This document shows, piece by piece, positions 1 through 64,000 of a stretch of DNA of 64,000 nt. Both the position numbers and the translations under genes were made by a program. The stretch covers positions 81,668 through 145,667 of the forward strand of contig NZ_NCJH01000004.1 in the NCBI RefSeq assembly GCF_002278925.1, given 5' to 3'. Source of the stretch: Polaromonas sp. 39-63-25 (lineage in GTDB: Bacteria; Pseudomonadota; Gammaproteobacteria; Burkholderiales; Burkholderiaceae_C). Positions within the stretch are counted from its first letter, which is position 1; every line of letters starts with the position of its first letter. Below the pieces are notes generated by a model. That model was not told where the DNA came from. It did no database searches and saw only the letters and a list, made by a program, of their open reading frames with translations.

Positions 1-311
1 ACGTGACCAGCCATGTCGCCGACAACGCCCAGATGACGCTCGCGCCTGAAATCGTCACGCGCCGCAGCACCGTCAAGGCGCGCAAGGGCGAAACCGTGGC
101 CAGCATCGCCAGGCGCTACGGTCTCAGTGCGGACGCCGTTGCGGAGTGGAACAAGGTCGGTACTTCCGCGGCTTTCAAGCTCGGGCACCAGGTGGTGCTG
201 TTCCTGCCGGTCAAGGCCGCCAGAGCGGCCAGGCCCAGGGCGGGCAAAGTCAGGGTCCAGGCGGTCAGGCGTGTGCCGGGCAAAACGGTGATCAAGATCA
301 AAAAGCGCTAG
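1..311 (+). CDS. mltD: C-terminal part of a LysM lytic transglycosylase (MltD-like), cut by window start
   Basis: The frame is open from the first bases and stops with TAG at 309-311, so only about the last 102 residues are present. The visible part has one LysM peptidoglycan-binding module (about residues 24-68: VKARKGETVASIARRYGLS, then a WN and a hydrophobic end), followed by a basic Lys/Arg/Val tail. This arrangement is typical of the C-terminus of membrane-bound lytic murein transglycosylase D, which cleaves glycan strands in the periplasm; the catalytic domain would lie outside the window. The MltD assignment rests on the LysM module and tail only; another LysM protein is possible. Confidence 0.6.
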   Translation, partial: VTSHVADNAQMTLAPEIVTRRSTVKARKGETVASIARRYGLSADAVAEWNKVGTSAAFKLGHQVVLFLPVKAARAARPRAGKVRVQAVRRVPGKTVIKIKKR

Positions 312-402
312 CGCAGTAGATATCTCGGGAAATGGCGCCATGGTCCACCTCCAGCCTGTGTCAGCAGCGATCGGCTAAGTAGTCCATCGGATCACACACG
401 CC

Positions 403-1281
403 ATGGCCGTCAGCACCCCAGGAAGGCCCGTCAAGCCCAGCGCGGTCTACCGGTATCTTTTCGCCATCGGACTCCTGGCCGTTGCCATCGGCGTCACCCT
501 GCTGGTGATGTCCATGAAGGAGCGGGCCTGGCTGCCTGCGGGTGCTGCGGCCCTGCTGCTCGGGGTCGTTCTGGTGGGCACTTACCTGACCGACCGGCTC
601 CAGGCCGAAGCTTTTGTCGACCCCCTGGCCTTCGAGCCACCCTGGAGCAAGCTGGCAAGGGGTGCGGGGCCTCCACGGCTGCCCGCTCCCGGCAAGCTTG
701 CCGTCGCCCCCGGCACAGCCTTTGCCCTCGACAAGCTGATCGACTTCCCCGCCGCCACGACTGCCAGCAGACCCGCCCGGACAGCCCAGCCAGCCCCGCC
801 AGCTCAGCCAGCCCGCAGCGTACCACCGCCAGCCCCTGTGGCGCAGCCCTCGTGGACGCCAGCCCTGTTTGACCAGATGTCGGCGCAGCAGTTTGACGCG
901 GTGTGTGAAGCGCTGTTTGCGCAGGGCGGCTTTGAGACCCGATGCCAGTCGCACGGCGCAGCCGGTGGCGTGACGCTATGGCTTTACTCGCGGCATGCAC
1001 AACAGGGCAAGAACAGCCCGGCGGCAGTGGCCTGGTGCAAGCAGTGGTCGGGCCAGCCGGTGGGCGTGCGCGAGTTGCACCCCCTGCTCGACTTGATGCG
1101 TTCCCGCGAACTCAAGCGCGGCACCTGTGCGACGTCCTCCATGTGCAGCGAGAATGCGCGCAAGTTTGCGAAGTACAACGGCATCAACCTGCTGGACCGC
1201 ACCGGGCTGCTGGCGCTGATTGCCGGGCGTACCCCCGTCCAGCAACAGGCACTCTTGGCGCTGGCGCTGGATAAGCGCTGA
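403..1281 (+). CDS. Membrane-anchored protein with Mrr-like restriction endonuclease domain
   Basis: A 292-residue protein. Two hydrophobic segments (about residues 17-35 and 44-62) form an N-terminal membrane hairpin. A Pro/Ala-rich linker (about 95-150) leads to a C-terminal domain resembling the Mrr_cat/PD-(D/E)XK fold: F-DQMSAQQFDAVCEALF helix, GGFETRC, GGVTLWLY, then AVAWCKQW and VGVRELHPLLDLM. In Mrr proteins the matching strands carry D and Q/ExK; here the first acidic residue is replaced by T (GGVTLWL) and the ExK position reads W-C-K, so catalysis is doubtful. Unrelated in job to its neighbours. Nuclease ancestry is fairly clear; the function is unknown. Confidence 0.6.
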   Translation: MAVSTPGRPVKPSAVYRYLFAIGLLAVAIGVTLLVMSMKERAWLPAGAAALLLGVVLVGTYLTDRLQAEAFVDPLAFEPPWSKLARGAGPPRLPAPGKLAVAPGTAFALDKLIDFPAATTASRPARTAQPAPPAQPARSVPPPAPVAQPSWTPALFDQMSAQQFDAVCEALFAQGGFETRCQSHGAAGGVTLWLYSRHAQQGKNSPAAVAWCKQWSGQPVGVRELHPLLDLMRSRELKRGTCATSSMCSENARKFAKYNGINLLDRTGLLALIAGRTPVQQQALLALALDKR

Positions 1282-1322
1282 AGAGCCGTGCCCCGCAGCG
1301 CGGCCTGCTCCCTTCTGAAATC

Positions 1323-1475
1323 CTAGATCTTGAGTGAGCCGGTCCCGAACAGGCCGAGCAGGCCAATGATGATCAGGTAAATCGCAACGATGAAGTTGAG
1401 CAGGCGCGGCATGATCAGGATCAGGATGCCTGCAATCAGGGAGACGACAGGGCCGATGCTGAGATGGAGATTCAT
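1323..1475 (-). CDS. Small membrane protein, DUF3096-like
   Basis: A 50-residue protein starting at ATG 1475-1473 with a ribosome site AAGGAAA a few bases upstream, ending TAG at 1323. It is almost entirely hydrophobic: MNLHLSIGPVVSLIAGILIL, then a charged turn at MPRLLNF and a second segment IVAIYLIIIGLLGLFG. Two membrane helices with a short polar turn, this length and the ILILIMPRLLN motif match the DUF3096 family of small inner-membrane proteins of unknown function. It stands alone between oppositely oriented genes. Confidence 0.75.
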   Translation of the reverse strand: MNLHLSIGPVVSLIAGILILIMPRLLNFIVAIYLIIIGLLGLFGTGSLKI

Positions 1476-1636
1476 GGGGTTTCCTTGCGGGGAGTGAATG
1501 GATGCCGCCAGTCCTCGGGGTACGGCGGCATGGCAGGCACCAATGTAGCGACCGGCCTGGCGCGTGTATGTAGGACGAAACGACCAGATGGAAGATCAGC
1601 ACCGGTTGGTCGGCGCATCGGTGGGGCAAAGCAGCA

Positions 1637-2485
1637 TCAGAGCTTCTCCGTCTCCCCGCTGCGCGGCTGCCACTTCATGAGCTTGCGTTCAATGCGGCCG
1701 ACGATGCCGTCGAGCACCAGCGCAAACGCCGTCAGCACCACGATCCCGGCAAACACGGTGTTGACGTCGAAGGTGCCTTCAGCCTGCAGGATCAGGTAAC
1801 CGACGCCGCGCGCCGACCCCAGGTACTCGCCCACCACGGCGCCGACAAAGGCCAGGCCGACCGAGGTGTGCAGGCTGGAAAACACCCAGCTGGTGGCGCT
1901 GGGCAGGTAGACGGTGCGCAGCAACTGCCTTTGGTTCGCACCCAGCATCCTCGCATTGGCCAGCACCACCGGGCTGACCTCCTTGACGCCCTGGTAGACA
2001 TTGAAAAACACGATGAAGAACACCAGCGTGACCGCCAACGCCACCTTGCTCCAGATGCCCAGGCCGAACCACATCGCAAAAATCGGCGCGAGGATCACGC
2101 GCGGCATCGAGTTGGCAGCCTTGATGTAGGGATCCATGATCGCGCTGGCCATGGGCGCCAGTGCCAGCCACAGGCCGCAGGCCAGGCCCAGCACGGTGCC
2201 TATGCCGAAGGCGAGTACGGTTTCGAGCAGCGTCGTGCCCAGGTGCAGGTAAATGTCGGCGTTGCCCGGCAGGCCATCGGGAAACAGCAAGCTGGGCCCG
2301 AAGCCGAAAGGCATGAACCAGGACCAGACACGCCCCGCCACCTTGACCGGCTCGCCGAGGAAAAACGCCAGTTGCTGATCGCGCGAGGCGAGTTGCCACA
2401 GGCCCAGGAAAGCCGCCAGCAGCCCGACTTGCCAGTAGCGGAGATTTCTGTCGGAAGGTTTGAGGGAATTCCACATGGCGGTCAT
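1637..2485 (-). CDS. ABC transporter permease, sulfonate/nitrate/taurine (SsuC/TauC/NrtB) type
   Basis: A 282-residue inner-membrane protein with about six hydrophobic segments, the first at residues 18-35 (VGLLAAFLGLWQLAS). The cytoplasmic EAA loop that contacts the ATPase is visible at about residues 170-190 (EVSPVVLANARMLGANQRQLLRTVYLPSA). It is the channel of a BPD_transp_1-class importer for small organic or inorganic anions. It overlaps the upstream ATPase gene by 4 bases (ATGA-type coupling at 2482-2485), so both are translated from one mRNA together with the binding protein at 3456-4502. The substrate cannot be told from the sequence; sulfonates, nitrate, taurine or a thiamine precursor are all known for this family. 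Confidence 0.85.
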   Translation of the reverse strand: MTAMWNSLKPSDRNLRYWQVGLLAAFLGLWQLASRDQQLAFFLGEPVKVAGRVWSWFMPFGFGPSLLFPDGLPGNADIYLHLGTTLLETVLAFGIGTVLGLACGLWLALAPMASAIMDPYIKAANSMPRVILAPIFAMWFGLGIWSKVALAVTLVFFIVFFNVYQGVKEVSPVVLANARMLGANQRQLLRTVYLPSATSWVFSSLHTSVGLAFVGAVVGEYLGSARGVGYLILQAEGTFDVNTVFAGIVVLTAFALVLDGIVGRIERKLMKWQPRSGETEKL

Positions 2486-3324
2486 GCCGCTTTTTTGAGT
2501 TGCTGCGCGTAGCCCTTGAGCACTTCATCGCGCAACACGTCCCAGATCTGCGTGTGCAGTTCGATGAAACGCGGCTGGGTGCGCACCTCGGCGACGTTGC
2601 GCGGGCGCGGCAGGTCAATCGCGAACTCGCCCATGGGAACCGTGGCCGGGCCGGCCGACAGCACCACCACGCGGTCGCTCATGGCAATGGCTTCGTCGAG
2701 GTCGTGCGTGATGAACAGCACCGCCTTCTTTTTGGCTGCCCACAAGTCCAGCACCTCGTTTTCCATGAGCTGGCGCGTCTGGATGTCGAGCGCCGAAAAA
2801 GGCTCGTCCATCAGGATGATGTCCGGGTCCAGCGCCAGCACCTGGGCCAGTGCGGTGCGCTTGCGCATGCCGCCGGAGAGCTGATGCGGGTAACGGTCGC
2901 CGAAGCCGCTCAGGCCGACGCGCTCCAGCCAGGCCTGCGCCTGCGCACGCGCCTCGGCATCAGACACGCCGCGGTACTGCAGCCCAACCATGACGTTGTC
3001 GACCGCACTGCGCCAGGGCATCAGCGCCTCGGTCTGGAACATGTAGCCGGCGCGGGTGTTGATGCCGTTCAGCGGCTGGCCGAATACCTTCACCGTGCCG
3101 GAGGTCGGCGGCAACAGGCCTGCGCCGATGTTGAGCAAGGTGGACTTGCCGCAGCCGGTCGGGCCGACCACGGAAACAAACTCGCCAGCGCGTATGCGCA
3201 GCGTGGTTTCACCGACAGCGGTGTAGGCCTGGCCCGCATCGTCCCGCGAGCGGAAGGTACAGGTGACATCCAGCAGTTCAAGCGCGTAGTCAGAGGCAGG
3301 ATCGAGGGACACAGACTGAGGCAT
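2482..3324 (-). CDS. ABC transporter ATP-binding protein (SsuB/TauB/NrtD type)
   Basis: A 280-residue ATPase that powers the importer formed with the permease at 1637-2485. Walker A is GPTGCGKST (about residues 55-63), the Q-loop lies near YMFQTEALMPW, the signature is LSGGMRKRTALA (about 150-161), Walker B with catalytic Glu is IILMDEPFSALD (about 170-181), and the switch His is in FITHDLDEA. The LSGGMRKR form is typical of the nitrate/sulfonate/taurine group. Its 3' end overlaps the permease start; 131 bases separate it from the binding-protein gene, and that gap is filled by a dispersed repeat. Confidence 0.9.
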   Translation of the reverse strand: MPQSVSLDPASDYALELLDVTCTFRSRDDAGQAYTAVGETTLRIRAGEFVSVVGPTGCGKSTLLNIGAGLLPPTSGTVKVFGQPLNGINTRAGYMFQTEALMPWRSAVDNVMVGLQYRGVSDAEARAQAQAWLERVGLSGFGDRYPHQLSGGMRKRTALAQVLALDPDIILMDEPFSALDIQTRQLMENEVLDLWAAKKKAVLFITHDLDEAIAMSDRVVVLSAGPATVPMGEFAIDLPRPRNVAEVRTQPRFIELHTQIWDVLRDEVLKGYAQQLKKAA

Positions 3325-3340
3325 TGTCGCGTGAATTTTT

Positions 3341-3451
3341 ACCAGCCGGGGCCGCGGAACCGGCTTTGCCGGGCCGCAGGCGCAGCGGCCCCTTTTTCAG
3401 TGCAAGGGGCAGAGAGCTGCCGCAGGCTCGAAGCGAGCGAACGTGGGGGCC
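3341..3451 (+). repeat. GC-rich dispersed repeat, family B, copy 1
   Basis: An approximately 110-base element beginning ACCAGCCGGGGCCGCGGAAC and ending GAACGTGGGGGCC. Similar copies occur at 5799-5895, 20676-20769, 37497-37590 (opposite orientation) and 55550-55622. This copy fills the gap between the ABC binding-protein and ATPase genes. It contains several self-complementary blocks (CCGCGG, GCCGGGC/GGCCC) and can fold strongly. Confidence 0.85.
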
Positions 3452-3455
3452 ACAT

Positions 3456-4502
3456 TCATGCTTTGAACTTGTCTTTCGCGCGCCGGGCAAACTCGTTGGT
3501 GTAGGTCTTGGCCAGGACAATCCTGTCGGCCTTGATGCTGGGGTCAAAACTGGCCAGGGCCTTGAGCGCCGTCTTCGCACCTTCTTCAGGAATCAGGCCG
3601 TCCAGCGCGATCGCGTCACGCACCTTGTTGAAGGATGCGAGGTACAGGCCGCGATCCCCCAGCAGGTAGTTGTCGGGCACGGTCTTGATAATGTCGCCCG
3701 GGCCGGCGGTTTGCAGCCATTTCAGGCCATGCACGATGGCATTGGCCAGCGCCTGGCAGGTGTTGGGATTTTTCTGGATGAAGTCCATGGGCGCGTACAG
3801 GCAGGCCGCCGGCATGGGGCCGCCAAACACGTCGATCGTGCCTTTGAGCGTGCGTGTGTCCGAGATGATCTTCACCTCGCCTTTTTGCTCCAGCATGGTC
3901 ATCACCGGGTCGGTGTTGCTCATGGCATCGATCTGGCCCGAGCGCATGGCCGCCAGCGCACCGGCCGCCGTGCCGACGCCGATGAAACTCACGTCCCTCG
4001 GCTTGAGCCCGGCGCGCGACAGCACCAGGTTGGCCATCATGTTGGTGGACGAGCCTGGTGCGGACACGCCGATCTTCTTGCCACGCAGGTCTGCCACCGT
4101 TTTGTAGTTGGGCATGTTTTTGGTCGACACGCCAAAGGCAATCTGCGGCGCCCGGCCCTGCAGCACGAAGGCCTGGAACATCTGGTTCTTGGACTGCAGG
4201 TTGATGGTGTGTTCGTAAGCACCCGACACCACATCGGCCGAGCCACCCACTGCCGCCTGCAGGGCCCGTGCGCCGCCGGCAAAGTCGCTGATCTCGACGT
4301 CCAGGCCTTCGGCCTTGAAGTAGCCGAGTTGCTCGGTGATGGTCAGCGGCAGATAATAAAACGCCGCCTTGCCGCCAACCGCCAGCGCAATTTTTGTTTT
4401 CTCCAGCTTGCCCTGCGCGCGCAAGGCCGGAAAGGCCAGCGACGCGGCACCGAGTGCTGCCGCACTGGCGAAAGTTCTGCGGTTGATGGTGAGGTGCTTC
4501 AT
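3456..4502 (-). CDS. ABC transporter substrate-binding protein (SsuA/NMT1-like)
   Basis: A 348-residue periplasmic binding protein. The N-terminus has a Tat-like or Sec signal: N-R-R-T-F followed by ASAAALGAASLAFPALRAQ, with cleavage likely after about residue 29. The mature part follows the NMT1/SsuA pattern: FYLPLTITEQLGYFKAEGLDVEISDFAGGARALQAA near the start, and KIGVSAPGSSTNMMANLVLSRAGL and FIGVGTAAGALAAMRSGQIDAMSNTDP in the middle. It delivers ligand to the permease/ATPase pair downstream and is the first gene of that operon. The ligand is undetermined. Confidence 0.85.
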   Translation of the reverse strand: MKHLTINRRTFASAAALGAASLAFPALRAQGKLEKTKIALAVGGKAAFYYLPLTITEQLGYFKAEGLDVEISDFAGGARALQAAVGGSADVVSGAYEHTINLQSKNQMFQAFVLQGRAPQIAFGVSTKNMPNYKTVADLRGKKIGVSAPGSSTNMMANLVLSRAGLKPRDVSFIGVGTAAGALAAMRSGQIDAMSNTDPVMTMLEQKGEVKIISDTRTLKGTIDVFGGPMPAACLYAPMDFIQKNPNTCQALANAIVHGLKWLQTAGPGDIIKTVPDNYLLGDRGLYLASFNKVRDAIALDGLIPEEGAKTALKALASFDPSIKADRIVLAKTYTNEFARRAKDKFKA

Positions 4503-4627
4503 GGGGCGGGTTCTCTCTCTGATTTTTTTATGGACTCAAAAGAGAATAGCCAGCCCGAAAAAAACCCGCATCGGTATCATCCCGTGCGGGTTTGTACGGA
4601 ACGGGCACCCGCCCTGGTTACCAGACG

Positions 4628-5041
4628 TTACCGGTAGCCCAGAAAAAGAATGCCCACATTCACCAGCAGCGCCAGGAACCAGATCACGCTGCGGCTTTTG
4701 GCCATGTCGGCCACGTACATCATGACGTAGGCGATACGCAGAACGACAAACACGAACGCAAACACGTCGAGCCGCACCTGCGAGGCCTGCAACTGGTGCG
4801 CAATGATCACGGCGGCAAAGAAGAAGGGCAAGGCTTCGAAGGTGTTGGCCTGCGCGGCATTGGCTCGCGCGCGCCAGTCGGTTTGCCGCGCCAGCCAGGC
4901 GCGCGGGTTGTGGTTGTCGAAGCCGCCTCTGTTCGCCGGGGTCGTCATCGTGCCCCACTTGGCCAGCGCCGCGCAGGCGATCGGCAGCAGCGCAGCGGCC
5001 AGCAGGCACCAATAGGCCACGGTGAAACGAGCATAGGTCAT
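4628..5041 (-). CDS. MAPEG family membrane protein
   Basis: A 137-residue integral membrane protein with four predicted helices (about residues 8-26, 68-87, 92-110, 117-135). The central signature RARANAAQANTFEALPFFFAAVIIAH is the helix-2 region of the MAPEG superfamily (membrane-associated proteins in eicosanoid and glutathione metabolism). Bacterial members are usually uncharacterised; some have glutathione transferase or peroxidase activity. It stands alone between the ABC importer operon and recR, all on the same strand. Confidence 0.8.
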   Translation of the reverse strand: MTYARFTVAYWCLLAAALLPIACAALAKWGTMTTPANRGGFDNHNPRAWLARQTDWRARANAAQANTFEALPFFFAAVIIAHQLQASQVRLDVFAFVFVVLRIAYVMMYVADMAKSRSVIWFLALLVNVGILFLGYR

Positions 5042-5132
5042 GGTGAAGTGCCTTTCTGGCTTGCAGTCATGAATGGGCGGGCGCGGTCAGCTATAAAAAC
5101 AGTAACCATGGACATGGGCGCGCAACCGCGCA

Positions 5133-5759
5133 TTAACGGCGATCCACCAGCGCATGGGCAATCGTGCCGAGGTCCACGTACTCGAGCTCACTGCCCACAG
5201 GCACGCCCCGCGCCAGGCGGGTGACCTGCACGCCGCGGCTTTTGAGCGCCTGCGCGATCACATGCGCGGTGGCCTCGCCTTCGGCGGTGAAGTTGGTGGC
5301 CAGGATGACTTCCTGCACCTCGCGCTCCGCGGCAGCGGACGGATCGCCCTGGGCGTCCCTGGGCAACACCCGATCGAACAGCTTTTGCAGGCCGATGTCA
5401 TGCGGGCCGATGCCGTCGAGCGGGCTGAGCTTACCCATCAGCACGAAATACAGGCCGCGGTAGGCCAGCGTGCGCTCCAGCGCCGCCTGGTCGGCCGGGG
5501 TTTCCACCACGCAGAGCTTGCTGCGGTCGCGCGCTGGATTGGCGCAGGTGCTGCAGATGTCGAGCTCGGTCAGCGTGTTGCACAGCGCGCAGTGTTTGAC
5601 GCTGTGCACCGCATGCTCCAGCGCGCGGGCGATCTGCAGGGCGCCGGGCTTGTCATGCTGCAGCAGGTGAAACGCCATGCGCGCGGCCGACTTCGCACCC
5701 ACACCCGGCAGGCGGCGCAGCGCCTGGGTCAGGCCTTCAAGGGCATTTGAATCAGCCAT
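5133..5759 (-). CDS. recR: Recombination mediator protein RecR
   Basis: About 208 residues from ATG 5759 ([21 protein letters not shown]). A TTG 12 bases upstream is in frame but less likely. The N-terminal helix-hairpin-helix ([19 protein letters not shown]) is followed by a four-cysteine zinc motif (CALC...CSTC, about residues 57-72) and a Toprim domain ([16 protein letters not shown]... and [17 protein letters not shown]). RecR works with RecF/RecO to load RecA on SSB-coated gaps. It lies downstream of dnaX and ybaB in the usual dnaX-ybaB-recR order, but a family B repeat separates it from ybaB. Confidence 0.95.
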
Positions 5760-5798
5760 GGTGGAGGGCAACCGCGGCGTATGCAGGCCTGGACACCA

Positions 5799-5895
5799 GA
5801 CCAGCCGGGGCCGCGGAACCGGCTTTGCCGGGCCGCAGGCGCAGCGGCCCCCTCGGGGGGCAGAGAGCTACGCGCAGCGAGCGAACGTGGGGGCC
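5799..5895 (+). repeat. GC-rich dispersed repeat, family B, copy 2
   Basis: About 97 bases in the same orientation as copy 1, in the gap between recR and ybaB. It keeps the CCCCCTCGGGGGG core hairpin and the terminal CGAGCGAACGTGGGGGCC block. Its position inside the dnaX-ybaB-recR transcript means it is transcribed and could act as a folded spacer. Confidence 0.85.
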
Positions 5896-5902
5896 CAAAA
5901 TT

Positions 5903-6235
5903 CTAGAAGGGCAGTTTCATTCCACCAGGAAGGCCTGGCATTCCGGCCGTGAGTTTGCCCATCTTTTCCTGGCTCAGGTCCTCGGCCTTGCGCACGGCCG
6001 CGTTGAAAGCGGCGGCCACCAGGTCTTCGAGCATGTCCTTGTCGTCGCCAAGCAGGCTGGGGTCGATCTCGACGCGCTTGACGTCGTGTTTGCAGGTCAT
6101 GGTGACCTTGACCAGGCCGTTGCCGGACTCCGCCGTCACCTCGATGAACGCCAGCTCGTCCTGCGCCTTTTTCAGGTTGTCCTGCATGGCCTGCGCCTGC
6201 TTCATCAGGCCGGCGAGTTGTCCTTTGTTGAACAT
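5903..6235 (-). CDS. ybaB: Nucleoid-associated protein YbaB/EbfC
   Basis: About 110 residues beginning [24 protein letters not shown] ten codons upstream gives an unlikely extension. The fold is the YbaB pattern: long N-terminal helix rich in Gln/Lys, the strand [29 protein letters not shown], then the helix [20 protein letters not shown] and a Gly/Met/Pro tail ending [10 protein letters not shown]. The dimer forms tweezers that bind DNA. It sits about 30 bases after dnaX, the standard neighbour in bacteria. Confidence 0.95.
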
Positions 6236-6265
6236 GTCTTTTTTTCCTTTAAAACTTGGTAGCAA

Positions 6266-8167
6266 TCATATCGGCTTGCCTGCCACCGGGGCGAGCGGTT
6301 TGATGCTGCCCGGGACAATTCTGGCACCCCAGTCGCGCATCATGTCCTGCACAAACGGGTCGTTCTGAATGGTTTCCTCGGCCAGGCGTTGCCGCTCCTG
6401 CGCAGCGGCGGCATTGCGCCGGGCCGGCGAGTCGCCGACCGGGCCGAGTTCGACCACGAGAGTCGGTGCCTGGCCGCTGTCCGGCAGCGCGGCCTGCAGC
6501 GCCAGCTGGAGTTTTTCACGCGCGGCGGCCTGGTTCAGTGACTCGCGTTCGACGCGCAGGGTCCAGACCCCGTCGGCCTGCGTTCGCAACTCGGACTGCA
6601 GCGCCAGTTCGCGCACCAGCGCGCCTATCATTTCGGCGGCCACCATGCGGTTGACCAGCGCCGTCCAGACGTCGCCGAGGGGGCTGTTCATGACCACGGG
6701 CGCGGGAGGCGCAGCGGCGGCTGGCGACAGCACCGGGGCGGCGACAGGCGCGGGCGCTGGGGCCGTCACCGCTGGCAGCGCCGAAGCCGGCATGGGCAAG
6801 GCGTCTTCCCATGGCAGGGGCTCCCTCGATGCTACAAAATCAGGAGCTGGTGGCGTCCGCTGCACAAGGGCAGAAGGCCGATTTTCCTCCAGGCTTGGAC
6901 GAACAGGCGGTGCAGCCACCGGCGGGCGAACCGGCGCCGGGGGCGCGACAGACGCCGCAACGGGACGGGCGGCCACGACGCTGGCCGGCACACTCTCAGG
7001 CTGCGGCTTTTTTGGGGGCTCGACGGCGCCCCCCTGTGCGGCGGCCGCCGTCGTCGCGCCCGGGGGTTTGAAGGCCAGCAGGCGCAGCAGCACCATGGTC
7101 AGCGCCGCGTAGTCGTCGGGCGCCAGCCCCAGCTCGGCGCGGCCGTGCAGGCACAGGCTGTACAGCAGCTGCGTCTCGTCGGCCGGCATGGTCTGCGCCA
7201 GGCGCGCCGTGGCGGCGATCTCGGGGTCGGAGTCGTCGTCCCCGGCATCCATGCCGGGCACCGCCTGCAGCACCGCCATGCGCTGCAGCACGGTAGCCAT
7301 TTCCTCGAGGGTGGAGGCGGCGCTCAGGCCGTTCAGGCGCAGCACCTCGGAAGTCTCGATCACACTTTTGCCGTCGCCGCGCGCCAGCGCATCGAGCAGC
7401 TGGAACACATAGCTGCGGTCCACGCTGCCCAGCATCTGGCGCACGCTGGCTTCCTGCAGCTGGCCCGAGCCGAAGGCAATCGCCTGGTCGGTCAGCGACA
7501 GCGCGTCGCGCATGGAGCCGCGTGCGGCGCGCGCCAGCAGGCGCAGGGCCTGCGGCTCCGACTCGATGTTTTCGGCCCGCAGCACCTGCGTCAGGTGCTC
7601 GAGGATGGTTTCCGGCGCCATCGGCCGCAGGTTGAACTGCAGGCAGCGCGACAGCACGGTGGCCGGCACTTTCTGCGGGTCGGTCGTGGCCAGCACAAAC
7701 TTGAGGTACTCGGGCGGTTCTTCCAGCGTCTTGAGCATGGCGTTGAACGCCGTGTTCGTGAGCATGTGAACCTCGTCGATCATGAAGACCTTGAAGCGTC
7801 CCACCACCGGCTTGTAGACCGCCTGCTCGAGCAACTGCGCAATCTCGTCGACGCCGCGGTTGGATGCGGCGTCGAGTTCGGTGTAATCGACAAACCGGCC
7901 GCTGTCGATGTCGGTGCAGGCCTGGCAGACGCCACACGGCGTGGCGGTGATGCCGCCCTGCCCGTCCACACCCAGGCAATTGAGCGATTTGGCGAGGATG
8001 CGCGAGATCGTGGTCTTGCCCACGCCGCGCGTGCCGGTGAACAGGTAGGCATGGTGCAGCCGCTGCGTGCCCAGTGCGTTGCTGAGCGCCTGCACCACAT
8101 GCGACTGCCCGACCATTTCAGAAAAATTCCGGGGGCGGTATTTGCGGGCAAGGACGAGGTAGGACAT
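6266..8167 (-). CDS. dnaX: DNA polymerase III subunits tau and gamma
   Basis: A 633-residue clamp-loader ATPase. Walker A GTRGVGKT is at 45-52, zinc cysteines at C64, C78, C81 and C84, and Walker B VFMIDEVHM at about 127-135. The SRC arginine finger region follows (VLSRCLQF). Domains I-III end near residue 370; a Pro/Ala-rich linker then leads to the tau-specific C-terminus that binds the polymerase and helicase. In-frame slippery heptamer A AAA AAG at residues 385-387 is followed after a -1 shift by Ala-Ala-Ala-stop, giving a predicted 390-residue gamma form (stop at 6996). The linker also contains a dispersed repeat at 6831-6885, read in frame. Confidence 0.96.
   Translation of the reverse strand: MSYLVLARKYRPRNFSEMVGQSHVVQALSNALGTQRLHHAYLFTGTRGVGKTTISRILAKSLNCLGVDGQGGITATPCGVCQACTDIDSGRFVDYTELDAASNRGVDEIAQLLEQAVYKPVVGRFKVFMIDEVHMLTNTAFNAMLKTLEEPPEYLKFVLATTDPQKVPATVLSRCLQFNLRPMAPETILEHLTQVLRAENIESEPQALRLLARAARGSMRDALSLTDQAIAFGSGQLQEASVRQMLGSVDRSYVFQLLDALARGDGKSVIETSEVLRLNGLSAASTLEEMATVLQRMAVLQAVPGMDAGDDDSDPEIAATARLAQTMPADETQLLYSLCLHGRAELGLAPDDYAALTMVLLRLLAFKPPGATTAAAAQGGAVEPPKKPQPESVPASVVAARPVAASVAPPAPVRPPVAAPPVRPSLEENRPSALVQRTPPAPDFVASREPLPWEDALPMPASALPAVTAPAPAPVAAPVLSPAAAAPPAPVVMNSPLGDVWTALVNRMVAAEMIGALVRELALQSELRTQADGVWTLRVERESLNQAAAREKLQLALQAALPDSGQAPTLVVELGPVGDSPARRNAAAAQERQRLAEETIQNDPFVQDMMRDWGARIVPGSIKPLAPVAGKPI
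6831..6885 (+). repeat. Dispersed repeat family A, copy inside dnaX
   Basis: The segment runs from GCTACAAAATCAGGAGCTGG to AGGCCGATTTT. It matches the intergenic copy at 46223-46278 (GCTACCAAATAGATAGCTG ... GGAGGCTGATTTT) over its length with scattered differences. Here it is antisense to, and read in frame through, the dnaX tau linker (about residues 427-446). Confidence 0.75.
6996..7013 (-). promoter_or_regulatory. Predicted programmed -1 ribosomal frameshift site in dnaX
   Basis: The heptamer AAAAAAG lies at 7013-7007 on the minus strand in the phase CCA AAA AAG, the same slippery sequence as the E. coli dnaX site. A slip of one base back gives GCC GCA GCC TGA, stopping at 6998-6996. Just upstream is a purine block AGGGGGG that could act as an internal Shine-Dalgarno stimulator, and its G-run can also pair with the CCCCC next to the slip site. 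A 6-bp hairpin (CGGCCA...TGGCCG) lies about 19 bases downstream, further than in E. coli. Confidence 0.7.
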
Positions 8168-8197
8168 TCCCTGATTCTACGGTTGCGCCGGAGCCCC

Positions 8198-10201
8198 TCA
8201 GTGCGGGTAATCGGCCGAACCCGGCGCAAAACTGATGCGCCGCGTCTCCACCAGGCGCCCGGAGCCGCCGGGGGCTGTCAATATCCGGCCTTCCACCAGT
8301 TCATACCCCAGCAGGGCAAAAACCCGGTTGCGCAGAAAAATCGGGCGGGCATTGCCATACCAGTCGGTGCAGGAGGCGCGGCAGCCGTCGTCCCTGCCGA
8401 CACCCGGCCGCGACGCGAGGCTGCCGATACCGGACAACTTCAGGCGGTTGTTGCGCAGGTACAGCATGCCGGCGGGTTCGTCCCACAGCTGGCGGTAGCC
8501 GCCCTGCCCCGCACCGCGCACCGGCAGGCCCACCACCCCGGAGGTGGCGTCATCGGGCTTGTAGAAAAAACCGTGGCTGCGCGTCTCGCCCTGCGCGGCC
8601 TGCGCCTGCACGTAACGCCCGGCCACGCGCGCCCGGGGTGCCAGTTGCACACTGGAAAAATGCAGGTCCTGCCCGTCCGTGCCCACGGCAATCGCATCGG
8701 CGCCCAGCGCCTCGATGCGGTCCACGCCGTGCGGCAGCGCCAGGGTTTCGCCTCTGGCGGGGTCAGCCAGATGCACCACCTGCAACTGGCCCAGCGTGCC
8801 CGGCGCGGGCCGGCGCCAGCCGCTGCCCGCACCGTAGAGCAGGCGCTGGCCGACAAAACGGTTCTGCAGGCTGCCGTCCCCGGCGGCCGGCAAACGTGTA
8901 TAGGCCTGCTCACCGGCACGGGTCTGGCCATCACCGAAATCACGCACCGGCACACGCAGCAGGGACAGGTTGCCGCCGCTGCCTTCGCCGCGCCACATGC
9001 CGTCCCCGTTGCCGTTGGCGCGCAGCAGCACATTCAGGTAGCCGTCGTCGCCCTCCAGAAACGACATCTGGTCGATCGGGCTGCCCTGCGTTTTGAGCAT
9101 GCTGGGCGCCGCGCCGTCGAGCGGCAGGCGAAACACCGCCGAATGCGATGCGACACGCCCGCTGGCGGCATCGCGCTGGTTGCGCGTGGTCCACACATAC
9201 ACCGCCCGGCTCGAGACATAAAACACCCGGCCGGCCGGCCCCAGCACGGCGCTGGAGCGGCAGTCCAGTTCAGGCAGGGCCAGGTCGCAGCGCACGATGG
9301 TGTGCAGGGTGATGCCTTCCTGCGGGTTCAGCGGTTCGTCCGTGCGGTAAATACGTGTTGCGTCGGCGATGCGTTTGAAGTCCGCGGGTGTCGCGCCCGG
9401 CTGCCAGCGCCGCATCGCGGGCAGGCGTGCCGCCGGATCGGCATGCCAGAGGTTCAGCGGAATGGGGGTGTACAGGATGAGCTCGCTGCCAATCAGGCGG
9501 CTGGCGTAGTTGCGCGAGGAGTAGTAGTCGCTGGAGCGCACATGGTATGTGGCGCGGTAGCTGAGCCGGCCCGCGTCATCGATGTTGAACAGGCCAAGCT
9601 CCGTCCCGCCGCGCGAATAGCTGTAGCCGATCACGGCCACCGTGTTGCCGGACACCATCATCTCGTCATACCAGGCGCCCGATGGGTTGACATCCGGCGC
9701 GTAGGCGTTGATGGACGACACCGGCAGCAGTTGGTGGCGGTCCACATCGACCGTGAACAAGCGTCCCCGGCGCAGGATGACCAGGTGCTTGCCATGCACC
9801 TTGACAATGCCGCCCTCATCCACGCCGGCCGTCTGGTTGTTGGTGATGGACTCGGCGGCGCCGGCCGCGGCAGGCGCCGGAGCAGCCATGGCCATGGCGG
9901 TCGGGGCGGGAGGGTTCGGCCGGGAGGCCCAGGTCTTGCCCGGGTTCTCGGCCTCCCATTTTTTCCGGACTTCTTCCTGCCGCAGCCGGCGTTCCTCTTC
10001 CTGCCTGCGGCGTTCTTCCTCGCGGCGCTGGCGCTCCACCACAAAGGGCTCGAACCAGGCCTGCAAGGCGGCCTCGTCGACAAAGGCTGTCAGGTTTCTG
10101 GCCGGTGTGAAGGCCTCACCCTGTGCCTGTGCCTGCGCCTGCGCGACAAGCCCTGCACCACACATCGCCACCCCCGCGAGGGCCTTCAACAACCAGGACA
10201 T
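8198..10201 (-). CDS. Secreted protein with C-terminal beta-propeller domain
   Basis: About 667 residues from ATG 10201, preceded by AAGGAAA. A Sec signal peptide (MSWLLKALAGVAMCGAGLVAQAQA) is followed by a very charged Glu/Arg helix (RQRREEERRRQEEERRLRQEE, about residues 52-74) that may form a coiled coil. The hallmark of the Beta_propel family, TNNQTAGVDEGGIVKVHGKHL, is near residues 120-140, followed by repeated beta-blade segments. Members are secreted, probably calcium-binding, and of unknown role. It ends about 30 bases before dnaX in the same direction, so the two may share transcripts. Confidence 0.8.
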   Translation of the reverse strand: MSWLLKALAGVAMCGAGLVAQAQAQAQGEAFTPARNLTAFVDEAALQAWFEPFVVERQRREEERRRQEEERRLRQEEVRKKWEAENPGKTWASRPNPPAPTAMAMAAPAPAAAGAAESITNNQTAGVDEGGIVKVHGKHLVILRRGRLFTVDVDRHQLLPVSSINAYAPDVNPSGAWYDEMMVSGNTVAVIGYSYSRGGTELGLFNIDDAGRLSYRATYHVRSSDYYSSRNYASRLIGSELILYTPIPLNLWHADPAARLPAMRRWQPGATPADFKRIADATRIYRTDEPLNPQEGITLHTIVRCDLALPELDCRSSAVLGPAGRVFYVSSRAVYVWTTRNQRDAASGRVASHSAVFRLPLDGAAPSMLKTQGSPIDQMSFLEGDDGYLNVLLRANGNGDGMWRGEGSGGNLSLLRVPVRDFGDGQTRAGEQAYTRLPAAGDGSLQNRFVGQRLLYGAGSGWRRPAPGTLGQLQVVHLADPARGETLALPHGVDRIEALGADAIAVGTDGQDLHFSSVQLAPRARVAGRYVQAQAAQGETRSHGFFYKPDDATSGVVGLPVRGAGQGGYRQLWDEPAGMLYLRNNRLKLSGIGSLASRPGVGRDDGCRASCTDWYGNARPIFLRNRVFALLGYELVEGRILTAPGGSGRLVETRRISFAPGSADYPH

Positions 10202-10275
10202 GTTTTTTTCCTTGAAAGGCCAGACTATTTTTAAGCTATTCAATGATATTCGGGCCGGGGGCGCCGCGCCTCGCA

Positions 10276-10281
10276 TAAAAT
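10276..10281 (+). promoter_or_regulatory. Candidate -10 box for the SRP RNA gene
   Basis: TAAAAT lies 5 bases before the predicted 5' end of the 4.5S RNA at 10287. No good -35 hexamer is visible at the usual spacing, so the promoter call is tentative. Confidence 0.4.
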
Positions 10282-10286
10282 AGTGA

Positions 10287-10384
10287 GTGACGGGCCTTCC
10301 CGCATGGTGAAGCGGCCAACCGGGTCAGATGGGGAACCAAGCAGCCCTAACTGTCGAGCCAGTGCCGGGGTCGAGGTCCGTCAC
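10287..10384 (+). ncRNA. ffs: 4.5S signal recognition particle RNA
   Basis: The conserved domain IV core is present: GGTCAG on one side (about 10323-10328), GGAACCAAGCAGCC (10332-10345) in the tip region and GTGCCGGG beyond it. These include the GGAA-type tetraloop and asymmetric loop bases that bind Ffh. The ends pair: GTGACGGGCCT at 10287-10297 with AGGTCCGTCAC at 10374-10384, 11 pairs with one G-U. The RNA joins Ffh to form the particle that targets membrane proteins. A strong terminator follows at 10397-10428. Confidence 0.93.
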
Positions 10385-10396
10385 CTTATTTCAAAG

Positions 10397-10428
10397 AACA
10401 GGGCATCCATGGATGCCCTGTTTTTTTT
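10397..10428 (+). terminator. Rho-independent terminator of ffs
   Basis: A perfect palindrome around AACAGGGCATCC/GGATGCCCTGTT (10397-10422) is followed by eight T residues. It sits 13 bases after the SRP RNA 3' end. Confidence 0.92.
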
Positions 10429-10558
10429 CACCTGCACGCTGATGCAGTGAAAAAATTCACATCCAGCCCCCGCCACGCCAAATTCCTACAAACGGATGCG
10501 GCGCCTGCCTGCCGTTTCGGGCTTTCTCCATCGCAAACTTTTCCCTAGAATTTTTTGC

Positions 10559-10765
10559 ATGGATACATTTGAAAAACCAACCCACGAGGAACTGGCCCGC
10601 TACCTGAAGGCACTGGGCCGGCTGATCAAGGCGGAGTCACAACGGCTGGAGGCAATCTACGAGTTGTCGAAGGTGGGGCCGGACGACTTCCTGCGGCTGC
10701 ATGTCGAGTCGGAACGGCTGCACGCCTGGAGCAACTACTTCGAGCGGCGCGAAGGCGTGATCTAG
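10559..10765 (+). CDS. Small hypothetical protein, charged helical
   Basis: A 68-residue protein starting ATG 10559 (MDTFEKPTHEELARYLKALG). It is mostly amphipathic helix with many Glu, Lys and Arg (KAESQRLEAIYELSK, VESERLHAWSNYFERREGV). No family is recognised. The earlier in-frame GTG-like codons give an unlikely extension. It faces the gene at 10779-11063 tail to tail with a 13-base gap. Coding is supported by typical local codon use and a clean start and stop; the function is unknown. Confidence 0.6.
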   Translation: MDTFEKPTHEELARYLKALGRLIKAESQRLEAIYELSKVGPDDFLRLHVESERLHAWSNYFERREGVI

Positions 10766-10778
10766 GAGATGAAGGAGA

Positions 10779-11063
10779 TCAGCCTTCGAGAACCTCTTCA
10801 ATCGCCGCCGTGGTCTGCAGCGCATGTTCGGCAATCTGCGCCGACACCAGGGCCAGTGAAGCCAGCGCGTAGGTGCCGCTGATGATGCCCTTGTAGGCCA
10901 CTTCGGCTGCGATGGCGTCCTGCCCCAGCCCTTCGGTGGCGGCCACGATGCAGGCCTCGATGCTGTCCAGCCCGGCGTCGCTGTACAGCTCCTCGCCCTC
11001 GTAGCTGACGCGGTATTCGTACTGGTCCTGCTCCATCAGGTCGATGTGGAAACGCACGATCAT
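10779..11063 (-). CDS. Conserved hypothetical protein
   Basis: A 94-residue protein (MIVRFHIDLMEQDQYEYRVSYEGEELYSDAG...). The first half looks like beta strands (IVRFHIDL, YEYRVSYEGEELY), and the second half is an Ala-rich helical region (SIEACIVAATEGLG, YALASLALVSAQIAEHALQTTAAIEEVLEG). No signal peptide or membrane segment is convincing. No family can be named. It is followed upstream by a dispersed repeat, and it is convergent with the small gene at 10559-10765. Confidence 0.6.
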   Translation of the reverse strand: MIVRFHIDLMEQDQYEYRVSYEGEELYSDAGLDSIEACIVAATEGLGQDAIAAEVAYKGIISGTYALASLALVSAQIAEHALQTTAAIEEVLEG

Positions 11064-11095
11064 GGCAATACCCCTGCAAAAATAAAAACTGGATT

Positions 11096-11151
11096 AGCTA
11101 TCAAATCAATAGCTGTCTTCGCCCGCACAGTATGGACTACAGGCCGAAATG
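11096..11151 (+). repeat. Dispersed repeat family A, intergenic copy
   Basis: GCTATCAAATCAATAGCTGT ... CTACAGGCCGAAATGGC, between the genes at 10779-11063 and 11137-12516. It resembles the copies at 46223-46278 and 52113-52170 and touches the 3' end of the flavoprotein gene. Confidence 0.7.
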
Positions 11152-12516
11152 GCTTAAAACGCCCTGCCCGGCCATACGCCCGCTGGCAAAACAGGCGCTC
11201 AGCAGGTAGCCGCCGGTGGGCGCTTCCCAGTCGAGCATTTCGCCGGCGCAGAACACCGGCTGCGCCACGCCCTGCAAGGTCTGCAGGTGCAACTGGCCGT
11301 CCATGGCGTCGAAAGACACGCCGCCGGCGCTGCTGATGGCTTCATCGATGGGGCGCGCCGCGACCACGCGCACCGGCAAGGCCTTGATCGCACGCGCCAG
11401 TTGCACCGGATCGTTCATCGCTTCCTTGCCGAGCAGCTCATGCAGCATCGCCGCTTTGATGCCTTCGATGCCCAGCCGGCTCTTGAGATGGCTGGACAGC
11501 GAGCGCGAGCCGCGCGGATGGCGCACCTCGACCAGCACCTGCTCGGGCGACTTGTCGGGCAGCAGATCCAGCAGGAAAGTTGCGCTGCCTTTCAGCGCAA
11601 TTTCATCGCGCAGCAGGCTGGAGGCCGCGTAGATCAGGCTGCCTTCGACACCGGTGGCGGTGGCGACGAACTCGCCCTTCCGGCTGAAGCTGCGGCCCTG
11701 CGAATCGGTGAAACTGATGGCCACCGACTTGAAAGGCTGACCGGCAAAACGGCTGGCGAAGTGTTCGGTCCAGCCCGGCTGCTGCGACGGTCCCTGCCCC
11801 ACCAGTTCCCTGAAAAACTCGCGGCGGGTTTCGCCCTGTTCGGCGGCCGCCAGCGCGTGCGGCTCGGGGCCCACGTCAAAGCCGCAGTTCGAAGGCTGCA
11901 GCGGCGCCACGGCCACGCCGCGTGCGGCCAGCAGCGGCACCCAGGCGCCGTCCGAACCGAGCCGCGCCCAACTGCCGCCGCCCAGGGCCAGCACCACCGC
12001 GTCGGCCTGCACCTGCACCGGACCTGTGGGGGTTGAAAACGACAGCGAACCGTCTTCGGCCCAGCCCAGCCAGCGGTGCCGCATGGAGAACTTCACACCC
12101 GCGGCGCGCAGGCGCTGCAGCCAGGCGCGCAGCAGCGGCGCGGCCTTCATGTCCTTGGGAAACACGCGGCCCGAACTGCCGACAAAGGTCTCCACGCCCA
12201 GGGCTTGCGCCCAGGCGCGCAGCTCGGCGGGCCCGAAGGCGGCCAGCAGCGGCTGCAGCTGGGCACTGCGCTCGCCGTAACGGCTGAGGAAAGGTTCGGC
12301 GGCTTCGGAATGGGTGAGGTTCAGCCCGCCCTTGCCGGCCAGCAGGAACTTGCGGCCCACCGAAGGCATGGCGTCGTACACCTGCACGGACAGGGCCGCG
12401 CCGGCACCGGCCAGCACCTCGGCCGCCATGAGTCCGGCTGGGCCGCCGCCAATGATGGCCACACGCCGTGGCGGGGCGGGAGAAGTTGAATCGTTCAAGA
12501 AAATGTCCGTCTGCAC
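11137..12516 (-). CDS. FAD-dependent flavoprotein, HI0933/BaiN-like (TIGR03862 type)
   Basis: A 459-residue NAD(P)/FAD-dependent oxidoreductase. A Rossmann dinucleotide motif VAIIGGGPAGLMAAEVLAGAG lies at about residues 19-39, followed by the family motif GRKFLLAGKGGLNLTHSE (about 54-71). Further motifs are ALGGGSWARLGSDGAW near the middle and PVFCAGEMLDWEAPTGGYLLSACFASGRMAG near the C-terminus, where FAD contacts recur. Members of the HI0933 family have unclear substrates; BaiN in bile-acid bacteria is one characterised relative. It stands alone, oriented like its neighbours. Confidence 0.85.
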   Translation of the reverse strand: MQTDIFLNDSTSPAPPRRVAIIGGGPAGLMAAEVLAGAGAALSVQVYDAMPSVGRKFLLAGKGGLNLTHSEAAEPFLSRYGERSAQLQPLLAAFGPAELRAWAQALGVETFVGSSGRVFPKDMKAAPLLRAWLQRLRAAGVKFSMRHRWLGWAEDGSLSFSTPTGPVQVQADAVVLALGGGSWARLGSDGAWVPLLAARGVAVAPLQPSNCGFDVGPEPHALAAAEQGETRREFFRELVGQGPSQQPGWTEHFASRFAGQPFKSVAISFTDSQGRSFSRKGEFVATATGVEGSLIYAASSLLRDEIALKGSATFLLDLLPDKSPEQVLVEVRHPRGSRSLSSHLKSRLGIEGIKAAMLHELLGKEAMNDPVQLARAIKALPVRVVAARPIDEAISSAGGVSFDAMDGQLHLQTLQGVAQPVFCAGEMLDWEAPTGGYLLSACFASGRMAGQGVLSHFGL

Positions 12517-12574
12517 GTGATGGCAATGTGAAATGGCACAGGAAGCAGCACATCCGGCGGGGCCGGCTTGCTCT

Positions 12575-12620
12575 GTTTTTTATAGCTGGCAGCGCCCGTC
12601 CCTCAGGGGCTGCGATGCAA
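12575..12620 (+). repeat. Dispersed repeat family A, degenerate intergenic copy
   Basis: TTTTTTATAGCTGGCAGCGC ... AGGGGCTGCG, in the 160-base gap between the flavoprotein and the AddA-like gene. It keeps the ATAGCTG and AGGGGCTG blocks; the rest is degenerate. Confidence 0.5.
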
Positions 12621-12676
12621 AAAGACCTAAAGCCTGGCAAAGGTGCCGGTGGCAGGCCGATTCGCTGATGCCTTGA

Positions 12677-15600
12677 TTATTGCAGTTCGCCGGAAAGCTC
12701 GACGACCGTTCCTCGTCCCGTCAGGAAAGCCGCCTTCACTGGCGCGCCGGGGTAAATCAGTTGCACCGCCGCCCGGTAGTCCTGCAACTGGGCCATCAGC
12801 CCAGGCTGCAGCTCCGGCGCGGCTGCCGATTTGTAGTCAAGCACCCACCAGTGGCCTTCATGGCCGGCGTCCTTGCGCTGCACCAGGCGGTCCAGCCGCA
12901 GTGCCTGGCCGGCATAGACCAGATCCACCTCGTTGCCCTGCCAGGCCACAGTTTCCGCGCTCCAGGCCCAGGCACCCTCGCCCGCCAGAATGCGCCCGGC
13001 CAGTCCGGCAGCCTCGGCCGCCTGCGCCGGGCTCAGGCGAAACTCGCGCGCCGCTGCCTTCACCTGTTCCGTCGACAAGGCACCGCCCCACTCCAGCAGG
13101 CGATGCATGGCCTTGCCGATGCGTGCCTTCAGCGAGTCTTCGTCCACCCGCTCCACAGCAGGCGCAGCGGGCGCCAGACCTTCGGGCAAGGCAGGCAGCT
13201 CGGGCAGGTAAAACACGCCGCTGTCCGCCAGGTCCGGCCGCGCTGCGGCAGATTCGTCGGCCACCGGTGCAGGCAGCTCGCCCACCAGTGCCTGCAAGCG
13301 CTGCCACCAGCTTTCAGTGGTCACGCGGTGCGGTGCTATGGAGGAAATCACCAGCGTATGGCGGGCGCGCGTCAGCGCCACATACAGGGCGTTGAGTTCT
13401 TCGCGCTTGCGCGCGGCCAGCTCGCTGGCCAGCGTGTCGGCGGCGCAGGCCGGCGGCCGGCTTTCGCTGACCAGGAAGACAAACTTGCGCGGCTCGGTCG
13501 CCTCGCCGGGCCAGTCGACCAGCACGCCCATGCTGTCGGCGTTGCGTTCCACGGTGTCGGTGTCCAGCAGCAGCACGGCCTCGGCTTCGAGTCCCTTGGC
13601 GCCATGAATCGTCAGTAGCCGGACCGCCTCGCTGCTGACGGCTGCCGGCGCCTGGGTGCCACCGGCCTTGAGCGCGCGCACAAAACCATAAGGCGTGGCG
13701 TAACGCCCACCATCCAGCGCCAGCGACACACCCAGCAGCGCGCGCAGATTCGCCAGCACCGCGCTGCGCTGCGCCGCCGGGGCCGCCGCGCCAAAACGCG
13801 CCAGCACGTCGCCGTCGTCGTAAATGCCCTGCAACGCATCGTGCGGCGGCAGGCGGTCCAGCCAGCTCTTCCACTTGGTCAAAACCGGACCCAGCCCTTT
13901 CAGGTCGGGCGCAAGCAGCTCCTCTTTTTGTAGCAGGCTGTACCACGGCAGGTGGTGCTCGCGCTGCAGCAGGGCCAGTTGCACCAGGCATTCATCGCCC
14001 AGGCCAAACAGCGGGGAACGCAACGCGCGCGCCAGCGACAGGTCGTGCTGCGGCGACACCAGCACGTCGAGCAGCGCCACCACATCCAGCACTTCGCAGC
14101 AGTCGATGAGTTCGGTTTTCTCACCCACTTGTGCAGGGATGTGCAGCGCACGCAGTTCATCCTGCAGCGGCAGCAGGCCGGCGCGCTTGCGCGAGAGGAC
14201 CATCACGTCTTGCGGCCTGAGGCCACCCGCTACCTGTTCTGAAATCCAGGCAGCAGCCTGGCGCGCTTCGCGCGTGCGCAGGGTTTCTTCCGGCAGCTCG
14301 CGCGGCGTTGTCAGGCTGTCGCGCCAGCCGGCGGCCAGCGGCGAGGTTTCTTCTTCGTCCTTGTTCCGCGGGATGGGCGGCAGGCGGCCCACGGCGCCGG
14401 CCAGGCCCGAGGCCGTGGTGTGTTCGCGAAAGCCCTCGTACGCGTCGGTTTCGCGCGCTGTGGCCATGACCGAGTTGACGGTGTCGATCACGGCTTCTGC
14501 ATTGCGCCGGGTGTGGTCGCAGCTGAGCAGATCACCGCCCAGGCCGTGCACCACAAAAGCCTGCGCGGCACGAAACACCTGCGGCTCGGCACGGCGGAAG
14601 CGGTAAATGCTTTGTTTGGGGTCACCCACCAGGAACACGCTGGGTGCGGTGCCGGCACCCGAGTAGCCGATGAGCCAGGCGTACAGCGCCTGCCACTGCA
14701 GCGGGTTGGTGTCCTGGAACTCGTCGATCATCAAATGCCGGATGCGCGCGTCCAGCCGCTCCTGCACCCAGCCCGACAGCACCGGGTCGGCCAGCATCAG
14801 CAGCGCGGCGCGTTCAACATCGTTCATGTCGACCCAGCCGCGGTCGCGCTTCAAGCCGGTGAACTGGGCAATCAGCACACGCGTCAGGCGCGCCATGCGC
14901 TGCTGGTAGAGCCAGGCGTCGTGCTGCTGGCGGGCCGCCACCACGCGCAGCACCAGATCCTGGGCCATGCGTACCTGTTCGATGCCGACGATTTTTTCGC
15001 CGAACTTGCGGGGCGTGCCCTTGTCGGTCAGCAGGGCCGCGATGGCCGCCGGGAAGTCGCCGGCCGTCAGCGCACGCTCCAGCTCCACCCCCTTGGCCGA
15101 AAAAGTCGGCGCGCTCGCGCGGCCCAGCGCCACGGCGGCGTCACTGAGGGTTTGCCGGTGAAAGCGGTTGGTGCTGAGCGACTCTTCCGGTTCATCAAGG
15201 CCGCCAAATTCGGTGAACTGTGCGCTGAAGGCTTGCACCGAGGTGTCGATCACGCCTTTTTCATCGGCCAGCGTGAACTCGGTGCGCTTGTCGAGTGCGG
15301 CCTGCAGCGCCTTGTCGGTCTGGAAGCGCCCATAGGCCAGCACCACCGCCTCAAAGTCGGCCTTGAGCGCGGCATCAGCCGAAACGGCTGCGTAAAAGCG
15401 CCGCCACACCAGCGCGCGCGCCGGCGCGTCGTCTTCCAGCAGCTCGTAGTTCACCGGCAGCTCCAGGCGCTGCAGCACCGCCACCGGCGCGCTGCGCAGC
15501 AGGGCCGCAAACCAGCTGTGGAAGGTGCGGATCTGCACCGAGCGGCCGCTGGCCAGAATGGATCGGTATAAATTTGATAGCTGCTCGCGCACGGCCTGTG

Positions 15601-15991
15601 CGGACTGCAGGCCTTTTTGGCTTGAAAAATCAGCCTGGACGCCGCGCATCTCCAGTTCGCGCTGAAGGGTGGCGTCATCGGCATGGGCAAAAGCCTTGAG
15701 CCATTCGTCCAGCCGCTCGCGCATTTCGCCGGCGGCTTTTTTGGTGAAGGTGATGGCCAGAATCTCGTGCGGCAGCACCTGCTGCCCCGGTGCAGCCGTG
15801 GCCCCGTCAAGCAAGGCGCGCACGATGCGCGACACCAGCATCCAGGTCTTGCCCGCACCGGCGCAGGCCTCCACCGCCACGCTGCGCCGCGGGTCGCAGG
15901 CGATGGCGTAGAACGCATCAGCGGAGACCGGCGCGCCGTTGCACTCGTAGGCGGCGGTGTGGGGAATCAGCGATGGGGTTGAAGCGCTCAT
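12677..15991 (-). CDS. UvrD/RecB-family helicase-exonuclease, AddA-like
   Basis: A 1104-residue superfamily 1A helicase with a C-terminal nuclease. Visible motifs in order: Walker A EACAGAGKTW (about residues 41-50), FTKKAAGEMRERL, TFHSWFAALL, DEFQDTNPLQW, GDPKQSIYRFRRAEP, TIHGAKGLEAEAVLLLDTD, LYVALTRARHTL, then GKAMHRLLEWG and WVLDYKSAAAPE of a PD-(D/E)XK nuclease. This is the AddA plan of double-strand-break end processing. It overlaps the AddB-like gene by 4 bases at 15988-15991 and forms a complex-forming pair with it. A dispersed repeat is read in frame at 15567-15631 (about residues 121-142), between helicase motifs Ia and Ic. Confidence 0.88.
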   Translation of the reverse strand: MSASTPSLIPHTAAYECNGAPVSADAFYAIACDPRRSVAVEACAGAGKTWMLVSRIVRALLDGATAAPGQQVLPHEILAITFTKKAAGEMRERLDEWLKAFAHADDATLQRELEMRGVQADFSSQKGLQSAQAVREQLSNLYRSILASGRSVQIRTFHSWFAALLRSAPVAVLQRLELPVNYELLEDDAPARALVWRRFYAAVSADAALKADFEAVVLAYGRFQTDKALQAALDKRTEFTLADEKGVIDTSVQAFSAQFTEFGGLDEPEESLSTNRFHRQTLSDAAVALGRASAPTFSAKGVELERALTAGDFPAAIAALLTDKGTPRKFGEKIVGIEQVRMAQDLVLRVVAARQQHDAWLYQQRMARLTRVLIAQFTGLKRDRGWVDMNDVERAALLMLADPVLSGWVQERLDARIRHLMIDEFQDTNPLQWQALYAWLIGYSGAGTAPSVFLVGDPKQSIYRFRRAEPQVFRAAQAFVVHGLGGDLLSCDHTRRNAEAVIDTVNSVMATARETDAYEGFREHTTASGLAGAVGRLPPIPRNKDEEETSPLAAGWRDSLTTPRELPEETLRTREARQAAAWISEQVAGGLRPQDVMVLSRKRAGLLPLQDELRALHIPAQVGEKTELIDCCEVLDVVALLDVLVSPQHDLSLARALRSPLFGLGDECLVQLALLQREHHLPWYSLLQKEELLAPDLKGLGPVLTKWKSWLDRLPPHDALQGIYDDGDVLARFGAAAPAAQRSAVLANLRALLGVSLALDGGRYATPYGFVRALKAGGTQAPAAVSSEAVRLLTIHGAKGLEAEAVLLLDTDTVERNADSMGVLVDWPGEATEPRKFVFLVSESRPPACAADTLASELAARKREELNALYVALTRARHTLVISSIAPHRVTTESWWQRLQALVGELPAPVADESAAARPDLADSGVFYLPELPALPEGLAPAAPAVERVDEDSLKARIGKAMHRLLEWGGALSTEQVKAAAREFRLSPAQAAEAAGLAGRILAGEGAWAWSAETVAWQGNEVDLVYAGQALRLDRLVQRKDAGHEGHWWVLDYKSAAAPELQPGLMAQLQDYRAAVQLIYPGAPVKAAFLTGRGTVVELSGELQ
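15567..15631 (+). repeat. Dispersed repeat family A inside the addA-like gene
   Basis: AAATTTGATAGCTGCTCGCG ... GCAGGCCTTTTTGGCTTGAA, in the coding strand's complement. The same blocks occur in intergenic copies (TTTGATAGC, G-C-AGG-C). It encodes the helicase segment FSSQKGLQSAQAVREQLSNLY in frame. Confidence 0.7.
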
Positions 15992-18576
15992 ACGCCCTCT
16001 CCTGCCGTGGATTCCCCGTCCAGACTCCAGAAGTCTTTACGACAGAGTCCTCGGGCAGCGCAGTAATCGCAGGCCTTGCCTTCGCCCAGCGCCGGCAGTT
16101 TGGCACCGCGTTCAATACGTGCCATGTCGGTCAGGATGCTGTCGATGAGTTCGTCGCGCAGGCCGACGATGTCGGGCTGCTCATAGGTTTTGGTGGGTTC
16201 CTTCTCGCCCAGGTTGACGTAGGCCGCTGCCAGCGTGTCGTCGCTCATCAAGGCGGCATAAAACGCCAGTTGGGTGTCTTCCTGGCCGTTCTTGATGCGC
16301 TCGCTCGTGGTGGTGCGCGGCTCGGTCTTGTAGTCAATCACCAGAGCATGCCCGTCGGGCTGGCGATCGATGCGGTCAAGTTTGCCGAGCAGCGTGAGCG
16401 TGCCGACGGGCACCTCGCGCCAGACTTCGGCTTCATCGAACACCGCGCCGGTGGCTTCGTGGTCGGCCAGCCATTTCAAATAGCCCTCGCGTACGCCGGG
16501 CCAGGCCGCGGCAAAGGGCAAAAACTCGCTGTCGCTGAGTGCCAGCTCCTGCGTGGCGCGCTCGGCCGCTATATTTATCATAGCTGTCCGCGCTGATGCA
16601 TCGGTCGTTGGCGCCGCCTTGAGTGCTTCATGGAAATGCCGCAGCAGGCTGTGCAGCCAGTTGCCGAAGTCGCGCTTGCCCAGCTCGCTTTCGAGTTCTT
16701 CAGGCTCCTGCAGCCGCAGCTGGCGCAGCGCAAAAAAGCGGTAAGGGCAACGCCGCAGGTCTTCATAGGCGCTGGCCGAAAGACGGTTGACGGGCAAGGC
16801 CTCGCCGGTCGGAAAGGGATGGAGCGTGGGCTGGGTGGCCACGGCACGCAGGCTGCGAGGGTCGGTGGCCATGCCCTGTGCTGCGTCCCGGTCCAGCAGC
16901 AGCTCCTGCACAAAGCCGCTGGGGATCAGGTGTTCGCCCGACTCACTGGTACGCCAAAGCACATCGAGATGCGGCATGTGCAGGGCATAGTGCCAGGCCT
17001 GGCGCTGGCCGGCGGCAAGCACTTCCCGCGACGGCAGGCCCAGCAACTCGCGCTGGCCGGGCGTCCAGGGGCCGGCGGGTTCCGGCGACACCGGCAGGCG
17101 GATTTCATCGCAGCCCGGCAGCACCACGGCCTGCATGGGCCGCCCAAGCAGTTGCTGCAGCGGCAGGATGACCACTTGTTCTGCGGGCGGATGCACAGGG
17201 GAAAATTTGCCGCCTTCCAGCGCCTGGTTGGCCCACTGCGTGAAGTCATGCAGCCGCATCACCGGCGATGCTTCAAATTCGGTTTCGGCGCCTTCATGCA
17301 GGCGCAGCACATCCAGCACCGTTTGCCCGGCCTCGTCCTGCGCCAACGCATCCCACTGCCCCGCCGATTGCAAAAGGGTGCGCAGGTCGCGCAGCCATAT
17401 CGCCAGAGGGCGGGCCCGGCCGAATGGGCTGCGCAACGCGTTCACTTCGCGCGCCAACGGCCCCGTTGCCGCAAAGGCGGTCGGCAGGAGGCCTTCTTCC
17501 GGAAAATCCGGCAGGTCGCGCCAGGCGCGCACACCGGTCTTGCGCAGTTCGGTTTCGGCAGCCGTGACCAGGGCGGCGTCAAATGCCGCTGCGTTTTTCA
17601 ACCAGTCCAGCACGGCGTCCGTCGATGCATCCCAGGGCATGGCGCGCAGCAGGCTCATCAGGCTGGCGGCAGCCCGGGTGGTCGAGAGCTTCCAGCCGGT
17701 TTCGTCACGCATGGCGATACCGCGCTCTGCCAGCATGGCGCCGACACGGCGCGTGAGTTGCCGGTCCTGCGCAATCAACGCCACCGGGCTGCGGCCTTGC
17801 GCCAGGTGCGCCAGCACGCAGGCGGCAGCCCGGCCGGCTTCGTCTTCTGCGTCCTGCGCAATATGCAGCGCGGGGGGTGCCGAGGACTCTTCCAGGGAAA
17901 GGCAGAGCGGGATGGAAACCGAACGTTCGCCGAAATGGGCCTCGAGGGCTTCAATGAGCGGGTCGGCCTGAAAGCCTTCCAGCACGGCAAACAGCTGCGG
18001 GTTCGCCTGGAAAAGGCGGTCTGTGGGATAGGAAGAAGCCGCCGCCCAAGCCAGCGCTATGCGCCCCACGGCCGCCTCGAGTGCCAGCACCGGCGAATCC
18101 AGGCCCGCACCCAGCGTCAGCGCGAGCCGCTCGCTCCAGGCCCGGCGCCCGGCCGGCACGACGGCAGCGGCCACACCAGCCAGGCTCCAGGCCGCCTCGA
18201 CCAGCCGGCCGGCCAGTGCGTCCTGCTGGGCGCCCAGGCCCGCACGGCCCAGCAGCGATGCGGCTGTGAGCATGTCGACCGCCACATCCATGCGCACATC
18301 GTCGCCCGAAGGGACATGCAGGCCCAGCGTGCCGCCCAGGCCGCTGGCCCAATTCATGGTGGTCTCAAAGCGGGGAACAAAAAAAGTCTCCCCCGCCTGC
18401 GCAGCCCAGGCCCGGCGTGCCTGCTGGATCAGCTGGGCATAGGGCAGCAACACCACGACCTCTGCCGGGTGGACCTCCCGCGCCCGCACCACGGCTGCCA
18501 GCTGGCCCATCGCCTGCTGCCAGCACAGCGCATCAGGCGTAGGCAAGGCGGCGTCGGCGGTCGGGGCGAGTGGCAT
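15988..18576 (-). CDS. PD-(D/E)XK nuclease with inactivated helicase domain, AddB-like (TIGR03623 type)
   Basis: About 862 residues from ATG 18576 (MPLAPTADAALPTPDALCWQ); a TTG 84 bases upstream is a weaker alternative. The N-terminal two thirds look like a degenerate superfamily 1 helicase without a usable Walker A. The C-terminus is a nuclease: GNWLHSLLRHFHEALK, ALVIDYKTEP, and QLAFYAALM. Cysteines in RRCPYRFFALRQLRL and in CDYCAARGLC (C-x2-C-x5-C) match the iron-sulfur cluster of AddB-type nucleases. It is upstream of and overlaps the AddA-like gene. A degenerate family A repeat is read in frame at 16568-16618. Confidence 0.85.
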   Translation of the reverse strand: MPLAPTADAALPTPDALCWQQAMGQLAAVVRAREVHPAEVVVLLPYAQLIQQARRAWAAQAGETFFVPRFETTMNWASGLGGTLGLHVPSGDDVRMDVAVDMLTAASLLGRAGLGAQQDALAGRLVEAAWSLAGVAAAVVPAGRRAWSERLALTLGAGLDSPVLALEAAVGRIALAWAAASSYPTDRLFQANPQLFAVLEGFQADPLIEALEAHFGERSVSIPLCLSLEESSAPPALHIAQDAEDEAGRAAACVLAHLAQGRSPVALIAQDRQLTRRVGAMLAERGIAMRDETGWKLSTTRAAASLMSLLRAMPWDASTDAVLDWLKNAAAFDAALVTAAETELRKTGVRAWRDLPDFPEEGLLPTAFAATGPLAREVNALRSPFGRARPLAIWLRDLRTLLQSAGQWDALAQDEAGQTVLDVLRLHEGAETEFEASPVMRLHDFTQWANQALEGGKFSPVHPPAEQVVILPLQQLLGRPMQAVVLPGCDEIRLPVSPEPAGPWTPGQRELLGLPSREVLAAGQRQAWHYALHMPHLDVLWRTSESGEHLIPSGFVQELLLDRDAAQGMATDPRSLRAVATQPTLHPFPTGEALPVNRLSASAYEDLRRCPYRFFALRQLRLQEPEELESELGKRDFGNWLHSLLRHFHEALKAAPTTDASARTAMINIAAERATQELALSDSEFLPFAAAWPGVREGYLKWLADHEATGAVFDEAEVWREVPVGTLTLLGKLDRIDRQPDGHALVIDYKTEPRTTTSERIKNGQEDTQLAFYAALMSDDTLAAAYVNLGEKEPTKTYEQPDIVGLRDELIDSILTDMARIERGAKLPALGEGKACDYCAARGLCRKDFWSLDGESTAGEGV
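16568..16618 (+). repeat. Degenerate dispersed repeat family A inside the addB-like gene
   Basis: GCTATATTTATCATAGCTGT followed by CCGCGC and a GGTTGG-like 3' half. It encodes, on the opposite strand, ALKAAPTTDASARTAMINIA just after the nuclease motif GNWLHSLLRHFHE. The match to the family is weaker than in dnaX or the addA-like gene. Confidence 0.5.
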
Positions 18577-18786
18577 GGCAGGGTTGGAGATAGGCTGGTC
18601 GCAGGAAAGAAATGGGCAAAGTCCGTGAAATGAAGCGGGCGCGGTGGCCAAACGCCGCAAATTGAATAATCGCTATCGGAGCCATAGCCCCGGCGTGTCC
18701 GACCCGGCCACTTGCTTTCTGCCACAATGACTGCAACTTTAGTCCCCAACGTATCGTAACCATCCTAACCAGACAAAGGAGCCGCC

Positions 18787-19119
18787 ATGGCGAGCGAACT
18801 GATCAAACATACCACCGATGCCACCTTCGAAGCCGACGTGCTGCAGGCCTCCAAACCCGTGCTGGTCGACTACTGGGCCGAGTGGTGCGGCCCCTGCAAG
18901 ATGATTGCCCCGATTCTGGACGAAGTCGCCACCGGTTACGACGGCCGCCTGCAGATCGCCAAGATGAATGTGGACGAAAACCGCGACATTCCCGCCAAGT
19001 TCGGCATTCGCGGCATCCCGACGCTGATGCTGTTCAAGGACGGCCAGCTGGCCGCCACCAAGGTCGGCGCCATGAGCAAGGCGCAACTGACCGCCTTCAT
19101 CGACCAGCAACTGGTCTGA
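18787..19119 (+). CDS. trxA: Thioredoxin 1
   Basis: A 110-residue cytoplasmic disulfide reductase with the active site WCGPC at residues 32-36 ([17 protein letters not shown]), the cis-proline loop [14 protein letters not shown] and the C-terminal helix [13 protein letters not shown] strong ribosome site AAAGGAG precedes ATG 18787. It reduces ribonucleotide reductase, arsenate reductases of the glutaredoxin/thioredoxin type and other targets. It is divergent from the AddB-like gene and lies upstream of rho in the same direction, an order seen in many beta- and gammaproteobacteria. Confidence 0.97.
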
Positions 19120-19387
19120 TCGGCCTTGTCCCCAGCCACCGGCGCGCTGTCCCTGCACAGCCTGCCGGTGCGCCATCCGGCATGAAGCGGATCGGCAGGA
19201 CCTGCTCCCGCACCTCCATCGCCCCGATAACCACCCCCAATTTCCTGTCATAATGGCCCTGTTCGCTGACCGGCTGCTGCCGGCCGGTTCGAGTTCCCGG
19301 TTTGTGAAGCGCCTCTAGCTTCCTTTCAGACCTCCCCCGTTTTTTATCTGAACTCCGCGAGGAGTTGACTTCACGCAAGGTTTCCCC

Positions 19388-20650
19388 ATGCACTTAAACG
19401 AACTCAAGGCACTGCACGTGTCTGAAGTCCTCAAGCAGGCCGAAGAGCTTGAGATCGAAAACACCGGCCGCATGCGCAAGCAGGAGCTGATGTTCGCGAT
19501 CATCAAGAAGCGCTCCAAAACGGGTGAAACCATCGTTGCCGACGGCGTGCTCGAAGTGCTGCCCGACGGCTTCGGCTTCCTGCGTGCGCCGGACTCCAGC
19601 TACACCGCCTCCACCGACGACATCTACATCAGCCCGAGCCAGATCCGCCGCTTCAACCTGCACACCGGCGACATGATCGAAGGCGAAGTGCGCACCCCGA
19701 AAGACGGCGAGCGCTACTTTGCCCTGAACAAGCTCGACAAGGTCAACGACGGCGCACCTGAAGCCAACAAGCACAAGGTGATGTTCGAGAACCTGACGCC
19801 GCTGTTCCCGCGTGAGCAGTTCAAGCTCGAGCGCGACATCAAGGGCGAGGAAAACCTGACCAGCCGCATCATTGACATCATCGCCCCCATCGGCAAGGGC
19901 CAGCGCGCCCTGCTGGTGGCGCCGCCCAAGTCCGGCAAGACCGTGATGATGCAGAACATCGCCCACGCCATCACCGCCAACTACCCCGAAGTGGTCATGA
20001 TGGTGCTGCTGGTCGACGAGCGCCCTGAAGAGGTCACCGAAATGCAGCGCAGCGTGCGCGGCGAAGTGATCTCCTCGACCTTTGACGAACCCGCCGCGCG
20101 CCACGTGCACGTGGCCGAAATGGTGATCGAGCGCGCCAAGCGCCTGGTCGAACTCGGCAAGGACGTGGTGATCCTGCTGGACTCCATCACCCGCCTGGCC
20201 CGTGCCTACAACAACGTGCTGCCCTCTTCCGGCAAGGTGCTGACCGGCGGTGTGGACGCCAACGCGCTGCAGCGCCCGAAACGTTTCTTCGGCGCCGCGC
20301 GCAAGATCGAGGAAGGCGGCAGCCTGACCATCATCGGCACCGCGCTGGTCGATACCGGCAGCCGCATGGACGAGGTGATCTTCGAGGAATTCAAGGGCAC
20401 CGGCAACTGCGAAATCCACCTGGACCGCCGCCTCTACGAAAAACGCGTGTTCCCGGCGATTCACCTGAACCGCAGCGGCACCCGCAAGGAAGAACTGCTG
20501 CTGGCCCCCGAAATCCTGCAAAAGTCGCGGATTTTGCGCCAATTCATGTACAACATGGACGAAATCGAGTCCATGGAACTGATGCTCAAAAACATGAAAG
20601 CCACCAAGAACAACCACGAGTTCTTCGACATGATGAGGCGGGGTGGTTAG
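19388..20650 (+). CDS. rho: Transcription termination factor Rho
   Basis: A 420-residue hexameric RNA helicase. The N-terminus ([40 protein letters not shown]) is the Rho N-terminal helical domain. The RNA-binding cold-shock fold contains GFGFLR and [14 protein letters not shown]. The ATPase has P-loop [13 protein letters not shown] (about residues 178-190), [10 protein letters not shown], the Q-loop region and [15 protein letters not shown] Walker B. The 268-base leader after trxA has a candidate -10 CATAAT at 19249-19254 and an ACCGGC...GCCGGT hairpin; rho genes are commonly autoregulated in their leaders, but that is inference here. Confidence 0.97.
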
Positions 20651-20675
20651 CCCCCTGCCCGCTGACTGAATTAGT

Positions 20676-20769
20676 CCAGCCGGGGCCGCGGAACCGGCTT
20701 TGCCGGGCCGCAGGCGCAGCGCCCCCTCGGGGGGCAGCGTTTACACGCAGTGAAAAAGCGTGGGGGCCC
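20676..20769 (+). repeat. GC-rich dispersed repeat, family B, copy 3
   Basis: CCAGCCGGGGCCGCGGAACC ... AAAAAGCGTGGGGGCCCC in the gap between rho and rpmE2. No T-rich terminator is visible after rho, so this foldable repeat may be the only strong structure in the 3' region of the rho transcript. Confidence 0.85.
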
Positions 20770-20861
20770 CGTAAGTGCTTGATTCCATGGCATAATGTGA
20801 GGCTTCACGGAAAGTGCTCAGAACTGGTTTGAGTGGCTCCCGAAACGAACAAGGAAAGATC

Positions 20862-21143
20862 ATGAAAGAAGGCATTCACCCCAACTACCGCGAAGTTTGT
20901 TTCCTGGACATGTCCAACAACTTCAAGTTTGTGACCCGTTCCTGCGCCAACACCAAAGAAATGGTGAAGATGGAAGACGGCCGCGAACTGCCGCTGTACA
21001 AACTCGATACGTCGAGCGAATCGCATCCGTTTTACACCGGCACACAGAAATCCGTGGACAACATGGGTGGCCGCGTCGAGAAATTCCGCAACCGTTTTGG
21101 CAAGACCGCTGCCAAAGACGCTGCAGCACCTGCTGCCGAGTAA
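20862..21143 (+). CDS. rpmE2: 50S ribosomal protein L31 type B
   Basis: A 93-residue protein from ATG 20862 with ribosome site [22 protein letters not shown] and [27 protein letters not shown] are signatures of L31 type B, the zinc-independent form: it lacks the CxxC pair of type A. Such paralogs are often used under zinc limitation, but it may be the only L31 in this genome. A -10-like CATAAT lies at about 20791. A strong terminator follows at 21171-21203. Confidence 0.95.
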
Positions 21144-21170
21144 GCTGCAAAACTGCTCCGGCCACACGAA

Positions 21171-21203
21171 AAAGCAGCCTGAATGTCAGGCTGCTTTTTT
21201 TTT
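21171..21203 (+). terminator. Rho-independent terminator of rpmE2
   Basis: Stem AGCAGCCTGA/TCAGGCTGCT with a 3-base loop (21173-21195), followed by nine T residues, 28 bases after the rpmE2 stop. Confidence 0.93.
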
Positions 21204-21240
21204 GCCCCAAAATCGGGCCTTCCGTCCAGCCTGACCTCCC

Positions 21241-23010
21241 TTGAACAAACCCTCGCCAGCCATCATCGCCCAGTCTGCAGTTCGCCGCCTGCCCCGGCTG
21301 GCGCTGCTGCTGTTCTGCGTGGCCTATATCCTGCCCGGCTTCCTCGGTCGCGGCCCCTGGAAAAACGCCGACATTGCGGCCTTCGGCACCATGCGCGAAC
21401 TGGCTGCCGGCAACACCAGCTGGCTGCATCCGCTGCTGCTGGGGCAGGTCGGCGAGTTTGAAGCGCTCGCGCCCTACTGGATGGGCGCATTGGCGATCAA
21501 GGCCCTGCCCTTTCTCGACCCTGCTTTTGCGGTGCGGATACCGTTCGGCCTGCTGCTGGCGCTGACGCTGCTGTGTACCTGGTACGCCGTCTATTACCTG
21601 GCGCGCAGCCCGCAGGCCCAGCCCGTGGCGTTTGCCTTTGGCGGGGAAGCCAGCCCGGTCGATTACGCCCGGGCCATTGCCGATGCCGCCCTGCTGGCCC
21701 TGATCGCCAGCCTCGGCCTGGCCCAGCTATCCCACGAAACCACACCCGCGCTGGCGCAGCTCGGTTTCACGGCATTGGCTTTTTATGCCGTGGCGGCCAG
21801 CGCCTACCGCAACGCCTGGAAAGTGATGGGTCCTGCCCTCGGGCTGGTGGTCGGCTTGGCCGGCCTGGCCCTGAGCGGCGCCCCCACGGTGGCCGCGCTC
21901 CTGGGTGCCGGCAGCACGCTGGTGGCATGGGGCAACGCGCAAAGCGCCCGGCCCGACAACAACCCGGCCCATGCCTGGCGCTGGGTGCTGCTGACCGGGG
22001 GTCTGACCCTGGCGGTGGCCGCTCTGTCCTGGGGGCTGGATCTGTGGCGCTGGCGCATCGAAATTCCCGGTCTGGAAAGCCCGGCAGATCGCAAGGAATG
22101 GCGCAGCGTGGCGCGTCTGCTGATCTGGTTCGCCTGGCCCACCTGGCCACTGGCCGCGTGGACCCTGTGGCGCTGGCGCCGGCAGCTGACCAGCCGGCAT
22201 GTGGCCCTGCCGCTGTGGTTTGCACTGGTGGCGCTGGCCGCCACGGTGACCACCACCGCGTCGGACCGCAGCCTGCTGCTGAGCCTGCCGCCGCTGGCGG
22301 CACTGGCCGCCTTTGCCTTGCCCACCCTCAAGCGCAGCGTGGCCTCGCTGATTGACTGGTTCACGCTGCTGTTTTTCACCGGCTGCGCCATCATCATCTG
22401 GGTGATCTGGATTGCCATGCAGACCGGCATGCCCAGGCAGCCTGCCGCGAACGTCGCCAAGCTGGCGCCTGGCTTTGAGCCCAGCTTTTCGTGGCTGGCA
22501 TTTTTGGCCGCTGCGCTGGCCACCCTGGCCTGGGCCTGGCTGGTCAAGTGGCGGGCCGGCCGCCAGCGCGCGGCGGTGTGGAAGTCCATGGTCTTGCCCG
22601 CTGGCGGCGCCACGCTGTGCTGGCTGCTGCTGATGACGCTGTGGCTGCCCCTGCTCGACTATGCCCGCAGCTACGCGCCGCTGTCGCGGCAGGTCGCGGC
22701 GCGCGTCGAGCCCGGTGCCTGCGTCGAGGTATACGGCCTGAACAGCGCCCAGGTCGCCGCCTTCCAGTACCACGGCCACATGGAACTGCGCCGGGCTGGC
22801 GCCAAAGCCGTCTGCCCCTACATGGTGGTCGATGCCGACGCCCAGGGCGCGCTCAGCGAAACCGTGGACATGCCAGAGTGGGCCTACCTGGCCACCCTGA
22901 GCCGCCCCACCGACAAAAACGAAAACGTGGCACTGTACAAAAGAGTCAGCGTGGCGGCTGCCGGCCAGGGGGCAGACCCGGGCACGGCACCTGCCCGCCA
23001 GCGACCGTAG
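21241..23010 (+). CDS. Membrane glycosyltransferase-like protein (GT39/ArnT-like)
   Basis: A 589-residue polytopic membrane protein with about 10-12 hydrophobic helices. The start is TTG 21241 because no ATG exists nearby. The segment after helix 1, FLGRGPWKNADIAAFGTMRELAAGN, contains the acidic D in the first periplasmic loop that ArnT/PMT-like enzymes use to transfer sugars from polyprenyl phosphate. The C-terminal part (VEPGACVEVYGLNSAQVAAFQYHGHMELRR) is a soluble periplasmic domain. It starts 38 bases after the rpmE2 terminator and has no operon partner. The acceptor is unknown. Confidence 0.65.
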   Translation: MNKPSPAIIAQSAVRRLPRLALLLFCVAYILPGFLGRGPWKNADIAAFGTMRELAAGNTSWLHPLLLGQVGEFEALAPYWMGALAIKALPFLDPAFAVRIPFGLLLALTLLCTWYAVYYLARSPQAQPVAFAFGGEASPVDYARAIADAALLALIASLGLAQLSHETTPALAQLGFTALAFYAVAASAYRNAWKVMGPALGLVVGLAGLALSGAPTVAALLGAGSTLVAWGNAQSARPDNNPAHAWRWVLLTGGLTLAVAALSWGLDLWRWRIEIPGLESPADRKEWRSVARLLIWFAWPTWPLAAWTLWRWRRQLTSRHVALPLWFALVALAATVTTTASDRSLLLSLPPLAALAAFALPTLKRSVASLIDWFTLLFFTGCAIIIWVIWIAMQTGMPRQPAANVAKLAPGFEPSFSWLAFLAAALATLAWAWLVKWRAGRQRAAVWKSMVLPAGGATLCWLLLMTLWLPLLDYARSYAPLSRQVAARVEPGACVEVYGLNSAQVAAFQYHGHMELRRAGAKAVCPYMVVDADAQGALSETVDMPEWAYLATLSRPTDKNENVALYKRVSVAAAGQGADPGTAPARQRP

Positions 23011-23135
23011 GCGGCCTGCCGCCCTGCGCCGGAAGGAGACGCGCAGGACGCGCTACGGGCAATGCGGCCCTTCTCCTACGCCCGTTTGCGTCAACAAGCT
23101 CTGGCGAAGGCGTTGACGCTCGGGAAAAATGATGC

Positions 23136-23810
23136 ATGACCAAGCTATCCGTTCGTTCGACCTCTCCCGCAGACATTGACGCCTTGCTGAAGCTGCAGGC
23201 CCATGTTTATCCCACCATTGCCCCCTGGCGGCGCGATCAGCTGGCCCACCAGTTGGACCTGTTCCCCGAAGGACAGCTGGTCGCCACGCTGGACCAGCGC
23301 ATTGTCGGCTGCGCCAGCTCGCTGGTGATTGCCTGGGACGAATGGGCAGACGAGCACACATGGTCCCAGATCACCGCCGCCGGCACCTTCGACACGCACA
23401 ACCCGGCAGGATTCACCTTGTACGGCGCGGAAGTTTTTGTCGATCCGCGCCTGCGCGGCAAACGGGTAGGCCACGCCCTGTACGAAGGCCGGCGCCGCAT
23501 CTGCCGGCAACTCAACCTCCGGCGAATCATTGCCTGCGGCAGACTGCCGGGGTACAGCGTCGTGGCGCAGCAGATGTCGATTGAGCTCTATGCAAAAAAA
23601 ACGCTGTGGGGGGATTTCGTGGACCCCGTGCTGAGCTTTCAGCTGCGTGAAGGATTCCGCTACTGCGGCATCATGGAAAATTACCTGCCCGAAGACAGCG
23701 ACTCTCTCGGCCACGCAGCACTGATCGCCTGGGTCAACCCGGACTACGACCCGACGAGAAAACCGACCCTGCAGCTGGCTGCGGCCCTGCAGCAGGAGGC
23801 AACAGCATGA
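23136..23810 (+). CDS. GNAT family N-acetyltransferase
   Basis: A 224-residue protein. The N-terminal STSPADIDALLKLQAHVYPTIAPWRRDQL is the GNAT substrate arm. The acetyl-CoA segment is VFVDPRLRGKRVGHALYEGRRRICRQLNLRRIIACGRLPGY (about residues 96-140), with R-x-x-G-x-G/A replaced by RGKRVGHAL. It overlaps the next gene, a nitrilase-family hydrolase, by 4 bases. The two-gene pair resembles the fused GNAT-nitrilase protein seen in some bacteria (B. subtilis YhcX type), so the two proteins probably act on the same substrate. The substrate is unknown. Confidence 0.85.
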   Translation: MTKLSVRSTSPADIDALLKLQAHVYPTIAPWRRDQLAHQLDLFPEGQLVATLDQRIVGCASSLVIAWDEWADEHTWSQITAAGTFDTHNPAGFTLYGAEVFVDPRLRGKRVGHALYEGRRRICRQLNLRRIIACGRLPGYSVVAQQMSIELYAKKTLWGDFVDPVLSFQLREGFRYCGIMENYLPEDSDSLGHAALIAWVNPDYDPTRKPTLQLAAALQQEATA

Positions 23811-24727
23811 GCAGCACCGACCTCGCGCGCGACCCCGCGCACAAACCCCAGCAGACCACGGTACGCATCGCGGCGGTGCAATACCTGCTGCGCGCCATCA
23901 GCGACTGGGACGGTTTCGAGAATCAGGTCCGCTTCGTGATGAAAGCAGCCGGCGACTACAAACCCCAGTTCGTGATGTTTCCGGAAATCTTCACCACCCA
24001 GCTGCTGTCCTTCATGGACACCAGCGACCTGCGCAGCGCCGTGCGGGAAATGGACAGCTACACGGGCCGCTACATCGCGCTGTTCACCGAGCTGGCTGCG
24101 CATTGGGGTGTTCACATCATCGGCGGCAGCCACCCGACCATCACCAACGGACGCCTGCTCAACACCGCCTATCTTTTCACGCCCGGCGGCAAGGTGTTCA
24201 CCCAGGACAAGATTCACCTGACACGCTGGGAAAAGGAGAAATGGAAGGGAGACCCGGGCAACGAACTGAAGGTGTTTGAAACGCCGTACGGTCGCATCAG
24301 CATCCTGATCTGCTACGACATCGAATTCCCCGAACTCTCGAGAAAGGTGTGCGAACAGGGCGCCGACATCATCTTCGTGCCGTCCTGCACCGACGACAGG
24401 CAGGGTTTCTGGCGTGTGCGCTACTGCTGCCATGCGCGCGCCATCGAGAACCAGGTGTACGTAGCCGTGACCGGGACCGTGGGCAATCTCGCCGTCGAAG
24501 GTCTGGGTCTTCATTTTGGCCAGGCCGCGATCATCACCCCGTCCGACTTTCCCTTCGCGCGGGACGGCATCGCTGCCGAGGGTGTGCCCAACATGGAGCA
24601 GATCGTGATTGCCGACGTGGACCTGGGCAAGCTGGTCAGCAACCGGGTCAACGGCACCACCATCCCCCTGTACGACAAGCGGGTCGACGTCTACGCCAAC
24701 GATGTCGAGATCGTCTCCACGGTCTGA
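23807..24727 (+). CDS. Carbon-nitrogen hydrolase (nitrilase superfamily)
   Basis: A 306-residue hydrolase. The catalytic triad is visible: E60 in FVMFPEIFTTQ, K135 in TQDKIHLTRWEKE, and C169 in ILICYDIEFPE. The protein is the usual length for omega-amidase and beta-ureidopropionase branches, but the segment KVCEQGADIIFVPSCTDDRQGFWRVRYCCHARAIENQVYVAVTGTVG is that of the GNAT-linked branch. It probably hydrolyses an amide or N-acyl compound in the cytoplasm. Translation is coupled to the acetyltransferase by a 4-base overlap. It is convergent with phoR (33-base gap). Confidence 0.87.
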   Translation: MSSTDLARDPAHKPQQTTVRIAAVQYLLRAISDWDGFENQVRFVMKAAGDYKPQFVMFPEIFTTQLLSFMDTSDLRSAVREMDSYTGRYIALFTELAAHWGVHIIGGSHPTITNGRLLNTAYLFTPGGKVFTQDKIHLTRWEKEKWKGDPGNELKVFETPYGRISILICYDIEFPELSRKVCEQGADIIFVPSCTDDRQGFWRVRYCCHARAIENQVYVAVTGTVGNLAVEGLGLHFGQAAIITPSDFPFARDGIAAEGVPNMEQIVIADVDLGKLVSNRVNGTTIPLYDKRVDVYANDVEIVSTV

Positions 24728-24760
24728 CACAGCCGGTCAAGGCCGCACCCGCCGGAGGAA

Positions 24761-26101
24761 TCAGACCGGCTGGAGCGGGCGCACCCGGCCGGCGGGAAAA
24801 ACGATGGAAAAGCGCGAACCCTGGCCAGGTTGGCTCTCGATGCGGAGTTCGGCGCCATGACGCTGCGTGACGTGTTTGACAATCGCCAGGCCCAGCCCCG
24901 TGCCACCGGTTTCGCGTGAGCGGCTGCTGTCGACCCGATAGAAGCGCTCGGTCAGGCGCGGGATGTGCCCAGGCGCGATGCCGGGCCCGGAATCCTTGAC
25001 GGAAAACTCGGCACGACCGTCCGGCAGCGTCTGCCACCTGACCTCGATGCGGCCACCCGCCGGCGTGTAGCGAACCGCGTTATTGAGAAGATTGGACATC
25101 GCACTGAGCAACTCCGCCTGCGAACCGGCGATCTCCTCGTCTGCCGCATCTTCCACCCGCAAGTCATGCTTTTTCCCGCTTCCGTCGGTAAGCAGGACCG
25201 ACAAGGCCCGCCCTTCCTGCTCGCACAGGGTCAGCAGGGCACGCACGGATACCCATTCACTGCTTCCCGGTGGCGGACTACCCTCCAGCCGCGACAGCGT
25301 CAGCAGGTCGTTGACCAGCGTCTGCATGCGCTCAGCCTGCCTGGCCATCAGGGCGAGGTAACGGGCGCGCTCCTCGTCATCGAGCGGCAGGGTCTGCAGA
25401 GTTTCCACAAAACCTGTGAGCACGGTCAGTGGCGTGCGGATTTCGTGCGACACGTTGGCCACGAAATCGCGACGCATGGTTTCTGCCTGTTCCAGCGCCG
25501 TGACGTCACGCGACAGCAGCAACTTGCGACCTTCGCCGTAACGATGCAAATGCACAGCCAGCCTGACGGGCCGGCTGGCCGTGCTGCGCGGGCCGATGAT
25601 GACGATTTCGTGCAGGAAGTCGTCGCCCGCCAAATAGCCCGCAAAATGAGGGTCCCGCAGCAGATTGCCGACATGCTGCATGACATCCTTTTTCGGGTCG
25701 AAGCCGAAATGGACCGCAGCGGTCTCGTTGCACCACTCGATGCGGTTGTTTTTGTCGAGCAGGATCACCCCGTTCGGGGAAGCCTGAATGGCGGCAAGGA
25801 ATTCCTGCAGCCGCGCCTCGCTGTCTGCCGCTTTCTGCTCCCGCGCCCTGATCAGCCGCCAGGTCCGGTCGGCCACTTCACCCCACAGGCCATCAACCCT
25901 GGCCGGAACAGCCGTCTCGCCGCGTTTGAGCCAAAGCAGCAGGCGGGCACCGCGCCGCAGGTCTATCAGCACCCACAACGCACTCGCAGCCAGCAAGCCC
26001 AGGATGGCGCCCTGCGTAGGGCTGCTGCCGCGAAACAGGAACCGGCCCAGCGATGCGCCTGCCAGCTGGAAAAGGAAGAAACGGAAAAGACGCCACGTCA
26101 T
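24761..26101 (-). CDS. phoR: Phosphate regulon sensor histidine kinase PhoR
   Basis: About 446 residues from ATG 26101; a TTG 24 bases upstream just after the phoB stop is possible. Two membrane helices are close together at the N-terminus (about residues 8-50 region) with no large periplasmic loop, as in PhoR. A PAS domain (LQEFLAAIQASPNGVILLDKNNRIEWCNETAAVHFGFDP) precedes the phosphoacceptor site FVANVSHEIRTPLTVLTGF and the ATPase boxes LLNNAVRYTP, VKDSGPGIAP, FYRVDSSRSRETGGTGLGLAIV. It phosphorylates PhoB when phosphate is low and receives its signal through PstB/PhoU. It is the last gene of the pst-pho operon. Confidence 0.94.
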   Translation of the reverse strand: MTWRLFRFFLFQLAGASLGRFLFRGSSPTQGAILGLLAASALWVLIDLRRGARLLLWLKRGETAVPARVDGLWGEVADRTWRLIRAREQKAADSEARLQEFLAAIQASPNGVILLDKNNRIEWCNETAAVHFGFDPKKDVMQHVGNLLRDPHFAGYLAGDDFLHEIVIIGPRSTASRPVRLAVHLHRYGEGRKLLLSRDVTALEQAETMRRDFVANVSHEIRTPLTVLTGFVETLQTLPLDDEERARYLALMARQAERMQTLVNDLLTLSRLEGSPPPGSSEWVSVRALLTLCEQEGRALSVLLTDGSGKKHDLRVEDAADEEIAGSQAELLSAMSNLLNNAVRYTPAGGRIEVRWQTLPDGRAEFSVKDSGPGIAPGHIPRLTERFYRVDSSRSRETGGTGLGLAIVKHVTQRHGAELRIESQPGQGSRFSIVFPAGRVRPLQPV

Positions 26102-26129
26102 GCGCGGATTGTGGGGGAAAAACAATCCC

Positions 26130-26828
26130 TCATGAGGTTCGGGGACGAGCGGTCAGCCGGTAGCCCGCGCCTCGCACTGTTTCCACCAGTGCACCGGCAG
26201 GGCCCAGGGCTTCGCGCAGGCGCTTGACATGGACATCCACCGTCCGCTCCTCAATGAACACATGGTCACCCCAGACCTTGTCGAGCAACTGGCCCCGGCT
26301 GTGAACGCGCTCCACATGTTTCATCAGGTAGTGCAGCAGCTTGAACTCCGTCGGCCCCAGCTTGAGCTCTTCGTTCTCAAAAGAAATGCGGTGTGTGGCG
26401 GCATCGAGCACCAGGGCTCCCACCGTCACACTGTCATTCATGGTCTCGGGTGCACGCCGCCTGAGCACGGCGCGGATGCGGGCCAGCAACTCCTGGGTGG
26501 AAAAAGGTTTGGTGATGTAGTCGTCCGCACCGGCATCCAGACCAGCGATCTTGTCCGGCTCGTCGCCCTTGGCCGTGATCATCAGGATGGGGATGGCCTT
26601 GGTGCGCGCGCTGGCGCGCCATTTCTTGGCCAGCTGCAGACCGCTGTGGCCAGGCAGCATCCAGTCCAGCAGGATGACATCCGGCAACACGGCATCGAGC
26701 TCGCGCTGGGCAGCATCGCCGTCGGCCGCCCAGATGGGCTGGAAGCCGTTGTGCCTGAGGTTGACGGCAACGAGCTCGGCGATCGCCGGCTCGTCTTCCA
26801 CCACCAATACGCGGGGTACAGTCTTCAT
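26130..26828 (-). CDS. phoB: Phosphate regulon response regulator PhoB
   Basis: A 232-residue OmpR-family regulator. The receiver has acidic pocket EDEPAIAEL, phosphoacceptor D in DVILLDWMLPGHSG (about residue 55), T in ILMITAKGD and K in DYITKPFS. The winged-helix domain (LGPTEFKLLHYLMKHVERVHSRGQLLDKVWGDHVFIEERTVDVHVKRLREAL) binds direct repeats of CTGTCAT. Three such boxes are visible in this window, upstream of pstS, ppk and phoX. It is followed by phoR and preceded by phoU with a 16-base gap. Confidence 0.96.
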   Translation of the reverse strand: MKTVPRVLVVEDEPAIAELVAVNLRHNGFQPIWAADGDAAQRELDAVLPDVILLDWMLPGHSGLQLAKKWRASARTKAIPILMITAKGDEPDKIAGLDAGADDYITKPFSTQELLARIRAVLRRRAPETMNDSVTVGALVLDAATHRISFENEELKLGPTEFKLLHYLMKHVERVHSRGQLLDKVWGDHVFIEERTVDVHVKRLREALGPAGALVETVRGAGYRLTARPRTS

Positions 26829-26844
26829 AAGCAGCGATCCATGG

Positions 26845-27546
26845 TCAGCGGACCGCGGACTCTATCGCCTCCATGGAGGTGTGGCGCACGTCGGCGCCCT
26901 TGACCACGTAAATGATGAACTCCGCGATGTTTTTCGCGTGGTCACCGATACGCTCTATGGCCTTGGCCACGAACAGCAGGTCCAGGCTGGACGAAATGGT
27001 GCGGGGATCTTCCATCATGTAGGTGATCAGCTTTCGCACGAAACCGTCAAACTCCTTGTCGATGGCATCGTCTTCCTTGAGGATGGACACGGCCACATTG
27101 ACATCAAGCCGGGCAAACGCATCCAGTGCCTTGCGGAGCAGGCCGGAGGCCAGGTCGGCAGCGATGCGCAGCTCGGAAGACGGCAAGGTGCGCGTGGCGC
27201 CGCTGTCGATGATGGAGCGCACCATGCGTGCGATCTTTTCCGCCTCATCGCCGGCACGCTCGAGATTCGCGGTGGTTTTGGAAATGGCGATCAGCAGGCG
27301 CAGGTCGCGGGCCGTGGGCTGGCGGCGCGCGATGATGGAAGACAGCTCCTTGTCGATATCTATCTCCATGGCATTTACGCGAGACTCCATGTCGGTGACT
27401 TCAGTTGCGGCTTCGGCACTGAATTGGGCGAGCGCATAAACCGCAGTGCGAATCTGGGACTCGACCAGCCCGCCCATTTCCATGACGCGGCTGGAGACGC
27501 TGGTCAGTTCGCTGTCGAACTGGCTGGACAGATGTTTATCACTCAT
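26845..27546 (-). CDS. phoU: Phosphate signalling complex protein PhoU
   Basis: About 233 residues from ATG 27546 (MSDKHLSSQFDSELTSVSSRVMEMGGLVESQI). The protein is two repeated three-helix bundles, with the metal-binding motifs E/D-x3-D in both repeats (for example DMESRVNAMEIDIDKEL and DDAIDKEFDGFVRKL). PhoU links the PstSCAB transporter to PhoR and represses the regulon when phosphate is plentiful. The start lies two bases after the pstB stop, so translation is coupled. Confidence 0.95.
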   Translation of the reverse strand: MSDKHLSSQFDSELTSVSSRVMEMGGLVESQIRTAVYALAQFSAEAATEVTDMESRVNAMEIDIDKELSSIIARRQPTARDLRLLIAISKTTANLERAGDEAEKIARMVRSIIDSGATRTLPSSELRIAADLASGLLRKALDAFARLDVNVAVSILKEDDAIDKEFDGFVRKLITYMMEDPRTISSSLDLLFVAKAIERIGDHAKNIAEFIIYVVKGADVRHTSMEAIESAVR

Positions 27547-27548
27547 GA

Positions 27549-28334
27549 TCAACCAAACCTTCCTGTAATGTAATCTTCAGTTTCCTGCCGTTTTGGCTTG
27601 AGGAATATCTGGTCGGTCTCGCCAAACTCGATGAGTTCGCCAAGGTACATGTACGCGGTGTAGTCGCTGCAACGCGCCGCCTGCTGCATGTTGTGGGTGA
27701 CGATGGCAATGGTGTAGTCCTGCTTCAGTTCATGCACCAACTCCTCCACCTTGCCCGTGGAGATCGGGTCCAGCGCGGATGTGGGTTCATCGAGCAGCAG
27801 CACAGACGGCTTGACGGCCACGCTGCGTGCGATGCAAAGTCGCTGCTGCTGGCCGCCGGACAGCGACAGGCCACTCTGGCTGAGTTTGTCCTTGACCTCA
27901 TTCCACAGTGCCGCCTTGGACAAGGCCCACTCCACGCGATCGTCCATTTCGCCCTTGCTCAGGTTTTCATAGAGCTTCACGCCAAACGCGATGTTGTCGT
28001 AAATCGACATCGGAAACGGCGTGGGTTTCTGGAAGACCATGCCAATGCGAGCCCTCAGCAGGTTGATGTCCTGCTTGGGGTCCAGGATGTTCTGCCCATA
28101 AAAGTTGATCTGGCCTTCGGCGCGCTGGCCCGGGTAGAGGCTGTACATGCGATTGAGCGTGCGCAGCAGCGTGGACTTGCCGCAACCCGACGGGCCGATG
28201 AAGGCCGTCACCTTGCGTTCCTCGATATCGAGGTTCACGTTCTTGAGGCCCTGAAATTTACCGTAGAAAAAGTGGAGCTTGCGCAGCTCAAGGGCATTTT
28301 TTTTTGCTTGCACGGCGGCTGGAGTATCTGGCAT
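27549..28334 (-). CDS. pstB: Phosphate ABC transporter ATPase PstB
   Basis: A 261-residue ATPase. Walker A is GPSGCGKST (about residues 47-55), the Q-loop is [19 protein letters not shown] (diagnostic of PstB), signature [16 protein letters not shown], Walker [14 protein letters not shown] and switch [12 protein letters not shown]. It drives phosphate import through PstC/PstA and takes part in signalling with PhoU. It follows pstA with a gap of about 50 bases. Confidence 0.97.
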
Positions 28335-28384
28335 GGTGGATTCCGGGTCTTGAGAAGGTCAGATGTTTTGGAGGGACGGCGGCA

Positions 28385-29239
28385 TTAACCCGGCGCCTTT
28401 TCACGCAGGAACACACGTGCCACGATGTTGAGCACGAGTACCGACAGGGTGATCAGCAAGGCGCCTCCCCAGGCCAGGCGTATCCAGTTCTCGTAGGGGC
28501 TGAGTGCAAACTGGAAAATCACCACCGGCAGATTGGCCATGGGCGCACCCATGTCGGTGCTGAAAAACTGGTTGTTGAGCGCGGTAAACAGCAGAGGCGC
28601 AGTCTCCCCGCTCATGCGCGCGACCGCCAGCAGCAGACCCGTCATGACGCCGCTTTTGGCCGCCCGAAGCGTAACCAGCGTGGCCACCTTCCAGCGGGGG
28701 GCACCGAGTGCAAACGCCGCTTCACGCAAACTGCCGGGCACCAGGCGCATCATGTTTTCCGTGGTACGCACCACCACCGGCACCGCGATCAGGGACAGCG
28801 CCAGGCTGCCGGCCCAACCGGAAAAATTGCCCACGGTGGCCACCGCGATGGCGTACACAAACAGTCCCAGCACAATGGAGGGAGCGGAAAGCATGATGTC
28901 CGTGACGAAACGTGTCAGTTCGGCGGTTTTGCTCTGGTCACCGTACTCGGCCAGGTACACGCCGGCAAAAACCCCGATGGGCGTGGATACAAGTACCGCG
29001 AAGCCGACCATCATCAGGCTGCCAACGATGGCGTTGGCCAGGCCCCCGCCTTCGCTGCCCGGCGCGGGTGTGGACTGGGTGAACATGTTCCAGTCCAGCG
29101 CCGCAAAGCCGTTGGCGAACAGCACACTCAGGATCCACAGCAGCACGACCAGACCAAGCACCATGGCGCCCATGGAAAGCGTCAGGCCGATGGCATTGGA
29201 ACGCCTGCGGCTTGTGTAGAGTTGTTGGTTGAGTTTCAT
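28385..29239 (-). CDS. pstA: Phosphate ABC transporter permease PstA
   Basis: A 284-residue inner-membrane protein with six helices. The PstA pattern is clear: GGLANAIVGSLMMVGFAVLVSTPIGVFAGVYLAEYG and the EAA loop GSLREAAFALGAPRWKVATLVTLRAAKSGVMTGLLLAVARMSGETAPLLFTA. It forms the channel with PstC. There is a 37-base gap after pstC. Confidence 0.96.
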   Translation of the reverse strand: MKLNQQLYTSRRRSNAIGLTLSMGAMVLGLVVLLWILSVLFANGFAALDWNMFTQSTPAPGSEGGGLANAIVGSLMMVGFAVLVSTPIGVFAGVYLAEYGDQSKTAELTRFVTDIMLSAPSIVLGLFVYAIAVATVGNFSGWAGSLALSLIAVPVVVRTTENMMRLVPGSLREAAFALGAPRWKVATLVTLRAAKSGVMTGLLLAVARMSGETAPLLFTALNNQFFSTDMGAPMANLPVVIFQFALSPYENWIRLAWGGALLITLSVLVLNIVARVFLREKAPG

Positions 29240-29276
29240 CAGGGCTTCCCGATTTGTTGGAGTGTGTGGCAGGGGC

Positions 29277-30275
29277 TCAGAGGCCCTTGGCCTTCTCGGC
29301 GCGCAACATCAATATCTTGGCGAGTGAAAGCACGATGAAGGTAATGACGAAGAGCAGAAAACCCAGTGCAAACAGGGTGGAGAGGTGGAAGTCGGCCGCT
29401 TCCCCAAACTCGTTGGCCAGCGTGGATGCAATCGATGTGCCCGGCGAAAACAGCGAGGTGGGCATGCGGTTGGCATTGCCGATCACAAAGGTTACCGCCA
29501 TGGTCTCACCCAGCGCACGACCCAGGCCAAGCATGATCCCGCCAATGACGCCCTTCTGGGTGTAGGGCAGGACCACCCGCCTGACCACTTCCCAGGTGGT
29601 GCATCCCAGACCGTAGGCCGATTCGCGCAGGATGGGCGGCACGATCTCGAACACATCGCGCATCACTGCAGCCACAAACGGCAGGACCATGAAGGCCAGC
29701 ACAATGCCGGCGGCCAGAATCCCGAAACCGTTGGTGCTGCCGCCGAACAGGAAACCGATCAGCGGCATGCCGCCCAGCAGTTGCTGCACCGGCATCTGGA
29801 AGTAGTCGGCAAACAGGGGCGCAAATACAAACAGGCCGAACATGCCGTAAATGATGGAGGGCACCGCAGCCAAAAGCTCAACTGCGATCCCCAGGGGACG
29901 GCGCAGCCAGACAGGACAGGTCTCGGTGAGAAACAGCGCGATGCCAAAAGCCAGCGGCACTGCAATCAGCATGGCCAGTCCGGAACTGGCGATGGTGCCA
30001 ACGATGGCAATCGCGGCGCCGAATTCCTCGTTGATGATGTCCCATTCAACGCGCCAGATGAAGTTGAAGCCGAACTTCTGGAACGTGGGCCAGGCGTTGA
30101 TGAACAAGGAGATGATGATGCCCACCAGGGCAATCAGCACCAGCAGCGAAAAGCTCTGGGTGACGCGGTGAAACAGGATGTCCTGGAAGCGTTGCCGCCT
30201 GGCGATCGACGCCATGTTGGGGTTGACGGTCTCGACAGGCGCATTTAGCGGATTCATGGCGATTTCCATGCTCAT
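29277..30275 (-). CDS. pstC: Phosphate ABC transporter permease PstC
   Basis: About 332 residues from ATG 30275, chosen because GGGAG lies 5 bases before it; ATG 30287 adds four residues. Six helices and the EAA loop IVPPILRESAYGLGCTTWEVVRRVVLPYTQKGVIGGIMLGLGRALGETMAV identify PstC. It pairs with PstA as the phosphate channel. A very strong inverted repeat separates it from pstS (30313-30349). Confidence 0.95.
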   Translation of the reverse strand: MSMEIAMNPLNAPVETVNPNMASIARRQRFQDILFHRVTQSFSLLVLIALVGIIISLFINAWPTFQKFGFNFIWRVEWDIINEEFGAAIAIVGTIASSGLAMLIAVPLAFGIALFLTETCPVWLRRPLGIAVELLAAVPSIIYGMFGLFVFAPLFADYFQMPVQQLLGGMPLIGFLFGGSTNGFGILAAGIVLAFMVLPFVAAVMRDVFEIVPPILRESAYGLGCTTWEVVRRVVLPYTQKGVIGGIMLGLGRALGETMAVTFVIGNANRMPTSLFSPGTSIASTLANEFGEAADFHLSTLFALGFLLFVITFIVLSLAKILMLRAEKAKGL

Positions 30276-30312
30276 TTTGACTCCCATGTGAGGTCATCCA
30301 ATCTGATAAACC

Positions 30313-30349
30313 GACATCCGCCGGCCGGACTTGCCGGACGGCGGATGTC
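30313..30349. repeat. Strong inverted repeat between pstS and pstC
   Basis: GACATCCGCCG at the left arm and CGGCGGATGTC at the right, with a second CCGG/CCGG pairing inside, gives a nearly continuous stem of about 15 pairs. No T-run follows on the pst-transcribed strand. This fits an mRNA-stabilising or attenuating hairpin that lets pstS be made in excess over the membrane components; that role is inferred. Confidence 0.75.
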
Positions 30350-30368
30350 ATTTCAGGATCAGTTCAAC

Positions 30369-31400
30369 TCACTTCGCGATCTGCGACCACACCTTGGTGC
30401 GGATCTGGGCAGTCAGCGCGTCGGGGAGCGGCACGTAGTCGAGCTCGGAAGCCATGCCTTTGCCGTTTTTGAAGGCCCAGTCAAAGAACTTTAACACCTC
30501 GGCGGACTGCGCTTTGTCGGCTGGGTTCTTGTACATCAGGATGAAGGAAGCCGTGCTCACGGGCCAGCTGTCTGCGCCCTTGGCATTGACCATGGAGACG
30601 CCCATGCCGGGCACGCTGAACCAGTCGGCACCCGCGGCAGCGGAGGCAAATGCAGCATCGTCCGGGCTCACATACTTGCCATCGGCATTCTGCAGCTGCA
30701 GGAAATTCATCTTGTTCTTCTTCACGTAGGCGTATTCCACGTAACCCAGCGCGCCCTTGACGCGGTTCACGTTGGCGGCCACGCCTTCGTTGCCCTTGCC
30801 GCCGACGGAAGACGGTGCAGGCCACTTCACGGCAGCACCCTTGCCCACGGTGTCGGCCCATTCCTTGCTGACCACTGTCAGGTAGTCGGTCCAGTTGAAG
30901 GTCGTGCCGGATCCGTCAGCGCGGTGCACCACGGTGATGTTCTGGTCAGGCAGTGTCTTGCCGGGGTTCAGGGCTACCAGTTTGGGGTCGTTCCACTTGA
31001 CAACCTTGCCCAGGAACATCTCGGCCAGCACGGGGCCGGTGACGCGCAGTTCGCCAGGCTTGAAGCCTTCGAGGTTGATCACGGGCACGGTGCCGCCGAT
31101 GATGGCGGGAAACTGGACCATGCCATCCTTGTCCAGGTCCGCGCCGGGCACGGGTGCGTCAGACGCGCCGAAAGCAACCGTCTTGGCGCGAATCTGGCGG
31201 ATGCCGCCCGACGAACCGATGGACTGGTAGTTCAGGCCGGTGCCGGTCGCCTTTTTGTAGGCTTCGGCCCACTTGGCGTAAATCGGGAAGGGGAAGGTCG
31301 CGCCGGCGCCGGTGATGTCGGCGGCCATGGCGGAACCCATGCCCAGAGTGGCAAAAGCGGCGACGGCCATTGCTTTGAGGAAAATGCGCTTGTGTTTCAT
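30369..31400 (-). CDS. pstS: Phosphate-binding periplasmic protein PstS
   Basis: A 343-residue periplasmic protein. Signal peptide MKHKRIFLKAMAVAAFATLGMGSAMA precedes DITGAGATFPFPIYAKWAEAYKK, the PstS signature with a phosphate-binding T and F. Further binding residues lie in YQSIGSSGGIRQI and VVHRADGSGTTFNWTDYL. It captures phosphate and starts the pstSCAB-phoU-phoB-phoR operon. Ribosome site AAGGAG is 5 bases before the ATG, and a Pho box with a matching -10 lies upstream. Confidence 0.97.
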   Translation of the reverse strand: MKHKRIFLKAMAVAAFATLGMGSAMAADITGAGATFPFPIYAKWAEAYKKATGTGLNYQSIGSSGGIRQIRAKTVAFGASDAPVPGADLDKDGMVQFPAIIGGTVPVINLEGFKPGELRVTGPVLAEMFLGKVVKWNDPKLVALNPGKTLPDQNITVVHRADGSGTTFNWTDYLTVVSKEWADTVGKGAAVKWPAPSSVGGKGNEGVAANVNRVKGALGYVEYAYVKKNKMNFLQLQNADGKYVSPDDAAFASAAAGADWFSVPGMGVSMVNAKGADSWPVSTASFILMYKNPADKAQSAEVLKFFDWAFKNGKGMASELDYVPLPDALTAQIRTKVWSQIAK

Positions 31401-31439
31401 GTGGCTCCTTACGGTTGGATAAACGGGTCAACAGGCTGT

Positions 31440-31473
31440 ACTGTAGAAGCTCAATGTGACAGGTACGTGACAA
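31440..31473 (-). promoter_or_regulatory. Pho box and -10 of the pst-pho operon
   Basis: On the minus strand TTGTCAC GTAC CTGTCAC (31473-31456) has two 7-base PhoB half-sites separated by exactly 4 bases. Ten bases further on is TACAGT (31445-31440), where the -10 box of PhoB-activated promoters lies. The pstS ATG is about 55 bases downstream of the box. Confidence 0.88.
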
Positions 31474-31719
31474 ACGCATGAAAAAACAGGACCCGATTTT
31501 ACCAATCGGTCATTCGTGGCTCCCACAACCGGCCCCCCCCCTGTCCGCAGCCCGGATTGGCCGCGTTTCACAGCCCGGTCACCGGCGCCCGGCACTCTGC
31601 CTGATTGTGTCGTTTCCCAACGGCAGGTAGCCCTTCCGGGCCCCTGCCGCCATGCCCGTCCCGGCACTGTCGTTCCGCGTGAATGCTATGCTGGCTGCGC
31701 CCCAAACAATCACTCACAC

Positions 31720-33210
31720 ATGCAAAATGGAACCCGCCTGGCTGCCGTGGACCTTGGGTCCAACAGCTACCGCCTCGAAATAGGCCGTCTCGATCACGGC
31801 CAGATCCACCGTACCGAATACCTCAAGGAAACCGTGCGCCAGGGCAACGGCCTGGATGAGGATCGCAACCTCACGCCGGAAGCCATGCAGCGCGGCTGGG
31901 ACTGCCTGGCGCGGTTTGGCGAGCGCCTCGCCGGCTTCAAAAAGGGGGAGGTGCACGCCGTCGCCACCCAGACCCTGCGCGAAGCCCGCAACCGCGACGT
32001 TTTTCTGCAGCGCGCCCACAAGGTGCTGGGTTTTCCCATCGACGTGATCTCCGGACGCGAGGAAGCCCGCCTGATCTACCAGGGCGTGGCGCACCTGCTG
32101 CCGCAGTCCGGCGAACGCCGCCTGGTCGTGGACATCGGGGGCCGGTCCACCGAAATGATCCTGGGCAAGGGCCTGGACGCGGTGACCATGGAGTCCTACC
32201 GCGTCGGCAGCGTGGGCTGGTCGATGAAGTATTTCCCCGACGGCCAGTTCACCGCGCGGGCCTTCCAGACGGCCGAGGTGGCCGCCAAGGCAGTGCTGGA
32301 CGAAGCCATCAATCTCTACCGCGGCGGCTGGGACGTGGCCTACGGCTCGTCGGGCACGGTCGGTGCTGTGAGCGATGTGCTGATGGCCGGGGGCTGGCCC
32401 CAGGGCCTGGTCACGCGCGAAGGGCTGGACTGGCTGCTGGACCGCCTGCTCAAGGCCCAGAGCGCAGAGCGCCTCAAGCTCGAAGGCATGAAGGACGACC
32501 GGCGTGCCGTGATTGGCGGCGGCGTCAGCGTGCTGCGCGCGGTGTTCGAGCTGATGGGCATCAAGCAGATGCAGACCGCCCAGGGCGCCCTGCGTCATGG
32601 CGTGCTGTACGACCTGCTCGACCGCGAGGAAGAAACGACCGACCTGCGCTCGACCAGCGTGCAGCGGCTGACCCGCAAGTTCGACACCGACACCGCGCAG
32701 GCCCAGCGCGTGAGCAGGATCGCCCGCGCCCTCTTCGCGCAAGCCAGCACCGGCCTGTCGCCGGCCGAACTGGGGCGTGTCCAGCGCAAGCTCGACTGGG
32801 CCGCCCTGCTGCATGAAATCGGCAGCCACATCTCGCACAGCGATTACCACAAGCACGGCGCCTACATCCTGGACAACGCCGATGCACCGGGCTTCACCCT
32901 GCAGGAACTGCACCGCCTGAGCCTGCTGGTGCTGGGCCACCGCGGCAAGCTGCGCAAGCTGGAGGCCGATTTCGAGGACGAGGTTTTCGTGCTGCAGCTG
33001 CTTTGCCTGCGGCTGGCGGTGATCCTGTGCCACGCGCGTCGCGACCCCGATGTCAAGGGCGTGCAGATCGCCAGCGCCGGTAATCGCCAGTTTTCGCTGG
33101 TCTGCCGACCGGGTTGGGCCGAGGCCTACCCCCAGTCAGCGCACCTGCTGCGTGAAGAAGTGCTGGCCTGGCAGAAAACGCCCTGGAGTCTGGCGCTCGA
33201 AGGACTCTGA
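31720..33210 (+). CDS. ppx: Exopolyphosphatase/guanosine pentaphosphate phosphatase (Ppx/GppA family)
   Basis: About 496 residues from ATG 31720 (MQNGTRLAAVDLGSNSYRLEIGRL); an upstream in-frame extension has no coding character. The N-terminal ASKHA fold has the phosphate-1 motif AAVDLGSNSYRLE and the phosphate-2 motif LVVDIGGRSTEMILG, plus VISGREEARLIYQGV. The C-terminal part has an HD-like helical domain (WAALLHEIGSHISHSDYHKHGAYILDN). It degrades polyphosphate from the end and possibly pppGpp. It is divergent from pstS and opposite to ppk further on, so synthesis and breakdown of polyphosphate flank this region. Confidence 0.93.
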   Translation: MQNGTRLAAVDLGSNSYRLEIGRLDHGQIHRTEYLKETVRQGNGLDEDRNLTPEAMQRGWDCLARFGERLAGFKKGEVHAVATQTLREARNRDVFLQRAHKVLGFPIDVISGREEARLIYQGVAHLLPQSGERRLVVDIGGRSTEMILGKGLDAVTMESYRVGSVGWSMKYFPDGQFTARAFQTAEVAAKAVLDEAINLYRGGWDVAYGSSGTVGAVSDVLMAGGWPQGLVTREGLDWLLDRLLKAQSAERLKLEGMKDDRRAVIGGGVSVLRAVFELMGIKQMQTAQGALRHGVLYDLLDREEETTDLRSTSVQRLTRKFDTDTAQAQRVSRIARALFAQASTGLSPAELGRVQRKLDWAALLHEIGSHISHSDYHKHGAYILDNADAPGFTLQELHRLSLLVLGHRGKLRKLEADFEDEVFVLQLLCLRLAVILCHARRDPDVKGVQIASAGNRQFSLVCRPGWAEAYPQSAHLLREEVLAWQKTPWSLALEGL

Positions 33211-33252
33211 AGGCCTGAGGGACGGGGCTTGACCTGTTTTTCAAGAACGGTA

Positions 33253-33272
33253 TAAACTGTATATACTGTTTA
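33253..33272. promoter_or_regulatory. Operator-like palindrome before the lysine-rich RHH gene
   Basis: TAAACTGTATATACTGTTTA is an inverted repeat apart from one symmetric T/T mismatch pair. It ends 17 bases before the ATG at 33290, where a core promoter or autoregulatory operator would be expected. Confidence 0.55.
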
Positions 33273-33289
33273 CTCCGAAAGACATTCAC

Positions 33290-33712
33290 ATGGCAACTGC
33301 GAAAAAATCCGGCCTCCCAGTGAAAGCCGGCACCGCCTCCCGCAAGGCGCCCGTCAGGAAAGCGGCAACACCCGTCACGAAAGCCAGAGCCCCTGTCGCC
33401 AAAAAGGCCATGACCCCGACCGCCCCCGTCAAAAACCAGACGATCAAGCCCAGGGCTGCCACCGCGTCGGAAAAACCCGAGAAGGTTAAAAAACCCAAAC
33501 TGGTACGCGACAGCTTCACCATTCCCAAGGCCGAATATGTGGTGCTTGACGAGCTCAAGCAGCGCGCTGCCAAGTTGACCCAGCCGGTCAAAAAAAGTGA
33601 ATTACTCAGGGCCGGCATCAAGGCACTGGCAGCCATGCAGGATGCAGCCTTTCTGACGGCGTTGGCCAATGTGCCGGCGATCAAGACCGGTCGCCCGACA
33701 AAGTCTTCCTGA
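33290..33712 (+). CDS. Lysine/alanine-rich protein with C-terminal ribbon-helix-helix-like domain
   Basis: A 140-residue protein. The first 75 residues are a disordered, histone-H1-like tail rich in Lys, Ala and Pro (KKSGLPVKAGTASRKAPVRK, PVAKKAMTPTAPVKN). The C-terminal part VRDSFTIPKAEYVVLDELKQRAAKLTQPVKKSELLRAGIKAL has the beta-helix-helix pattern of RHH DNA-binding proteins. It probably binds DNA as a dimer; the basic tail could bind DNA or polyphosphate. It lies between ppx and sixA/ppk. The palindrome at 33253-33272 suggests autoregulation. No named family is recognised. Confidence 0.75.
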   Translation: MATAKKSGLPVKAGTASRKAPVRKAATPVTKARAPVAKKAMTPTAPVKNQTIKPRAATASEKPEKVKKPKLVRDSFTIPKAEYVVLDELKQRAAKLTQPVKKSELLRAGIKALAAMQDAAFLTALANVPAIKTGRPTKSS

Positions 33713-33741
33713 ACCAGCGCAGCCCAGCCGGCAGGCGTGGC

Positions 33742-34212
33742 TCAGAGCAGTTCGGGTGATTGCACCGTGACCACCACGGTCTGCAACCCCTCTTCGCGCT
33801 CACGCGTGCGCAGCCACCAGAGCGCCCCCTTCTTCACGGCGCATTCGCTTTCCTGGAGGCCCAGCAACTGGGCGATGGTTTGTCCCAGCGTCGGCTGATG
33901 GCCGATCACCAGGATAGGCAGCTTGTTGACCGGCCATTGCACCAGTTCGAGCAGTTGCGACGGCGGCGCGTCGGGCCCGAGTTCGGCACGGATCTTGTAC
34001 TTGCGCCCCAGCGCCAGCGCCGTCTGCTCGCAGCGGCGCGCCGGACTCACGAGAATGCGCGCCCGCTCCGGCAATTGGCGGTCCAGCCAGGCCGCCATGC
34101 GGGCCGCCTGCTTCTCGCCTCTCGGTGTCAATGAACGTTCGAGGTCGTTCCCGCCCTGCGCGTCGGCAGGCGACTCTTCAGCCTCTGCATGACGCCACAG
34201 GATCAGGTCCAT
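33742..34212 (-). CDS. sixA: Histidine phosphatase, SixA-like
   Basis: A 156-residue member of the histidine phosphatase superfamily. The catalytic RHA is at residues 7-9 (MDLILWRHAEAEE), with R-E-K contacts in SLTPRGEKQAARMA, VSPARRCEQTA and the second His in LPILVIGHQPTLGQTIAQLL. SixA removes phosphate from histidine phosphotransfer domains in E. coli; in this genus the target is unknown. It begins 3 bases after the ppk stop, so it is cotranscribed with ppk and comes under the Pho box at 36384-36401. Confidence 0.88.
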   Translation of the reverse strand: MDLILWRHAEAEESPADAQGGNDLERSLTPRGEKQAARMAAWLDRQLPERARILVSPARRCEQTALALGRKYKIRAELGPDAPPSQLLELVQWPVNKLPILVIGHQPTLGQTIAQLLGLQESECAVKKGALWWLRTREREEGLQTVVVTVQSPELL

Positions 34213-34214
34213 CG

Positions 34215-36353
<2,139 letters not shown>

Positions 36354-36383
36354 GAATCTGACTTGTCAGTGTGCGCTGGTTTG

Positions 36384-36401
36384 ATGACAAATGCGTGACA
36401 A
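36384..36401 (-). promoter_or_regulatory. Pho box upstream of ppk
   Basis: On the minus strand TTGTCAC GCAT TTGTCAT, two 7-base half-sites with a 4-base spacer. It lies between the glycosyltransferase stop (36418) and the ppk start (36353), so it serves ppk-sixA. The -10 region downstream is weak (CACACT-like). Confidence 0.85.
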
Positions 36402-36417
36402 CATCATGTCAAATGTT

Positions 36418-37485
36418 TCAGGCGGCTGCTTGCGCCGTCACCAGGGGACTGGTGGCCTGGCCACGTACCGGCACCAGATACCCTTCGAACAGCTGGGCGG
36501 CATGTGCCCAGCTGAAGTCCAGCGAACGGGCGCGCGCTTCATGGCGCGGCACCGCCATCGCGCTGTAACAGGCGTGCTTCAGGTCCTCATCCAGCACACC
36601 GCCGTGGCGGCTGCCGTCCGGCTTGCCCAGCACCTCCAGCGGACCGTCGACCGGGTAGGCCGCAACCGGCGTGCCGCTGGCCATGGCTTCGAGCATCACC
36701 AGGCCGAAAGTCTCCGACCGGCTGGGGAAAACAAACACATCGGCGGCGGCGTACACCTTGGCCAGCTCGTCGCGCGGCAGCACGCCAAGCCAGCGTACCT
36801 GCGGATAACGCTCCTTGAGCGACGCCTCCAGCGGCCCGACACCGCAGACCACCTTGGTCCCCGGAATGTCCAGTGCCAGGAAGGCCTCGATGTTTTTCTC
36901 ATACGACACGCGGCCGACAAACAGCGACACCGGCCGCACCAGCGTGCCCATGCGGGGGTAGAGCCGCGCCTCGGGATGAAACGGGAACAAGGCGGTGTCC
37001 ACCCCATGCGTCCAGCTGCGCAGCTGGCGAAAACCGCGCTGCTCCAGCATGCGCAACACACCGTGGGTGGGAACCATGACCCCGGAGGAGGCCTTGTGGA
37101 AGTGCCGGAACAGCGCATAACCCCAGGACAGCGGTATTTTCAACGCGGCATGGAGGATTTCCGGAAATTTGGTGTGGAACGCAGTGGTAAAACGCAGGCC
37201 CCGCTTGCGGCAATAGCTGCGCGCTGCCCAGCCCAGCGGGCCTTCGGTGGCGATGTGGATGGCTTCGGGCGCAAAGGCATCCAGCCGCCCGGTCAGCAAG
37301 GCTTTTGGGCGCACGGCCAGGTCGATGCCGGCATAACCCGGGCAAGGCCGCGTTTTGAACAGGCCGGGATGGATGACTTCCACCGTGTGGCCCAGGGCCT
37401 GCAGTTCACGCACCAGTTCCACCAGCGTGGTCACCACGCCATTGACCTGCGGCTGCCAGGCGTCGGTAACAAGGGCTATCTTCAT
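36418..37485 (-). CDS. GT4 glycosyltransferase, Agt-like (glycolipid synthesis)
   Basis: A 355-residue GT-B enzyme. The N-terminal domain has MKIALVTDAWQPQVNGVVTTL and HPGLFKTRPCPGY; the donor site has VFVFPSRSETFGLVMLEAMASGTPVAA with the E-x7-E motif, and LFVGRVSYEKNIEAFL. This subfamily contains mannosyl- and glucosyltransferases acting on diacylglycerol; enzymes named Agt make glycolipids in low phosphate together with PlcP. Its ATG overlaps the stop of the PlcP-like gene by 4 bases, which fits that pairing. The sugar cannot be predicted. Confidence 0.82.
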   Translation of the reverse strand: MKIALVTDAWQPQVNGVVTTLVELVRELQALGHTVEVIHPGLFKTRPCPGYAGIDLAVRPKALLTGRLDAFAPEAIHIATEGPLGWAARSYCRKRGLRFTTAFHTKFPEILHAALKIPLSWGYALFRHFHKASSGVMVPTHGVLRMLEQRGFRQLRSWTHGVDTALFPFHPEARLYPRMGTLVRPVSLFVGRVSYEKNIEAFLALDIPGTKVVCGVGPLEASLKERYPQVRWLGVLPRDELAKVYAAADVFVFPSRSETFGLVMLEAMASGTPVAAYPVDGPLEVLGKPDGSRHGGVLDEDLKHACYSAMAVPRHEARARSLDFSWAHAAQLFEGYLVPVRGQATSPLVTAQAAA

Positions 37486-38468
37486 GACTGTAACTGGCCC
37501 CCACGGTTGCTCACTTCGTGTAGCGCCCTGCCCCCCGGGGGGGCCGCTGCGCCTGCGGCCTGGCCAAGCCAGTTCCGCGGCCCCGGCTCGAACAGAGGGG
37601 AGACCTCTCCGCTAATTCCACTTTTCAGTGGCTCCCTTCGATGGGTTTCATGGGACGGCGCCCAGTGCAGCAGCTCCAGCTTGCCGTCGTAGTGTTCCAC
37701 CAGCGCGGTGCGGCTTTCGACCCAGTCGCCGTCGTTGCAATACAGCACGCCGTTGATGTCGCGCATTTCGGCGCGGTGAATGTGGCCGCAGACCACCCCC
37801 TGGTGGCCGCGCCGGCGCGCCTCGTTGGCCACGGCGACTTCAAAGTCGGTGACGTAGTTCAGCGCGCTCTTGACCTTGTGTTTGAGGTAGGCCGAGAGCG
37901 ACCAGTACGGCAGGCCCATGCGCGCGCGCAGGCTGTTGAGGTGGCGGTTGAGCTTGAGCGTGAATTCATACAGGTTGTCGCCCACATAGGCCAGCCAGCG
38001 GGCGCACTGCACGACAGCATCGAAATAGTCGCCGTGGACGATCCACAGGTGGCGGCCATCGGCCGTGACGTGGACCGCTTCTTCCATGACCTCGATGCCG
38101 CCGAACTGGTGGCCGATAAATTCACGCGCAAACTCATCATGGTTGCCGGGCACGTAGACAATCCGGCAGCCCTTGCGTGCGCGCCGCAGCAGCTTTTGCA
38201 CCACGTCGTTGTGCGACTGCGGCCAGTACCATTTGCGCCGCAGTTGCCAGCCGTCCACGATGTCGCCCACCAGGTAGAGGTAGTCGCTCGGGTGCGCCTT
38301 GAGGAAATCCAGCAGCGCCGCGGCCTGGCAGCCTGGCGTGCCCAGATGCAGGTCGGAGATGAAGATGCTGCGGTAACGCTTGCGCAGTGCGGCGTCGTCA
38401 TGCGCATCGTCCCCACCTTGCGGGAGACCGGGGTTGAGCGAACCAAGCTTGTCGAACAGCGTACGCAT
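37482..38468 (-). CDS. Calcineurin-like phosphoesterase, PlcP-like phospholipase C
   Basis: A 328-residue metallophosphoesterase. Metal ligands: D39 and H41 in FISDLHLGTPGCQ, D69 in VGDIVDGW, N/H in GNHDEF (108-113), H145 in IVHGDYFD and GHIH at 228-231. The long match DGWQLRRKWYWPQSHNDVVQ is characteristic of PlcP, the phospholipase C that removes phospholipid headgroups in phosphate-starved bacteria; such proteins are often called UDP-2,3-diacylglucosamine diphosphatases by similarity. Residues about 283-328 come from a family B repeat. It starts at the stop of the acyltransferase gene and overlaps the glycosyltransferase start. Confidence 0.85.
   Translation of the reverse strand: MRTLFDKLGSLNPGLPQGGDDAHDDAALRKRYRSIFISDLHLGTPGCQAAALLDFLKAHPSDYLYLVGDIVDGWQLRRKWYWPQSHNDVVQKLLRRARKGCRIVYVPGNHDEFAREFIGHQFGGIEVMEEAVHVTADGRHLWIVHGDYFDAVVQCARWLAYVGDNLYEFTLKLNRHLNSLRARMGLPYWSLSAYLKHKVKSALNYVTDFEVAVANEARRRGHQGVVCGHIHRAEMRDINGVLYCNDGDWVESRTALVEHYDGKLELLHWAPSHETHRREPLKSGISGEVSPLFEPGPRNWLGQAAGAAAPPGGRALHEVSNRGGQLQS
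37497..37590 (-). repeat. GC-rich dispersed repeat, family B, copy 4, read as the C-terminal tail of the PlcP-like protein
   Basis: In reverse orientation to the other copies: GGCCGCAGGCGCAGCGGCCC ... AGCAACCGTGGGGGCC on the minus strand. It encodes EPGPRNWLGQAAGAAAPPGG and the residues to the C-terminus, with the stop a few bases after the repeat. Confidence 0.85.
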
Positions 38469-39322
38469 CAGGCCTCCCTCGCGGAAAAATGCTTGCGATA
38501 ACGCGGCGGCAGGTCGGCAATACGCATCATCATGGGCAGGTCGGCTGAATTGAAGTCCGGGTCCCAGGCCGGCGCGCCCAGCACCCTGGCGCCCAGGCGC
38601 AGGTAACCCTTGATCAGCGCGGGCGGCTCGACGTCCAGCGAGTCGTCGAGCTGCTCAACCGGCAGGGCCAGGCGCGGCGTCACGTGGTATTCGATGGCGG
38701 CGAGGTGGCTTTGCCGCACCTGGCGCCAGATGCTGGCCGCGGCATGCCCGCTGCCGTATTCCGGATGGCCGCTGTGCTGCATCGGAATGCTGGCGCAGCC
38801 AATCATGGTGTCGAGCTGGTTGCGCGCCATGAACTCGGCCAGCGCGCCCCACAAGGCCAGGATCACACCGCCGTGGCGGTAGTCGGCATGCACACAGCTG
38901 CGCCCCAGCTCAACCATGCGCTCGCGCAGGGCGCGCAGGCGCGTGAGGTCGAACTCCGTATCACTGTAGGTGCTGCCCACGCGTTTGGCCTGGGTCGGCG
39001 TCAGCACGCGGTAGGTGCCTATGACTTCCTGGCTGGCTTCGTCGCGCACCAGCAGGTGTTCGCAGAAATCGTCGAACAGGTCGATGTCGTGGCCCGGCAC
39101 CGTGCTGGGCAGCGTCGCCCCCATCTCCAGCGCGAAGACCTGGTACCTCAGCCGCTGCGCCTGCCGGACCTCGTCCTGGTGCCGGGCCCAGCCTACCTGG
39201 ATTTTCCCCGGCGCAGCCCCTTGAACAGCGACCGGATTGGCAGCATGAGAGCTTTGATGAAGTGACCCCCGTGGCATTGCGACTGGCGACAATGCAAAGG
39301 TGGGATTGGGCAGTTCTTTCAT
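38468..39322 (-). CDS. GNAT-type N-acyltransferase, OlsB-like
   Basis: A 284-residue protein from ATG 39322 with ribosome site AGGAG 6 bases upstream; longer upstream readings lack this. It contains the Acetyltransf_5 domain: VGWARHQDEVRQAQRLRYQVFALEMGA, HLLVRDEASQEVIGTYRVLTP, ELGRSCVHADYRHGGVILALWGALAEFMARNQLDTMIGCASIPM. This is the family of OlsB, which acylates ornithine as the first step of ornithine-lipid synthesis, a phosphorus-free lipid. No olsA follows, but plcP and agt do. Function is inferred from family and operon. The phoX terminator lies just upstream. Confidence 0.78.
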   Translation of the reverse strand: MKELPNPTFALSPVAMPRGSLHQSSHAANPVAVQGAAPGKIQVGWARHQDEVRQAQRLRYQVFALEMGATLPSTVPGHDIDLFDDFCEHLLVRDEASQEVIGTYRVLTPTQAKRVGSTYSDTEFDLTRLRALRERMVELGRSCVHADYRHGGVILALWGALAEFMARNQLDTMIGCASIPMQHSGHPEYGSGHAAASIWRQVRQSHLAAIEYHVTPRLALPVEQLDDSLDVEPPALIKGYLRLGARVLGAPAWDPDFNSADLPMMMRIADLPPRYRKHFSAREA

Positions 39323-39395
39323 GATGGACTCCTGGTTGTCTTCTCGCAAATGACTCTCGACACTCAACTCTCGATACCGGCACTCAAAAATTCTG

Positions 39396-39420
39396 TAAAA
39401 AAGCCCCGGAGGTCGGGGCT
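39396..39420 (-). terminator. Rho-independent terminator of phoX
   Basis: On the minus strand, stem AGCCCC/GGGGCT with a 7-base loop (39420-39402), followed by a run of six T residues. It lies 16 bases after the phoX stop and before the acyltransferase gene. Confidence 0.88.
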
Positions 39421-39435
39421 GTTGCTGCTTGGAAA

Positions 39436-41388
39436 CTAGGTCCCGACGATGCCGCCATCCTTGCGCCGGATGACGACGGTGGCCGAGCGCGGCCGTCCGC
39501 CCGCCGGGCCGTCCGGCCAATGGCTCACCGCCTTCGGCTGGGCCGGATTGCCGCGCGCGCCGGCGGTTTCACCGGGGTGCTGGATGTTGATGAAGACCGC
39601 GCGGCGGTCCGGCGTGAAGCTCATCCCGGTGACCTCGCAACCGGCCGGGCCGGTCAAAAAGCGTTTGGTCTCGCCGGTCGCCGGGTCGGCGCACAGCATC
39701 ATGTTGTTGCCTATGCCTTTGTAGGCACCCTTGTGCATGGCCGATCCCGAAATGTCGGTTTGTATCCAGAGCAGGCCACCCGCATCGAACTGCAGGCCGT
39801 CGGGGCTGCCGTACATGTCGCCCTTGATGGTGCCGCGGTATTCGGCCTTGTCGGCATTCGGGTCACCTGCCAGGGCAAAGTGCATCCAGCGGAACTCGGT
39901 GGCGCTGGCGTCGCCGTCGAGCCGGCTGACAGCGTCGCCCTGACGGCTCTTGCCTTCGCGCCAGCGGATGATGTGGCCCATGATGTTGTCGTTGCGCGGA
40001 TTGGCAGCGTCGGCCATGCGGCCGCCCTGGCCGCGGCGGCTGTTGTTGGTCAGCGTGACAAACACCTCGCCGGTGTTGGGGTGCACCGCCACCCACTCGG
40101 GGCGGTCCATTTTGGTGGCACCCACCACGTCTGCCGCCTGACGGCACTTCACCACCACGTCGGCCTGGCTGGCAAAGCCGCTGGCGGCATTGAGGCCGTC
40201 TTCGCCATGCACCAGCGGCAGCCAGCGGCCGTAACCCTGTGCATCAAAGCGCGCCACATACAGCGTACCGTGGTCCAGAATGTCCTTGTTGGCGCGGTAA
40301 CCACCGGGCTTGACCTTGTCGCGACTGACAAACTTGTAGATGTACTCAAAACGCTCGTCATCACCCATGTAGACCACCGCGCGGCCATCGCGGGACAGCG
40401 TCGCCGTTGCCCCTTCATGTTTGATGCGGCCCAGCGCCGTGCGCTTGATCGGAGTCTGTGTCGGGTCCTGCGGATCGATCTCCACCACCCAGCCGAAGCG
40501 GTGTGGCTCGTTCGGGTGTTTGGCCACATCAAAACGTTCGTCAAACTCGTGCCAGCGGTAACCAAAGCCCTTGGCACGCAGGCCGTAACGCGCCTCGTCC
40601 GGGTTCGGCTTGTCCTGCGCCGAGAAGTAACCGTTCCAGTTTTCCTCGCAGGTCAGGAAGGTGCCCCAGGGCGTCTGGCCGGCGGCGCAGTTGTTCAGCG
40701 TGCCCAGCGGGCGCATGCCCTCGGGATCGGCCGAAGTTTTCAGCAGCGCATGCCCGGCGGCCGGGCCGCTGAACTGCATGGGTGTGTTGCCGGTGATGCG
40801 GCGCGCATAACGCGAGTTGGGCATCACGCGCCAGACACCGGCGCGTTCCACCACCTCGATCACGCTGACGCCGTGCGCCGCCTGCGACTTGCGCACCTTG
40901 TCGGCGGTCCAGGTCTTCATGCCGTCGCTGTGCAGCAGGCCGTCGTCGGTGTATTCGTGGTTGATGGCCAGCAGGCCGTGGCGCGGGTTCTTGTCCAGCG
41001 GGAAAAACTCCATGCCGTCGTGGTGCATGCCCGACTGCAGCAGCTGCTCCTGCCAGCTGTTCGACGCATCCGCACTGAAGGCCGGTGCCGCAGCCCCGGC
41101 AATACCGGTCGCGTCGCCCCAGCGGTACAGCACCTGGGCTTCGTACTCGGGCGGCACCACCAGCGCGTCGGCGCTGGAAGTCGATACGCCGGTAAAACCG
41201 AGCGGCCTGCCTTTGGCGGGCGCCGCGGCGCTGGCCGTCAGCGTGTGCGACCCCATCAGCAGCGCCACCGCCGCCGTCGTGCAACGCAGCACATGGCGAC
41301 GCTCACCGTCTACTTCATGAATGAACGGATTGCACGTCGTGTTGACGCCTTCACCCTGCTCATAATCCCTGCCGAAACCTTGACCCAT
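39436..41388 (-). CDS. phoX: PhoX-family alkaline phosphatase (DUF839)
   Basis: A 650-residue exported phosphatase. The N-terminus has the twin-arginine-like motif ERRHVLRCTTAAVALLMGS (about residues 29-47) used by Tat-exported PhoX enzymes. The family motifs follow: FFPLDKNPRHGLLAINHEYTDD, YARRITGNTPMQFSGPAAGH, GTLNNCAAGQTPWGTFLTCEENWNGYF, IKHEGATATL and LWIQTDISG. PhoX uses Fe and Ca to release phosphate from organic esters. A Pho box of three half-sites lies upstream, and a terminator separates it from the lipid operon. Confidence 0.93.
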   Translation of the reverse strand: MGQGFGRDYEQGEGVNTTCNPFIHEVDGERRHVLRCTTAAVALLMGSHTLTASAAAPAKGRPLGFTGVSTSSADALVVPPEYEAQVLYRWGDATGIAGAAAPAFSADASNSWQEQLLQSGMHHDGMEFFPLDKNPRHGLLAINHEYTDDGLLHSDGMKTWTADKVRKSQAAHGVSVIEVVERAGVWRVMPNSRYARRITGNTPMQFSGPAAGHALLKTSADPEGMRPLGTLNNCAAGQTPWGTFLTCEENWNGYFSAQDKPNPDEARYGLRAKGFGYRWHEFDERFDVAKHPNEPHRFGWVVEIDPQDPTQTPIKRTALGRIKHEGATATLSRDGRAVVYMGDDERFEYIYKFVSRDKVKPGGYRANKDILDHGTLYVARFDAQGYGRWLPLVHGEDGLNAASGFASQADVVVKCRQAADVVGATKMDRPEWVAVHPNTGEVFVTLTNNSRRGQGGRMADAANPRNDNIMGHIIRWREGKSRQGDAVSRLDGDASATEFRWMHFALAGDPNADKAEYRGTIKGDMYGSPDGLQFDAGGLLWIQTDISGSAMHKGAYKGIGNNMMLCADPATGETKRFLTGPAGCEVTGMSFTPDRRAVFINIQHPGETAGARGNPAQPKAVSHWPDGPAGGRPRSATVVIRRKDGGIVGT

Positions 41389-41451
41389 GAATCACTCTCC
41401 ATCGTGTTTTTGACTGATGCGGTGATTCTGGAAGTCGAGGGTGACGTGTTC

Positions 41452-41480
41452 ATGTCGGTTTGGTGGCAGTTTGATGACAG
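41452..41480 (-). promoter_or_regulatory. Triple Pho box upstream of phoX
   Basis: On the minus strand CTGTCAT CAAA CTGCCAC (41480-41463), then CAAA and a third, weaker half-site CCGACAT (41458-41452). The regular 11-base period is that of PhoB binding. It lies about 65 bases before the phoX start. Confidence 0.85.
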
Positions 41481-41691
41481 TCAGTTGGTGACTGCGCAGA
41501 CTATGAATTGCGTAGCTGCCTGCGCCCGTCCTTCGTGGGCGGGGGCTGACTGACTTGAAATTCAGGCGATTTCAGTGAACTGTCCGTTCCGGCATCGCTC
41601 CTGCCCTGCAGCAGGAAAAGCAATGACGTCACCAACCCCATGGCACCTTGGGCGAAAATGAAGCGGCTGGCCATCAGTGCCTGAGGAAACC

Positions 41692-42234
41692 ATGTTGAAC
41701 GGAGCCGCACCGAATTGTCTGACCACCGCCTGGGCCACCCACGCGCCCGAGTTGCGCGGCTGGCTGCGCCATCGGCTGGGCAACCCTGCCGAGGCCGACG
41801 ACCTGCTGCAGGACCTGTTCATCAAGGCCCTGCGCCAGGGTGAACGCTTCTGCTCGGTGCAAAACGCCCGCGCCTGGCTGTTCGAGGTGGCGCGCAACAC
41901 ACTGGCCGATCGGCTGCGCGTGGCCCGCGCGACCGTGGAAGTACCCGACGACCTGGCCGCACCTGCCGACGAAGCCGACACGGTGGACACCCTCACGGCC
42001 TGCCTGCCGCGCGTGCTCTCTGAGCTGACGGCCGAGGACCGCGAGGTCATCACGCTCTGTGACCTGCAAGGCATGCCCCAAGCCGAGTTCGCCGCCGCCA
42101 GGGGGCTGAACCTCAGCGCCGCCAAATCGCGCCTGCAGCGCGCACGCCAGCGCCTGAAGCAGCGCATGACCGTGGCTTGCCAGGTGCAAATCGACGATAC
42201 CGGGCACGTCGCGGATTTTGTGCCGCGTCCGTAG
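41692..42234 (+). CDS. sigZ: Sigma-70 family RNA polymerase sigma factor, SigZ-like
   Basis: About 180 residues from ATG 41692 with GAGGAAA before it. Region 2 is ELRGWLRHRLGNPAEADDLLQDLFIKALRQ and NARAWLFEVARNTLADRLR; region 4 is LTAEDREVITLCDLQGMPQAEFAAARGLNLSAAKSRLQRARQRLKQRM. A short tail with a Cys (VACQVQIDDTGHVADFVPRP) resembles SigZ-type factors. No anti-sigma gene follows; a permease and a small thioredoxin-like gene come next on the same strand. It is divergent from phoX. Confidence 0.85.
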   Translation: MLNGAAPNCLTTAWATHAPELRGWLRHRLGNPAEADDLLQDLFIKALRQGERFCSVQNARAWLFEVARNTLADRLRVARATVEVPDDLAAPADEADTVDTLTACLPRVLSELTAEDREVITLCDLQGMPQAEFAAARGLNLSAAKSRLQRARQRLKQRMTVACQVQIDDTGHVADFVPRP

Positions 42235-42293
42235 AGCTGGCGGCTTGAAAGAACGCTGAGCACCGGCCCCGCAGCCGTGCCTACACCCTCTTT

Positions 42294-42352
42294 TGCTACT
42301 ATTTTGATAGCTTCTTGCGCTTTCTGCATAAGGGCTGGAGGCATATTTCATC
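42294..42352 (+). repeat. Dispersed repeat family A, intergenic copy
   Basis: GCTACTATTTTGATAGCTTC ... AGGGCTGGAGGCATATTTCA in the gap between the sigma factor and the permease. A good match to the family. Confidence 0.8.
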
Positions 42353-42398
42353 ATTATTTCTGCGATTTGTGCGTCTTTTGCCGATTCCGTTCGTCTTC

Positions 42399-43451
42399 AT
42401 GGGTATGAACACCGTCACGACGCCGCAAAAATCCTGGCCCCTGCGCCAGCCGGTCATCTTTTTGATCCTGGCCGCTCTGGTCTGGCTGGGCCTTTACCAG
42501 ACACTGCTTCCCGGCTCTGAAGCACTGGTCGCCGCCTTGCCGGTAGACCGGGCCAGCCACCTGGGTGGTGCGCTGCAGTTTTTCTTCTACGACACGCCCA
42601 AGGTGCTGATGTTGCTGACCGGCGTGGTGTTTGTCATGGGCATGATCAACAGCTACTTCACGCCGGAGCGCACCCGCGCCCTGCTGGCCGGTCGCAGCGA
42701 GGGCGTGGCCAACGTGATGGCCGCGTCCCTGGGCATCGTCACGCCGTTTTGTTCATGCTCCGCGGTGCCGCTGTTCATCGGTTTTGTGCAGGCGGGGGTG
42801 CCGCTGGGGGTCACGTTCTCCTTCCTGATCTCTGCCCCCATGGTCAACGAAGTGGCGCTGACGTTGCTGTTTGGCCTGTTCGGCTGGAAAGTGGCGCTGT
42901 TGTACCTGGGCCTGGGCCTGACGGTCGCCATCGTCGCGGGCTGGGTCATTGGCCGCCTCAAGATGGAAGCCTGGCTGGAAGACTGGGTGCGCGACATGCC
43001 CAAAACTTCGGCCCAGTTTGAAGACGCGCAGACCACGCTGGCTGACCGCATTCAAGCCGGCTTTTCAGCGGTACGCGAGATCGTGGGCAAGGTCTGGCCC
43101 TACATCCTGGGCGGCATAACACTGGGCGCTTTGATCCATGGCTATGTGCCGGAAGCGTTCATGGCCAGCTTCATGGGCAAGGAAGCCTGGTGGTCGGTGC
43201 CGCTGGCGGTGCTGATGGGTGTGCCGATGTACACCAATGCAGCAGGCGTGATTCCCATCGTGCAGGCGCTGCTGGCCAAGGGCGCGGCCCTGGGCACCGT
43301 GCTGGCTTTCATGATGAGCGTGATTGCGCTGTCCCTGCCCGAGCTGATCATCCTGCGCAAGGTGCTCAAGCTGCGGCTGATTGTCACCTTTGTGGCGGTG
43401 GTGTCCGGCGGCATCCTGCTGGTAGGTTTTGTATTCAACGCGGTGCTGTAG
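42399..43451 (+). CDS. Permease, PF03773/ArsP-like
   Basis: About 350 residues starting at ATG 42399 (MGMNTVTT) or 42405; earlier readings run through the dispersed repeat and are unlikely. About eight to ten membrane helices. The hallmark TPFCSCSAVPLFIGFVQAGVPLG appears in the first half, with a second related half containing GVPMYTNAAGVIPIVQALLAKG. The family includes ArsP (organoarsenical efflux) and YraQ. It is paired with a small CxxC thioredoxin-like protein 41 bases downstream, the usual companion of this permease. Confidence 0.85.
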   Translation: MGMNTVTTPQKSWPLRQPVIFLILAALVWLGLYQTLLPGSEALVAALPVDRASHLGGALQFFFYDTPKVLMLLTGVVFVMGMINSYFTPERTRALLAGRSEGVANVMAASLGIVTPFCSCSAVPLFIGFVQAGVPLGVTFSFLISAPMVNEVALTLLFGLFGWKVALLYLGLGLTVAIVAGWVIGRLKMEAWLEDWVRDMPKTSAQFEDAQTTLADRIQAGFSAVREIVGKVWPYILGGITLGALIHGYVPEAFMASFMGKEAWWSVPLAVLMGVPMYTNAAGVIPIVQALLAKGAALGTVLAFMMSVIALSLPELIILRKVLKLRLIVTFVAVVSGGILLVGFVFNAVL

Positions 43452-43492
43452 GCACAGCTTTATTTCATCAACTTCAATCTCAAGGAAACACC

Positions 43493-43732
43493 ATGGACAT
43501 CAAGGTACTCGGCACCGGCTGCGCCAACTGCAAGAACACCATCGCCCTCATCGACCAGGTGGCAAAAGCCAAAGGCGTCACCATCCATCTGGAAAAAGTG
43601 GAGGAATTGCGCGACATCATGGGCTACGGCGTGATGAGCACACCCGGTGTTGTCATCAATGGCAAGGTGGTCCATGCGGGCGGCGTGCCCAGCCGTGACA
43701 AGATCGAGCAGTGGCTTACTGCCACCGCTTGA
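43493..43732 (+). CDS. Small thioredoxin-like redox-active disulfide protein
   Basis: A 79-residue protein with GTGCANCKNTIALIDQVAKAKG: an N-terminal CxxC (C-A-N-C) after the first strand, and the cis-Pro STPGVVINGKVVHAGGVPSRDKI. This is the redox-active disulfide protein 2 family, which accompanies PF03773 permeases. A ribosome site AAGGAAAC lies 4 bases before ATG 43493. It may deliver electrons or metal(loid) to the permease; that is inference. Confidence 0.88.
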   Translation: MDIKVLGTGCANCKNTIALIDQVAKAKGVTIHLEKVEELRDIMGYGVMSTPGVVINGKVVHAGGVPSRDKIEQWLTATA

Positions 43733-43845
43733 GCAACGAAAGCGCGTTCCCCCGCTGCAAAAGGGTTACCCTGTCGTCGGGGGCACCTTGACGCTTGTGC
43801 CGCGCCTGCCCTGAGTACGAACGCAACCGACAAGGATCACCCTTC

Positions 43846-44265
43846 ATGAGCCAGCCCGCCGCCAAAATGACTTTTCATGTGGCGTCGCGCCGCGTCGACG
43901 CGCACGGTAGCCTGTCGAATTGCAAAAACGCCGAAATCGCCCTGGATACCGACCTGGCGGGCAACCCGGATGCATTCAACCCGGCAGAGCTGTTGCTGGC
44001 GGCCCTCTCGGCCTGCATGATCAAGGGAATGGAGCGGGTGGCGCCTATTCTGAAGTTCAGGATGCGCGGTATTGAAGTCATCGTCGATGGCGTGCGGCAG
44101 GACGTGCCGCCCCGAATGGAGTCCATCCGTTACGAAATCATCGTGGATACCGACGAGTCGGACCAGCGACTGGACTTGCTGCATGAAAATGTGAAGAAAT
44201 ACGGCACGGTGTTCAATACCGTTGCGCCGGGAACTGACTTGAGTGGTGTCCTGCGGCGGCGCTGA
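43846..44265 (+). CDS. OsmC family protein
   Basis: About 139 residues from ATG 43846 (MSQPAAKMTFHVASRRVDAHGSL). The fold's central helix has the peroxidatic-type Cys in NPAELLLAALSACMIKGMERVAPIL. OsmC/Ohr proteins reduce organic hydroperoxides; this is the OsmC-like branch of modest length with one clear Cys, lacking an obvious second Cys. It stands before a 59-residue small gene and the cation efflux gene on the same strand. Confidence 0.8.
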   Translation: MSQPAAKMTFHVASRRVDAHGSLSNCKNAEIALDTDLAGNPDAFNPAELLLAALSACMIKGMERVAPILKFRMRGIEVIVDGVRQDVPPRMESIRYEIIVDTDESDQRLDLLHENVKKYGTVFNTVAPGTDLSGVLRRR

Positions 44266-44306
44266 ACCGCAAGCAACATCGACATCGCAACGAGAGGACA
44301 AGCGAC

Positions 44307-44486
44307 ATGTGCATGGGATACGCAAAAGAAATCAGGGCGTGGATGTGTGAGGAAGCCGGCAGTCAACGCGAGTCCATGATGGCCGCCTGGGGCCGTGCAT
44401 TCGAGGAATCCTTCGATGCGTCGGACCCACCCGCCTATTTCCCGCCGGGCAGTGTCGCGGTGATGCCGGAGGCCCCCGCCGCATGA
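44307..44486 (+). CDS. Small hypothetical protein, overlapping czcD
   Basis: A 59-residue reading frame (MCMGYAKEIRAWMCEEAGSQRESMMAAWGRAFEESFDASDPPAYFPP...). It has a ribosome site AGAGGA 9 bases upstream and ends in ATGA, sharing 4 bases with the czcD start at 44483. Two cysteines lie at residues 2 and 14. No family is recognised. Translational coupling to czcD supports that it is real; it may be a metal-related accessory peptide, but this is a guess. Confidence 0.5.
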   Translation: MCMGYAKEIRAWMCEEAGSQRESMMAAWGRAFEESFDASDPPAYFPPGSVAVMPEAPAA

Positions 44487-45397
44487 GCGCTGACCACGAC
44501 CACGACCATGGGCACGCGCCCGCCAACTTCAACCGGGCTTTTGCCATCGGCATTGTGCTCAACATCGTCTTTGTGGCGATCGAGGCGTTTTACGGCTGGA
44601 AAATCAACTCGCTGGCCCTGCTGGCCGACGCCGGGCACAACCTGAGCGACGTGGCGGGTCTGGTCCTGGCGTGGGGCGGCGCACTGGCCAGCAAGCTGCG
44701 CCCCAACGCGCGCCACACCTACGGCTGGAAGCGCGGCACCATTCTGGCGGCTTTTGCCAATGCCCTGCTGCTCCTGATGGCGATGGGTGCACTGGCCTGG
44801 GAAGCGGTGGGCCGCCTTTTCTCGCCCGAGCCGCTGGCCGGTGCCGAGGGCGTGACCATCATGGTGGTGGCCGGCATCGGCATTGTGATCAACACCGCCA
44901 CCGCCCTGCTGTTCATGCGCGGGCGCGAGCACGACCTCAATATCCGCGGCGCCTTCATGCACATGGCCGCCGACGCCCTGGTGTCTGCCGGGGTGGTGGT
45001 CGCGGGGGCGCTGACATTGTGGATGGGCTGGGTGTGGCTGGACCCGGTGGTCAGCCTGCTGATTGCGGGCGTCATCCTGGCGGGAACCGCGAGCCTTTTC
45101 AAGCAGTCGCTTCACATGCTGTTTGACGGCGTCCCCGACAGCGTGGACCCGCAGGCCGTTCAGGCATGTCTGGCGGCGCTGCCAGGCGTGACACGGGTGC
45201 ACGACCTGCACATCTGGGCGATGGGCACGTCGCAAGTCGCGCTGACGGCGCATCTGGTGATGCCGCAGGGACACGCAGACGACGCTTTCCTGAAACACGC
45301 GACCGACCAGTTGCACGACCGTTTCGACATCACGCACGTGACGCTGCAGGTCATGCAGCAAGCCTTCACCGCGCCTTGCGCCCCACCTGATGTGTGA
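44483..45397 (+). CDS. czcD: Cation diffusion facilitator, CzcD-like
   Basis: A 304-residue inner-membrane antiporter with six helices. The N-terminal His-rich metal site is MSADHDHDHGHAPA. Transport-site motifs are HNLSD in helix 2 (LLADAGHNLSDVAGLVLAWG) and HMAAD in helix 5 (FMHMAADALVSAG). A C-terminal cytoplasmic domain (VDPQAVQACLAALPGVTRVHDLHIWAMGTSQVALTAHLV) follows. It exports Zn2+, Co2+ or Cd2+ from the cytoplasm. It overlaps the small gene before it and the amidotransferase after it by a few bases. Confidence 0.9.
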   Translation: MSADHDHDHGHAPANFNRAFAIGIVLNIVFVAIEAFYGWKINSLALLADAGHNLSDVAGLVLAWGGALASKLRPNARHTYGWKRGTILAAFANALLLLMAMGALAWEAVGRLFSPEPLAGAEGVTIMVVAGIGIVINTATALLFMRGREHDLNIRGAFMHMAADALVSAGVVVAGALTLWMGWVWLDPVVSLLIAGVILAGTASLFKQSLHMLFDGVPDSVDPQAVQACLAALPGVTRVHDLHIWAMGTSQVALTAHLVMPQGHADDAFLKHATDQLHDRFDITHVTLQVMQQAFTAPCAPPDV

Positions 45398-46235
45398 GCT
45401 CCTGGCCCTCTCGACTTCCGGGCCGACCCGGCTGACATTTTCGCTCCACACCCTGGCTTCGCGCGGCGGCGCAACCGGCAGCTCGCGCGACGGCTGGGGC
45501 GTTGCCTTCTACCAGGGCGAAGACGTGGCGCTGTTCCGCGAACCGCTGGCCGCCGGAGACAGCCCCTTGGTTCGCTACCTCGAAACCCAGGGGCCGAGCA
45601 CCCAACTGGCCATCTCGCACATCCGCCATGCCACGCGTGGCGCGGTGAGCTTCTCGAACACGCAGCCCTTTGTTCGGGAACTGGGTGGCCGCACCCATGT
45701 GTTTGCCCACAACGGCGACCTGCCCGGCATCGAAAGCTGCAAAACGCTGACGCTCGGCGCCTACCGGCCCGTGGGGCAGACCGATTCGGAACATGCTTTC
45801 TGCGCCCTGATGGAACGCCTGCGGCCACTGTGGGACGGGGCCGAGCCTCCATCCTTGGACGCACGCCTGTCGCTGCTGGCGTCCTTCGCCGCCGACCTGC
45901 GCGCGCTCGGCCCGGCCAACTTTCTTTACGCCGACGGCGACACCCTGTTTGCACACGGCCACAAGCGCCTGCAACCCGACCTCGGCCGTCCCGGGCCGCC
46001 AGGCCTGTGGATGCTGCAACGGCATTGCCCACCCGAGGAGCCGGCGACAGCCCGCGAAGCCGGCGTCGCGATCGTGCAGGAGGAGCGCCACGCCCTGTTT
46101 ATCGCAAGCGTGCCGCTCACCGACGAGGCCTGGCAGCCGCTGGCCGAAGGGGATCTGGTGGCGGTACGCCATGGTGCCTTGCTCGCTACGCGTGGTGCTG
46201 CCACTGCTGCAGTGACTTCATCCGCTACCAAATAG
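45390..46235 (+). CDS. Class II glutamine amidotransferase family protein
   Basis: A 281-residue Ntn-fold protein. After Met, Cys-2 (MCELLALSTSGP) is the expected N-terminal nucleophile. Glutamine-site motifs follow: FSLHTLASRGGATGSSRDGWGVAFYQGE, HIRHATRGAVSFSNTQPFVRELGGRTHVFAHNGDLPGI. Members of the YafJ/glxB branch are predicted hydrolases or glutamine amidotransferases with unknown acceptors. It overlaps czcD by 8 bases but has no obvious functional link. It ends the conserved block; accessory DNA begins just after the stop. Confidence 0.85.
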   Translation: MCELLALSTSGPTRLTFSLHTLASRGGATGSSRDGWGVAFYQGEDVALFREPLAAGDSPLVRYLETQGPSTQLAISHIRHATRGAVSFSNTQPFVRELGGRTHVFAHNGDLPGIESCKTLTLGAYRPVGQTDSEHAFCALMERLRPLWDGAEPPSLDARLSLLASFAADLRALGPANFLYADGDTLFAHGHKRLQPDLGRPGPPGLWMLQRHCPPEEPATAREAGVAIVQEERHALFIASVPLTDEAWQPLAEGDLVAVRHGALLATRGAATAAVTSSATK

Positions 46236-46278
46236 ATAGCTGCTTGCGCTTTCGCAGCAAGGACTGGAGGCTGATTTT
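46223..46278 (+). repeat. Dispersed repeat family A, left border of the accessory region
   Basis: GCTACCAAATAGATAGCTGC ... GCAAGGACTGGAGGCTGATTTT, overlapping the last few bases of the amidotransferase gene. It is the cleanest copy in the window. Confidence 0.88.
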
Positions 46279-46283
46279 ATTCG

Positions 46284-46418
46284 GTAACGCTGGGCAACCC
46301 GGCGGCCATGACCACGGCCGCCGACGCGGCCGAAGCCGTGTGGCGCGCCGCGAACGATTCGGCCGCGCCGCAGCGGTATCCGGCGGGTGCTGACGCGGTC
46401 TCGCTCGCCCGGAAGTGA
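46284..46418 (+). pseudogene. 3' remnant of a short-chain dehydrogenase/reductase gene
   Basis: A frame without start codon reads NPAAMTTAADAAEAVWRAAN-DSAAPQRYPAGADAVSLARK and then TGA. This is the typical C-terminal end of an SDR oxidoreductase (EAVWRAA.. RYPAGADAV..). The rest of the gene is missing; the family A repeat abuts the broken end. Downstream, 46419-46598 has a 58-codon open frame (MDMRTQGCWVVTAEMVM...) of uncertain status, and the rest of the 465-base gap shows no gene. Confidence 0.7.
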
Positions 46419-46701
46419 GTGATGGACATGCGCACCCAGGGCTGCTGGGTCGTCACGGCGGAAATGGTGATGGCAGATCTGCTGATTGCAACGACAGCCA
46501 GCGCCCCTGACATGTCAGCCAGGGATTCGCAGGAACGTGTGATCCAGACTGAGTACAAGGCGGCTCGCACCAATCTGGAGAACTGGAGATTAGGGTGAAA
46601 GCAAAACCACTTGCCATAGCCTTCCCTCGCATATAGAGACAACTCGAAGAAAAAAAACGCACCACAAGACGTTATAAACACGCGCTGTTACAGTCCCCGT
46701 T

Positions 46702-49107
46702 GTGACACATAAAAAATCACCATCGACGACCGAAGTTGGAGACTCTTTCCGCGACTTGGTTTGCGAGCTACTGCGCACTCAGTTCCCCGATGCACAGCCA
46801 GAACAGTACGTGAATGGCACGAAGGTCGACGTGCTTTTCACTCGTGTGGATTTCGGTCGCACTGATCGGATGGCCGTCGAGTGCAAGAGCTATGAGACCC
46901 CTCTGACCAAGACGTACATCGAAGAGAAAATTTGGCCAAAGTACCAGCGACTGCTTGACGCCGGGTACATTGACGGCGTACTTATCGTCAGCAGAAAGCC
47001 TGTTGGAAGCGCCGCAGCAGATTCCATTAAAGGCTGGCGGTATGCGCGCCACTTAACCATTCAAGAACTAGAAGAGTCGCTTCTTGGGATACGCAAGTAC
47101 GTCCAGACGCTTGCAGGTCTGCAGCCCATTGAGGAGGCGTCGTATGTCGAAGCCCGATTCGATGGGCACGATGGAGCCGCGCTTGAGAAACTGCAAGCGT
47201 GGGTGTCCTCGCCAGCAGGCAACGGACTTGCAATCTTGGGGAGCTATGGTCAGGGAAAGACCAGCTTGGCACGACGAGTCGCGGGTTATTACGCCAATGC
47301 CTACTTGGCTGATCCGACTCAGCGTATCCCCATCATCAAAAAACTCGGCGAGGTTGTGCATGAAACGCGCCTGGAAGCGCTCTTCGGAGCCGAATTTACC
47401 GCCGACAGTCCGGCACCCGGGTACCAGTTCAAGACCTTCGACTACCTAAACCAGACAGGACGATTGCTAGTGATTCTGGACGGCTTCGACGAAATGAAGC
47501 ACGCAATGACGGCCTCTGACTTCTTCTCAAACTTTCGAGAATTCAATCGCCTGTTAAAAGGCCAAAGCAAGGTGATTTTGCTTGGCCGGCCCAATGCGCT
47601 CCCCTCAGATGCGCAAGATTTGGTCTTTCGCGGCATTAGGAGGGTCGGAGGACAGAGCGTCGCCAGCACGGAGTTCAATCAGTGGCAGGAGTTGACACTT
47701 GCCTTCTTCAATGAAGCCGAACGCCAAGACCTTCTTTTTAGCAATCTCAAAAATATCGTTAGTCGCTATCAGGTAGCCGGACGCTTTACGTACAAGAGCT
47801 CGTTCGTGGAGGAACGGACGGCCGAAGTGTTGGATCGCGTACCACCTGATCTGCTCGCGCGCCCAGTTCACGTGCAACTGATCTCCGAACTTGCAGCTGA
47901 CCCAAGCTTTGATTTCGGCGACTTCACCCGATATCGACTTTACGATCACTTCATTCGTTCCATGGTGGAGCGGGACACGACGCAAAAGCGTGCCCGCAAG
48001 GCTATTCCGCTCGGTGATCGCTTGCAATTCCAGCGTGATGTGGCTTGGTGGGCTTGGCGACGCATAGGCAAAGTGCAAGGCAGCTTCGGGCGAGAGGAAA
48101 TACCCAACTCCTTGTTGGCCGAGTTGCCTGACGGAAACGCAACTGATCTTGAGGGCAAGCGAAACGAGTACATCGTTTCCACTCTTACAGAGGAGAAAGA
48201 CTCTGGAGTTTTGTACTTCGCACACCGTTCTTTCCAGGAATTTTTGGTAGCTGAACGACTACGATTGGCAAAACCCGACCCGAATGCACACGCTGAGTAC
48301 TCGGCACATATCACCCCGGACATCATCTCATTTTTGAATCAAACGCCAGATCTGGACTACGTCATGGACTGGTACGACACACTGCGTTCCAGCCCCGGTC
48401 TACTGTCACCTTCGTACCTTTTGTTTTACTCGAGGTTCCCTCGTCTAATTGAAAATATCGAACAAACCGCCCTTAGACAACCTGCGCAAGTAGATATGTG
48501 GACGGTGGCGATCATCGTGCTGGCTCACCAGTCGAAGACCCCCGGCTCCCCCACGTTAGCTCAACTCGATGCATTTCTTTTACAGGTATTGAGATTGGGC
48601 CAAGACGATGCTGCCGCCACTGCGACATTGGCCCTTCTCCAAAGGCAACAGAGTCGTTTTTCATCACCCATGCTGCTCGCACTTGTAGGGGGTCTAATCG
48701 AACGATGCTTACGTCGCGCCCGTCCGGAATCTGATCCGTCTGCCCTCTCGATCGAAGCGAAACAATTCGATTTCTCCGCAAAGTGGCTTGGTCACACCGT
48801 AGAGAAGGTTTTTGCGATGCAGGGGAAGCTCGACGCCGCGAAGTTGCAATTTAACCCAGGCAAACTTATTGCACTATGCGCCGGGGAGGTCAACGACCGG
48901 ATGCCGGAAGCTGTCAGCGCGTTCGGCGAAGTCCGGGAAAGTGCAATAGTGGCACCCGTGAGCGTCGAAACCCAGAAGGTATATGAAATGATCGATTTGA
49001 AGCTGCGAAAGGCTCACGACGGCTTCTTGCGTAATCGGAGAACCAATTTCGTAGTTGTATCCTATGACAGGACACGCAGAGCGGGCAATAGTTTCAAGCC
49101 GCATTAA
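46702..49107 (+). CDS. NACHT-domain NTPase with N-terminal Mrr-like nuclease (probable anti-phage NLR-like protein)
   Basis: An 801-residue protein starting at GTG 46702. N-terminal PD-(D/E)XK domain: helix GDSFRDLVCELL, D43 in NGTKVDVLF, E60-C-K62 in MAVECKSYE, as in Mrr-type restriction nucleases. The NTPase has P-loop G180-SYGQGKT-187 and Walker B LLVILDGFDEM (255-265), where the DGFDE form marks NACHT. The helical segment FAHRSFQEFLVAERL matches the end of the NACHT module. The last 280 residues are helical without clear LRR or TPR repeats and would be the sensor. Codon use is visibly more A/T-rich than neighbours, which suggests transfer. No partner gene is present, so it is a stand-alone defence candidate. 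Confidence 0.85.
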   Translation: MTHKKSPSTTEVGDSFRDLVCELLRTQFPDAQPEQYVNGTKVDVLFTRVDFGRTDRMAVECKSYETPLTKTYIEEKIWPKYQRLLDAGYIDGVLIVSRKPVGSAAADSIKGWRYARHLTIQELEESLLGIRKYVQTLAGLQPIEEASYVEARFDGHDGAALEKLQAWVSSPAGNGLAILGSYGQGKTSLARRVAGYYANAYLADPTQRIPIIKKLGEVVHETRLEALFGAEFTADSPAPGYQFKTFDYLNQTGRLLVILDGFDEMKHAMTASDFFSNFREFNRLLKGQSKVILLGRPNALPSDAQDLVFRGIRRVGGQSVASTEFNQWQELTLAFFNEAERQDLLFSNLKNIVSRYQVAGRFTYKSSFVEERTAEVLDRVPPDLLARPVHVQLISELAADPSFDFGDFTRYRLYDHFIRSMVERDTTQKRARKAIPLGDRLQFQRDVAWWAWRRIGKVQGSFGREEIPNSLLAELPDGNATDLEGKRNEYIVSTLTEEKDSGVLYFAHRSFQEFLVAERLRLAKPDPNAHAEYSAHITPDIISFLNQTPDLDYVMDWYDTLRSSPGLLSPSYLLFYSRFPRLIENIEQTALRQPAQVDMWTVAIIVLAHQSKTPGSPTLAQLDAFLLQVLRLGQDDAAATATLALLQRQQSRFSSPMLLALVGGLIERCLRRARPESDPSALSIEAKQFDFSAKWLGHTVEKVFAMQGKLDAAKLQFNPGKLIALCAGEVNDRMPEAVSAFGEVRESAIVAPVSVETQKVYEMIDLKLRKAHDGFLRNRRTNFVVVSYDRTRRAGNSFKPH

Positions 49108-49235
49108 CTACGCCATCCAGATGAGGTTGTTGCGCCTTATCCTTTAGCATGGATGAATCAGTATGCTACTACCTCAATAGCTACTAACGCCCGCCCGCCA
49201 AGGGCAAAACCAGCGCCCTGTAAGACTTATAAGAT

Positions 49236-49439
49236 TCACAAACTCCGCTGCTTCACCCGCCAGAACAGCGCCTCCGCACTCTCCTTGCGCTCGCTGTACC
49301 GGTCCACCAGGTAGGGCGCGACATCGCGAGTAAGCAACGTGAACTTGACGAGTTCTTCCATCACGTCCACCACACCGACCACCGACGACTGATCGGGAAT
49401 CGTCAGCACGCGCAGCAGGTTGATCCGCCGCACACCCAA
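49236..49439 (-). pseudogene. Internally deleted duplicate of the arsH 3' end
   Basis: A 67-codon frame reads [14 protein letters not shown], then directly [45 protein letters not shown]. The intact arsH (52171-52908) has the same sequence with about 20 extra codons between SSV and VVDVM. The 5' two thirds are missing. It lies in the same orientation as arsH about 3 kb away, forming a direct repeat of about 200 bases with the adjoining GATTCACAAACTCCGCTG. The surrounding 49108-49235 and 49440-49640 contain a partial family A repeat (about 49173-49200) and otherwise nothing recognisable. Confidence 0.85.
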
Positions 49440-49640
49440 CTTTGGTGTGACTTATTTACATCCCCAGAACCCGTGCAAACGCCTCCAAAGCGGACTAGCA
49501 TGAAACCGAATGCACCGTCCCCAGACGTTGACGCGCCCAGCGGCTGAATATATCGTTGTGTAAAAGATAAAGGCCATGAACCACAAGCGCCCATCCCGGC
49601 TTGATTTGAAGTACCGGGCTGCGGCCTGAACCAGACAGCC

Positions 49641-50018
49641 ATGCGAAGTTTGACCTCTCAACAATTGCAGGCCCTCGAGAGAACCGGCGCCTCCGAACCG
49701 GAGCCGCTCCATCTTGCCGACCTGAGCCGTCCGTTTGTTTACGACAGGGCGTTTGGCGTTTTTTACTGCGTTCCAGGCCGTCATCGCGACACGATGTCAC
49801 TTCTGTACGCTTATGCCAAAGGGTACGAAAGCGGCATTGACGCGGCTGAAGCGCTTGGCCTGGACTTTCCCGAGGAGACGGCCGACAGGTGGCTGGAAGA
49901 AATCGAGGGGACCGCTTTTCGCAGCTCGGTGGGCCACCGGGTGCAGGTTGGAAAGCGGGCCAACCTCACGCGCATCGAGGAGCGCTGGTTGGGTGAGGTG
50001 GAGTATTTATTTGACTGA
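49641..50018 (+). CDS. Hypothetical protein
   Basis: A 125-residue protein (MRSLTSQQLQALERTGASEPEPLHLADLSRPFVYDRAFGVFYCVPG...). Helical Gln/Leu start, a central part with DTMSLLYAYAKGYESGIDAAEALGLDFPEETADRWLEEIEG and a basic stretch RVQVGKRANLTRIEERWLGEVEYLFD. No signal or membrane segment. It does not match a family I recognise. It lies alone between the decayed arsH copy and the MerR-type gene; a toxin-antitoxin partner is not visible. Confidence 0.55.
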   Translation: MRSLTSQQLQALERTGASEPEPLHLADLSRPFVYDRAFGVFYCVPGRHRDTMSLLYAYAKGYESGIDAAEALGLDFPEETADRWLEEIEGTAFRSSVGHRVQVGKRANLTRIEERWLGEVEYLFD

Positions 50019-50064
50019 GGTCTGAGCCACTCGCGCAGCTGGCAAAACAAGGCGCACGGCCATT

Positions 50065-50120
50065 CGCTACCAATTCAATAGCTGACACCGACCGATCCAT
50101 AAGGGCTGCAGGCCTGTTTC
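50065..50120 (+). repeat. Dispersed repeat family A, intergenic copy
   Basis: GCTACCAATTCAATAGCTGA ... AAGGGCTGCAGGCCTGTTTC between the hypothetical gene and the MerR-type regulator. Confidence 0.75.
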
Positions 50121-50193
50121 TCATGCAAGCGTCGGTCCATGAGCCTGGTTGCCCCACCAACGCGGCAGCTCGCGTCCAGCCTGGCCAGCGCGC

Positions 50194-50625
50194 TCACGCC
50201 TTCGACCGCACGCGCACGGGCTTCCTCACGCGTGGCGTCAACTCGCCGGCCGCCGCTGAGCGCAGCAGTCGCTGAAAGGTCGGGCACTCGGCGTGGCTGG
50301 GCGCGGGACACACCGCCGCATGTCTGAGCCCGTTGCGCATCGCCTTCAGGCGCTTGATCGTGTTGTCCAGCTCGTCGGCCTTGGCGCTGAGCGACTGCCT
50401 GTCGATGCTGGCCTGACCGTCGGGCGAGAACATGGCGCCGATGTCGTCCAGCGAAAACCCGGCGGCCTGCCCGAGCGCAATCAGTGCCAGCTGGTCCAGC
50501 ACGCCCGGTGCAAATGTTCGGCGCAGGCCCTGCCGGCCGGCCGAGGTGATCAGCCCTTTTTCTTCGTAGTAGCGCAGCGCGGAGGCAGGCAGGCCTGACT
50601 TTTTGGCGACTTCGGCGATGTCCAT
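50194..50625 (-). CDS. MerR-family transcriptional regulator
   Basis: About 143 residues from ATG 50625 (MDIAEVAKKSGLPASALRYYEEKGLITSAG), with AGAGG before it. Winged helix-turn-helix SGLPASALRYYEEKGLI, then QGLRRTF, a dimerisation helix LSAKADELDNTIKRLKAMRNGL, and a C-terminal Cys/His cluster C106, H111, C114 (VCPAPSHAECPTF) that could bind metal or sense oxidants. It is divergent from the DUF2938 gene, with a 19-base-spacer MerR promoter in between at 50637-50667. It most likely controls the DUF2938-flavodoxin-DUF2798 genes. Confidence 0.88.
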   Translation of the reverse strand: MDIAEVAKKSGLPASALRYYEEKGLITSAGRQGLRRTFAPGVLDQLALIALGQAAGFSLDDIGAMFSPDGQASIDRQSLSAKADELDNTIKRLKAMRNGLRHAAVCPAPSHAECPTFQRLLRSAAAGELTPRVRKPVRVRSKA

Positions 50626-50636
50626 GAAAAAACCTC

Positions 50637-50667
50637 TTGACTTCAAGTTGACTTGAACTTGTAGAGT
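50637..50667 (+). promoter_or_regulatory. MerR-type promoter with 19-base spacer and operator
   Basis: -35 TTGACT (50637-50642) and -10 TAGAGT (50662-50667) are separated by 19 bases. The spacer contains the perfect palindrome TTCAAGT TG ACTTGAA (50642-50657). This is the diagnostic MerR geometry, where the regulator twists the DNA to align the boxes. The gene read is that at 50703. Confidence 0.88.
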
Positions 50668-50702
50668 GCCCTCACCGTCACTTTTTGTCAACGAGGAATC
50701 AC

Positions 50703-51200
50703 ATGAACACATTTACTGCAGGCGCGGCGCACATCCTGCTCATCGGCATGGGCGCCACCGCAGTCATGGACGCCTGGCTGCTGCTTCTCCAGCGCCTGGG
50801 CGTGCCCACGCTCAACTTCGCAATGATCGGCCGCTGGGTCGGCCACTGGCGCAACGGCACCTGGACGCATGACGCGATCGCGAAGGCCGCGCCGGTGCCA
50901 GGCGAACGCGTTTTGGGGTGGTTCGTCCACTACGCAACCGGCATCGGCTTCGCGGGCCTTCTGGCCGGCATCTTTGGCATGAACTGGGTGCACAGCCCGA
51001 CGCTGCTGCCGGCGCTGTGCGTGGGCATAGCCACAGTCGCAGCGCCCTGGCTCGTCATGCAGCCCGCCATGGGGGCGGGCATCGCGTCGTCGCGCACGCC
51101 GGCACCGGCAAAAAACCGGCTCAGGAGCCTGGTAAATCACAGCGTTTTTGGACTCGGCCTGTACCTGGCCGCCGTCGTCATCGCCTGGATCTCGCGATGA
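50703..51200 (+). CDS. DUF2938 family membrane protein
   Basis: About 165 residues from ATG 50703 with GAGGA before it. Four hydrophobic helices; the N-terminal AGAAHILLIGMGATAVMDAWLLLLQ and the loop MIGRWVGHWRNGTWTHDAIAKAAPVPGERVLGWFVHYATGIGFAGLLA are typical of DUF2938. The family has no established role. It is the first gene under the MerR-type promoter and is followed, 59 bases on, by a flavodoxin-like reductase. Confidence 0.85.
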   Translation: MNTFTAGAAHILLIGMGATAVMDAWLLLLQRLGVPTLNFAMIGRWVGHWRNGTWTHDAIAKAAPVPGERVLGWFVHYATGIGFAGLLAGIFGMNWVHSPTLLPALCVGIATVAAPWLVMQPAMGAGIASSRTPAPAKNRLRSLVNHSVFGLGLYLAAVVIAWISR

Positions 51201-51259
51201 AGCCTTTTTTCAGAGATTCACTCACTCAACTTCACTCAACTTGAACTGGACACCACACC

Positions 51260-51853
51260 ATGAAGAACAAACAACTTGCCGTCATCTATCACAGCGCCCA
51301 CGGCCATACCGGCCACATTGCCGGGCACATCCTGGCGGGTGTGCGATCTGTTCCCGGCATCGATGCGCATTTGCTGAAAGCCGAAGAACTCGCAAAGACT
51401 CCCGAACACCTGCTGGACTATGACGGCTTCGTCTTCGGTTCCCCCACCTACCTGGGCGGTGTCTCCGGCACCTTCAAGACCTTCATGGATTCGACGGGCC
51501 GGCTCTGGAAAAGCCACGCCCTCAAGGGAAAACTGGCATCGGCCTTCACCGTGTCGTCCCTGCCGGCAGGCGACAAGCAATCCACGCTGCTGTCCATCTT
51601 CGTCTTCGCGATGCAACACGGCATGGTCTGGGTCGGCAACGCCATCCTGCCCGAGCAGCACAGCGGCGTGCCGTATGAAGAAGCCGCCAACCGGCTCGGC
51701 TCCTGGTCGGGAATGATGGCGCAGGCCGGGCATTCGGCGCCTGCGGATTCGTTCGCACCCGGGGACATCAAGACGGCGCGGATGTTCGGCACGAATGTTG
51801 CTGAAGCACTGCAGCGCATGGCAGCGAATGCCAATCTGGAGGTGACGCAATGA
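51260..51853 (+). CDS. Flavodoxin-like NAD(P)H:quinone reductase (WrbA/NQO type)
   Basis: A 197-residue protein. FMN-binding loops: YHSAHGHTGHIAGHILAGV (phosphate loop S/T-rich, residues 10-28), YDGFVFGSPTYLGGVSGTFKTFMD (isoalloxazine loop) and SWSGMMAQAGHSAPADSFAPGD. It probably reduces quinones or other electrophiles in the cytoplasm by two-electron transfer. Its stop overlaps the start of the DUF2798 gene by 4 bases. It belongs to the MerR-controlled module. Confidence 0.88.
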   Translation: MKNKQLAVIYHSAHGHTGHIAGHILAGVRSVPGIDAHLLKAEELAKTPEHLLDYDGFVFGSPTYLGGVSGTFKTFMDSTGRLWKSHALKGKLASAFTVSSLPAGDKQSTLLSIFVFAMQHGMVWVGNAILPEQHSGVPYEEAANRLGSWSGMMAQAGHSAPADSFAPGDIKTARMFGTNVAEALQRMAANANLEVTQ

Positions 51854-52107
51854 TTCCCCGAAAATTTGAGTCCATGTTGTTCGGCTTCTTTCTGTCAGGC
51901 CTGATGTCGCTGCTGGTCGCAGGAATATCCACGCTGCGCGCCGCCGGGATGGGGCCGGGCTTTCTGTCACTGTGGATCACTTCCTGGCTCACGGCGTGGT
52001 TGTTTGCCTTCCCGGCGGTGCTGGTGGTTTCGCCTGTGGCGCGCCGGCTGGTTCGCAGCCTTCTGCAAGCGGAGGGAGCAGCAGGCCCTGCTTCAAAGAG
52101 AGACTGA
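51850..52107 (+). CDS. DUF2798 small membrane protein
   Basis: An 85-residue protein with two membrane helices: FESMLFGFFLSGLMSLLVAGISTL and FLSLWITSWLTAWLFAFPAVLVVSPVARRLVR. This length and the F-A-F-P-A-V-L-V-V-S-P-V-A-R-R end match DUF2798. Function unknown. Last gene of the module; overlaps the flavodoxin stop (ATGA). Confidence 0.85.
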   Translation: MIPRKFESMLFGFFLSGLMSLLVAGISTLRAAGMGPGFLSLWITSWLTAWLFAFPAVLVVSPVARRLVRSLLQAEGAAGPASKRD

Positions 52108-52112
52108 CCGGT

Positions 52113-52170
52113 CGCTATTAATTCAATAGCTGCCTGCGCTTGTCCGGCATGGGCTGGAGGCCGATTTGAT
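52113..52170 (+). repeat. Dispersed repeat family A, between the MerR module and arsH
   Basis: GCTATTAATTCAATAGCTGC ... GGGCTGGAGGCCGATTTGAT. It directly abuts the arsH stop, at the right end of the segment bracketed by the two arsH 3' copies. Confidence 0.82.
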
Positions 52171-52908
52171 TCACAAACTCCGCTGATTCACCCGCTTCGA
52201 CAGTGCCTCCGCACTCTCCTTGCGCTCGCTGTACCGGTCCACCAGATAAGGCGCCACATCACGCGTGAGCAAGGTGAACTTCACGAGTTCTTCCATCACA
52301 TCGACCACGCGGTCGTAATAGGCGGAAGGCTTCATGCGCCCGGCTTCGTCGAACTCCAGGAAGGCCTTGGCCACCGAGGACTGGTTGGGAATGGTCAGCA
52401 TGCGCATCCAGCGGCCCAGCACGCGCAGCTGGCTCACCGCGTTGAAGGACTGCGAGCCGCCGCTGACCTGCATCACGGCCAGGGTTTTGCCCTGGGTCGG
52501 CCGTACCGCGCCCTCGGCCAGCGGGATCCAGTCGATCTGTGATTTCATGATGCCGGTCATGGCGCCGTGGCGCTCGGGCGAGGTCCAGACCATGCCTTCG
52601 GCCCACTGCGCGAGTTGCCGCAGCTCCTGCACCTTGGGGTGGCTGTCGGGCGCGTCGTCGGGCAGCGGCAGGCCGCTCGGGTCAAAGGTTCTGGTTTCGG
52701 CGCCCATGGCCTGCAGCAGGCGCGCGGCCTCCTCGCTGAGCAGGCGGCTGTAGGAGCGCTCGCGTACCGAGCCGTAGAGCAGCAAAATGCGCGGCGCGTG
52801 CGCTGACGGCCGGAAGGCCTGCAGTGCGCTGGCTGTGGGCAGCGCGAACAGGTCTTTATCTACGTTGGGAAGGTCTTCAAGCGCCGGCAACACGTTCTCC
52901 CTTGGCAT
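52171..52908 (-). CDS. arsH: Arsenical resistance flavoprotein ArsH
   Basis: A 245-residue NADPH-dependent FMN reductase that oxidises trivalent organoarsenicals or acts as a quinone reductase. The FMN loop is [51 protein letters not shown] and [28 protein letters not shown] are ArsH signatures. Its ATG at 52908 lies 32 bases inside the arsC gene, so they are cotranscribed. A shortened second copy of the 3' end lies at 49236-49439. Confidence 0.95.
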
Positions 52909-53308
52909 TGATGACCGGCTCGCCGTCTTCCTTGGTGAAAGCGCCCTGCTGCGGCGCAGGCAGGATGTCGAGCACGGCTTCAGAAGGCCGGCACAGGCGT
53001 GTGCCCAGCGGCGTCACGACGATGGGCCGGTTGATCAGGAGGGGGTGGGCCAGCATGGCGTCCAGCAGCTGGTCGTCCGTCAGCGCCGGGTTGTCGAGCT
53101 GGAGTTCGGCGTAGCGCTTTTCCTTGCTGCGGATCAGCGCGCGCAGCGGCTGCCCGGTCCGGGCCACCAGCGCGACCAGGGTTTCCCGGCTGGGCGGAGT
53201 TTGCAGGTACTCGATGACTTCGGGTTCGACCCCGCTGTTGCGGATCAGCGCCAGCGTGTTGCGCGAGGTGCCGCACTGGGGGTTGTGGTAAATCGTGATG
53301 TCGGCCAT
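52877..53308 (-). CDS. arsC: Arsenate reductase, glutaredoxin type
   Basis: About 143 residues from ATG 53308, with AGGAAAAC before it. Catalytic Cys is C12 in [16 protein letters not shown]; the arginine triad region is [30 protein letters not shown]. It reduces As(V) to As(III) using glutathione and glutaredoxin. It is the first gene of the arsC-arsH operon, divergent from arsR. Confidence 0.95.
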
Positions 53309-53328
53309 TGCTGTTTTCCTGGTTGGGC

Positions 53329-53361
53329 TTGCCTCGTTTCGATTATTCAATTATATTTGAA
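53329..53361 (+). promoter_or_regulatory. arsR promoter and ArsR-type operator
   Basis: -35 TTGCCT (53329-53334), 17-base spacer, -10 TATATT (53352-53357). The palindrome TTCAA TTATAT TTGAA (53346-53361) overlaps the -10. Transcription would begin about 7 bases after the -10, at or next to the arsR ATG (53364), so the message may be leaderless. No ribosome site is visible before that ATG. Confidence 0.65.
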
Positions 53362-53363
53362 AC

Positions 53364-53705
53364 ATGGAAACAAAACCTCTCGATGATACCGGCGCCGTCA
53401 AAGCCCTGGCGGCACTGGCGCAGACGCAGCGCCTGCGCACCTTCCGCGCGCTGGTGGTCGCCGGGCCCGACGGGCTGACACCGGGCGCGATTGCCGAACA
53501 GCTCGAAGTAGCGCCCAGCGCGCTGTCTTTTCACCTGAAAGAACTCGCGCATTCCGGCCTGGTCAGCAGCGAGCCGCGCGGCCGCAACCTGATTTACCGC
53601 GCGAACTTTGACCACATGGTGGAGCTCATGAATTACATGACCAAACACTGTTGCCAGGGCGAAGCCTGCGCAGTCTCCGACGCCGCCTCCTGCGCGGCCT
53701 GCTGA
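53364..53705 (+). CDS. arsR: ArsR-family arsenite-responsive repressor
   Basis: A 113-residue winged helix-turn-helix repressor. The DNA-reading helix is GAIAEQLEVAPSALSFHLKELAHSGLV. It lacks the usual CVC site in that region; instead C96, C97 and C102 near the C-terminus (KHCCQGEAC) form a candidate As(III) site, as in the A. ferrooxidans type. It controls the divergent arsC-arsH and itself. The ATP-grasp gene follows 13 bases later. Confidence 0.93.
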   Translation: METKPLDDTGAVKALAALAQTQRLRTFRALVVAGPDGLTPGAIAEQLEVAPSALSFHLKELAHSGLVSSEPRGRNLIYRANFDHMVELMNYMTKHCCQGEACAVSDAASCAAC

Positions 53706-53718
53706 ACGGGGCACCGCC

Positions 53719-55074
53719 ATGAACCTCGCCGAGGCCCTGAATCTGGGCTGCCTGTGCCGCACCCTGAACCCCGAGCGCCTGCGCCAGCAGCTGGAAACCG
53801 ACCCCAGCCTGCAAGGCATGTTGGCCGGACTGGCCACGACACACCCGCACCTGTTTTCCGAGACGGCGGTGTTTCTGGACCCGGCCATACGCGCGACCCT
53901 GGGCCAGGCGATTGCAGCGATTGAAGGCGTGATCGCCCTGCCCGCTTACCAGCAGGCGGCACTGGCCAGCGCGCCCGGGATTGCCCGCCAGAATTTCGGC
54001 CCCGCCGGCGTCTTCATGGCGTACGACTTTCACCTGGGTGCCGACGGCCCGCGCCTGATCGAGATCAACACCAACGCCGGGGGCGCGCTGCTCAACGCCG
54101 CGCTGGCACGTGCGCACCGCGAATGCTGCGAACCGATGCAGGGCCTGATGGATGTTTCGAGCGACCTGGCGCAAATCGACCAGACCTTTGTGGCGATGTT
54201 CCGCGCCGAGTGGCAAGCCCAGCGTGGCGCGCAGCCACTGCGCAGCGTATTGATCACCGACGACGCGCCGGAGGCCCAATACCTGGCACCTGAATTTGCA
54301 TTGGCACGGCAGCTTTTTCTGGCGCACGGCATCACGGCCGCCGTGGGCGACGCGTGCGAGCTTCAATGGAAAGACGGCGCACTGTGGCACCCCGCCCTGC
54401 CCGCGGGCCTGGCGGTGGATCTGGTCTACAACCGCCTGACCGATTTCAGCCTGTCCGAACCAACGCATGAAGCCCTGCGCAGCGCGTATGTGGCCGGCGC
54501 GGCGGTGGTCACGCCGCACCCGCGCGCCCACGCGCTGTATGCGGACAAGCGCAACCTCATCACCCTCGGTGACGATGCGCTGCTGGCCTCCTGGGGCGTG
54601 TCGGCTGAACACCGGCGCCTGCTGCAAGCCGTGGTTCCGCACACCGAACTCGTTACCGCCGACCATGCGGACGACCTCTGGGCACGTCGCCGGCAACTCT
54701 TCTTCAAACCCGTGGCGGGTTACGGCGCCAAGGCCGCCTACCGCGGCGACAAACTTACACGTGGTGTGTGGAGCAACATCCTGGCCGGTGGCTTTATCGC
54801 GCAGGCGCTGGTGCCGCCCAGTGAACGCCTGGTCGATGTCGATGGCGTGGCCACCCGCCTGAAGCTGGACTTGCGCGCCTACACCTTCCGCGGCCGGGTG
54901 CAACTACTGGCCGCACGCACCTACACCGGCCAGACCACCAACTTCCGCACGGCCGGCGGCGGCTTTTCGCCGGTGGTGGTGCTGCCGGCGCTGGAGGGTC
55001 GCCTGCCTGCGCCGGGCCTGGCCGGGCCCACGGGTGCGGACACGTGCGTCACGACAGCCGGCGCGCCTTGCTGA
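53719..55074 (+). CDS. ATP-grasp family protein of unknown function in the ars cluster
   Basis: A 451-residue protein 13 bases after arsR. ATP-grasp features in the C-terminal half: QLFFKPVAGYGAKAAYRGD (nucleotide-binding loop), FIAQALVPPSERL, RLKLDLRAYTFRGRVQLLAARTYTGQTTNFRTAGGGFSPV (D-x-R and N-x-R metal/ATP residues). The N-terminal half has GPRLIEINTNAGGALLNAAL, a second E-x-N pattern. Such enzymes join a carboxylate to an amine or thiol through an acyl phosphate. It probably ligates a peptide or thiol used against arsenic, by context only. No known Ars protein matches. Confidence 0.7.
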   Translation: MNLAEALNLGCLCRTLNPERLRQQLETDPSLQGMLAGLATTHPHLFSETAVFLDPAIRATLGQAIAAIEGVIALPAYQQAALASAPGIARQNFGPAGVFMAYDFHLGADGPRLIEINTNAGGALLNAALARAHRECCEPMQGLMDVSSDLAQIDQTFVAMFRAEWQAQRGAQPLRSVLITDDAPEAQYLAPEFALARQLFLAHGITAAVGDACELQWKDGALWHPALPAGLAVDLVYNRLTDFSLSEPTHEALRSAYVAGAAVVTPHPRAHALYADKRNLITLGDDALLASWGVSAEHRRLLQAVVPHTELVTADHADDLWARRRQLFFKPVAGYGAKAAYRGDKLTRGVWSNILAGGFIAQALVPPSERLVDVDGVATRLKLDLRAYTFRGRVQLLAARTYTGQTTNFRTAGGGFSPVVVLPALEGRLPAPGLAGPTGADTCVTTAGAPC

Positions 55075-55198
55075 ACCCAAGAGCGCCAGCAAGTCAGGGA
55101 CACCGCACGGTCATGAAAACGCCACACCTCCTTGTCACCGCGGGCCTGACCCGCCATCCATGCCACACCAGGCCTTCGCCCTGCACCATGCCCCCACC

Positions 55199-55226
55199 GT
55201 GGATTCCGGATCAGGTCCGGAATGAC
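55199..55226 (+). repeat. Dispersed hairpin repeat (family C)
   Basis: GTGGATTCCGGATCAGGTCCGGAATGAC with a CCGGA/TCCGG stem. A related copy lies at 63793-63822 in the opposite sense. It sits between the ATP-grasp gene and the second arsenate reductase. Confidence 0.7.
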
Positions 55227-55299
55227 AGCTTGGGCGAAGGGCATCTCTGTCTCTGAACCATCGTCCTGCCCCAAAAACTTTTCTTCTGGAGAACTTTCA

Positions 55300-55890
55300 A
55301 TGTCCGCGCGCCCCCTCAACGTCCTGTTTTTATGCACCCACAATTCGGCCCGCAGCGTCCTGGCCGAGGCCACGCTGAACCACATCGGCAAGGGGCGCTT
55401 CCAGGCCTTTTCGGCCGGCAGCAGCCCGCGTGAGAACCAGCAGCCGAACCCGCTGGCGCTGCAGGTGCTGCAGAACGCCGGCATCGCGACCGAAGGCCTG
55501 CGCAGTAAAAGCTGGGACGAGTTTGGCCAGCCGGATTCACGCGCGCGCCGCGCCGGGCCGCCCCAAGCAAGCGCAGCCCCCTCGGGGGGCAGCGCATTAC
55601 ACGAAGTGAAAAGCGTGGGGGCCGTACCTTTGATGGATCTGGTGATCACGGTCTGCGACAACGCTGCCGGTGAGGTCTGCCCGTACTGGCCCGGCCAGCC
55701 GGCCACCGCGCACTGGGGTTACGCCGATCCCTCGGACGTCGAGGGTGATGAGGCGAAAAAACTCGAAGCCTTCCGTCAGACCCTGTTCGCGATACGCCGC
55801 CGCCTGGAGCTCCTGATCAACCTGCCGCCCGAAAAACTCGCGCGGGCCATGGTGCAGCAAGCCGCGCGGGACCTGGCCAAGCAGGCCTGA
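55300..55890 (+). CDS. arsC: Low-molecular-weight-phosphatase-type arsenate reductase with repeat-derived insertion
   Basis: About 196 residues from ATG 55300 with GGAGA before it. P-loop C12-T-H-N-S-A-R18 ([16 protein letters not shown]) is the LMW-PTP signature C-x5-R; further on [31 protein letters not shown] carries the second and third Cys and Asp. This is the thioredoxin-coupled ArsC family. Residues about 81-111 ([31 protein letters not shown]) come from a family B repeat of about 93 bases in frame and are absent from the family pattern. Effect on activity is unknown. Confidence 0.85.
55550..55622 (+). repeat. GC-rich dispersed repeat, family B, copy inside an arsenate reductase gene
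   Basis: CGCCGGGCCGCCCCAAGCAA ... AAGTGAAAAGCGTGGGGGCC, a shortened member of the family. It keeps the frame of the arsC gene open on both sides. Confidence 0.85.
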
Positions 55891-55921
55891 GCAAAGCCAT
55901 TCACAAAAAAAAGGAAGTGTC

Positions 55922-56947
55922 ATGGGATTGTTTGAACGTTACCTCACCGTCTGGGTGGCACTGGGCATCGCCGCCGGCGTGGGCCTGGGCCTGCTGGCAC
56001 CAACCGCCTTTCAGGGCATTGCCGCGCTGGAGATCGCCCACGTCAACCTGGTGGTTGCCGTGTTCATCTGGGTGATGATTTACCCGATGATGATCCAGAT
56101 CGACTGGTCGGCCGTGAAAGACGTGGGCAAGAAACCGCGCGGCCTGATCCTCACGCTGGTGGTCAACTGGCTGATCAAGCCCTTCACCATGGCCGCGCTG
56201 GGTGTGCTGTTCTTCCAGTACATTTTTGCGCCCTGGGTCGATCCGCAATCGGCCAGCGAATACATCGCCGGCATGATTCTGCTCGGTGTGGCGCCCTGTA
56301 CGGCCATGGTGTTTGTCTGGAGCCAGCTCGTCAAGGGCGACGCCAACTACACGCTGGTGCAGGTCTCGGTCAACGACCTGATCATGGTGGTGGCTTTTGC
56401 GCCCATCGCCGCCTTCCTGCTCGGCGTGACCAACATCACCGTACCCTGGGAAACGCTGGTGCTTTCCACCGTGCTGTACGTGGTGCTGCCGCTGGCGGCC
56501 GGCATGGCGACGCGGCATCTGCTGCAGCGCCGCTCCAGCCACGCGGTGGCCGACTTCGTGGCCAAGCTCAAGCCCTGGTCGGTGATCGGGCTGATTGCCA
56601 CCGTGGTGCTGCTGTTCGGCTTCCAGGCCGAAACGATTGTGGCCAAACCGCTGGTGATCGCCATGATCGCGGTGCCGCTGATCGTGCAGAGCTACGGCAT
56701 CTTCATCATCAGCTACATCGCGGCCAAAGCCTTGAGCCTGCCGCACAACGTGGCCGGCCCGGCCTGCCTGATCGGCACCTCCAACTTCTTCGAGCTGGCG
56801 GTCGCCGTGGCGATTTCGCTGTTCGGCCTGCAATCGGGCGCGGCACTGGCCACGGTGGTCGGCGTGCTGGTCGAAGTGCCGGTGATGCTGTCGCTGGTGG
56901 CCATCATCAACCGCACGCAGCACTGGTTTGCACCGCAGCGCGCTTGA
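55922..56947 (+). CDS. arsB: Arsenite efflux transporter ACR3
   Basis: A 341-residue, ten-helix membrane protein. The ACR3 (TIGR00832) motifs are visible: [54 protein letters not shown] (with the essential Cys in APCTAM) and [21 protein letters not shown]. It exports As(III) made by the two arsenate reductases. It follows the LMW-type arsC by 31 bases. Confidence 0.95.
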
Positions 56948-56994
56948 GGGGCTGGCCGGCGGCGGCGTTGCTGCTGCATGGCCATTTCTTCATA

Positions 56995-57050
56995 TCAAAT
57001 CGGCCTCCAGCCCTTTATCCACCTGCGGCAACAGCTCTGTTTTTGATAGC
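56995..57050 (-). repeat. Dispersed repeat family A, reverse copy
   Basis: On the minus strand GCTATCAAAAACAGAGCTGT ... AAAGGGCTGGAGGCCGATTTG, between ACR3 and the MFS gene. Confidence 0.8.
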
Positions 57051-57070
57051 ACGCAAACCCTCGCCACGCC

Positions 57071-58288
57071 ATGAGCCAACCCCGCAGCGTCACCGTCGCC
57101 AGCCTCGGCATCGCCCAGACCCTGGCGTGGGCGTCGAGCTACTACCTGCCGGCCATGCTCGCGAACTCGATGGCGCGCGACCTCGGTGTCAGCACGCCGA
57201 CGGTATTCCTCGGGTTCTCCGTAGCGCTGGTGGTGTCCGCCCTGCTCGGCCCCTTTGCCGGCAAGGCGATTGACCGTTATGGCGGCCGGCCGGTGCTGGC
57301 CGCCACCAGCTTCATTTTTGCCGGCGGGCTGGCGGCCCTGGCCCTGGCGCAGGGACCGGTCGGCCTGTTCGTGGCCTGGGCCATTCTGGGTGTGGCCATG
57401 GCCGCCGGCCTGTATGAAGCCGCCTTTGCCACGCTGGTGCACCTGTACGGCAAGGACGCGCGCGGCGCCATCACCGGCATCACGCTACTGGCCGGTTTTG
57501 CCAGCACCGTGGGCTGGCCGCTGTCGGCCTGGCTGGAACTCGAATGGGGCTGGCGTGCCGCCTGCGGGGTGTGGGCCGGCCTGCACCTGCTGGTGGCGCT
57601 GCCGCTGAACCTGATGCTGCCTTCCACACCGGTAGCGCCAGCTGAGCCGCCGGCCGTACAGGCCATGCCAGCAGAACCGGCGCCGGCCGGCACCCTCTCC
57701 GCATCTGAAACCGCGTCCGTACAAAACCCGACGCGCATGGTGGCGCTGCTGGCCTTTGTGTTTGCCGCGACCTGGTTCATCAGCACCGCCATGGCCGCAC
57801 ACCTGCCGCGCCTGCTGCAGGTGCACGGCGTGCCGCTGGCCACCGCGCTGGTGTTTGCCGGGCTGGTCGGCCCGGCGCAGGTGGCCGGGCGGCTGCTCGA
57901 GTACGGGCTGCTGCGCAACATCCATCCGCTGATCTCGGCGCGCGTCGCCGGCGCCATGCACACGCTGGGCGCCCTGGTGTTCCTGGCTGTCGGTGTGCCG
58001 GCGGGGGCGGTGTTCACCGTGCTGCACGGTGCCGGCAACGGCGTGCTGACGATTGCCAAGGGCACGCTGCCGCTGGTGCTGTTCGGCGCCAAGAACTATG
58101 GCGCGCGCCAGGGCCTGCTGATGGTGCCGGCGCGTTTTGCGCAAGCTCTCTCGCCCTGGCTGTTCGGCCTGGCGATTGACCGCTTCGGCGCGGGCGCCTT
58201 GTGGTTTTCAGCGGCGCTGGGCGCGCTGGCTTTTGGGGCCTTGATGCTGCTGCAGGGCCCGCGCGGGGCACCGGTCCGGCCCGCCTGA
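57071..58288 (+). CDS. MFS transporter in the ars cluster
   Basis: A 405-residue protein with twelve hydrophobic segments. The loop-2 motif is GKAIDRYGGRPVL. The N-terminus (VASLGIAQTLAWASSYYLPAMLANSMARDLGV) resembles MFS members found beside ars genes (ArsK-like). It may export As(III), Sb(III) or organoarsenicals, but the substrate is inferred from position. The 115 bases before it hold a family A repeat, and no start of a separate operon is clear. Confidence 0.75.
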   Translation: MSQPRSVTVASLGIAQTLAWASSYYLPAMLANSMARDLGVSTPTVFLGFSVALVVSALLGPFAGKAIDRYGGRPVLAATSFIFAGGLAALALAQGPVGLFVAWAILGVAMAAGLYEAAFATLVHLYGKDARGAITGITLLAGFASTVGWPLSAWLELEWGWRAACGVWAGLHLLVALPLNLMLPSTPVAPAEPPAVQAMPAEPAPAGTLSASETASVQNPTRMVALLAFVFAATWFISTAMAAHLPRLLQVHGVPLATALVFAGLVGPAQVAGRLLEYGLLRNIHPLISARVAGAMHTLGALVFLAVGVPAGAVFTVLHGAGNGVLTIAKGTLPLVLFGAKNYGARQGLLMVPARFAQALSPWLFGLAIDRFGAGALWFSAALGALAFGALMLLQGPRGAPVRPA

Positions 58289-58300
58289 TTCAGCGCGCCC

Positions 58301-58804
58301 TCAGGCCAGCCACTTCTGCAGAAACTGCGCCTGACCCATGGCCGGGTCGAGCTGGTAGGCGGCAAAACCGATGCGTTCATACAGACGGATGGCGGACGCA
58401 TTGCCCTGCAGCACTTCCAGCGTGAGTTTGCAGGCGCCACGCTCGCGCGCGATGGCCTCGACCTCGGCCAGCATCAGCTCACCGACACGCCGGCCGCGGT
58501 GGCTGGCCAGCACCACCACGTCGTGCACATTGACCAGCGGGCGGCAGGCAAACGTTGAAAACCCCTCGATGCAGTTGACCAGCCCGACCGGCTGCGTGCC
58601 GTCGAAGGCCAGCACGCTGAAGGCCTGGGGCCGCGCGGCAAGTTCCGCCACCAGGTGGGTTCTGGCGAAGTCGCTCAGGGGCTGCCCGCCGCCGGCCTTG
58701 TCACGTGCGTAGGCGTCGAGCAGGGCTACCAGCGCGTCGGCGTGTGCGGGGTTGCGGTAGTCAGCGCGGCTGATGCGCAGGCCGGAAGCGGCGATAGCTG
58801 TCAT
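58301..58804 (-). CDS. GNAT family N-acetyltransferase
   Basis: A 167-residue protein: LRISRADYRNPAHADALVALLDAYARDKAGG at the N-terminus and the acetyl-CoA loop VVVLASHRGRRVGELMLAEVEAIARERGACKLTLEVLQGNASAIRLYERIGFAAYQLDP, matching R-G-R-R-V-G. It has the usual GNAT length and ends MGQAQFLQKWL. Substrate unknown. It is convergent with the MFS gene with a 12-base gap. Confidence 0.87.
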   Translation of the reverse strand: MTAIAASGLRISRADYRNPAHADALVALLDAYARDKAGGGQPLSDFARTHLVAELAARPQAFSVLAFDGTQPVGLVNCIEGFSTFACRPLVNVHDVVVLASHRGRRVGELMLAEVEAIARERGACKLTLEVLQGNASAIRLYERIGFAAYQLDPAMGQAQFLQKWLA

Positions 58805-59194
58805 GCGGGGAGCCCTGTGGAAAGGTGGATGTGGTGATTTTAAGCAGCCAACCCACGAGTCCGGCGCAGTACCACTTCTGGAATCACCAATAAAAATGGT
58901 CGCCAGCCCAGACAGGTAAAGCGCCGGCAGCTATCAAAAACAGAGCAATGTACGCTGGCAGACAGTTGCCCCCAGCACTTTCCGCCATGGTGAATGCTGG
59001 GCCGCCGCTCTTTACCGGACATTTACGAAGCCCTTTCCGGCGCTACACCTGAGCGCGAAGCCTTGCAGTGATAATTCTTCAGCGAGCTGAAAAATACACG
59101 CTGGCAGCGCCAAGGCGCCGCTGGCGACAACACCCATCAAACACAAAAAAGTGCCGCGCCGGACCGCTGGTGCAGTGGGCAACAAGGACAGCTG
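58805..59194. other. 390-base intergenic region before the RND efflux genes
   Basis: No gene is recognised. A degenerate family A repeat lies near 58929-58965 (GCTATCAAAAACAGAGCAAT). GATAAT at 59070-59075 could be a -10 for the adaptor gene, without a good -35. Ribosome site AAGGAC lies before ATG 59195. Confidence 0.6.
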
Positions 59195-60784
59195 ATGGAC
59201 CCGAAATCTGAGGCGCCGACCGTCGGCCCCGAGACCCTCCCCCGCAAACGCCTGAGCCGACGCGCGATCCTGATTGGCAGCCTGATCGCGGTGCTGCTTC
59301 TCGCCGGCACCGGCTGGCTCGCCTGGCGCCTGACCCACCCCGCGGCAGACGCCAGCACCGCCGCCCCTGGCGGCGCAGCCCGCCGCGGACCGCCAGCCAC
59401 CACGGTTGGTGTTGCCACCGCCGAGCGGGCCAGCATTCCCATTCTTCTGGACGCCCTGGGCACGGTCACACCGCAAGCCACGGTGAAGGTGCGTCCACAG
59501 GTCTCCGGCGTGTTGCAGAAAGTGCTGTTCAAGGAAGGGCAGATGCTGCGCGCGGGCGAACTGATGGCCACCATCGACCCGCGCCAGTTTGAGCTCGCCC
59601 TGCAGCAAGCCAGCGGCCAGCGCCAGCGCGACGAAGCCCAACTCGACAGCGCGCGCGTGACGCTGCAGCGTTTCAAGACTCTGCTGGACCAGGACTCGAT
59701 TGCCCGCCAGGAGGTCGACTCCCAGGCCGCGCTGGTCAAGCAGCTCGAGGGCACGGTCGTGATCGACAAGGCCAACGAAGGCGCGGCGCGCCTGAACCTG
59801 GGCTACACCCGCGTGGTCGCACCGGTCAGCGGCCGCGTCGGCCTGCGCGCGGTGGACGTGGGCAATGTGGTGAACCCCAGCGATGCCAATGGCATTGCCC
59901 TGATCACCCAGGTCACCCCGATTGACGTGGTGTTTTCCATTCCGCAGGACCAGGTCGGCGAATTGCAGCAGGCCGTCAGCGCCGGCACCGTGATGAAGGT
60001 CACCGCGCTGGACCGCACCCGCTCGGGCACGCTGGACACCGGCGTGTTTGCCTCGCTCGACAACCAGATCGACACCACCACCGGCACGGTCAAGGCCAAG
60101 GCGCGTTTTGCCAACAGCAAGCTCACGCTGTTTCCCAGCCAGTTCGTCAATGTGCAGCTGCTGGTGCGTACCATCGACAACGCCGTGGTGGTGCCGGTCA
60201 CCGCCGTACGCCTGGGCGCCAGCGGCGACTATGTGTATGTGCTCAATGCGGCGGAGCGCACCGTGAGCCTGCGCCCCGTCAAACGCGGGCCGGCCACGGT
60301 GGACAAAATCGTGATCGCCTCCGGCCTGCAGGTGGGCGAACGCGTCATCACCGAAGGCGCCGACCGGCTCAAGGACGGCGCCCGTGTGGTGCTGCCTGGC
60401 GATGCGCCCGGCGCTGGCCGGGCTGGTGGGCGCAGGCCGCAGGGCGCCGCATCGGCACCGCGCGCTGACAACCCCGCGCCCGGCGCCGCACCGATACCCC
60501 GGCCCGCTGGGTCTGCCTCTGGTGCACCTGCTTCTGCTGCCCCGGCGACGGCAGGCCCGCCGGTTGCGCTGGCCCCGCCGGCACCCCCAGCCGTCAGCGC
60601 AGGCGCGCCGCCTGGCGCTGAGCAGCGCAAGCGTTTTCTGGAACAGGTCAAAGACGACCCCGAAGCGCTGGCGCGGCGCACCGGCCTGCTCGCAGCGATA
60701 GACCGGGGTGATGCCGCCGCGCTGGCGCGCTGGCACCAGATCATGGAACGGCGGCGCCAGGGCGCCCAGGCGCCGGCTCAATGA
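59195..60784 (+). CDS. RND efflux periplasmic adaptor (MdtA-like)
   Basis: A 529-residue membrane fusion protein. One membrane anchor at residues 24-45 (RRAILIGSLIAVLLLAGTGWLAW). Lipoyl and hairpin parts are TVTPQATVKVRPQVSGVLQKVLFKEGQMLRAGELMATIDPRQFELALQQA, and the beta-barrel is TRVVAPVSGRVGLRAVDVGNVVNPSD. The C-terminal ~130 residues are an unusual Pro/Ala-rich extension (PAPGAAPIPRPAGSASGAPA) ending in ERRRQGAQAPAQ, not typical of MdtA. It joins the inner-membrane pump to an outer-membrane channel, which is not in the window. Confidence 0.88.
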   Translation: MDPKSEAPTVGPETLPRKRLSRRAILIGSLIAVLLLAGTGWLAWRLTHPAADASTAAPGGAARRGPPATTVGVATAERASIPILLDALGTVTPQATVKVRPQVSGVLQKVLFKEGQMLRAGELMATIDPRQFELALQQASGQRQRDEAQLDSARVTLQRFKTLLDQDSIARQEVDSQAALVKQLEGTVVIDKANEGAARLNLGYTRVVAPVSGRVGLRAVDVGNVVNPSDANGIALITQVTPIDVVFSIPQDQVGELQQAVSAGTVMKVTALDRTRSGTLDTGVFASLDNQIDTTTGTVKAKARFANSKLTLFPSQFVNVQLLVRTIDNAVVVPVTAVRLGASGDYVYVLNAAERTVSLRPVKRGPATVDKIVIASGLQVGERVITEGADRLKDGARVVLPGDAPGAGRAGGRRPQGAASAPRADNPAPGAAPIPRPAGSASGAPASAAPATAGPPVALAPPAPPAVSAGAPPGAEQRKRFLEQVKDDPEALARRTGLLAAIDRGDAAALARWHQIMERRRQGAQAPAQ

Positions 60785-60806
60785 CGGCCCCCGGACGACT
60801 GCCCGC

Positions 60807-63770
60807 ATGAGCCCGTCGAGTCCCTTCATTCAGCGGCCGGTTGCCACCGCGCTGCTGATGGTGGCCATCGTTCTGGCCGGCCTGGTCGGGTTCAAATTTT
60901 TGCCGCTGTCGGCCCTGCCGCAGGTGGACTACCCGACCATCCAGGTGCAGACGCTGTACCCCGGCGCCAGCCCCGAGGTGATGGCGCAGACCGTGACCGC
61001 GCCGCTGGAGCGCCAGTTCGGCCAGATGGCCGGGCTGCAGCGCCTGAGTTCGACCAGCGCGGCCGGCGTCTCCATCGTCACGCTGCAGTTCGGCCTCGGC
61101 CTGGGCCTGGACGTGGCCGAGCAGCAGGTGCAAGCGGCCATCAATGCCGGCGGCTCGCTGCTGCCGGCCGACCTGCCGGCGCCGCCGGTGTACGCCAAGG
61201 TCAACCCGGCCGACGCGCCGGTGCTCACGCTCGCGATCACCTCCGACAGCCTGCCGCTCACCGAGGTGCAGAACATCGTCAACACCCGGCTGGCGCTCAA
61301 GATCAGCCAGGTCAGCGGCGTCGGCCTGGTCTCGCTGAGCGGCGGCCAGCGGCCCGCCGTGCGCATCCAGGCGGACACGCGCGCCCTGGCTTCTTACGGC
61401 CTCGGGCTCGATTCGCTGCGCACGGCGATTGCGGCGGCCAATGCCAACGGCGCCAAGGGCAGCATCGACGGCCCGACGCGTTCATATTCCATCAATTCCA
61501 ACGACCAGCTGCTGGCAGCGGCGGAGTACAAGAACCTGATCATTGCCTTTCGCAACGGCGCGGCGGTGCGTGTGGCCGATGTGGCGCAGGTGGTGGACAG
61601 CGCTGAAAACGTCAAGCTCGGCGCCTGGTCGGGTCTGAAGCCGGCGATCATCCTGAACGTGCAGCGCCAGCCCGGCGCCAACGTGATTGCCACCGTGGAC
61701 GCGATCAAGGCACGCCTGCCCGAGTTGCAGGCCGGCCTGCCGACCGCCATGAAGGTCGATGTGCTGAGCGACCGCACCACCGGCATACGCGCCTCGGTGC
61801 TGCATGTGGAGATCGAGCTGCTGCTGGCCGTGGTCATGGTGGTGCTGGTGATTTTTGCGTTTTTGCGCAACCTCCGCGCCACCGTGATCGCCAGCCTGGC
61901 CGTGCCGATTTCGCTGATAGGCACCTGCGGCGCCATGTACCTGCTGGGCTACAGCCTGAACAACCTGAGCCTGATGGCGCTGACGATTGCCACCGGTTTT
62001 GTGGTGGACGACGCGATCGTGATGATAGAAAACATCTCGCGCTACATCGAAAAAGGCGAGGCCCCGATGGCCGCCGCGCTCAAGGGCGCGCAGCAGATCG
62101 GCTTCACCATCATCTCGCTGACGGTCTCGCTGATCGCCGTGCTGATTCCGCTGCTCTTCATGGGTGACGTGGTCGGCCGGCTGTTTCGCGAGTTCGCGGT
62201 CACGCTGGCCATCACCATCCTGATCTCGGCGGTGGTCTCGTTGACCCTTGTGCCCATGATGTCAGCGCGCTGGCTCAGACATGAACCGGACACCGGCGGC
62301 AGCCCGACCGGCGCGAAACTGCAGAAGTTTTTCGATGGCGTGATCACGCGTTACGACGGCTGGCTCAGCTGGGTGCTGCGGCACCAGGGCGCCACGCTGC
62401 TGGTGGCACTGGCCACGCTGCTGCTCACCGTGCTGCTCTATGTGCTGATTCCCAAGGGTCTGTTCCCGACGCAGGACACTGGCCAGCTGCAGGCCCGCAT
62501 CGAGACCTCCAACACCATGCTGCACACCGGCCGCATGCTGATCAACCTGAAAAGCAGCCGCAGCACCAGCCAGCAGGAGACCATGGACCGGCTGCAGCGC
62601 CGGGCCGGGGCGGTGGCGGGCGTCACCATGTATCTGCAGCCGACGCAGGACCTGACCATCGACGCCGAGACCGGCCCGACGCAGTTCCGCGTTTCGCTCG
62701 AAGGTTCGGACACGGCCACGGTGACGCTGTGGGCCAACAAGCTGGCGCAGCGCATGCAGGAGCTGCCGGCGCTGCGCAACATCGCCTCGGACGCCGGTGC
62801 CACCGGCACCTCGGCCTACATCTCGGTGGACCGCGACACCGCCTCACGCGTGGGCGTGACAACCTCGGCGATTGACGACGCGCTGTACAGCGCTTTTGGC
62901 CAGCGCATCGTCTCGACGATTTTCACCGAGACCAACCAGTACCGCGTGATCCTCGAGGCCCTGCCCGACCCCCTGATGACCGCGGCCTCGCTGGGCAGCC
63001 TGCCGCTCAAAACCGGCTCGGGCGTCACCACCCCGCTGGCCAGCATCGCCACCATCACCGAGCAGCCCGCACCGCTGCAGATCACCCGCGTGGCCCAGTA
63101 CCCGGCGACGACGCTGGGTTTCGACACAGCACCGGGCGTCTCGCTCGGCAAGGCGGTGGGCGAGGTCAAGCAGGCAGCGAAGGACATCGCCCTGCCCGCC
63201 AGCGTGACCCTGACCTTCCTCGGCGCGGCGGGGGCCTACCAGACCTCGCTGTCCAGCCAGCTGTGGCTGATCCTGGCGGCGGTGATCTGCGTCTACATCG
63301 TGCTCGGCGTGTTGTATGAAAGTTATATCCACCCGCTGACGATTCTCTCGACCCTGCCTTCGGCCGGCGTGGGTGCGCTGCTGATGCTGATGATCAGCGG
63401 CTCCGACCTTGGGGTGATCGGCATCATCGGCATCATTTTGCTGATCGGCATCGTGAAAAAGAACGCGATCATGATGATCGACTTCGCCATCGACGCCGAA
63501 CGCAGCGAAGGCAAGTCGCCGCAGGAAGCGATTCATCAGGCGGCGCTGCTGCGCTTCCGGCCCATCCTCATGACCACGCTGGCCGCCCTGTTTGCCGCCG
63601 TGCCGCTGATGCTCGGATGGGGCGAAGGGGCCGAACTGCGCCGGCCGCTGGGGCTGGCCATCTTCGGCGGGCTCATCGTCAGCCAGGTGCTCACGCTGTT
63701 CACCACGCCGGTGATTTATCTGGCGTTTGACCGGATGGGGCAGAGGTTCAGGCGGAGGGCTTCGGTGTGA
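60807..63770 (+). CDS. RND efflux pump permease (MdtB/MdtC-like)
   Basis: About 987 residues from ATG 60807 (MSPSSPFIQRPVATALLMVAIVLAGLVGFKFLPLSALPQVDYPTIQV). Twelve helices and two large periplasmic loops in the hydrophobic pattern of the HAE1 family. Proton-relay acidic residues occur in GFVVDDAIVMIENI in helix 4, and the second-half counterpart is GIVKKNAIMMIDFA. It is slightly shorter than typical AcrB (about 1040), and nothing seems broken. It is 22 bases after the adaptor gene and probably exports drugs, metals or metabolites. Confidence 0.93.
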   Translation: MSPSSPFIQRPVATALLMVAIVLAGLVGFKFLPLSALPQVDYPTIQVQTLYPGASPEVMAQTVTAPLERQFGQMAGLQRLSSTSAAGVSIVTLQFGLGLGLDVAEQQVQAAINAGGSLLPADLPAPPVYAKVNPADAPVLTLAITSDSLPLTEVQNIVNTRLALKISQVSGVGLVSLSGGQRPAVRIQADTRALASYGLGLDSLRTAIAAANANGAKGSIDGPTRSYSINSNDQLLAAAEYKNLIIAFRNGAAVRVADVAQVVDSAENVKLGAWSGLKPAIILNVQRQPGANVIATVDAIKARLPELQAGLPTAMKVDVLSDRTTGIRASVLHVEIELLLAVVMVVLVIFAFLRNLRATVIASLAVPISLIGTCGAMYLLGYSLNNLSLMALTIATGFVVDDAIVMIENISRYIEKGEAPMAAALKGAQQIGFTIISLTVSLIAVLIPLLFMGDVVGRLFREFAVTLAITILISAVVSLTLVPMMSARWLRHEPDTGGSPTGAKLQKFFDGVITRYDGWLSWVLRHQGATLLVALATLLLTVLLYVLIPKGLFPTQDTGQLQARIETSNTMLHTGRMLINLKSSRSTSQQETMDRLQRRAGAVAGVTMYLQPTQDLTIDAETGPTQFRVSLEGSDTATVTLWANKLAQRMQELPALRNIASDAGATGTSAYISVDRDTASRVGVTTSAIDDALYSAFGQRIVSTIFTETNQYRVILEALPDPLMTAASLGSLPLKTGSGVTTPLASIATITEQPAPLQITRVAQYPATTLGFDTAPGVSLGKAVGEVKQAAKDIALPASVTLTFLGAAGAYQTSLSSQLWLILAAVICVYIVLGVLYESYIHPLTILSTLPSAGVGALLMLMISGSDLGVIGIIGIILLIGIVKKNAIMMIDFAIDAERSEGKSPQEAIHQAALLRFRPILMTTLAALFAAVPLMLGWGEGAELRRPLGLAIFGGLIVSQVLTLFTTPVIYLAFDRMGQRFRRRASV

Positions 63771-63792
63771 ACACCCTCCTCCTTCCGCGGGT

Positions 63793-63822
63793 TGTCATCC
63801 CGGACTTGATCCGGGATCCATG
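63793..63822 (-). repeat. Dispersed hairpin repeat (family C), second copy
   Basis: GTCATCCCGGACTTGATCCG followed by GGATCCATG, with stem CCCGGA/TCCGGG at 63799-63815. It resembles the copy at 55199-55226 in reverse sense and lies just after the RND pump gene. Confidence 0.7.
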
Positions 63823-63948
63823 TTCGAAGACCACCACCGTTCGGGCTGAGCTTGGTCTGTCCAGAGCTTGTCGAAGGGTCGAAGCCTGTGCCAGCTTGAA
63901 AGTTGGCGGTGCTTCAGACAAGCCGGGTCTCGCCCCGGCGGGCGACTC

Positions 63949-63976
63949 ACTTTCTCTTGCGTCGCCAAGAGAAAGT
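63949..63976. repeat. Inverted repeat near window end (ACTTTCTCTTG/CAAGAGAAAGT)
   Basis: Perfect 11-base stem ACTTTCTCTTG and CAAGAGAAAGT with a 6-base CGTCGC loop, continuing into GTAAGCAAAGAGAAGGCGAC. Similar hairpin repeats are scattered in many betaproteobacterial genomes. The 230 bases after the pump gene hold only this, the family C repeat and no visible gene; the window ends here. Confidence 0.65.
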
Positions 63977-64000
63977 AAGCAAAGAGAAGGCGACCCGATG

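Follow-up and report, generated by a model that had tools for sequence, protein, structure and literature searches.

A NACHT-nuclease fusion gene of Polaromonas sp. 39-63-25 as a candidate bNACHT immune receptor with a built-in DNase

What is the role of a gene that fuses a nuclease-like domain to a NACHT ATPase and lies in Polaromonas sp. 39-63-25 with metal and arsenic genes on either side of it? We analyzed a stretch of 64,000 nucleotides of this genome (hereafter, the window), in which the gene occupies positions 46702-49107 of the plus strand and comprises 801 codons with a GTG start and no internal stop, at the coordinates given in a preliminary description. That description regarded the gene as a transferred bNACHT anti-phage candidate, a proposal that gains support from the domains of the protein, its catalytic residues, its sporadic occurrence, its absence from the corresponding site in congeners and the defense genes found near its relatives. 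We consider it probable that the product is a bNACHT immune receptor of the STAND NTPase class that carries its own DNase and is gated by infection.

Domain organization of the protein

The central part of the protein is a NACHT module (about residues 150-530; window positions 47149-48291, plus strand), delimited by a Pfam match and by conservation in a family alignment of 31 rows. This alignment holds the window protein and 30 of 45 loci; the other 15 were omitted as fragments, interrupted frames, distant sequences or, in one case, a near duplicate. The Pfam NACHT model (PF05729) matches residues 177-307 with 32.9 bits (E = 7e-8), which exceeds the cut-off of 26.7, and matches 31 of 31 family members (E <= 1), confirming the ATPase as NACHT. 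The Walker A sequence GSYGQGKT spans residues 180-187 and the sequence DGFDEM residues 260-265. G183, G185, K186, D260, D263 and E264 are invariant in the alignment, and Walker A and Walker B are thus intact. Further conserved stretches of the module are R-P-V at residues 387-389 and FAHRSFQEFLVA at residues 506-517. The P-loop, DGFDEMKH, R-P-V and, around residue 510, a pattern of the form FxHxSxxExLV show no variation or almost none, and we take the last two to be standard NACHT-module motifs.

Preceding the NACHT module is a predicted PD-(D/E)XK domain of the Mrr_cat-like type (about residues 9-140; 46726-47121, plus strand). On the window protein alone, Mrr_cat (PF04471) and DpnII-MboI both match residues 14-77 below their Pfam cut-offs (E = 0.033 and E = 0.026, respectively). 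Over the family, Mrr_cat matches 24 of the 31 members at E <= 1, with a best value of 9.5e-10. Conservation of the active-site residues D43, E60 and K62 is 90% or higher, and D43 with E60-x-K62 is retained in all 29 rows having the whole region, as counted by eye; outside this count are L022, which has no such region, and L015, which begins just before E60. The D...E-x-K motif and the model match are therefore present at the family level, and the predicted Mrr-like PD-(D/E)XK class is firm for the family and sub-threshold for the window protein alone. D43, E60-C61-K62, the Walker A sequence and DGFDEM all lie at the residues to which they had been assigned beforehand.

The remainder of the chain (residues 531-801; 48292-49104, plus strand) is the presumed sensor. 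Residues 528-801 match no Pfam family at E <= 1, in agreement with the earlier remark that the C-terminus matches no recognized repeat family. These residues were aligned with 13 Burkholderiales counterparts. The 14 regions gave nothing convincing against Pfam (five families at E <= 1, in one member each, best 0.0094) or against solved structures (best E = 0.21); the C-terminal 270 or so residues convincingly match no described domain or solved structure. NCH1 (PF22728) and NCH2 were not among the five families. NCH1 also gave no match in the Polaromonas genome, in any of 14 control genomes or in any of 369 genomes of the class; with the model silent in controls and class genomes alike, its absence here has no positive control. 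The preliminary description had proposed looking for the C-terminal domain in other genomes. When this was done in 299 genomes of the phylum, the region was found in its own genome alone and no other family member was returned. Residues 531-801 by themselves matched no plasmid record at E <= 0.01, and this search missed the C-terminus of a Paraburkholderia relative that the whole protein finds. Both searches were weak, and they do not imply that the domain is absent elsewhere.

To gauge selection, we simply counted the synonymous and the non-synonymous differences that separate the window gene and its relatives L054 and L013 from one another. Synonymous sites were saturated (pS 0.80-0.90), and pN was lowest for the NACHT part (0.14-0.18), intermediate for the nuclease part (0.20-0.25) and highest for the C-terminus (0.34-0.44). 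Low pN with saturated pS indicates that all three parts of the protein are held by selection and that none is decaying. The C-terminus is the fastest-changing part, as would be expected of a presumed sensor. bNACHT proteins are described as tripartite (PMC12169576); the effector and the NACHT module are both present in the window protein, and a fast-changing C-terminal region stands where the sensor would be.

These observations bear on the idea that the protein is a signaling or regulatory STAND ATPase whose nuclease-like domain has lost its activity. Such proteins have a conceivable model in the Pfam family NA-iREase1 (PF22722), which is presumably an inactive NACHT-associated REase. However, PF22722 matches nothing in the Polaromonas genome, the D, E and K that it would be expected to lack are kept in every row that can be scored, and the domain is under purifying selection. 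We regard this explanation as highly improbable, and a decayed or inactive nuclease domain was rejected on the strength of the kept catalytic residues and the selection on the domain. A receptor with a working nuclease is the reading that we carry forward.

Searches with the protein as a whole returned little. No PADLOC 2023 model matched the window protein at E <= 1, and over the 31 family members the matches were weak (best 0.0006). NCBIfam gave the window protein weak ATPase matches alone, below cut-off, and no solved structure was matched by sequence below E = 0.2 by the window protein, the family or the C-terminus. No Rfam family was matched near the gene, and the number of promoter-like and terminator-like sites near it was not above chance.

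The insertion site

The gene had been described as more A/T-rich than its surroundings, and this holds: its GC content is 53.3% and its GC3 58.5%, against 64.2% GC for the whole window. The site was compared in five congeners (G050, G048, G032, G017 and G056), in none of which the gene is present. Two of them, G050 and G048, share the left flank up to the point where the sequences part. In G050 (94% identity), shared sequence runs to 46247 and resumes from 49236, with 1167 bases between that hold an ORF of 343 residues, read by eye as an IS30-type transposase. In G048 (91%), shared sequence runs to 46278 and is followed by 104 bases, by 66 bases that correspond to 49246-49311 and by a match from 50167. 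The match of G032 breaks off at 45667 and resumes at 50170, that of G017 breaks off at 45406 and resumes at 50200, and in G056 the contig stops shortly after the part that matches the locus. As the flanks are shared and the gene is missing in these congeners, 46248-49235 (by G050; 46279-49245 by G048) can be defined as a segment of about 3 kb that is present here and missing there. We infer that the segment was gained here, not lost in the congeners, from the rarity of the gene, the lower GC content and the content of the segment, which includes the 3' end of an SDR gene.

This SDR oxidoreductase 3' remnant (46288-46415, plus strand) matches an SDR gene on a Variovorax boronicumulans plasmid with 79.2% DNA identity across 128 bases. 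It is taken to be the gene remnant mentioned in the preliminary description, with the correction that it lies inside the segment and not merely beside the gene. A duplicated fragment of arsH, also cited there as a sign of transfer, does exist (49233-49373, minus strand; 88.7% identical to 52168-52308) and lies outside the segment. The duplicate occupies the same place in congeners that have no NACHT-nuclease gene, whole in G050 and as 66 bases in G048. It is therefore independent of the segment, and its value as a mark of transfer was rejected.

The left edge of the segment bears one copy (46224-46281) of a roughly 50-base dispersed repeat, which is found at many places in this genome and in congeneric genomes. 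With a query starting at 46236, matches within the first 47 bases of the repeat were obtained at nine other genomic sites (E <= 0.01). The transposase of G050 seems to split this repeat, the right half being a 13-base match with E = 0.43, and there may be a faint copy near the right edge of the segment (49164-49185, E = 0.045). Entry of the segment by exchange between dispersed repeats is thus possible.

Several other features of the window were recorded. A second repeat family, whose copies are about 95 bases long, 81-94% identical and in both orientations, occurs at five places (3332-3451, 5798-5896, 20667-20769, 37496-37591 and 55567-55623). An ORF of 125 residues at 49641-50018, also present in G050, has no Pfam, NCBIfam or PADLOC match. 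A bacterial small SRP RNA lies at 10289-10385, which speaks for a chromosomal location of the window. No defense island was seen around the window copy of the gene.

Relatives and their gene neighborhoods

A single-sequence scan of a genome collection of 84,980 species found no relatives of the window protein; scanning the same collection with an alignment of six rows found 41 loci. IMG/VR contributed four loci, and a deeper alignment gave the same four contigs. The closest relative is L054, an IMG/VR contig with 67% identity, which looks like an integrative element and not like a virus, carrying R-M genes, an IS66 transposase and a two-piece integrase. Near-full-length relatives belong to the Burkholderiales and come from a Burkholderiales MAG (64%), Variovorax soli (47%), Hydrogenophaga (46%) and Polaromonas (43%). 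For relatives in Alphaproteobacteria and for the few in Gammaproteobacteria, the match mostly extends to about residue 575-690, and the match of one Micromonospora locus ends at residue 544. A tree of 29 rows unites the window protein with L054 and L013, with full support, within a Burkholderiales clade of 13 rows, and rows from Variovorax, Hydrogenophaga and Polaromonas come next; the host is probably a member of the Comamonadaceae.

The gene is sparsely distributed. A match was found in 1 of 101 near-relative genomes (its own only), in 3 of 399 genomes of the order and in 7 of 398 genomes of the phylum, its own being included in each count. Of the six other phylum genomes, three match the N-terminus and NACHT, three match NACHT alone and none matches the C-terminus. 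A housekeeping gene conserved in synteny, which the preliminary description had named as a finding that would speak against its proposal, is ruled out by the single occurrence among 101 genomes together with congener sites that share the flanks and lack the gene. A prophage gene was likewise rejected, on the grounds that the window protein matches none of 50,697 phage records and that the window has no tRNA. No title or opening of an abstract about the window-protein family was found in the literature covered, the founding 2023 bNACHT paper being outside that coverage.

Large plasmids do carry relatives (16 of 72,556 records). In some cases these adjoin partition or replication genes (repABC in Bosea, parB in Paraburkholderia), and others are beside transposition or integrase genes. 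Together with the lack of any match among phage records, this would suit the same receptor machinery being aimed mainly at plasmids or other mobile elements and carried by such elements against their competitors. Tested bNACHT proteins, however, act on phages (PMC12169576), and restriction-modification (R-M) and CBASS genes lie near the closest relatives. We judge a mainly anti-plasmid role unlikely, and an infection-gated receptor continues to be the reading that we favor.

The neighborhoods of the closest relatives were then considered gene by gene; the three nearest, at 67, 64 and 47% identity, have type II R-M genes or a CBASS cyclase in their vicinity. Within about 6 kb upstream of L054 are an Eco29kI-type REase, a C5 methyltransferase, Vsr, FRG, GmrSD_N and an integrase in two pieces; the R-M neighbors of this locus had been chosen by eye before being scanned. 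About 1 kb downstream of L013 lies a type II methyltransferase paired with an REase that bears GmrSD_N and HNH. Downstream of L014 (Variovorax soli), at 10781-13474, are CapP, CapH and a CBASS cyclase (E = 4.5e-182), and upstream of L016 is a large AAA ATPase with weaker mad3 and Ppl matches. Integrases, transposases, HipA and numerous metabolic genes are found among the other neighbors of relatives.

The scan was a small one and covered 58 of 67 script-chosen ORFs from 13 Burkholderiales loci, nine being dropped by hand as short or doubtful, and 86 neighbor ORFs of 17 other loci were outside it. As a control, four chromosomal stretches chosen arbitrarily supplied 60 ORFs, of which 58 were scanned in the same manner. 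Since the greedy ORF script also picks false ORFs, named matches alone were used. PADLOC families matched at E <= 1e-5 numbered 58 among the 58 neighbor ORFs and 48 among the 58 control ORFs, which is hardly different. Among the matches listed, those of the neighbors to REase_II, MTase_II, cyclase and CapP fall below E = 1e-60, all from L013 and L014, and the best control match listed is 8.6e-55. The 25 control families listed comprise TRIP13 (2.9e-11) and BREX and Dpd helicases among others, with no model for type II R-M, cyclase, CapP or CapH; TRIP13 is a CBASS accessory ATPase. The neighbors thus differ from the control in the kind and strength of their matches and not in number, and the defense genes near the closest relatives are support for a defense role, not proof of it.

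The same neighborhoods, with methyltransferase genes near the two closest relatives, and the Mrr_cat type of the N-terminal domain raise the question of whether the protein could be a constitutive or modification-dependent restriction enzyme, in which NACHT powers or gates the recognition of DNA and there is no infection sensor of the NLR type. Yet the NTPase scores as NACHT, the neighboring methyltransferases have restriction partners of their own, and no methyltransferase was seen by eye among the ORFs around the window copy. A restriction enzyme of this kind appears decidedly unlikely to us, and the evidence is better accommodated by a sensor-bearing bNACHT receptor.

Proposed function and comparison with known systems

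For the trigger, oligomerization, DNA cutting and protection, our proposal draws on studied relatives and on what is generally known of STAND NTPases. The NACHT module would hold the receptor off at rest. The C-terminal region would feel a sign of phage or of other invading DNA, which would let the NACHT module exchange nucleotide and oligomerize. The oligomer would bring the N-terminal PD-(D/E)XK domains together so that DNA is cut, and this cutting would end the infection and probably the cell as well.

Tentatively, and with the balance somewhat against it, one may go further and suppose that the Burkholderiales members are a separate, undescribed clade of nuclease bNACHTs and that their C-terminal 270 residues are a new sensor domain under arms-race divergence, so far found in this family alone, with a phage or host-guard cue unlike the DnaJ-dependent sensing of bNACHT25. 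If the receptor reading itself holds, there would be a small, single-gene family of nuclease bNACHTs, thinly spread over Burkholderiales and Alphaproteobacteria, that PADLOC 2023 missed. The trigger of the C-terminal region would then help to decide if NACHT receptors settle on a small number of phage cues or gain new ones with each C-terminus.

The genome encodes a second NACHT protein, L001 (contig C42, about 169477-169929; 692 aa). The NACHT module is common to L001 and the window protein, but L001 has no nuclease match at E <= 0.1 and has NCH2. A relative of L001 with 67.7% identity is on a plasmid of Hydrogenophaga sp. BPS33, and two Vibrio phage records of about 14.8 kb (PQ189336.1 and PQ189349.1) hold a distant NACHT relative of it. 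Plasmid NACHT proteins of E. coli, Enterobacter and Kosakonia were considered as bNACHT25 and rejected; they are shorter (627-645 aa), and the three that were scanned have no nuclease-domain match at E <= 0.01. Among annotated proteins, the NACHT protein WP_115783771.1 on plasmid p1 of Paraburkholderia caffeinilytica matches the window protein over 99% of the length at 41.5% identity; it differs in being plasmid-borne, and its annotation is NACHT domain-containing protein only. The likeness to Mrr_cat lies in the active-site pattern and in the family-level matches, whereas the window protein is fused to a NACHT ATPase and is itself below the Pfam cut-off.

The closest likeness among studied systems is to bNACHT25 and bNACHT32 of clade 6. 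As reported in PMC12169576, these proteins have an N-terminal PD-(D/E)XK domain and degrade DNA on infection with MS2, a D48A mutation abolishes defense, and bNACHT25 senses infection via the host DnaJ. They differ in having NCH1 domains, for which the window protein gave no match. Their activation is reported in the same source to need host DnaJ. As NCH1 was not found and the comparison is by description and not by direct alignment, we do not claim membership in clade 6. By description, the plan is shared: a single protein with an N-terminal PD-(D/E)XK DNase, a central NACHT and a C-terminal region, and with a catalytic Asp near the N-terminus in each (D48 there and D43 here, positions that are not aligned). 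Given the same plan and catalytic residues as bNACHT25 and bNACHT32, the simplest account of the window protein would be infection-gated destruction of DNA by NACHT-driven assembly.
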